IMG/VR virus record: IMGVR_UViG_3300035698_015796 | Coordinates: 1-20,830 of that record | Source of the DNA: a virus | Reading direction: 5' to 3' (one strand) | Length of the DNA stretch: 20,830 bases | In this document: positions 1-20,830 of the stretch, piece after piece | How positions within the stretch are numbered: the first letter of the stretch is position 1 | Layout of the letters: the number at the start of each line of letters is the position of its first letter | Notes under the pieces: generated by a model | The model's database searches: none | What the model saw: only the letters and a program-made list of their open reading frames with translations | What the model was told of the DNA's origin: nothing | Program-made: the position numbers and the translations under genes

Positions 1-341
1 TCATCCCCTAACGATACCTGCTCCATTTTCAAATAATCAGCGTCAGTACTGGCAAACTTGATCCCAACCCAATTCAACATTAAACTGTTAGAGATGATCG
101 CTTCCAGGTCATAGACACCGCTAGTAGTTGTCTCAGCAGATGTACCAATATTGGTCAGTGTAGTCCTCTCAAAGTCAGCCCTGTGATGACGTGCCATATG
201 CTGGAACAGTTCATCGTATCTGTTTTGCAAGAAGACCTGCACCATCTCTGATGTCAGGGCACCGTCAACCATGGCAGAACCATCCCACTGGTTGCATTTC
301 ATGGCTACGTTTCTCACTAGATTAGCTCTTGTCATTCCCAT
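1..341 (-). CDS. Putative head-tail adaptor-like virion protein (3' end missing)
   Basis: The reading frame opens at ATG 341 behind AGGAG with a 7-nt spacer and is still open at the window edge, so the C-terminus is missing (113 codons seen). The product begins MGMTRANLVRNVAMKC. It contains a helical stretch (FLQNRYDELFQHMARHHRADF) followed by GVYDLEAIISNSLMLNWVGIKF and YLKMEQVSLGD. A helical N-terminus followed by a YDL...V.I...Y..M..VSL pattern resembles phage adaptor and connector proteins that bridge portal and tail, but I infer this from pattern memory only. It lies just downstream of the fibre gene and is probably co-transcribed with it. It could equally be another tail-module protein. 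Confidence 0.6.
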   Translation of the reverse strand, partial: MGMTRANLVRNVAMKCNQWDGSAMVDGALTSEMVQVFLQNRYDELFQHMARHHRADFERTTLTNIGTSAETTTSGVYDLEAIISNSLMLNWVGIKFASTDADYLKMEQVSLGD

Positions 342-351
342 TGTTTATCTC

Positions 352-1686
352 CTAATTTCCTATAGCTAACCAGTGAATATTAAATGTTCTGTCAGAAGAT
401 ACTGTGCCTGATCTACAAGCTGCCCTGAAAGAACACACTGTAGTTGTTGGACTACCATTGCTAATAGCCACAAAAGCCTGTTCGTCAGCCGTACCAAAAG
501 CTCCTGAATCATCTATAGTACAAAAACAAATTGGTCTGTTAACAAAAGCACTAGGAAAAGTAACATTAGCAGTTCCGCTACCAGTTCCGCTAGAAATAGT
601 ACAAGTTGCTGAACCACTCAATATCTTGCATCCAGTTTCAATATAATCAGTTGTACCTCCAGTATCCCAGCGATCCGCAGCACCACCTTGCCTGTTAAGA
701 GTTAATCCTAGTAACCCTTGATAATCCATAGTCAATTTACTAGCAATATCCATTATGTTTCCAGAGGTATTAGCAGCCGTTATAGCGATGACTTCTCCAC
801 TTGTAGCCTCACTATCTATGTGTAAAGCTACCCCATTACCATTTTGATCTATAAAGAGACCGTTACCTGTGCCAGCATTTGTAAACGTAGACGCTCCTGT
901 ACTATATATCCTCAACCTTTCTATATTGTTTGTTTTAACAACTAAATCAGAAGCAGCTTCCTGCTCAATGTACAAAATCCCGTGATTAGCTTCTATATAA
1001 GAAGCCCCAGAACTGGTACGCAAAGCTAGTTGCCTAGCATCTGATGAGTTTTGTATCCCCATAGAATGGTCTCTACCATCGTCAGTTTTTCTGGTATAGA
1101 TTGATACATCATAGCCTTCGTTGAGTAGCATCTGTGTTCCACTTGTGCTGTACATGTCAAACTTTTGCTCTGGAGACCGCCCAAGTCCTAACTTGCCAGC
1201 TTTTGTTAAAACCAAATCAGTAGCAGTAGTACCCTGTACAACGATACCGTCACTTGTGCCATCGTTGTCAATTAACAAAGCTACCCCGTTACCATTCTGA
1301 TCTATAAAGAGACCGTTGCCTGTGCCAGCATTAGTCACTGTCAACCCAACCTTTGTCCCTGTTGGGGAAATGGTTACAGCTTGATCACCAAAGATAGGAG
1401 ATATCTTTGTTCCGTCAATAGCAGCAGAAGCGTTAACGTCAGCGTTGACGATTGCTCCACCAGTTATGGAAACTGTGCCGTCGTTAGCCAACCCGATATC
1501 ACCAGATATGGCGGTATCTGTAGCTACGTTTCCAGCACTGCCTATCAGAACCTGAGCGCTAGTTAAAGCTGCTAGTTTAGAAAAAGCTATAGCAGCAGCA
1601 GCACCAACCTTTGTGTTGATTACCGCTCCATCTTCTAGTTCGTCAGTCCCGACTTTGGTTCCTACTCCGGGTCTATAATATGGCAT
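352..1686 (-). CDS. Tail fibre / receptor-binding-like protein
   Basis: A 444-aa protein starting at ATG 1686 behind AGGTGG and ending in TAG. The first ~100 residues (MPYYRPGVGTKVG... then GDIGLANDGTVS, NADVNASAAIDGTKI) are the low-complexity Gly/Ala/Thr/Asp type often found in phage fibre shafts. The middle has two copies of a module with the core NAGTGNGLFIDQNGNGVAL, at about residues 117-137 and 268-288. The last ~90 residues (VTFPSAFVNRPICFCTI ... FNIHWLAIG) resemble the beta-sandwich ends of fibres, where an aromatic-x-WxAIG strand closes the domain. The probable role is host-surface recognition or virion decoration, with the variable C-terminal domain as binder. It is related in style, though not clearly in sequence, to the 513-aa protein at 3844-5385. 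No chaperone gene is visible. Confidence 0.7.
   Translation of the reverse strand: MPYYRPGVGTKVGTDELEDGAVINTKVGAAAAIAFSKLAALTSAQVLIGSAGNVATDTAISGDIGLANDGTVSITGGAIVNADVNASAAIDGTKISPIFGDQAVTISPTGTKVGLTVTNAGTGNGLFIDQNGNGVALLIDNDGTSDGIVVQGTTATDLVLTKAGKLGLGRSPEQKFDMYSTSGTQMLLNEGYDVSIYTRKTDDGRDHSMGIQNSSDARQLALRTSSGASYIEANHGILYIEQEAASDLVVKTNNIERLRIYSTGASTFTNAGTGNGLFIDQNGNGVALHIDSEATSGEVIAITAANTSGNIMDIASKLTMDYQGLLGLTLNRQGGAADRWDTGGTTDYIETGCKILSGSATCTISSGTGSGTANVTFPSAFVNRPICFCTIDDSGAFGTADEQAFVAISNGSPTTTVCSFRAACRSGTVSSDRTFNIHWLAIGN
824..884 (-). repeat. Intragenic direct repeat, copy 1
   Basis: About 61 bp matching 1277-1337 with only about five substitutions. It encodes the second FIDQNGNGVAL module of the fibre. 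The substitutions are few enough to suggest recent duplication or gene conversion within the fibre gene. Confidence 0.85.
1277..1337 (-). repeat. Intragenic direct repeat, copy 2
   Basis: Partner of 824-884. It encodes the first FIDQNGNGVAL module of the fibre. The copies lie about 453 bp apart (151 codons, in frame), so homologous recombination between them would delete or duplicate 151 residues without changing frame. Confidence 0.85.
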
Positions 1687-1695
1687 ACGCCACCT

Positions 1696-2076
1696 CTACT
1701 TATATATAATGTTAACCGTCAACCCAACCGTGGGATCCGTGGCACCTGCAATTTCAGAAGTGCAAGCATAGGTAATCGCGGTCGCAAATTCCAAAGGTAC
1801 CACAAACATCTTATCCATTCCACCTACTAGCGTTCCGTCACCGGATGGTACCAGGTAGCTCTGGCTAGGAGTTGTTGTCCCAACAGTTACATCAGTAGTA
1901 ACCGCGTCAAACAGCTAGATGAACGCATCAGCAGCATTGACATTTGTTAGTTCTATCCCATACACGCGTCCCTCGGTTGCTTTAACCGCAGTGGCCACGT
2001 TGTCTCCATCTGCGCTAAAGTGCATCGAAGCGCCAGTTGAATGTACCGAAGCGCTCACCCCAATAGTTTTATCCAT
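1696..2076 (-). pseudogene. Beta-type small virion protein interrupted by an in-frame amber codon
   Basis: From ATG 2076 the frame reads MDKTIGVSASVHSTGASMHF and continues through ELTNVNAADAFI to a TAG at codon 54 (1915-1917). It then continues in the same frame as LFDAVTTDVTVGTTTPSQSY... to TAG at 1696-1698, for 126 codons in total. Both halves look like one protein. Related phage proteins, as I remember them, carry a YLQLFD-like strand followed by a V.VGT.TP segment, which would place Gln at the TAG (CAG to TAG is one transition). The ATG overlaps the TAA of the coiled-coil gene (ATGGATAA), and the true stop leads directly into the AGGTGG SD of the fibre gene. No good internal start follows the TAG. 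It is either a nonsense mutation, a suppressed amber or a sequencing error. Many neighbouring genes end with TAG, so wholesale recoding is unlikely. Confidence 0.75.
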
Positions 2077-2989
2077 TGCTTTCCTCTAAAGCTAATTTAT
2101 TCTTTCTGATCAACCCTTTGATTCTTCCCCGTTCCAATATCAGATTTTCTTCTCTTCCCTCTATCTCCGCCTGTTTATCCAAATTGATCTTTCGATCCTC
2201 TTGGTTGATCCTGTCTATCTTAGCTAGACCAACAGCTGTGGAATCTAAAGTTTTCTCACGGCTAAGTAACTTAGCCTCGAATGTTCTTAAAAATGTGTCC
2301 TTCTGAGCCAGTGGCTCTTCTCTGGACTCTGCATACGCACGGTCGTCAGCAGCTCTACGCGACAATGACAACGTGTTCATCCTTACTAGTTCTAACTCTG
2401 CTTTATCAGTCTCATATTTGCTCAATGATTCGGCAGCCTGTTCTTCAGTAGCCTCAGCTTTTGTGGTAGCTATCTCGGCTAACTTCAGCTGTTCTAAAAC
2501 CTTAGCCGCAACTCTGTCCCTATAAACCTCGGCGTCTGCTCTGTGTTTCTCTATGCTCTCTTCCGCCAGTTTGACTATGTCCCTGCGTGATTCAATCGCG
2601 TTGTTTTCCTTGTCAATCTCTGCCCTCTCCCCAGTCAGGGAAGATTTCTCAGCGAGAACTTCATCCCGTTCTCTGTTGATAGCCTCACGTTTTTGGTTCA
2701 GTTCATCCGCAACCCTCTGTTTGTACTCTTGAGCTTTTTCCTTGGTAACTTCCAAATTGGCACGAGCCAAAGAAGAAGCTGCTAGACAGCGGTCTTCCTC
2801 TGCTAGCAACTTCTGTATATTCGCTTTCAGTTCTTTTTCCTTACTCTCGGCTGCTAGGTTCCTTGAACGATACTCAAAGATTTTATCTTTCAGTAACTGA
2901 GCTCCTCCTTTGAGCTGCTTAGCTTCTTCCCTGAGACGCTCAACTAGCTCTTCAGGTGTAGCTATTTTCCGTCTCTTGATCAATGGCAT
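2069..2989 (-). CDS. Coiled-coil virion-region protein of unknown function
   Basis: A 306-aa protein starting at ATG 2989. Almost the whole length from residue ~10 is charged heptad-like helix rich in Glu, Lys, Arg, Ala and Leu (ELVERLREEAKQLK, KEKAQEYKQRVADEL, RDRVAAKVLEQLKLAEI, KYETDKAELELVR). There is no signal peptide, membrane segment or catalytic motif. The SD (AGGTAA) overlaps the TAG of the upstream gene, and its own TAA overlaps the start of the amber-interrupted gene, so it belongs to the structural operon. A coiled-coil rod at this position could be a fibre stalk, an internal head protein or an assembly factor. It is too short for a siphovirus tape measure and lacks hydrophobic segments, so I make no functional call. 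Confidence 0.75.
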   Translation of the reverse strand: MPLIKRRKIATPEELVERLREEAKQLKGGAQLLKDKIFEYRSRNLAAESKEKELKANIQKLLAEEDRCLAASSLARANLEVTKEKAQEYKQRVADELNQKREAINRERDEVLAEKSSLTGERAEIDKENNAIESRRDIVKLAEESIEKHRADAEVYRDRVAAKVLEQLKLAEIATTKAEATEEQAAESLSKYETDKAELELVRMNTLSLSRRAADDRAYAESREEPLAQKDTFLRTFEAKLLSREKTLDSTAVGLAKIDRINQEDRKINLDKQAEIEGREENLILERGRIKGLIRKNKLALEESNG

Positions 2990-2996
2990 AAGTTAC

Positions 2997-3338
2997 CTAT
3001 TTAATAAACAGTTTGACAGCCGCAGTATTACCAGACGCGTTGCTGATGTAAAGGTTGTCAAACTTGAACCCAATTTCGTAAGGGCTATCTGTAGCGGTCA
3101 CCGTGAAGGCACCGTTGGTAGTTTCGTTAAACTTAACGGTAATCGTGTAATTTGTCCGAATAGATACCCAGCTAGCTTTCTTCACATTTGAGAATGCGTC
3201 AGCGTTCTGAGTGTCAACGTCATAATCAGTAGTAGCAGTGGTGACATTGAATTCAGGAACGTCATAAGCATCTGTCAGAAGGATTCCTACATTTACAACG
3301 GAACCATTCTGCGTACGGGCGGTAGGTACGATAGCCAT
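2997..3338 (-). CDS. Small beta-rich virion-type protein
   Basis: A 113-aa protein with ATG 3338 behind TGGAG and a 5-nt spacer; it ends in TAG. The sequence alternates hydrophobic and polar residues throughout (YTITVKFNETTNGAFTVTATD, IGFKFDNLYISNASGNTAAVKLFIK), as in an immunoglobulin-like or jelly-roll domain. It has no Cys and no enzyme motif. The final segment (DNLYISNASGNTAAVKLFI) resembles the last strands of phage head-decoration or baseplate beta domains in style. It lies between an acidic 141-aa protein and the coiled-coil protein with gaps of about 10 bp, so it is co-transcribed with them. A structural or decoration role is inferred from fold character and position only. Confidence 0.7.
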   Translation of the reverse strand: MAIVPTARTQNGSVVNVGILLTDAYDVPEFNVTTATTDYDVDTQNADAFSNVKKASWVSIRTNYTITVKFNETTNGAFTVTATDSPYEIGFKFDNLYISNASGNTAAVKLFIK

Positions 3339-3349
3339 ATTTACTCCAG

Positions 3350-3775
3350 TTAATTTGTTTCTTCTGCAACCTCTTCAGCTGCAGCTTCCTCTTCGTCAAT
3401 TTCTTCGAGAGAAACAATGAGGCCCTCTAACATAGCAAGCTCCATCGCTGTAAGTTGGACGTTGTCGCCAAGGGACTCAATGGAGTCGAGAAACTCAATC
3501 TCAACACTGACATCTTCATTAGCGATCTCTTCATATTTGGCAATAAATTTCTTGCCATTTTCAGTTTCAAAATCAACACTGATTGTTCCGTTTTCACCAG
3601 CTTCACCAAATTCTTTGATCAGCTCTAATCTCATATCTGTGAACTCTTTCAATTCCTCGTTCACCTTACGGGCAATCTTACGCAAACGGTATAAAGATTT
3701 CACTGGCATCTTAAATGCGAACAGTGAACTCAACACTTCTTGTCTTGCAAATAGGTTTCCTGCTTTGAATTCCAT
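3350..3775 (-). CDS. Acidic phage protein of unknown function in the head/tail cassette
   Basis: A 141-aa protein with ATG 3775 behind AAGGAG and a 7-nt spacer. The N-terminal half is helical and basic (MPVKSLYRLRKIARKVNEELKEF). The middle carries a probable beta pair (TISVDFETENGKKFIAKYEEI). The C-terminus is a Leu/Glu helix (QLTAMELAMLEGLIVSLEE) ending in a strongly acidic Glu/Ala tail. This layout of a helical N-terminus and a LE.L.....LEE C-terminus recurs in small uncharacterised proteins near phage capsid genes, but I cannot assign a role. It is the first gene after the hairpin terminator at 3799-3835 and carries the CCTTATATAAGG palindrome in its leader, so it may be expressed separately from the capsid genes. 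Confidence 0.75.
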   Translation of the reverse strand: MEFKAGNLFARQEVLSSLFAFKMPVKSLYRLRKIARKVNEELKEFTDMRLELIKEFGEAGENGTISVDFETENGKKFIAKYEEIANEDVSVEIEFLDSIESLGDNVQLTAMELAMLEGLIVSLEEIDEEEAAAEEVAEETN

Positions 3776-3784
3776 CCGTACACT

Positions 3785-3796
3785 CCTTATATAAGG
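3785..3796 (-). repeat. 12-bp palindrome overlapping an SD sequence (copy 1)
   Basis: A perfect palindrome, CCTTATATAAGG, whose right half runs into AAGGAG, the SD of the 141-aa gene. The same palindrome with the same SD overlap occurs at 11844-11855. A partial version (ACCTTACAGGGG) precedes the 49-aa gene near 15417. Confidence 0.75.
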
Positions 3797-3798
3797 TA

Positions 3799-3835
3799 TA
3801 AATAAACACTAATCGGGGGAAGTTTCCTTCCCCCG
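3799..3835 (-). terminator. Rho-independent-type terminator after the 513-aa fibre-like gene
   Basis: Read on the minus strand this is a perfect 9-bp stem (CGGGGGAAG / CTTCCCCCG, arms at 3814-3822 and 3827-3835) closed by a GAAA tetraloop. It is followed by the T-rich tract ATTAGTGTTTATTT. It starts 9 nt past the TAA at 3844. The T tract is interrupted, so termination may be partial. Confidence 0.75.
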
Positions 3836-3843
3836 GAAATAGT

Positions 3844-5385
3844 TTAGGCTATCGTCCCTACCTGTAGGTAGAGAGGACCAGTACCCTCAATGTCAACCAT
3901 GACAAAGTGAGTAGTTGTTAGTGACTTAGCAGCAACCTCCTCAATGGCGTTACCTGTCCCAACAGTACATTCAAATGATACGAATGGAATGTTGACGTCA
4001 TCCTGTTTCAGATGAAGAACATTAGCAACACCAGTTGTTGAACCTTGTTCGATTCTCATTACAGCACTATCAGCATTGCAAGCAGCAACATCGGAAACGA
4101 CTTCAACAGTCGCTTTGTCAGCAGCTAGTACAGCACCAGAAGTGAAGTAAACAGCAGAGGAAGCAGTAGGATCAACATCGACATGTAAGCCAACGCAATC
4201 TTTACCACCACCAACTACTTCAACAAGAGTTGGCTTATTTGTATCGGTTCCTGTGAAGGCTACCCGTAACAAGTTAGAGCCAGCAGCAGCGGGTGTCCCG
4301 CCACCATCGATCGAAAGAACAGCAGCATTATCAGCAATCGCTCCGCCAGCATTGTCCAGGGTCAACAGAGTTGATGTCCCATTAACTGAACTCATCATCG
4401 AACCATCGTCTCTAACTGCGAATACCTCTGTGCCGTCGGCTACTACAGAAATAGCAGCTCCAGCAGCAGTCATAGTAGCAGCAGCTACAGTAATTTTAAG
4501 AGCGTCACCAGTTGTGACCGTGGAACAGTCCAAGTGCATCCCAACCCCAGTTGTGTTCTCGGGGGTGATCAACACCGTTGTGTCGCCAGCGTCTCCGGTT
4601 GTGTCAACCGTAAAGATGTCAGCAGCGTCACCATTCGTACGAATCAAGAAAGCTTCAGCCGCGTCAGCGTCAATGATAATTGCACCCTCAGAAGTCAAGG
4701 CCCCGCCTAAGGCGAGAGTACTTGATAAGGTTGCAGCACCAGTTACACCCAACGTGCTAGAAACTGCAGCGGTACCAGTAACGTCTAGATTTCCACCAGA
4801 CATTGTTAGGTCACCACTTGATAGAGTCATAGCTCCATCAGTCAATGTAACAGCACCTTTAGTCACGGTAATACCTGAATCTCCATTAGCATTCATTTCA
4901 ATCTCTAAGCCAACAATGGCTCCAGAAACTGTCTCAGCTCCAACTGAAATCTCAAGGAATGTTAAGTCACCACTTGTGTCGTGAGCACCTGTGGAATTAA
5001 TATGAAACACTGAAGCGCTATCGGCTCCAGTTACAACACCACTTTTAGTGATCAGAAGACCACCACCAGCAGCTGTCTGACTATCTGTCAGAGTTACAGC
5101 ACCACTATCAACTGTGATAGTCGCACCGCCATTATAAGCAGCATCCAAAGATGCAGCCGCACTGCCGTTCATTGCCGCCCAACCACTAGAAGCATAACAC
5201 TCACCGCGATCAGCGGTAGTATTATAAATCTGCATACCTTCCAGAGGATCCATTGCATCTCTCTGAGCAGTTGTGATATTGGGAAGTCTCAAGGCATAAC
5301 CTGCATCAGAGGTACCGAGCAAGTCAGCATTCTGACCGACTACGAGACCATGATTCAGGCGTGTGCTTGTTAGGCTTTTGGCCAT
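3844..5385 (-). CDS. Fibre-like repetitive virion protein encoded directly after the capsid gene
   Basis: A 513-aa protein. I place the start at ATG 5385 (MAKSLTSTRLNHGLVV), 6-7 nt behind GAGG, rather than at the upstream GTG 5397. Residues 1-70 resemble attachment domains of phage and metagenomic fibre proteins (LRLPNITTAQRDAMDPLEGM.IYNTT). The rest is a long run of beta-solenoid-like Gly/Ala/Thr/Asp repeats (ADAAEAFLIRTNGDAADIFTV, TLDNAGGAIADNAAVLSIDG, SGDLTMSGGNLDVTGTAAV). A C-terminal cap follows (HFVMVDIEGTGPLYLQVGTIA). Its position next to the major capsid gene and ahead of a terminator favours a head fibre or spike, or a fibre co-expressed in high amounts. Both are inferences. It is very Thr/Ala-rich and has only four Cys. 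Confidence 0.7.
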   Translation of the reverse strand: MAKSLTSTRLNHGLVVGQNADLLGTSDAGYALRLPNITTAQRDAMDPLEGMQIYNTTADRGECYASSGWAAMNGSAAASLDAAYNGGATITVDSGAVTLTDSQTAAGGGLLITKSGVVTGADSASVFHINSTGAHDTSGDLTFLEISVGAETVSGAIVGLEIEMNANGDSGITVTKGAVTLTDGAMTLSSGDLTMSGGNLDVTGTAAVSSTLGVTGAATLSSTLALGGALTSEGAIIIDADAAEAFLIRTNGDAADIFTVDTTGDAGDTTVLITPENTTGVGMHLDCSTVTTGDALKITVAAATMTAAGAAISVVADGTEVFAVRDDGSMMSSVNGTSTLLTLDNAGGAIADNAAVLSIDGGGTPAAAGSNLLRVAFTGTDTNKPTLVEVVGGGKDCVGLHVDVDPTASSAVYFTSGAVLAADKATVEVVSDVAACNADSAVMRIEQGSTTGVANVLHLKQDDVNIPFVSFECTVGTGNAIEEVAAKSLTTTHFVMVDIEGTGPLYLQVGTIA

Positions 5386-5499
5386 TTTAAACCTCACTTA
5401 ATTATGATGCTGGATCCAGCTCTTATGAGCCACTTCTCCGCTAAACCCTGAACGGGAACTTGGATCAGCAGACCCAGCATAGATAAGTTTTTAACAAGT
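5386..5499 (-). other. Gap between capsid and fibre-like genes with an inverted repeat
   Basis: No supported gene. Minus-strand RNA contains ATGCTGG early and CCAGCAT later (7 bp, the second inside the palindrome GCTGGATCCAGC), plus a small GCTC-ATAA-GAGC hairpin. There is no T tract, so termination is not supported. The +1 frame relative to the capsid gene is open across the whole gap and closes at 5394-5396. Confidence 0.5.
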
Positions 5500-6507
5500 T
5501 TAGCCTGCGTAAGTTGAACCATCGCCCTTTGAACCGGCGATACCCATAAATCCACGTGCACCCACTTGATAGTTGTCTTCTGCACCGACGAACATTTCGC
5601 CTGTGTCATCATCTTCCCAATTCTTTGTTTGAATCCCTTCTAGGACGTCAAACTGAAGATTTCTTTTGGCCCACATAGGATCCATCAAGAAATAATTGGA
5701 ATCCCAATAGTTACTTGCAGAACTCTGTGCGACACTAGTCCAGCCCTGATTGTAGGCAAAGACCCATGACATGTAAGGATTCAAGATGATATCAAGACCA
5801 TGCTTACCCTTGAAGTAGTTCAAGTTATTATCGGTTGTATCGGGTTCTTTCTCAACTTCTGCAAGTTGGAAAGCAATCTCTCTCAGTTTTGGGGGAACCA
5901 TCAGAATCAGGTTACCCATTCCAACTAGTTGAGGAATGCCCTTGTTATTAACCAACGGGAGGAAAGAATCTTGGAGAAGGATAAGATTATCATAATCCAA
6001 AGCTCTCTGGACACCGTCACTAAAGGTGTTGGATTGGTTACCACCACCATCTTTGCGAGCGTGAGTCGTGGAAATCAATTCCTGACTATCACCCCAAAGA
6101 GTAGAACCGTCGTATGCTTTAGCGAAAACTTCACCAACGGAGTGGATGTCGCGAGCTTGCTTCATTTTCATGGCAAGATCTTTGGCATAGTTACCGATTG
6201 TGTTGTTACCGCTTTGGTCTACTAGCTTCAGCAACTTGCTAAGAGAAGCTTTTCTCTTATAAGTTTTTGGAGCAAAGACCGTTGTGTAACCTTCTTGAGC
6301 TGTATCCTCTGGATGGATAGCATTCTCTGCTACCTCTTCGGGATAATCAAAGTAAGCTTGTGTGCTGTACTTTGTGCTTAGTTGGCTAGTACTTCCCACT
6401 GAAAAGAGGCGAGTGAAAAACGATTCATGCAAATCAAGATTTTCCTGCACGATTTCTTCGAAATCGAGAGCCACTGATTTGGTTTGGTTGCCTGTTGTAT
6501 TACCCAT
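5500..6507 (-). CDS. Major capsid protein, HK97-like fold
   Basis: A 335-aa protein with ATG 6507 behind AAGGAG and a 7-nt spacer. The sequence matches the Mu/HK97-like capsid pattern. An N-terminal helix (DFEEIVQENLDLHESFFTRLF) leads to P-domain-like text (KASLSKLLKLVDQSGNNTIGNYAKDLAMKMK). The segment LISTTHARKDGGGNQSN is the 'T.H...GG..Q.N' loop typical of these capsids. It is followed by GNLILMVPPKLREIAFQLAEVEKEPDTTDNNLNYFKG and the substrate-like YFLMDPMWAKRNLQFDVLEG. The C-terminus has GAEDNYQVGARGFMGIAGSKGDG. It forms the icosahedral shell. No N-terminal protease-cleaved delta domain is obvious, and scaffolding is supplied separately by the gene at 7121-7975. The call is confident from motif pattern and context. 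Confidence 0.9.
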   Translation of the reverse strand: MGNTTGNQTKSVALDFEEIVQENLDLHESFFTRLFSVGSTSQLSTKYSTQAYFDYPEEVAENAIHPEDTAQEGYTTVFAPKTYKRKASLSKLLKLVDQSGNNTIGNYAKDLAMKMKQARDIHSVGEVFAKAYDGSTLWGDSQELISTTHARKDGGGNQSNTFSDGVQRALDYDNLILLQDSFLPLVNNKGIPQLVGMGNLILMVPPKLREIAFQLAEVEKEPDTTDNNLNYFKGKHGLDIILNPYMSWVFAYNQGWTSVAQSSASNYWDSNYFLMDPMWAKRNLQFDVLEGIQTKNWEDDDTGEMFVGAEDNYQVGARGFMGIAGSKGDGSTYAG

Positions 6508-6535
6508 TAAAAAACTCCTTGTTATCTATTTATTG

Positions 6536-7114
6536 TTACGCAGACACACCAGCTGCTTGGTTTTCACGGACTAGGACGTCGACCACGTCAGCCTCATCTT
6601 CTGGAACACCAATGATAATGAACTGCAACGGATTTGTTGCATGTCCAGTGCTCTCATCGAGCTGTATACCAGTGGTTGTTGAGATCTGGTATCCGACTGT
6701 GCCGGATTCAGTGTCTCTTGTATCGTCTAGTTGTACGCGATAAACGCAACCGGGTAAAACCGGTTCTATCAAAGCGTAAACTTTTTCTTCTGCAGCACTT
6801 GTATTATCAGCAGCCGCTGTGTAACTTTCGCTACCAACAGTTGTGACAAGTGTCCCGTCATAATTATCTGCATCAACATTCTCTAGCGGCATCCGGCCGG
6901 TTATGCTTCCAACCACACCTTGTGGTTTTTGAACATAGCCACGGCAAATCCCGTAGATGTCATCAGCGACATTGTCAATCGCTTCAACGCCCCCGCCCGT
7001 CAAACGGACGAAAGAACCTTTTAGGATTGCTTCACTATCATTGATGATGATGTTTCTATAATTATTGGAGACTTGACCCCAAGGGGCCGAAATTGTTTTG
7101 ACTTGTTTAGCCAT
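6536..7114 (-). CDS. Putative capsid decoration / head-stabilising protein
   Basis: A 192-aa protein. ATG 7114 (MAKQVKTISAPWGQVSNNYRN), 9 nt behind AAGGA, is preferred to an in-frame TTG six bases upstream. The sequence is beta-rich with motifs typical of decoration barrels: ILKGSFVRLTGGGVEAIDNVADDIYGICRG, then a Gly/Asp/Asn stretch, VYALIEPVLPGCVYRVQLDD, and the C-terminal NPLQFIIIGVPEDEADVVDVLVREN. 'Gene-for-barrel' proteins between scaffold and capsid genes are usually trimeric decoration or cementing proteins. The position here is exactly that: scaffold upstream with the stop 4 nt away, capsid downstream 29 nt away. The function is inferred. Confidence 0.75.
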   Translation of the reverse strand: MAKQVKTISAPWGQVSNNYRNIIINDSEAILKGSFVRLTGGGVEAIDNVADDIYGICRGYVQKPQGVVGSITGRMPLENVDADNYDGTLVTTVGSESYTAAADNTSAAEEKVYALIEPVLPGCVYRVQLDDTRDTESGTVGYQISTTTGIQLDESTGHATNPLQFIIIGVPEDEADVVDVLVRENQAAGVSA

Positions 7115-7120
7115 ATTCAA

Positions 7121-7975
7121 TTATCCTTCCAATTTTGATTTAATTCGATCGTAGTAACGATCTGCTCTTTCTTGGCCATCAGAACTTACAAGTTCGTCAT
7201 AGCGTTTCTTTTGGGCTGGTGGCAGATCAACTTTGGTATCGTGTACAGGTGGTGAAACCTGAGGGCTACCAGTGCTTGCACTCTTTTCGAGCGCTCCAGC
7301 CATGCCTGCTATATAACTTTCTTCTTGAATTTTATCGTGGTTCAAGACCACGGCGTAAGCACTTTTCAAAGCAGCGTTCTGTGACATTCCCTTACTACGC
7401 ATTAGCATAGAAGCGTAAGATCCAACAGCAGCTCGTACTGGATTCTGGTTCGTACGGAAGTCTGTCTGTTTATTAATCTCTTCGTGTCTTTCGCCCTCTA
7501 AATCTTTGATCAGCTTAGCTTGCTCAGTTTGCTCGGTCTTCATCCTTTTACGGATCCAATCCGTCTCAGGTGTGCTTTGAGCTGGAGTCTGTGGAGTTGG
7601 AGACGGTGTCGCAGGCGGTGTCTCTGTAGCTTTCTGTAGCTCTTTGGTCTCAGCAGCAGTTAGAGTCCCCTTGGTAGCTTTCGCAACAAGTTCGTCTAGC
7701 CGTTCCTTGAAACCAGGAACAGAGTAAGCCATATCATCCAGGCCATAAGCGGCCGGCATGATCTTCTTCACGTAACTCACTGGGCGCCCCCCTGTGATGT
7801 CGTTCAAGTCAGTCTGCAGCTTCTGGATTTTTCCCGATAGCTGTTTCTTTTCTTGTTCAAAATCTGGGGCAGGCTCTGGTGTTGTCGGAGCCGGTTGATC
7901 GGGAACCTGGGGTTCTGGATCGGGTGTTGTAGTAGCCTCTGTATTAGGCAGTACGGGATTGAGTTCGTCAGTCAT
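7121..7975 (-). CDS. Putative scaffolding protein
   Basis: A 284-aa protein starting at ATG 7975 behind AAGGA. The layout fits phage scaffolds. There is a disordered Pro/Thr/Glu-rich N-terminus (residues ~8-38) and a coiled-coil segment (EQEKKQLSGKIQKLQTDLNDI, ~40-60). A central Pro/Thr linker (TPPATPSPTPQTPAQSTPE) follows, then a charged helix (RKRMKTEQTEQAKLIKDLEGERHEEI). It ends in a basic C-terminal helix (QKKRYDELVSSDGQERADRYYDRIKSKLEG), the usual capsid-binding end. It sits between portal and capsid genes and would direct procapsid assembly and then leave. I see no protease signature in this or any neighbouring gene, so maturation cleavage is not evident. Confidence 0.8.
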   Translation of the reverse strand: MTDELNPVLPNTEATTTPDPEPQVPDQPAPTTPEPAPDFEQEKKQLSGKIQKLQTDLNDITGGRPVSYVKKIMPAAYGLDDMAYSVPGFKERLDELVAKATKGTLTAAETKELQKATETPPATPSPTPQTPAQSTPETDWIRKRMKTEQTEQAKLIKDLEGERHEEINKQTDFRTNQNPVRAAVGSYASMLMRSKGMSQNAALKSAYAVVLNHDKIQEESYIAGMAGALEKSASTGSPQVSPPVHDTKVDLPPAQKKRYDELVSSDGQERADRYYDRIKSKLEG

Positions 7976-8010
7976 GTTCTAGTCCTTTGTTATTAGCCGC
8001 GGGTACACGG

Positions 8011-8056
8011 GTAAATAAACAAAAGAGGAATACTGTTCTGGTGAACAATATCCCTC
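8011..8056 (-). terminator. Rho-independent terminator between the 98-aa gene and scaffold
   Basis: As minus-strand RNA the arms 8043-8056 and 8025-8038 form an uninterrupted 14-bp helix with loop ACCA, followed directly by TTTTGTTTATTT. Two of the pairs are G-U, which would be A-C mismatches on the other strand, so the orientation is clear. It lies about 30 bp after the 98-aa gene stop and would separate promoter 8403-8431 from the capsid cluster, at least partly. Confidence 0.85.
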
Positions 8057-8084
8057 TATGTGTGTAGTAGGAATTATCTATTGA

Positions 8085-8381
8085 TTAAACTTTTTGTTTC
8101 TTTTCTCGAAGCTCTTTATTTCTCGCCTGCATCTTCTGAGTAGCAACAACGGACCCTTTGATGTTCCGTAAGTTTTGCCACATAGCTAAAATGCATGAGA
8201 TTTCATCCACCTTTTGCAATCTAAGTTCAGAGGAAGCCTCACGTAGATTGACCAAGTCGTGCAGATGTTTCTCATTTGCAATATCAGCCAACTTCTCGAA
8301 GATCGGCTGAAACACAGTACCGTCAAAGGTTTCCAGTGTTTTCAGTTCTTTTTCTGTTAGTTCAGATAAAAGATATAGCAT
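8085..8381 (-). CDS. Small helical protein of unknown function between portal and scaffold
   Basis: A 98-aa protein from ATG 8381 (MLYLLSELTEKELKTLETF). In-frame codons further upstream overlap the promoter transcript start and are not credible starts. The SD is weak (GAGAG). The sequence is all-helical: LSELTEKELKTLETFDGTVFQPIFEKLADIANEKHLHDL, then REASSELRLQKVDEISCILAMWQNLRNI, and a basic C-terminus (KMQARNKELREKKQKV). It has its own near-perfect promoter and is followed by a strong terminator, making a monocistronic unit inside the structural cassette. That suggests a need for high or separately timed expression. No family is recognised with confidence. Confidence 0.75.
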   Translation of the reverse strand: MLYLLSELTEKELKTLETFDGTVFQPIFEKLADIANEKHLHDLVNLREASSELRLQKVDEISCILAMWQNLRNIKGSVVATQKMQARNKELREKKQKV

Positions 8382-8402
8382 GTTTTTCTCTCTTTCATTA
8401 CT

Positions 8403-8431
8403 ATTATACCACACATTTGTTAGTTTGTCAA
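8403..8431 (-). promoter_or_regulatory. Near-perfect sigma-70 promoter with extended -10
   Basis: Minus-strand TTGACA (8426-8431), 17-nt spacer, TATAAT (8403-8408), with TGG just before the -10 hexamer. The start point would be about 20 nt upstream of ATG 8381. The spacer AACTAACAAATGTGTGG is nearly the same as in the promoters at 15731 and 16710. Confidence 0.92.
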
Positions 8432-8452
8432 GTCTTTTAATACGATTATCTC

Positions 8453-10762
8453 TTAAAACGTCTGTAATTGTGGTTGTGGAGTTGCTCCGCTATTCACGTC
8501 ACCCATACTGGGACCTTGGGTTCCGCCTAATGGACTACCCGGTTGACTAGCTATACCGCCAGCCATGCCATTTGTTGGTCCGCTCTGCGCTGGACCTTGT
8601 GGACCGGCACCTAGTTGACCAGCTCCTGGTTGCTGTGGAGCAGCGTCTTGGATAGTGGCGGTCATCTTGAAGCCACGTGGTTGGTTATCTACTAGTAAGT
8701 GTTTAGCAAGCAGGATCTGATACGTTTTCAAAATCTGTACCTCATTGAATGGGATCTGCCCTGGAGCTTGTAACATCTGGTTAACAGTCTGCAGTTCTAC
8801 CTGGTGAGCTAATTGGTGAGCAATTGCCTCTCCGGGAATACCCGCAACATATTTACCTTGTTGCATCTCTTGGTTCTGTTCAATCGCTTTCTTGATCACC
8901 GCGTCAAGATTGACACTGTCAGATGTAAGCAATTCTTCTGGCAACGTGTGACTAGTCTGATAGCCACGGAGCAAAACATTAATATCAACCGGCATTTGTG
9001 GTTCTCCTGCAGGCGTCTGGGTCGGGTCTCCGGCCAGTGGGAGGAAGTCTTGGAGCGTCTGTTCCCATTTACGCATCTCGAGGCCCTTAGAGGTCTCTAA
9101 TGCGTCCATTGCAGAAATGTAAATGCTGGGTTTCCCCTCAAATTCAAAGTAGTCCTGTTTCAGTTCCAAGGAGCTGTAGCCCTTAATCTCATTTGATTCT
9201 AGTTCTTCGTCACCATTAATGCTGAACTTCTTATTGTGAACTCTGATCTTACGCATGATCTTCTCGGTTGTGCTACCCTCTTCCACGTCTGTCATACCCC
9301 TAATATCTTCAATTGAATAATCAAGTGAAAGATAATGGTACAACTGACCCCAGCACCCGCCTAAGAATTTCAAGTAGCGTTTTAGAATCCGCTTCATAAT
9401 CTTCTGGGTCGCTTCTTTATTGAGCAATGCGTCAGTAGCCGTTGCATTTGGCTGTGACAATCCTTGTCTACGTGGATCGATACCAGTAGCAATAACTGAA
9501 TCGTCTCTGATCGAAGCTCTCATCCGCTCTGCCTCATGGACAGGTTGTGATCTCTGCATCCAAGAAATGTCGCCTTCATCCATAACTGGCAACATCATCC
9601 CCGGTTCAACCCGATCATACAGATCAACAATATCTCCATAAAGTCTCTGAGAGATCTTCATCGGAGGCCTGACAATCAGCTTGATCTGGTCAAGGTACAT
9701 ATTCCTCAACGTCTCATCTTCAGATTGTAATCCTTCTAGGATGGCTGGGAATGAGATACCGTAAGGGTTATCCAGAAATGGGAAACATGCCTTAACTTCA
9801 AATGGCAACTCTTTATCGGGCGAGTTGTTCGGCCCATCTCTTATAATAATGTCATCAATAATAATGATGTACTCATCAATGTACTTGTTCCAGTAGCGAG
9901 CAACCACGAACTGGTTGGCCTTCAAACCTTTAGGTGGCTGGAAGAAACTCGTGTCCTCACTAGCATCGCCGTGATCCTTTATCTTCTTGAGATTACCTTT
10001 CAAGATAAAAGGGTCATCACTGTTACCGAACTCATTCTCAATTTGGGAACGAGTCATATAGGTTTCCCAACCGCAATCGATTGCCTCGTTATGGGAACCT
10101 TTGAAAACCCTTGCATTGTCATCGATGAAGAACTCTTCTAGACGAACTGGAATCATGGCCAGATCGTTGTACATCAGCTTTTTCTCTTCACGCAAGACTG
10201 GCTTGCGGTGAGTCTTCATCTCTTCTTTTTCATCATCGGTCATCTGATCAGGTTTCTTCTCGTGGACTTTGACAGTCTGCTTTTTGACCAAATAAGTGTT
10301 GTAGAAAACAACAGTTCCCTTACTCACAAAGCGGAAGAACCCATCCTCATAGATGCTGTTGAAATCGTTTCTCCTAGAAACATTCTCAAATACAGCCTCT
10401 GTAATATCAGCTTTAATCTTGTCTTCTGCAACTGCTTCTTCAACAACTGGAAGAACTATCCCATCAGTAAACTCGGAAACGATCGCCTGAATAGCACCCC
10501 AAGTGATAGGACTCTTGAGGTTACTTAACATATCGTCACTATCATCAGCAGCACGCCACATGATAGTTTGCTTCTCGTCCCTTGACCAACGGTCAACCCA
10601 GTCGGAAAGTTCTCCCGAACCTTCTCCCCAGTAGCAACTACTTTGACGTGAGATACGCATATCGTCAATGCGCTCTAGTACTCTCTTGGCTTTGTCGTAC
10701 TGCTTCTTCGTCCCCCATTTGGAACGATTCCGCTCGTACACCGCTTCTCTGTTAACTGGCAT
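8453..10762 (-). CDS. Portal protein
   Basis: A 769-aa protein with ATG 10762 behind AGAGG. Size and order (large terminase, then portal, scaffold and capsid) fit the dodecameric portal at the packaging vertex. Recognisable portal text includes KSPITWGAIQAIVSEFTDGI, LPFEVKACFPFLDNPYGISFPAILEGLQSEDETLRNMYLDQIKL, and PGMMLPVMDEGDISWMQRSQPVHEAERMR. The segment ATGIDPRRQGLSQPNATATDALLNKEATQKIMKRILKRY is the conserved long-helix and tunnel region of large podovirus-like portals. The last ~70 residues are a disordered Gln/Gly/Pro tail (QQPGAGQLGAGPQGPAQ...), which is unusual but known from extended portals. It is probably the longest uninterrupted virion gene here. It overlaps no neighbour; the 66-aa gene ends 17 nt upstream. 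Confidence 0.88.
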   Translation of the reverse strand: MPVNREAVYERNRSKWGTKKQYDKAKRVLERIDDMRISRQSSCYWGEGSGELSDWVDRWSRDEKQTIMWRAADDSDDMLSNLKSPITWGAIQAIVSEFTDGIVLPVVEEAVAEDKIKADITEAVFENVSRRNDFNSIYEDGFFRFVSKGTVVFYNTYLVKKQTVKVHEKKPDQMTDDEKEEMKTHRKPVLREEKKLMYNDLAMIPVRLEEFFIDDNARVFKGSHNEAIDCGWETYMTRSQIENEFGNSDDPFILKGNLKKIKDHGDASEDTSFFQPPKGLKANQFVVARYWNKYIDEYIIIIDDIIIRDGPNNSPDKELPFEVKACFPFLDNPYGISFPAILEGLQSEDETLRNMYLDQIKLIVRPPMKISQRLYGDIVDLYDRVEPGMMLPVMDEGDISWMQRSQPVHEAERMRASIRDDSVIATGIDPRRQGLSQPNATATDALLNKEATQKIMKRILKRYLKFLGGCWGQLYHYLSLDYSIEDIRGMTDVEEGSTTEKIMRKIRVHNKKFSINGDEELESNEIKGYSSLELKQDYFEFEGKPSIYISAMDALETSKGLEMRKWEQTLQDFLPLAGDPTQTPAGEPQMPVDINVLLRGYQTSHTLPEELLTSDSVNLDAVIKKAIEQNQEMQQGKYVAGIPGEAIAHQLAHQVELQTVNQMLQAPGQIPFNEVQILKTYQILLAKHLLVDNQPRGFKMTATIQDAAPQQPGAGQLGAGPQGPAQSGPTNGMAGGIASQPGSPLGGTQGPSMGDVNSGATPQPQLQTF

Positions 10763-10779
10763 ATTGCCTCTTTATTTAA

Positions 10780-10980
10780 TTACGGGCGCACTACGATTGC
10801 GAATTTATCACCGGACTTGGTAACAACCATGTATTTCTTGGTTGTTTCCTCTTCGATGGTAATCTCGTAATTGTGTACCTTAATCACTAGATTGAAATAT
10901 CTCTGATCAGCCAGTACATCTAGCAAGTACTCGCCGTATTCTTTTGGTAAATTCTTAGTCGTCAGAGGTTTTGCCGTCAT
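10780..10980 (-). CDS. Small basic protein of unknown function upstream of portal
   Basis: A 66-aa protein with ATG 10980 behind AGGAG and a 4-nt spacer. Its start lies within the end of the 246-aa zinc-motif gene (26-bp overlap in a different frame), so the two are translationally linked. An N-terminal helical part (NLPKEYGEYLLDVLADQRYF) is followed by four apparent beta strands (FNLVIKVHNYEITIEEETTKKYMVVTKSGDKFAIVVRP). No motif is recognised. A small alpha/beta protein encoded beside the portal might be a packaging accessory, but nothing in the sequence tests that. Confidence 0.7.
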   Translation of the reverse strand: MTAKPLTTKNLPKEYGEYLLDVLADQRYFNLVIKVHNYEITIEEETTKKYMVVTKSGDKFAIVVRP

Positions 10981-11695
10981 CGGACTCCTCTTCGCTAGGA
11001 GCTACAATTGCTCTCACAGCTGCTACTTCCTCTAATTTCTCTTTAAAGTTCTTAGGGTTCTTTGAACAAAACCGCTCATGAGCACCGCGACCACCCTTGG
11101 TAGCGTTGACCTTGCCACAGTAACGACACGTTGTCTCGTCAACAACCTCTTCCCCAGTCCCAGCAGGCTTCTTAGCGTCAACTTCAACTATTCTGTCTTG
11201 GGTACCCTCGAGCCATTTAACGCGAGTTGTAACCTCACCACCCATTGTTCTCAACGGTTCATCGGTTCTGATCAACAGCTGGTTCAACTTGTCTAAAATA
11301 TACTTTCCCTGTTCCCTAGTAACCTCAACCGGAGCACCGCGAAACTTGATATGGATCCCAATCGCTTCTCTCTCTATCATCTGTCTAGCACCCTCTGAGA
11401 TCTGCTCGACACCCTCATTGATAAATGCTTCCTTCTGCTCTTCAGTCCAGAGTTCTTTAGGAATGTCAGCAATCAACGTCATGACATCCTCAACCCGACG
11501 GACTAAAGTTGTCTTTGGCAATTCAACCATCTTCTTTTCTAAAACAGCCTTGGACGTTCCGTTTCTTGGATCAATCTTTGAAACATACTCTTTGATGATC
11601 CGCTTGTGATCTACCCCTAAATCCTCAGCTTCAATAATTAAAGCCTCATGACTCAGACCACGTACCTTTTTCCAAACATTGCTCTTTAGTAGCAT
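10955..11695 (-). CDS. Protein with a C-terminal CxxC...HxxxC zinc-ribbon-like motif
   Basis: A 246-aa protein with ATG 11695 behind GAGAG. The N-terminal ~170 residues are mostly helical and acidic (KAVLEKKMVELPKTTLVRRVEDVMTLIADIP; EEQKEAFINEGVEQISEGARQMIE) with a beta element around IGIHIKFRGAPVEVTREQG. At residues 190-210 there is C190-x2-C193-x12-H206-x3-C210, a compact C2HC zinc knuckle or finger that could bind nucleic acid. The extreme C-terminus is disordered and acidic (SEEESDDGKTSDD). It lies between large terminase and portal, so a DNA-packaging or head-assembly accessory is plausible but unproven. The product is not a recognisable family to me. Confidence 0.75.
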   Translation of the reverse strand: MLLKSNVWKKVRGLSHEALIIEAEDLGVDHKRIIKEYVSKIDPRNGTSKAVLEKKMVELPKTTLVRRVEDVMTLIADIPKELWTEEQKEAFINEGVEQISEGARQMIEREAIGIHIKFRGAPVEVTREQGKYILDKLNQLLIRTDEPLRTMGGEVTTRVKWLEGTQDRIVEVDAKKPAGTGEEVVDETTCRYCGKVNATKGGRGAHERFCSKNPKNFKEKLEEVAAVRAIVAPSEEESDDGKTSDD

Positions 11696-11707
11696 TCTCT
11701 CTCCCTG

Positions 11708-11836
11708 TTAGGTTATTGATAAACTTCGGCTCCGCTTAGCTGGTTCCCGTTTGATGGGTTTCCTCTCCATCAAAACTCTGATCTTCCTCAATTCCTTGAG
11801 GATATCAGTTAACACAATTAGAACAGCTCTAAACAT
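11708..11836 (-). CDS. 42-aa basic small protein downstream of large terminase
   Basis: ATG 11836 behind AAGGAG with a 5-nt spacer opens a 42-codon frame ending in TAA at 11708-11710. The product starts MFRAVLIVLTDILKELRKIR and continues with a very basic tail (RKPIKREPAKRSRS). The N-terminal ~15 residues are hydrophobic and the rest cationic, so it could sit at a membrane or bind nucleic acid; neither is shown. The strong SD, the tight fit between neighbours (stop 13 nt before the next ATG, SD embedded in the palindrome at 11844) and the absence of any other feature in this 160-bp gap support a real gene. Confidence 0.6.
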   Translation of the reverse strand: MFRAVLIVLTDILKELRKIRVLMERKPIKREPAKRSRSLSIT

Positions 11837-11843
11837 TTCTACT

Positions 11844-11855
11844 CCTTATATAAGG
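11844..11855 (-). repeat. 12-bp palindrome overlapping an SD sequence (copy 2)
   Basis: CCTTATATAAGG, directly after the terminase stop codon and running into the AAGGAG of the 42-aa gene. It is identical to 3785-3796 in sequence and placement. As RNA the palindrome could pair intermolecularly or mask the SD; as DNA it could be a protein site. Confidence 0.75.
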
Positions 11856-14372
11856 TTAATAGCCTGTATATGAATTGCGGACTCTAGGTTTCTTCCTAAC
11901 GATTTGCACACCACCTTGAACATCGGGTTCTGAGATAGCAAAAAATTCTAAACTTGTACGGAAATGGGAATTGTGTAAAACTACTCCCTCTGCAACAAAG
12001 TTATGGTTTTCTGGTACCTCAATGTCGTACACATCATGCAACCCAGGCACTTCTCTGATACCTGTTACTTTGTGATTATATCTATTTATATCATTAAGGG
12101 TTGTCTTTCTCCCAGCCCGTAGCGCTTTCTGATATTCAATATTAAATGCGGAAGTTCTTTCTCTTGCACACTTATCGGAACAAGTTCTGCTCCTTTTGTA
12201 TCCTTGATACTCTTTCCCACACCAAGTACATTGTTTCTTGTACGCGTTCTTATTAAAATCAGCCACATATTTTCTAGCCCTATCAGCTTGCCTCTTGCAC
12301 TCAGCAGAACAATAAATCCTTCGATAGTCCATTAATGTTTCTTTCCCACAGATTGGGCACTTCTTAAAAACCGATTTCTTGCTAATGGTTTCCTGTCTCT
12401 TCTTCTGTGAATCTCTAGTCAAACCTCTCCAACTAGTGGTTTCCCTACAATGGTCGGCGATAGAAAGCTCCTCTAAATTATCCAGTCGATTGTCAGACTT
12501 AATTCCGTTCTTGTGATGGATATGGAAACCCTCTCTCAAAACCCCTTTCAATCTAGAAAACACATAACGGTGCTCAGTAGCAATACTTCCATCATTTAAA
12601 TGAACACGATTGTGTTTGCCTTGGTTCAACGTCTCATAAAATGGCATAAGACTATCAAACTTAACTAAATCCTGTGCCTCTTTGTATTCCCCATCTCTTA
12701 ACATGAAACGGTGATCTGGAGTGCATCTTATAGATTCACCATTATCCAAAACTACCTCTATTAGTTTACGATTTACCCCCGACTTCCAACATTTGCCAGC
12801 CTTACTCGGAACTAGTCTCTGTTCGTCAAAGGAATAACTCCAAACGTAAAAATCTTTTCCAACCAAATCAGAAATTTTATGCCATCCGTTTAATGTTCTT
12901 ACTTTAGTATCCGCGTGCAGACAACTGCTATCATGCACTGGTAACCTAGCCTCTGTCGTTGCCTGTGATGTCTCTGACCTCTCCGGGTAACGAGCGTTGT
13001 ACATGCAGTCAATTAAGTACTGACACTTGGTCTCATTCACATGTAAACGTCTCATCAATAACTTAGCCCTATCCCTACGCTCAGACCAAGTACTCTTCGT
13101 ATCAAAATTGAGGATGATCCCAACTTCATTTAGCTGTTGCTCAACCGTTGTCTCTGCAGCTTGATGCAACTGTCTGGCGGAAACGTCTCCGTAATGGACA
13201 GCTCCTTTCCATTCTCGGTGCTCTTGGATCTTTAACAAATCAGCAGCGGTGTAAAAGTAATCCTTGCTACTTAAAACTAGACCAGTAACAAGCGGTGCAA
13301 AGAAGTCAGCCATCTTCCCGCTATTGGAATAGCTATCAATTATATAAACCATGTCGTTACGGAAATCCTTCTGCCACCAAATCAAAGCCGTGTCATCGTT
13401 CCGGCCAAAGTCCCAGCTTACATATAATGGTATCTTTGGGTTGTACTCGAAACTGCCAAATTCAACATTGCCCCATTCTGGGTAAACCGCACCAGTAACA
13501 GACGTCTGATAACTAATGTCGATCTCACGCGCGATCTCATCGTCGGTCATCCGCGTCTTCTGCAGAGCGTACCACTCGTCATCCTTTAACGGGTGCTGTC
13601 TCCAGTGCATCGTCAGAACATCAATCTTCCCTTCCTTGCGTAGCCGGCTGGAAAAGTGCATCATCCCGTGCTTAGACGGTGTTGTCGTTACGAGTCGGCA
13701 TGGTGAGCTTTGGGAACAAGCTTGCCACGCCTGACGAGCGAACTGCCAGCTTCCGAACTCGTCTATATAAACAGCCGAATAACGTCCTTGTCTACCGAAG
13801 TCAGCGTTAGCTGATTCCCCTTTAATAAACGATCCGTTGTTCGGGTTGTTGATACCTAAGAAATTTCTGTGTACTTTTGGCTCATACTTGCCCAAGAAAA
13901 ACCTGGGCTGATGCCGCAAAATATAATCAATCCTCAACATTAACGGGTCTAAATCCTCACCCGTTCTGCTACCGTCAACCAAGCTCTCCTTACGAGATCC
14001 GATTAAAGCAGCAAAGTTCTTTTCAAATAACCAGCGCCAAGTCAACCAGTGCAAAGCCAACCAAGTGGCTCCCATGTCCCGGCTCTTCTCTATAAATAGA
14101 TCCTTCTGAATCGTGTAGTGCTCATCAAACTTCTTGATCCCCTTCTCCTGAAACTCGTATAGCAAAAACGGAATCTCCTTCTGCCCAGTTGGTAGCCGTG
14201 GGTCAAACGTGTAGCCAAAATTGTTACACCAAAAGGCGAAGTCCCTACGGCAACGCTCATATAAAGCAGAGACAAACGTCTTGCTCTTATGCTTGCCGGA
14301 CTCCAGCTTCTCCAATAACTCTTTCCTAACAGCGAAGTTCTTCCGCTGGTGAGGTGTTACTTGATATTGCAT
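11856..14372 (-). CDS. terL: Large terminase subunit (ATPase and nuclease) containing an intein
   Basis: An 838-aa precursor; 520 aa after predicted splicing, a normal TerL length. ATPase domain: Walker A variant EKSRDMGATW (~95-104), Walker B VYIDE (~201-205), coupling motif TTTPSKHG (~229-236). Nuclease domain: VSWDFGRNDD (Asp321) and VYIIDSY (Asp346). The third motif region, VHDSS|SHFRTSLEFFA, is where the intein (484-801) interrupts it. It cuts concatemers and drives DNA into the procapsid through the portal. The usual 'DA' after SHxx in motif III is replaced by TS, so the third metal ligand may be Asp481 instead. ATG 14372 follows an AGGG that overlaps the TAG of the upstream gene. Splicing is needed to rebuild the nuclease site. 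Confidence 0.92.
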   Translation of the reverse strand: MQYQVTPHQRKNFAVRKELLEKLESGKHKSKTFVSALYERCRRDFAFWCNNFGYTFDPRLPTGQKEIPFLLYEFQEKGIKKFDEHYTIQKDLFIEKSRDMGATWLALHWLTWRWLFEKNFAALIGSRKESLVDGSRTGEDLDPLMLRIDYILRHQPRFFLGKYEPKVHRNFLGINNPNNGSFIKGESANADFGRQGRYSAVYIDEFGSWQFARQAWQACSQSSPCRLVTTTPSKHGMMHFSSRLRKEGKIDVLTMHWRQHPLKDDEWYALQKTRMTDDEIAREIDISYQTSVTGAVYPEWGNVEFGSFEYNPKIPLYVSWDFGRNDDTALIWWQKDFRNDMVYIIDSYSNSGKMADFFAPLVTGLVLSSKDYFYTAADLLKIQEHREWKGAVHYGDVSARQLHQAAETTVEQQLNEVGIILNFDTKSTWSERRDRAKLLMRRLHVNETKCQYLIDCMYNARYPERSETSQATTEARLPVHDSSCLHADTKVRTLNGWHKISDLVGKDFYVWSYSFDEQRLVPSKAGKCWKSGVNRKLIEVVLDNGESIRCTPDHRFMLRDGEYKEAQDLVKFDSLMPFYETLNQGKHNRVHLNDGSIATEHRYVFSRLKGVLREGFHIHHKNGIKSDNRLDNLEELSIADHCRETTSWRGLTRDSQKKRQETISKKSVFKKCPICGKETLMDYRRIYCSAECKRQADRARKYVADFNKNAYKKQCTWCGKEYQGYKRSRTCSDKCARERTSAFNIEYQKALRAGRKTTLNDINRYNHKVTGIREVPGLHDVYDIEVPENHNFVAEGVVLHNSHFRTSLEFFAISEPDVQGGVQIVRKKPRVRNSYTGY
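11970..12923 (-). mobile_element. Intein with HNH homing endonuclease inside TerL
   Basis: Residues 484-801 of the TerL precursor, 318 aa. The N-terminal block A is C484-LHADTKVRTLNG. Block B is GESIRCTPDHRF with the TxxH motif (Thr551, His554). The C-terminal blocks are VYDIEVPENHNFVAEG and VVLH800-N801, followed by Ser802 as the +1 nucleophile, so all splicing residues are present. The insert carries an HNH-type nuclease (HIHHKNGIKSDNRLDNLEEL...H, ~617-641). It then has two Cys4 modules of identical spacing, C-x2-C-x12-C-x3-C, at 672-692 and 715-735. These are probable zinc fingers for target recognition. It interrupts the nuclease motif III region of TerL. It should be an active self-splicing, mobile intein unless a defect is hidden. 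Confidence 0.92.
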
Positions 14373-14378
14373 ATATCC

Positions 14379-15260
14379 CTATTGACTATCGCGGGATTTT
14401 TTGATAAGATTAAGTTCCTTGAAAGCTTCTTTAGGTGTGATCTCTCTAGCCATCGGGAGACATTTCAACCCTAACTGCTTATCAAGATCATCTAGTCTGG
14501 AACTCTCAAGAGATCCGTCTACCATCATAAGCTCTTTACCATCTTTGCCGGTTAACTCGATCGCCTTAACGTCTTTCAAACTGGTTTTATTCTTCGCTAC
14601 AAATATTGACATGATCGCTTGGAACCTCTTGTTCAGTCCACCATCTATCAACATCTCTTCGTAGATGTCCTGCACTGCATCAAACGCTACAACTAGTTCC
14701 CTGTAATCCTCCTCTTCATCCCGTAACTCTAGCTCATCACCTAATTCGTACTGGATTCGTCCCTTTTTAACCCATTCCAACATTAGCTTGGGATTGACAT
14801 GGATCACGTTCCGGCAAAACTTATGCCAATAAGGGAGCGTCTTCAACTCCTTGGTACCATCAGCTAGCTTCTTTTCAATCTCCTGTGCCCATTCAATCAT
14901 CTGCCCAGGCATAGTTTTAAAAAATTTGCCATCTTGCAAAATAAACGGCATATCAAACCGTTTCAAAACAGAATCAACAGTACTCGGTGACATGGAATAG
15001 CTAGAAGCTATATCATGTTTATTGACACCATTTTCCCAATCAGTCAGAATCTGAGCTTCAATTACCCTAGTTAAAACTGAACGTGTTCGTACAGCTACGC
15101 CAGCTGTGGCTAGAATCTTTCTAATTGTCCTGCCAGAGACACCGTAAGCTTTCTCTATCGCCTTCTGCGACATACCTTCCTCATAGAGACGGACAACCAT
15201 CTCCCTGAACTTGGTGTCGTATTTACGGCGACCGTCTACTTTTAACTTGGCTTCAGTCAC
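14379..15260 (-). CDS. Two-HTH DNA-binding protein, probable small terminase subunit
   Basis: A 293-aa protein starting at GTG 15260, 6 nt behind AGGTT, and overlapping the stop of the 49-aa gene by 8 nt. It has two helix-turn-helix units: YDTKFREMVVRLYEEGMSQKAIEKAYGVSGRTIRKIL (~14-51, transposase/Hin-like) and ILTDWENGVNKHDIASSYSMSPSTVDSVLKRF (~71-102). A helical middle follows (KTLPYWHKFCRNVIHVNPKLMLEWV; DEEEDYRELVVAFDAVQDIYEEML). Its place directly before TerL (6-nt gap after TAG) is that of small terminase, which recognises the packaging site. The doubled HTH is compatible with that but also with a regulator. No integrase catalytic residues are seen. Confidence 0.75.
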   Translation of the reverse strand: MTEAKLKVDGRRKYDTKFREMVVRLYEEGMSQKAIEKAYGVSGRTIRKILATAGVAVRTRSVLTRVIEAQILTDWENGVNKHDIASSYSMSPSTVDSVLKRFDMPFILQDGKFFKTMPGQMIEWAQEIEKKLADGTKELKTLPYWHKFCRNVIHVNPKLMLEWVKKGRIQYELGDELELRDEEEDYRELVVAFDAVQDIYEEMLIDGGLNKRFQAIMSIFVAKNKTSLKDVKAIELTGKDGKELMMVDGSLESSRLDDLDKQLGLKCLPMAREITPKEAFKELNLIKKSRDSQ

Positions 15261-15402
15261 GATCTAACCTCTTGATAAAATCAACTACCTTCATGATCAC
15301 CTTGTGCTTCTCACTCTTCGGACTCAAACAGTAAGTCAAAGATTCAATTGCTTCTGGTAACCAGTCACAATTCCTCTCCAACATAGCAATAAAACTTTCC
15401 AT
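15253..15402 (-). CDS. 49-aa protein, first gene of the packaging operon
   Basis: ATG 15402 behind AGGGG with an 8-nt spacer. The product is MESFIAMLERNCDWLPEAIESL followed by TYCLSPKSEKHKVIMKVVDFIKRLDRD, ending in TGA. The last 8 bases overlap the GTG of the two-HTH gene, so translation is coupled. It is helical and amphipathic with two Cys; the family is not recognised. The SD lies only about 20 nt beyond the CCA-type end of the structured leader, so folding of the leader could govern access to it. Confidence 0.65.
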   Translation of the reverse strand: MESFIAMLERNCDWLPEAIESLTYCLSPKSEKHKVIMKVVDFIKRLDRD

Positions 15403-15427
15403 TCATTATCCCCTGTAAGGTATAAAC

Positions 15428-15724
15428 TGGTGGAGTCGGTGGGTTCTGCCCCCACGTCTCTAAGTTACCCAGAAGGTGGTGGCTTAGATCGAAACTATAA
15501 CGCGACCCCTAACTATACATAGTTACTGAAATAAACCCTCAAGTCAGCCTCTTAATTAAGCTGAGTTCAGGTAGTTCGATATAAGCGAACCGGCTCTGCT
15601 TACGTGAATCCTTGAACCAAGCAAAGACCAGTGTGTTACCGGCCATCAGGCTGACATTAACCCTTAGTTATCGCTACCTAAGTAACGGCTAAAAGGCTCA
15701 CCTGAGAGTTTATTTGTCCCCTTC
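15428..15724 (-). ncRNA. Structured ~300-nt RNA/leader ahead of the packaging operon
   Basis: Read on the minus strand from the promoter at 15731-15759. A 14-15-bp helix joins 15715-15701 with 15543-15529, closing a ~190-nt domain. Inside it lie a helix 15655-15648/15550-15543 (8 bp) and a bulged hairpin 15692-15687/15662-15657 plus 15682-15678/15667-15663. There are further hairpins 15644-15638/15632-15626, 15625-15619/15601-15595 and 15591-15586/15578-15573. Outside are TAACTA-TGTA-TAGTTA (15525-15510), TCTAAG/CTTAGA (15488-15459) and GTGGG/CCCAC with a 7-nt loop (15455-15439), followed by CGACTCC-ACCA. Nearly all imperfect pairs are G-U only in minus-strand RNA. It carries no good ORF. It resembles a tmRNA 3' end superficially, but the T loop and 5' half do not fit. 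It could be a regulatory leader or a packaging-type RNA. Confidence 0.7.
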
Positions 15725-15730
15725 ACTATC

Positions 15731-15759
15731 ATTATACCACATGTTTGTCAGTTTGTCAA
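15731..15759 (-). promoter_or_regulatory. Consensus sigma-70 promoter for the structured leader and packaging operon
   Basis: Minus-strand TTGACA (15754-15759), 17-nt spacer, TATAAT (15731-15736), TGG before the -10. Transcription should begin near 15724, just before GGGGAC. The spacer is almost the same as in the promoters at 8403 and 16710. Confidence 0.92.
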
Positions 15760-15770
15760 ATTTTTCGTTG

Positions 15771-16093
15771 ATCTAATTGCAACTCTTAATTCTAGACACA
15801 CCGCGGCCTACCCCCACAGTCTGTACTTCGAGGCTACTTTAATCCTATTTACTATACTATTATTGTTCTGTAATACCTATTATGATCCAGTCTAGAAATC
15901 ATAACATTATCACTGGCAGTTGCCTTTCGCCCTGGCATCGGTGCCCCTTCTGATACTTTTAGTGTACTTGTCTGTGGTCGCTAGTTGACGCCGCTGGGTC
16001 AGAGCTAGTCTTGTGTATCAGCTGCAAGGTTTGTTTATAGTGGTGTCCCCTTGAAAAACACTCATAGTAATAGATTGTCGCGTCCTATTTATC
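15771..16093 (-). other. Gap between accessory operon and leader promoter
   Basis: About 320 bp with no long ORF. On the minus strand there is an SD-led 28-codon ORF (15852-15938). A CTAG/CTAG plus TGAC/GTCA hairpin spans 15981-16008, and an 8-bp pair joins 15897-15890 with 15797-15790 (TTCTAGAC/GTCTAGAA). None is followed by a clear T tract, so I see no certain terminator for the upstream operon. Confidence 0.5.
15852..15938 (-). CDS. Possible 28-aa small ORF
   Basis: ATG 15938 stands 5-6 nt behind AGGGG and opens 28 codons, starting MPGRKATASDNVMISRL, with TAG at 15852-15854. The support is a good SD and a gap otherwise lacking a gene. It starts with MP like the three preceding genes but lacks their Trp-Leu tail. 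Treat it as tentative; it may be chance within a structured transcript. Confidence 0.3.
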   Translation of the reverse strand: MPGRKATASDNVMISRLDHNRYYRTIIV

Positions 16094-16375
16094 TTAATTA
16101 TCTTGGTTAAGCCACTCACTTAAATGTATTATCTTAGTTATTTCATGCAAATCAGGATAGTCTTTGATAAAGTCAACTAGCTGTGCAAAGTCTGGACCCG
16201 TGACCCAACGGCCATCTGGTAAAAAGACCCGGAACCGATTGTTGGCTGCGAGACCAAAATCGGTATACGGGTACACGTAACCGTCAATCTCTATCTCCTT
16301 ATACGGGTACGAGGTACCGTCAATCTCTATCTCGTTATACGGGTACGAGATCGCGAGACCTAAAGTGTTTGGCAT
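16094..16375 (-). CDS. Small protein with a 12-residue repeat and a HLxxWL tail
   Basis: A 93-aa protein with ATG 16375. Its SD (GGAGGAGG) is formed by the last Leu-Glu-Glu-Asp codons of the upstream gene. Residues ~11-42 consist of two full copies and one partial copy of a 12-aa unit, YPYxEIEIDGxx. Next comes a strand-rich segment with FRVFLPDGRWVTGPDFAQLVDFI. The end is IIHLSEWLNQDN, matching the ends of the genes at 16377 and 16727. Function is unknown. The repeated YPY...IEIDG strands suggest a small beta-solenoid or a beta-sheet stack. It is the last gene of the accessory operon. Confidence 0.65.
   Translation of the reverse strand: MPNTLGLAISYPYNEIEIDGTSYPYKEIEIDGYVYPYTDFGLAANNRFRVFLPDGRWVTGPDFAQLVDFIKDYPDLHEITKIIHLSEWLNQDN
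16264..16346 (-). repeat. 36-bp tandem repeat inside the 93-aa gene
   Basis: The 11-mer TATACGGGTAC occurs at 16264, 16300 and 16336, exactly 36 bp apart, with CAATCTCTATCTC shared between units. The unit is 12 codons, so changes in copy number keep the frame. Confidence 0.9.
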
Positions 16376-16376
16376 C

Positions 16377-16688
16377 TTAGTCCTCCTCCAACCAATTACT
16401 CAAATGGAGAACTTCTTCCGGTTGACACTTAGGCGCAGACCCAATCTCTGCCGGCATATCTAGACGGTTATTGTACCTTTGTTGGCTGATAGCAGCTCCA
16501 AAGCTAGCAGTAGCATCTTCTAGTGTCTGCGTTGGGGGGGGAGGAGAATAATAAAACAGTCTACGTAACCGCTCAATCTTATCGGCTATATCCGTTAGCC
16601 GATAAGTATTTGTGGTGTCGTCTCCAATCATTTCCTCTATCTCAGCGATAGTCCGTTCCAGTCTCCTAGCACGTTCTTGATTTGGCAT
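16377..16688 (-). CDS. Small coiled-coil protein with a HLxxWL tail
   Basis: A 103-aa protein with ATG 16688 behind GAGGGG; it is the first gene after the promoter at 16710-16738. It is helical at the N-terminus (ERARRLERTIAEIEEMIGDD; RLTDIADKIERLRRLFYY), then a PPPP linker encoded by an 8-bp homopolymer (16536-16543), then a loosely ordered part. It ends in EEVLHLSNWLEED, related to the ends of its neighbours. Function is unknown. The homopolymer run makes this gene prone to frame slippage. The codons for the acidic tail double as the SD of the next gene. Confidence 0.65.
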   Translation of the reverse strand: MPNQERARRLERTIAEIEEMIGDDTTNTYRLTDIADKIERLRRLFYYSPPPPTQTLEDATASFGAAISQQRYNNRLDMPAEIGSAPKCQPEEVLHLSNWLEED

Positions 16689-16709
16689 TTTATTTGCCCC
16701 TCTATAATC

Positions 16710-16738
16710 ATTATACTACACATTTCTTAGTTTGTCAA
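16710..16738 (-). promoter_or_regulatory. Consensus sigma-70 promoter inside the end of a frameshifted gene
   Basis: Minus-strand TTGACA (16733-16738), 17-nt spacer, TATAAT (16710-16715). It is the third of the near-identical promoters. The -35 overlaps the last codons (Asp-Leu-Thr-Asn) of the 16727-16871 reading frame. It drives the 103-aa and 93-aa genes. Confidence 0.9.
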
Positions 16739-16871
16739 GTCTTTTTCTAACCATTCCCGTAAGTGAAGTACCGCAACGTCTTCGGTCTCTTCCAAGGGGC
16801 AACGGGAATAGTAATTCCAGAGTAATACGGCAATCTTCTGCACTGCTAAGTGGATTTATGTCAGTTGGCAT
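16727..16871 (-). pseudogene. Frameshifted small gene with a HLxxWL tail
   Basis: ATG 16871 (sharing one base with the upstream TAA) reads MPTDINPLSSAED and then a poorly protein-like sequence. The +1 frame, open after a TAA near 16854, reads AVQKIAVLLWNYY...VAVLHLREWLEKDLTN to TAA at 16727-16729. Joining the frames by skipping one base near 16844-16849 gives a 47-aa protein whose end matches HLSNWLEED and HLSEWLNQD of the next two genes. An SD (GGAGAG, within the upstream Gly-Glu codons) serves the ATG. It is either a one-base insertion, a sequencing error or programmed frameshifting. Without the shift the ATG frame would give 51 aa ending at 16716. Confidence 0.65.
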
Positions 16872-17083
16872 TAGAGCCACTCTCCTAAAGTTGTATAGTC
16901 GATGGTAACCTTTCCGTTTAAAGAGAGCTCGATCTCCTTGTAAAAGTTTACGCTTCCTTCAGCGTTTCTTACCTCGTAAGGGTAGCCGCAGCGTGGGTAG
17001 ATGAAAGTTACCGTGCAGAGTTGGCCCTTCAGGGAGGTACAAGACAAACAACTCACTACTACCTTGTCTCCAACCTTGATCAT
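16871..17083 (-). CDS. Small SH3/KOW-like protein with a C-terminal EWL tail (array member 5)
   Basis: 70 aa. The start is the ATG that overlaps the previous stop (ATGA, 17083), 5 nt behind GAGGAG, rather than the in-frame ATG 6 nt upstream, which is too close to the SD. It reads MIKVGDKVVVSC..., then GQLCTVTFIYPRCGYPYEVRN and VNFYKEIEL, ending in TTLGEWL. The xVGDxVxV opening and short strands fit a KOW/SH3-like barrel. It has four Cys, more than its paralogues. It is the last intact member of the five-gene array. Function is unknown. Confidence 0.65.
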   Translation of the reverse strand: MIKVGDKVVVSCLSCTSLKGQLCTVTFIYPRCGYPYEVRNAEGSVNFYKEIELSLNGKVTIDYTTLGEWL

Positions 17084-17391
17084 AGCCACTCCTCTAAAGT
17101 TAGATAGTTGCTCTTGAAAGGTTCTATCCCCGCAATATCAGGAAAGAACTTTGCCATGCCAGGGTTACATTGAACTAAAACTTTGATCTGGCTGTTGGAA
17201 AATTGAGTAATCCGGTCCTTGCCCGTTTGGATGTCCCTGATATTACAAGCAAAGGAGTTGTCCAAGAAGCCTCCTTCTAGCCTTATGAGCAGGGAGAGGG
17301 TAGCAGCGGTGGTGCCTATCCGGTTCACCCTGCCAATTAGTAAATCAAAGCTTGCCCAGATAATGGAAACGTAATCTCCAACTGCTATCAT
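17080..17391 (-). CDS. Small SH3/KOW-like protein with a C-terminal EEWL tail (array member 4)
   Basis: 103 aa from ATG 17391 (overlap ATGA with the upstream TGA, SD GAGGAG with a 5-nt spacer). The opening is MIAVGDYVSIIWASFDLLIGRVNRI, which aligns with the other members. A longer middle segment carries FACNIRDIQTGKDRITQFSNSQIKVLVQ, and it ends in NYLTLEEWL. It is the longest member and the most diverged. The shared ends point to duplication followed by divergence. Function is unknown; such small barrels often bind nucleic acid or protein. Confidence 0.65.
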   Translation of the reverse strand: MIAVGDYVSIIWASFDLLIGRVNRIGTTAATLSLLIRLEGGFLDNSFACNIRDIQTGKDRITQFSNSQIKVLVQCNPGMAKFFPDIAGIEPFKSNYLTLEEWL

Positions 17392-17603
17392 AGCCACTCC
17401 TCTAGTAATTGGTAATTGGGTTTGAAAGGTGAGCGCTTTTCGTGTACCGAAATTAGCGCATGCTCATATTGAACAGTCTCTTTGCTGTTACAGTCAAGCT
17501 GTACGCAGTAAAAGGTGAAGGTACCGTGATAGCCATGACTTGTAATGTTGCCAAGTAAATTGTTTCTCTCTACCCGTATCCTGTCGCCAACTTTGAATCT
17601 CAT
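17388..17603 (-). CDS. Small SH3/KOW-like protein with a C-terminal EEWL tail (array member 3)
   Basis: 71 aa from ATG 17603, which overlaps the upstream TGA. The SD GGAG is embedded in the preceding Leu-Gly-Ala codons, 7 nt away. It begins MRFKVGDRIRVERNNLLGNITSHG, then TFTFYCVQLDCNSKETVQYEHALISVHE, and ends in NYQLLEEWL. The GDRIRV...GNI core is the KOW-like turn shared with members 1 and 2. The tail codons GAG-GAG-TGG-CTA-TGA provide the SD and overlapping start for member 4. Confidence 0.7.
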   Translation of the reverse strand: MRFKVGDRIRVERNNLLGNITSHGYHGTFTFYCVQLDCNSKETVQYEHALISVHEKRSPFKPNYQLLEEWL

Positions 17604-17797
17604 AACCATGCTCCTAGTAACGTGTAACCGATCTCTGGATATTCAATGAGTTCTAAGCAGCAAGTTGCTATGAGACGGACTCCTAATTTACCGTCAAAGG
17701 TGCAAAGATCCGTGCCACAATTGTTGAATGAATTAGCGATATGACCTGTTTCCCCAGTTGATTTTACCCGTACTTGGTCACCAGCTTGAAATATCAT
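17600..17797 (-). CDS. Small SH3/KOW-like protein with a C-terminal GAWL tail (array member 2)
   Basis: 65 aa from ATG 17797 (overlap ATGA; SD GAGG 7 nt upstream). An in-frame ATG at 17803 is only one base past the SD and is rejected. It reads MIFQAGDQVRVKSTGETGHIANSF, then CTFDGKLGVRLIATCCLELIEYPEIG, and ends in YTLLGAWL. The GDQVRVK.TG..G segment is nearly identical to that of member 1, so these two are the most recent duplicates. Function is unknown. Confidence 0.7.
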   Translation of the reverse strand: MIFQAGDQVRVKSTGETGHIANSFNNCGTDLCTFDGKLGVRLIATCCLELIEYPEIGYTLLGAWL

Positions 17798-18000
17798 AAC
17801 CATGCCTCTAGCAACGTGTAACCGATCTTGATTGGGGTCGGAAGGGGTTCGAGTTCCTCGGCATAATGATAGTGATAGGTCCGAGGTTGTGGAAGAAAAA
17901 CTACAAAATAAACTTGATAGGTACGTGTCACAATACTATAAACACTTCCTTCGTTGCCGGTTACCTTTACCCGTACTTGGTCACCAATTTGAAATCTCAT
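17794..18000 (-). CDS. Small SH3/KOW-like protein with a C-terminal EAWL tail (array member 1)
   Basis: 68 aa from ATG 18000. The sequence is MRFQIGDQVRVKVTGNEGSVYSIV, then YQVYFVVFLPQPR, YHYAEELEPLP and IGYTLLEAWL. The pattern xxGDxVRVxxxGxxGxVxxI ... Y.V.F ... EELEPL is the classic arrangement of a small KOW/SH3-like barrel. It is the first gene after the promoter at 18033-18062. Unlike its followers it has no visible SD (leader ATTAAAAACAAACA), so initiation differs for the operon leader gene. The tail codons carry GAGG for member 2. No enzyme motif is present; it is likely a small binding protein such as an early host-takeover or anti-defence factor, an inference from small size, array structure and position. 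Confidence 0.7.
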   Translation of the reverse strand: MRFQIGDQVRVKVTGNEGSVYSIVTRTYQVYFVVFLPQPRTYHYHYAEELEPLPTPIKIGYTLLEAWL

Positions 18001-18032
18001 TGTTTGTTTTTAATTGAAACTTGGTCACTCTC

Positions 18033-18062
18033 AATATAACATAGCAGATCGCCCCCTGTCAA
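18033..18062 (-). promoter_or_regulatory. Promoter of the five-gene small-protein array
   Basis: Minus-strand TTGACA (18057-18062), 18-nt spacer, TATATT (18033-18038), preceded by TGT (extended -10). It is a different sequence from the other three promoters apart from the hexamers, so timing may differ. Confidence 0.75.
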
Positions 18063-18319
18063 CAGACCCTTTTAAAAATGTATGTAATTATATTCCCTAG
18101 TGTTTTCAGGGAAAGGCACCCCCCTTCTAGGGAAACCGTTGACCAGACATGAACTTGGTATACGGGGGGTACGCAGAAAAGCCGCCACCTCTTTTGGGGT
18201 GGTGGGGTACCGGTGGCGCTTGACTAGTGCCAAGTGACCATCCCAGGCATCAATATACCCGTCAACTTTTGATATCATCCGCGAAACGGCTACACATAGC
18301 CATTTCATGGGGTATAGCA

Positions 18320-18349
18320 AACGTCGCACAATATGCATTTTGCGACGTT
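18320..18349. promoter_or_regulatory. 9-bp inverted repeat, candidate operator
   Basis: AACGTCGCA and TGCGACGTT are perfect inverted arms separated by 12 nt, with no T tract on either side. A third TGCGACnTT copy occurs at 18410-18418. The spacing and repetition suit a dimeric DNA-binding protein better than a terminator. Confidence 0.5.
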
Positions 18350-18384
18350 CGGATCACCTTTGACCTGTTTAGTTGACTTGGATC

Positions 18385-18405
18385 GTATACTGGGGGGGAG
18401 TATGC
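18385..18405. repeat. Hairpin with a seven-G loop and related upstream copy
   Basis: GTATACT and AGTATGC pair (one G-U) around a run of seven G. A similar element, TATAC-GGGGGG-TACGCA, lies at 18159-18175, and both are preceded by ACTTGG. The two diverged copies may be binding sites or parts of an origin. Confidence 0.5.
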
Positions 18406-18632
18406 AAAGTGCGACTTTTAGATTGGTTCGGCGCGGGATGATCTAGGCGCTAAATGCAATATTGTTGCAATTAGCTTATGACAGTCTAGCCTCGACAAAT
18501 ACCAGTATCTGCCACTAATAGCAGTTAAACTATACATTAATATATACGCGCGTGTACGTGTGAACCGTTGCCCACAACCACAACCGGCTAACCGTGTCAA
18601 GCCCCAAATGATGGCTTCGGATAGCCAAAAGG

Positions 18633-18662
18633 TATACATGGCCGTTAATTATGTGCTATACT
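18633..18662 (+). promoter_or_regulatory. Probable promoter for the rightward genes
   Basis: TATACA (18633-18638), 18-nt spacer, TATACT (18657-18662) with TGC directly before it (extended -10). The predicted start is about 27 nt before the first ATG at 18697. Confidence 0.6.
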
Positions 18663-18673
18663 CTAGGTGTCCA

Positions 18674-18694
18674 ATTAATTAAACGAGTACCCGC
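18674..18694 (+). repeat. Repeated early-gene leader, copy 1
   Basis: This 21-bp stretch with TTAATTAAACGAGTACC is identical to 19952-19972. Both copies directly precede the two paralogous QRHS genes. Looser versions (ATTAAACAGGTAC) precede the genes at 19464 and 19650. Confidence 0.8.
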
Positions 18695-18696
18695 TA

Positions 18697-18855
18697 ATGC
18701 CAAAGCCGACGAGCAACGCTGACAGGTTCAGTAACCCGCGCAAGTTCAATGAACAAAGGCACAGTATCAACGCCACGAGTCGCAAGGCTTACAAGGCCGC
18801 TAGAGCCGCTAGGTATGAGAAGCTAGCCAACAAGACTGTTCAGGAGACAAAATGA
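18697..18855 (+). CDS. Small basic protein, QRHS/ARAxRY family (copy 1)
   Basis: 52 aa from ATG 18697, reading MPKPTSNADRFSNPRKFNEQ then RHSINATSRKAYKAARAARYEKLANK. It is strongly basic and helical, with no Cys. Aligned with the gene at 19976 it shares NPxKxxxQRHS and YxxARAxRY, so the two are paralogues. It is followed by an ATGA overlap with the next gene, whose SD (CAGGAG) lies in its last codons. It was missed in length-filtered searches because of its size. A small basic protein in this position may bind DNA or RNA; the function is unknown. Confidence 0.65.
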   Translation: MPKPTSNADRFSNPRKFNEQRHSINATSRKAYKAARAARYEKLANKTVQETK

Positions 18856-19175
18856 TAACGAGAAAAGAAATAAGAAAACATTTCGTCGACAAGGGAAACA
18901 TGGCCCACTATCGGGCATGCGAAAAAAACGGCTTGATCGCTACTATCGAAGAAGCCATGAGTAGAATAAATAAAAAAACCACTCAAATTTATTTTAGTGG
19001 AGAAAATGGCTACACAGGGATATATGTTAGAGGAAAATTAACGGATGGCAGAAGACATTATACCTCCAAAGCACAAACATTAGAGGAAGGGGTAGAAGCA
19101 TTGTTGAAAGCCTTCTATCCTGCAAATCCCCAAAATCCCCAAACATACGAAAAAAGAAGGTTGATTATTAACTAA
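18852..19175 (+). CDS. Phage protein of unknown function, 107 aa
   Basis: ATG 18852 with a 4-bp ATGA overlap and SD CAGGAG 5 nt upstream. The N-terminus is helical and basic (MITRKEIRKHFVDKGNMAHYRACEKNGLIATIEEAMSRI). A likely beta part (TTQIYFSGENGYTGIYVRGKL) and a helix (QTLEEGVEALLKAF) follow. It ends in a Pro/Asn-rich segment and RRLIIN. No family is recognised. It is translationally coupled to the small basic protein before it. The codon use is more A-rich than in the virion genes, as in the following early genes. Confidence 0.7.
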   Translation: MITRKEIRKHFVDKGNMAHYRACEKNGLIATIEEAMSRINKKTTQIYFSGENGYTGIYVRGKLTDGRRHYTSKAQTLEEGVEALLKAFYPANPQNPQTYEKRRLIIN

Positions 19176-19230
19176 TTCATTCCCTTCTTAACAAATTAAG
19201 AATTAAGAACAAAAAAAACTGGAGAACAAA

Positions 19231-19392
19231 ATGACAGAATTAGAAATTGCAATCACCGAATTTTTAGAATCCTGCCACCGGACAGGTAAACACAACACCG
19301 ATGACAATATTGAGTATTTTTTAAAGGAAAATACTCATATGAACCTTGACCCTGATGAAGTGAACAACCTGTTTTATGAGCTCGACACCTAG
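19231..19392 (+). CDS. Small acidic protein, 53 aa
   Basis: ATG 19231 lies 5 nt behind GGAGAA (CTGGAGAACAAAATG), and the frame ends in TAG. The sequence is MTELEIAITEFLESCHRTGK then HNTDDNIEYFLKENTHMNLDPDEVNNLFYELDT, helical and acidic. It is followed 10 nt later by a strong hairpin. Size and charge are typical of early phage proteins that target host enzymes, but there is no direct evidence. The family is unknown. Confidence 0.6.
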   Translation: MTELEIAITEFLESCHRTGKHNTDDNIEYFLKENTHMNLDPDEVNNLFYELDT

Positions 19393-19402
19393 TCGGTACA
19401 TA

Positions 19403-19423
19403 GGGCGCTACTAGCTAGCGCCC
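19403..19423 (+). terminator. Strong hairpin after the 53-aa gene
   Basis: GGGCGCTA and TAGCGCCC form a perfect 8-bp stem around CTAGC. It is followed by GTTTGTGCTT, a weak T-rich tract. It is symmetrical, so either strand could form it. It may terminate, or protect transcript ends by acting as a processing boundary. Confidence 0.6.
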
Positions 19424-19463
19424 GTTTGTGCTTATTAATCTATCAATTAAACAGGTACAAATC

Positions 19464-19625
19464 ATGGACAGCAAAATGTTAAAAGCTTACAAACGGTTCA
19501 TGCATGCATCCGCTGAACTAAGCCAAGTTTGGGACAACGATCAAGTTGTTGACTACCCAAAATATCTACCAAGCTTTGATGAATTCGTGTACGATATCAG
19601 TTACATCATGTGCCCATCCAATTAA
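19464..19625 (+). CDS. Small protein of unknown function, 53 aa
   Basis: The ATG at 19464, behind ACAGGTACAAATC, is preferred to upstream in-frame TTG/ATG codons that lie in the leader. The sequence is MDSKMLKAYKRFMHASAELSQ, then VWDNDQVVDYPKYLPSFDEFVYDISYIM, ending CPSN. The N-terminal half is helical and basic, the C-terminal half acidic and aromatic. No family is recognised. It carries the common leader of the early genes and may be expressed as a unit with the following genes. Confidence 0.6.
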   Translation: MDSKMLKAYKRFMHASAELSQVWDNDQVVDYPKYLPSFDEFVYDISYIMCPSN

Positions 19626-19649
19626 TTAATTTATTAAACAGGTACAATC

Positions 19650-19910
19650 ATGACAGTCGGAGAATTTAAAAAACTACTGAACAAAATTGAGGATCATAAA
19701 GTGATCCAATTATTTGTCAAAGACTCGTATTCTATTGACGGAGAATCGGCACGATTTAGCACGCATACCATGCAAAATGATGAGTGGATTGGTTTCCAGC
19801 CTAATGATTCAGTAGTAAATATTGATATCCACTTGGACAACAAATCCGTGATTGATGATGATGGCTCCCTCAACCCATCCAAGAAAAAACCGAAAATTAC
19901 TTTTAGATAG
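19650..19910 (+). CDS. Small protein of unknown function, 86 aa
   Basis: ATG 19650, spaced behind ACAGGTACAATC; ends in TAG. It opens with a helical MTVGEFKKLLNKIEDHKVIQLF, then VKDSYSIDGESARFSTHTM and DSVVNIDIHLDNKSVIDDDGSLN, and closes with a basic PSKKKPKITFR. The FKKLLNKI...D..I.LF opening and the strand-rich middle resemble other small phage proteins that carry a short helix and a beta sheet, but I do not assign a family. A hairpin follows 3 nt later. Confidence 0.65.
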   Translation: MTVGEFKKLLNKIEDHKVIQLFVKDSYSIDGESARFSTHTMQNDEWIGFQPNDSVVNIDIHLDNKSVIDDDGSLNPSKKKPKITFR

Positions 19911-19913
19911 TGA

Positions 19914-19942
19914 ACGCTTGCCCTACCCGCTAGGGCTTGCGT
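19914..19942 (+). terminator. Hairpin after the 86-aa gene
   Basis: ACGC-TT-GCCCTA, loop CCCGC, TAGGGC-TT-GCGT: 4 bp, a 2x2 T-T internal loop, then 6 bp. It is followed by a short GTGCAATC and no good T tract. Similar hairpins close the preceding and following transcripts, suggesting a shared boundary function. Confidence 0.5.
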
Positions 19943-19951
19943 GTGCAATCT

Positions 19952-19972
19952 ATTAATTAAACGAGTACCCGC
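19952..19972 (+). repeat. Repeated early-gene leader, copy 2
   Basis: Identical to 18674-18694 and placed likewise just before the paralogous gene at 19976. Leader and gene were probably duplicated together as one cassette. Confidence 0.8.
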
Positions 19973-19975
19973 CAA

Positions 19976-20158
19976 ATGACCGACAAAAAGTCCAATCCGT
20001 TCAAGTATCACGCACAACGGCACAGCTTAGAACAACCCAAGGCTAAACAGCGTTATCAGAAGGCAAGAGCCCAACGGTACATCAGTTTTACTCTTGGTAC
20101 TACTGGTAAGATTGATAAACAGATGAAAAACGTATTTTCCGGTCTTAAATACTCTTAA
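19976..20158 (+). CDS. Small basic protein, QRHS/ARAxRY family (copy 2)
   Basis: 60 aa from ATG 19976, reading MTDKKSNPFKYHAQRHSLEQ then PKAKQRYQKARAQRYISFTLGTTGKIDKQMKNVFSGLKYS. It shares the NPxK...QRHS and YQKARAQRY core with the 52-aa protein at 18697 and adds a C-terminal extension. It is basic with a probable amphipathic helix in the middle and no Cys. The paralogue pair flanks three unrelated small genes. Function is unknown; nucleic-acid binding is the likely possibility given its charge. Confidence 0.65.
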   Translation: MTDKKSNPFKYHAQRHSLEQPKAKQRYQKARAQRYISFTLGTTGKIDKQMKNVFSGLKYS

Positions 20159-20180
20159 TCTATTAATCAAAAGGGAAATC

Positions 20181-20525
20181 ATGTATACAAGAAAAAACTA
20201 TCTAGCGGATCAATGCACTTTCGATGAATACTACGATCAATTTGTTAGTGAAAAAACAAAAAGAGAAGTTTTGCAACATATCAACTTGACAGATGTACTA
20301 AACAGCAAGGATATACATCTTAATGATATTCCCATGAAAAAATGGAACGGGATATCCGGCTTTCGTTTTTCTGGTGGTAAATTAGTTACCCGCCCTATGA
20401 TCAGGCATGATCTTGTTAAAAAAATACGATCATTTGGCGATACTATAACGCCCTCTGTCATGGTTTGCATATATAAGCAATCGGCCCGACAGCTACAAAA
20501 AGACCATACAAAAGCCAACACCTAA
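20181..20525 (+). CDS. Phage protein of unknown function, 114 aa
   Basis: ATG 20181 behind AAAGGG. The sequence starts MYTRKNYLADQCTFDEYYDQF and continues with a helical VSEKTKREVLQHI and NLTDVLNSKDIHLNDIPMKKWNGISGFRFSGG. A basic C-terminal half (KLVTRPMIRHDLVKKIRSFGD; VMVCIYKQSARQLQKD) completes it. The opening 'YLADQCTFDEYYDQFVS' resembles small phage proteins with a Tyr-rich N-terminus, but I cannot name a family. It is followed by a large hairpin at 20515-20571. Confidence 0.7.
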   Translation: MYTRKNYLADQCTFDEYYDQFVSEKTKREVLQHINLTDVLNSKDIHLNDIPMKKWNGISGFRFSGGKLVTRPMIRHDLVKKIRSFGDTITPSVMVCIYKQSARQLQKDHTKANT

Positions 20526-20571
20526 GCCGCTACATTGCGCCTATCCTATGGGGTAGGTGCTGTTGTGTTGG
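20515..20571 (+). terminator. Nested hairpin after the 114-aa gene
   Basis: An inner 10-bp stem (20537-20546 with 20551-20560, two G-U pairs, loop TATG) lies within an outer 7-bp pair, CCAACAC/GTGTTGG (20515-20521 with 20565-20571). TTTATTTATTAT follows. It looks like a terminator with an extended base, or a stabilising 3' structure. The outer arm overlaps the stop of the gene. Confidence 0.65.
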
Positions 20572-20597
20572 TTTATTTATTATAAAAGGTGGAAATC

Positions 20598-20822
20598 ATG
20601 GACAAAAAAACACAAGAGTTAGTAGATGATGCCATTATTGCCTATGCAAGGAAATATGAGGAGCAAAAAGAAAACGAAATACAAAAAGCAATTATAGGAG
20701 AAAGAGCCCGTTGCGTTCGTGAGTTTACCTTGTGGTATATGGGGACAAGTTCAGACCCGGATTATTTTGAGGTGAATTATGCTAGACAATATAAGGCAAT
20801 AGCCAAAATTGTTAATTTATAA
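20598..20822 (+). CDS. Small helical protein of unknown function, 74 aa
   Basis: ATG 20598 is chosen over the in-frame GTG 20589 because AGGTGG lies 8 nt before it. The sequence begins MDKKTQELVDDAIIAYARKY and continues with a charged helix (EEQKENEIQKAIIGERARCVREF). It ends in TLWYMGTSSDPDYFEVNYARQYKAIAKIVNL. The frame closes with TAA and the leader of the next gene (TCTATTAA) begins at once, so the early gene series continues beyond the window. Family unknown. Confidence 0.65.
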   Translation: MDKKTQELVDDAIIAYARKYEEQKENEIQKAIIGERARCVREFTLWYMGTSSDPDYFEVNYARQYKAIAKIVNL

Positions 20823-20830
20823 TCTATTAA

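Follow-up and report, generated by a model that had tools for sequence, protein, structure and literature searches.

Tandem small phage proteins with a common C-terminal LxxWL tail: a putative docking motif beside probable translational coupling signals

The nin region of phage lambda contains a chain of small genes with ATGA overlaps and alike junction sequences, as does the array described here. We know of no report of the nin genes as paralogues with a common C-terminal LxxWL tail, which distinguishes them from the array. In Cluster K mycobacteriophages, Start-Associated Sequences (SAS), a repeated AGGAG-containing sequence, are found just before the starts of many unrelated small genes (PMC3203893). 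The SAS is a defined 13-bp element placed before starts, whereas the element of the array lies within the last codons of the preceding gene, and its DNA varies, with residues kept where the DNA is not. The fixed 13-bp element, GGGATAGGAGCCC, is absent from the array junctions, and the common part is only an AGGAG/GGAG-type Shine-Dalgarno (SD) sequence whose flanks differ. In termination-reinitiation coupling, the stop and start codons overlap as ATGA or TGATG, and the SD motif is located inside the upstream gene (PMC6728339). The junctions J1-J4 of the array match this geometry; the cited study covers gene pairs generally and no shared protein tail. The sequence-only reading of this DNA could name no phage system with this arrangement, and a literature search for tandem small phage proteins with a shared tail returned nothing relevant.

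The window, i.e., the whole stretch of DNA analysed, is a virus record of 20,830 bases, which is possibly a fragment. The array comprises eight consecutive open reading frames (g1-g8) on the minus strand, running from 18000 to 16094, with a divergent plus-strand gene cluster on one side and packaging and structural genes on the other. All array features below are on the minus strand. The five KOW/Tudor-like genes g1-g5 come first, beginning with g1 (17794..18000, 68 aa, tail GYTLLEAWL), g2 (17600..17797, 65 aa, tail GYTLLGAWL), and g3 (17388..17603, 71 aa, tail NYQLLEEWL). They are followed by g4 (17080..17391, 103 aa, tail NYLTLEEWL) and g5 (16871..17083, 70 aa, tail DYTTLGEWL, with a TAA stop). 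Each of the five has its ATG at the higher coordinate given, and its stop codon ends at the lower one. A GDxVxV-type core at the start of all five, as proposed earlier, is indeed present, in the form GDxIRV in g3, GDxVSI in g4, and GDxVVV in g5. In the alignment, the residues G6, D7, and G18 are invariant in all five proteins.

The array proteins gave no matches over the curated cut-offs of Pfam and NCBIfam, and PHROGs returned unnamed families only, the best at 8.6e-6. A profile compared with the PDB had the KOW domains of SPT5 and uL24 as its top matches, all of them weak. From five sequences, AlphaFold2 modelled g1 with low confidence (pLDDT 54) as a small barrel of five strands followed by a short C-terminal helix. 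The structures closest to this model are the Tudor domain of PcrA/UvrD, MutS2, and NusG-type KOW domains, and these matches are also weak (E ~0.1). The GDxVxV core is a feature that g1-g5 have in common with the SH3-like KOW/Tudor domains of UvrD/PcrA, NusG, uL24, and MutS2, and the small beta barrel predicted at low confidence would be another. Membership of g1-g5 in this fold class is likely, although the class is not diagnostic of a function. Unlike those domains, the array proteins stand alone, are very divergent, and carry an extra conserved C-terminal tail.

The genes g1-g5 are joined by four junctions of one type: J1 (17765..17828, SD GAGG), J2 (17571..17634, SD GGAG), J3 (17375..17430, SD GAGGAG), and J4 (17067..17122, SD GAGGAG). 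In each, the TGA stop of one gene overlaps the ATG of the next as ATGA. The ends of g1-g4 read GAGGCATGGTTATGA, GGAGCATGGTTATGA, or GAGGAGTGGCTATGA, i.e., an SD, a short spacer, and ATGA. The SD (GAGG/GGAG) lies within the tail of the upstream gene, where it encodes the [EG][EA] residues, and the last A and the stop of g1-g4 are set by ATGA. From this arrangement, translational coupling of g1-g5 is highly probable. The fifth junction, J5 (16869..16905), follows the same tail but has a TAATG overlap, an SD GGAG whose distance from the start is 10 nt, compared with 5-7 nt elsewhere, and a non-KOW gene downstream.

All five proteins end exactly at the stop in EAWL, GAWL, EEWL, EEWL, and GEWL, as had been read from the sequence. 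The invariant tail is longer than was then given and corresponds to Y-x-x-L-x-x-W-L. Among the 341 stop-to-stop reading frames of at least 30 aa in the window, only the eight of the array have LxxWL in the final 14 residues, and none of 1,247 frames of at least 100 aa from other fetched phage loci has it. Shuffling of each protein gave a chance of p ~0.001-0.018 per gene for LxxWL in the last 14 residues; since the genes are not independent of one another, the product of these values would exaggerate the significance. The sample consists of eight tails in two groups, which are unlike outside LxxWL, and the helical moments of the tails are modest (0.20-0.38). A C-terminal degradation tag was considered as a common role and rejected, as the tails of the second group end in D or N rather than Leu. 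Binding to the beta-clamp was also discarded; the QLxLF-type motif known for it is missing from most tails.

The second group, g6-g8, has bodies other than those of g1-g5, and in it three to six residues follow WL. The tails HLREWLEKD, HLSNWLEED, and HLSEWLNQD, reported earlier for the frames ending at 16727, 16377, and 16094, are all present, but only HLSNWLEED is exactly terminal; HLREWLEKD is followed by LTN and HLSEWLNQD by N. The g6 tail frame (16727..16843, ...VLHLREWLEKDLTN) has no good start. The coupled ATG at 16871, with an SD GGAG, opens another frame, MPTDINPLSS... (16716..16871, 51 aa, codon scores weak), relative to which the tail frame is +1. The frame ending at 16727 is probably a frameshifted gene, in which the coupled frame would be the 5' portion of g6 ahead of the shift. 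The shift could stem from an indel of 1 nt near CCCC, from an error in sequencing, or from +1 frameshifting. The gene g7 (16377..16688, 103 aa) ends in VLHLSNWLEED and carries the SD for g8, GGAGGAGG, after WL. The gene g8 (16094..16375, 93 aa) contains three 12-residue repeats of 36 nt each, ends in IIHLSEWLNQDN, and has no coupled gene downstream of it. These tandem repeats, at 16257-16346, encode a YPY-x-EIEIDG-like unit.

Relatives of the array were sought widely. No DNA-level relatives were found among phages, and searches of viral contigs with TerS, the five-gene alignment, the junction pattern, and the tail pattern found none. Three contigs contain TerL relatives of ~40% identity; they end near the position corresponding to the array, and no array was seen in them. 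The tblastn searches with g1, g4, g7, g8, and the tail alone gave only chance-level matches. In these phage and viral-contig searches, neither homologues of the array proteins nor a homologous array appeared. Viral and genome contigs also contained tandem pairs of TGGYTATGA, but nearly all were out of frame and were rejected as chance occurrences. One of them, the locus L104 from another phage, is a partial analogue. At 1620-1945 it has tandem small Cys-containing paralogues after alike LR[ED]WEWL-ATGA DNA, and the DNA upstream of the second paralogue is alike yet out of frame with the preceding gene.

Part of the tail in g1-g4 is dictated by the RNA signal, and the sequence-only reading had already raised the possibility that the signal alone is selected. 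The tail would then be a ribosome-binding site plus an overlap for termination-reinitiation, its [EG][EA]WL would be incidental, and duplication would have copied the initiation region. The SD and ATGA common to J1-J4 agree with such an origin, as does the tandem paralogue of L104, which keeps its upstream DNA although the preceding gene is no longer in frame. In a scan of viral contigs for GAGGAGTGGYTATGA, 92 stretches were found, mostly in-frame ends of unrelated frames with another frame next, and 47 of 71 distinct cases had frames on both sides. Since GAGGAGTGGYTATGA closes many unrelated phage genes, EEWL-stop by itself is ordinary. The upstream residues, however, fall outside the signal: Leu at -5 is found in 5/5 of g1-g5 and in 1/61 unrelated GAGGAGTGGYTATGA junctions, and Tyr at -8 in 5/5 and 2/61, respectively. 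The distance from the SD to the start varies, whereas that from WL to the stop is constant in g1-g5. The gene g5 retains YTTLGEWL at its stop despite the TAA, the TAATG overlap, the changed SD spacing, and a non-paralogous neighbour. No tail-like DNA occurs upstream of the g1 start; together with g5, this indicates that the tail is linked to the gene carrying it rather than to the initiation region downstream. The tails of g6-g8 lie in different RNA contexts: the final codons of g6 overlap the -35 box of the promoter upstream of g7-g8, g7 has an SD after WL, and g8 has nothing. They share 16/24 residue identities and, among identical residues, 3/13 identical codons where 3.9 are expected from codon usage, so residues are kept while synonymous codons are randomised, which argues against selection on RNA only. 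The same residues are carried by unrelated bodies without codon conservation in this group only. An RNA signal without a protein motif leaves the Leu and Tyr, g5, and the HLxxWLxxD tails unaccounted for, and it appears quite unlikely as the whole explanation. Conservation of LxxWL at the protein level, which these observations support, is probable.

Gene ends could also be short homology blocks for exchange of bodies or conversion of ends, with the tail as a by-product, and boundary sequences in mosaic phages have been proposed as recombination sites. J1 and J2 are indeed 64-nt DNA repeats with 81% identity, and J3 and J4 are 56-nt repeats with 75% identity. Over the first 12 codons and the last 10, g1 and g2 are ~90% identical (z ~11), whereas the bodies align barely above shuffles (z 1.5), and the tails share 5/6 identical codons against 1.8 expected. 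Because neighbouring ends are near-identical as DNA and the bodies are not, recombination or homogenisation has contributed. The earlier suggestion of a recombination relic is therefore favoured for neighbouring KOW pairs, with ends homogenised as DNA, but not for the tails of g6-g8, which share residues and not codons; the looser likeness among g1-g5 is not explained either. In their bodies, g1 and g2 both retain TGxxG, a feature of the fold, but encode it with different codons; they therefore resemble old homologues with recently homogenised ends and look diverged rather than swapped. Recombination as the main cause of the tail is thus considered unlikely, to the same degree as a purely structural function, where LxxWL is the final element of a small fold packing on its own core and the likeness of the HL and KOW tails is coincidental. 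The g1 model places the tail as a strand and short helix beside the barrel, KIIHL forms a strand of the domain in the g8 model, and the dissimilarity of the two tail groups outside LxxWL fits such a function. These models are nevertheless of low confidence (pLDDT ~54-55); in that of g8, WL falls in low-confidence coil, and its quality does not allow the tail to be positioned. The chance frequencies of LxxWL given above and the same tail on the unrelated bodies of g7 and g8 also argue against a purely structural tail.

The reading preferred here is that the array consists of duplicated, coupled small SH3-like proteins with a C-terminal motif acting at the protein level and putatively docking on a common partner; it may well apply, with a likelihood a little short of even. 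An operon of small phage proteins would have grown as a KOW/Tudor (SH3-like) gene was duplicated in tandem. Terminating ribosomes probably re-initiate on the next gene at the SD and ATGA overlap, judging from the junction sequences. Over this RNA signal, the proteins would retain a short amphipathic C-terminal element, (Y/V/I)xxLxxWL, which would travel with its own gene and also close two or three following genes of unrelated body. The tail may form a C-terminal helix docking on a common partner, e.g., a host factor or another member of the array. As the best single reading of the LxxWL conservation, such docking is proposed tentatively. It is somewhat doubtful that a single amphipathic LxxWL docking peptide, attached to two or more unrelated families of tiny proteins, delivers many different bodies to the same host target or scaffold while its DNA doubles as the next ribosome-binding site. 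Should the tail prove to be a docking module, the phage would be sorting many fast-changing proteins to one target via a shared handle, with which that target could be isolated. Even without docking, the array provides a clean case of one DNA stretch under three constraints, i.e., a protein end, a ribosome-binding site, and recombination homology.

Several other features of the window were observed. One frame at 5394-5480 (minus strand), after the reading frame 5500-6507, reads ...VQGLAEKWLIRAGSSIIIK and has a faint likeness to the tail, which may be due to chance. An intein that carries an HNH endonuclease splits the large terminase gene (11856-14372, minus strand). Convincing minus-strand genes are lacking over a long stretch on either flank of the array (15403-16093 and 18001-18690), and an Rfam search of these stretches gave no RNA family match. 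A sigma-70-like promoter, TTGACA-18-TATATT with 11/12 matching positions, is located upstream of the array (18033..18062, minus strand), and g7-g8 are preceded by a promoter, TTGACA-17-TATAAT, that matches the sigma-70 consensus perfectly (16710..16738, minus strand). A scan for the promoter pattern returned matches only in contigs without homologues of the window. One promoter, TTGACAAACTNANAAANNTGTNGTATAAT, is present in three copies on the minus strand, at 8403-8431, 15731-15759, and 16710-16738, and the likeness of the copies extends well past the -35 and -10 boxes. Those at 15731 and 16710 sit within 57-nt repeats of 74% identity.
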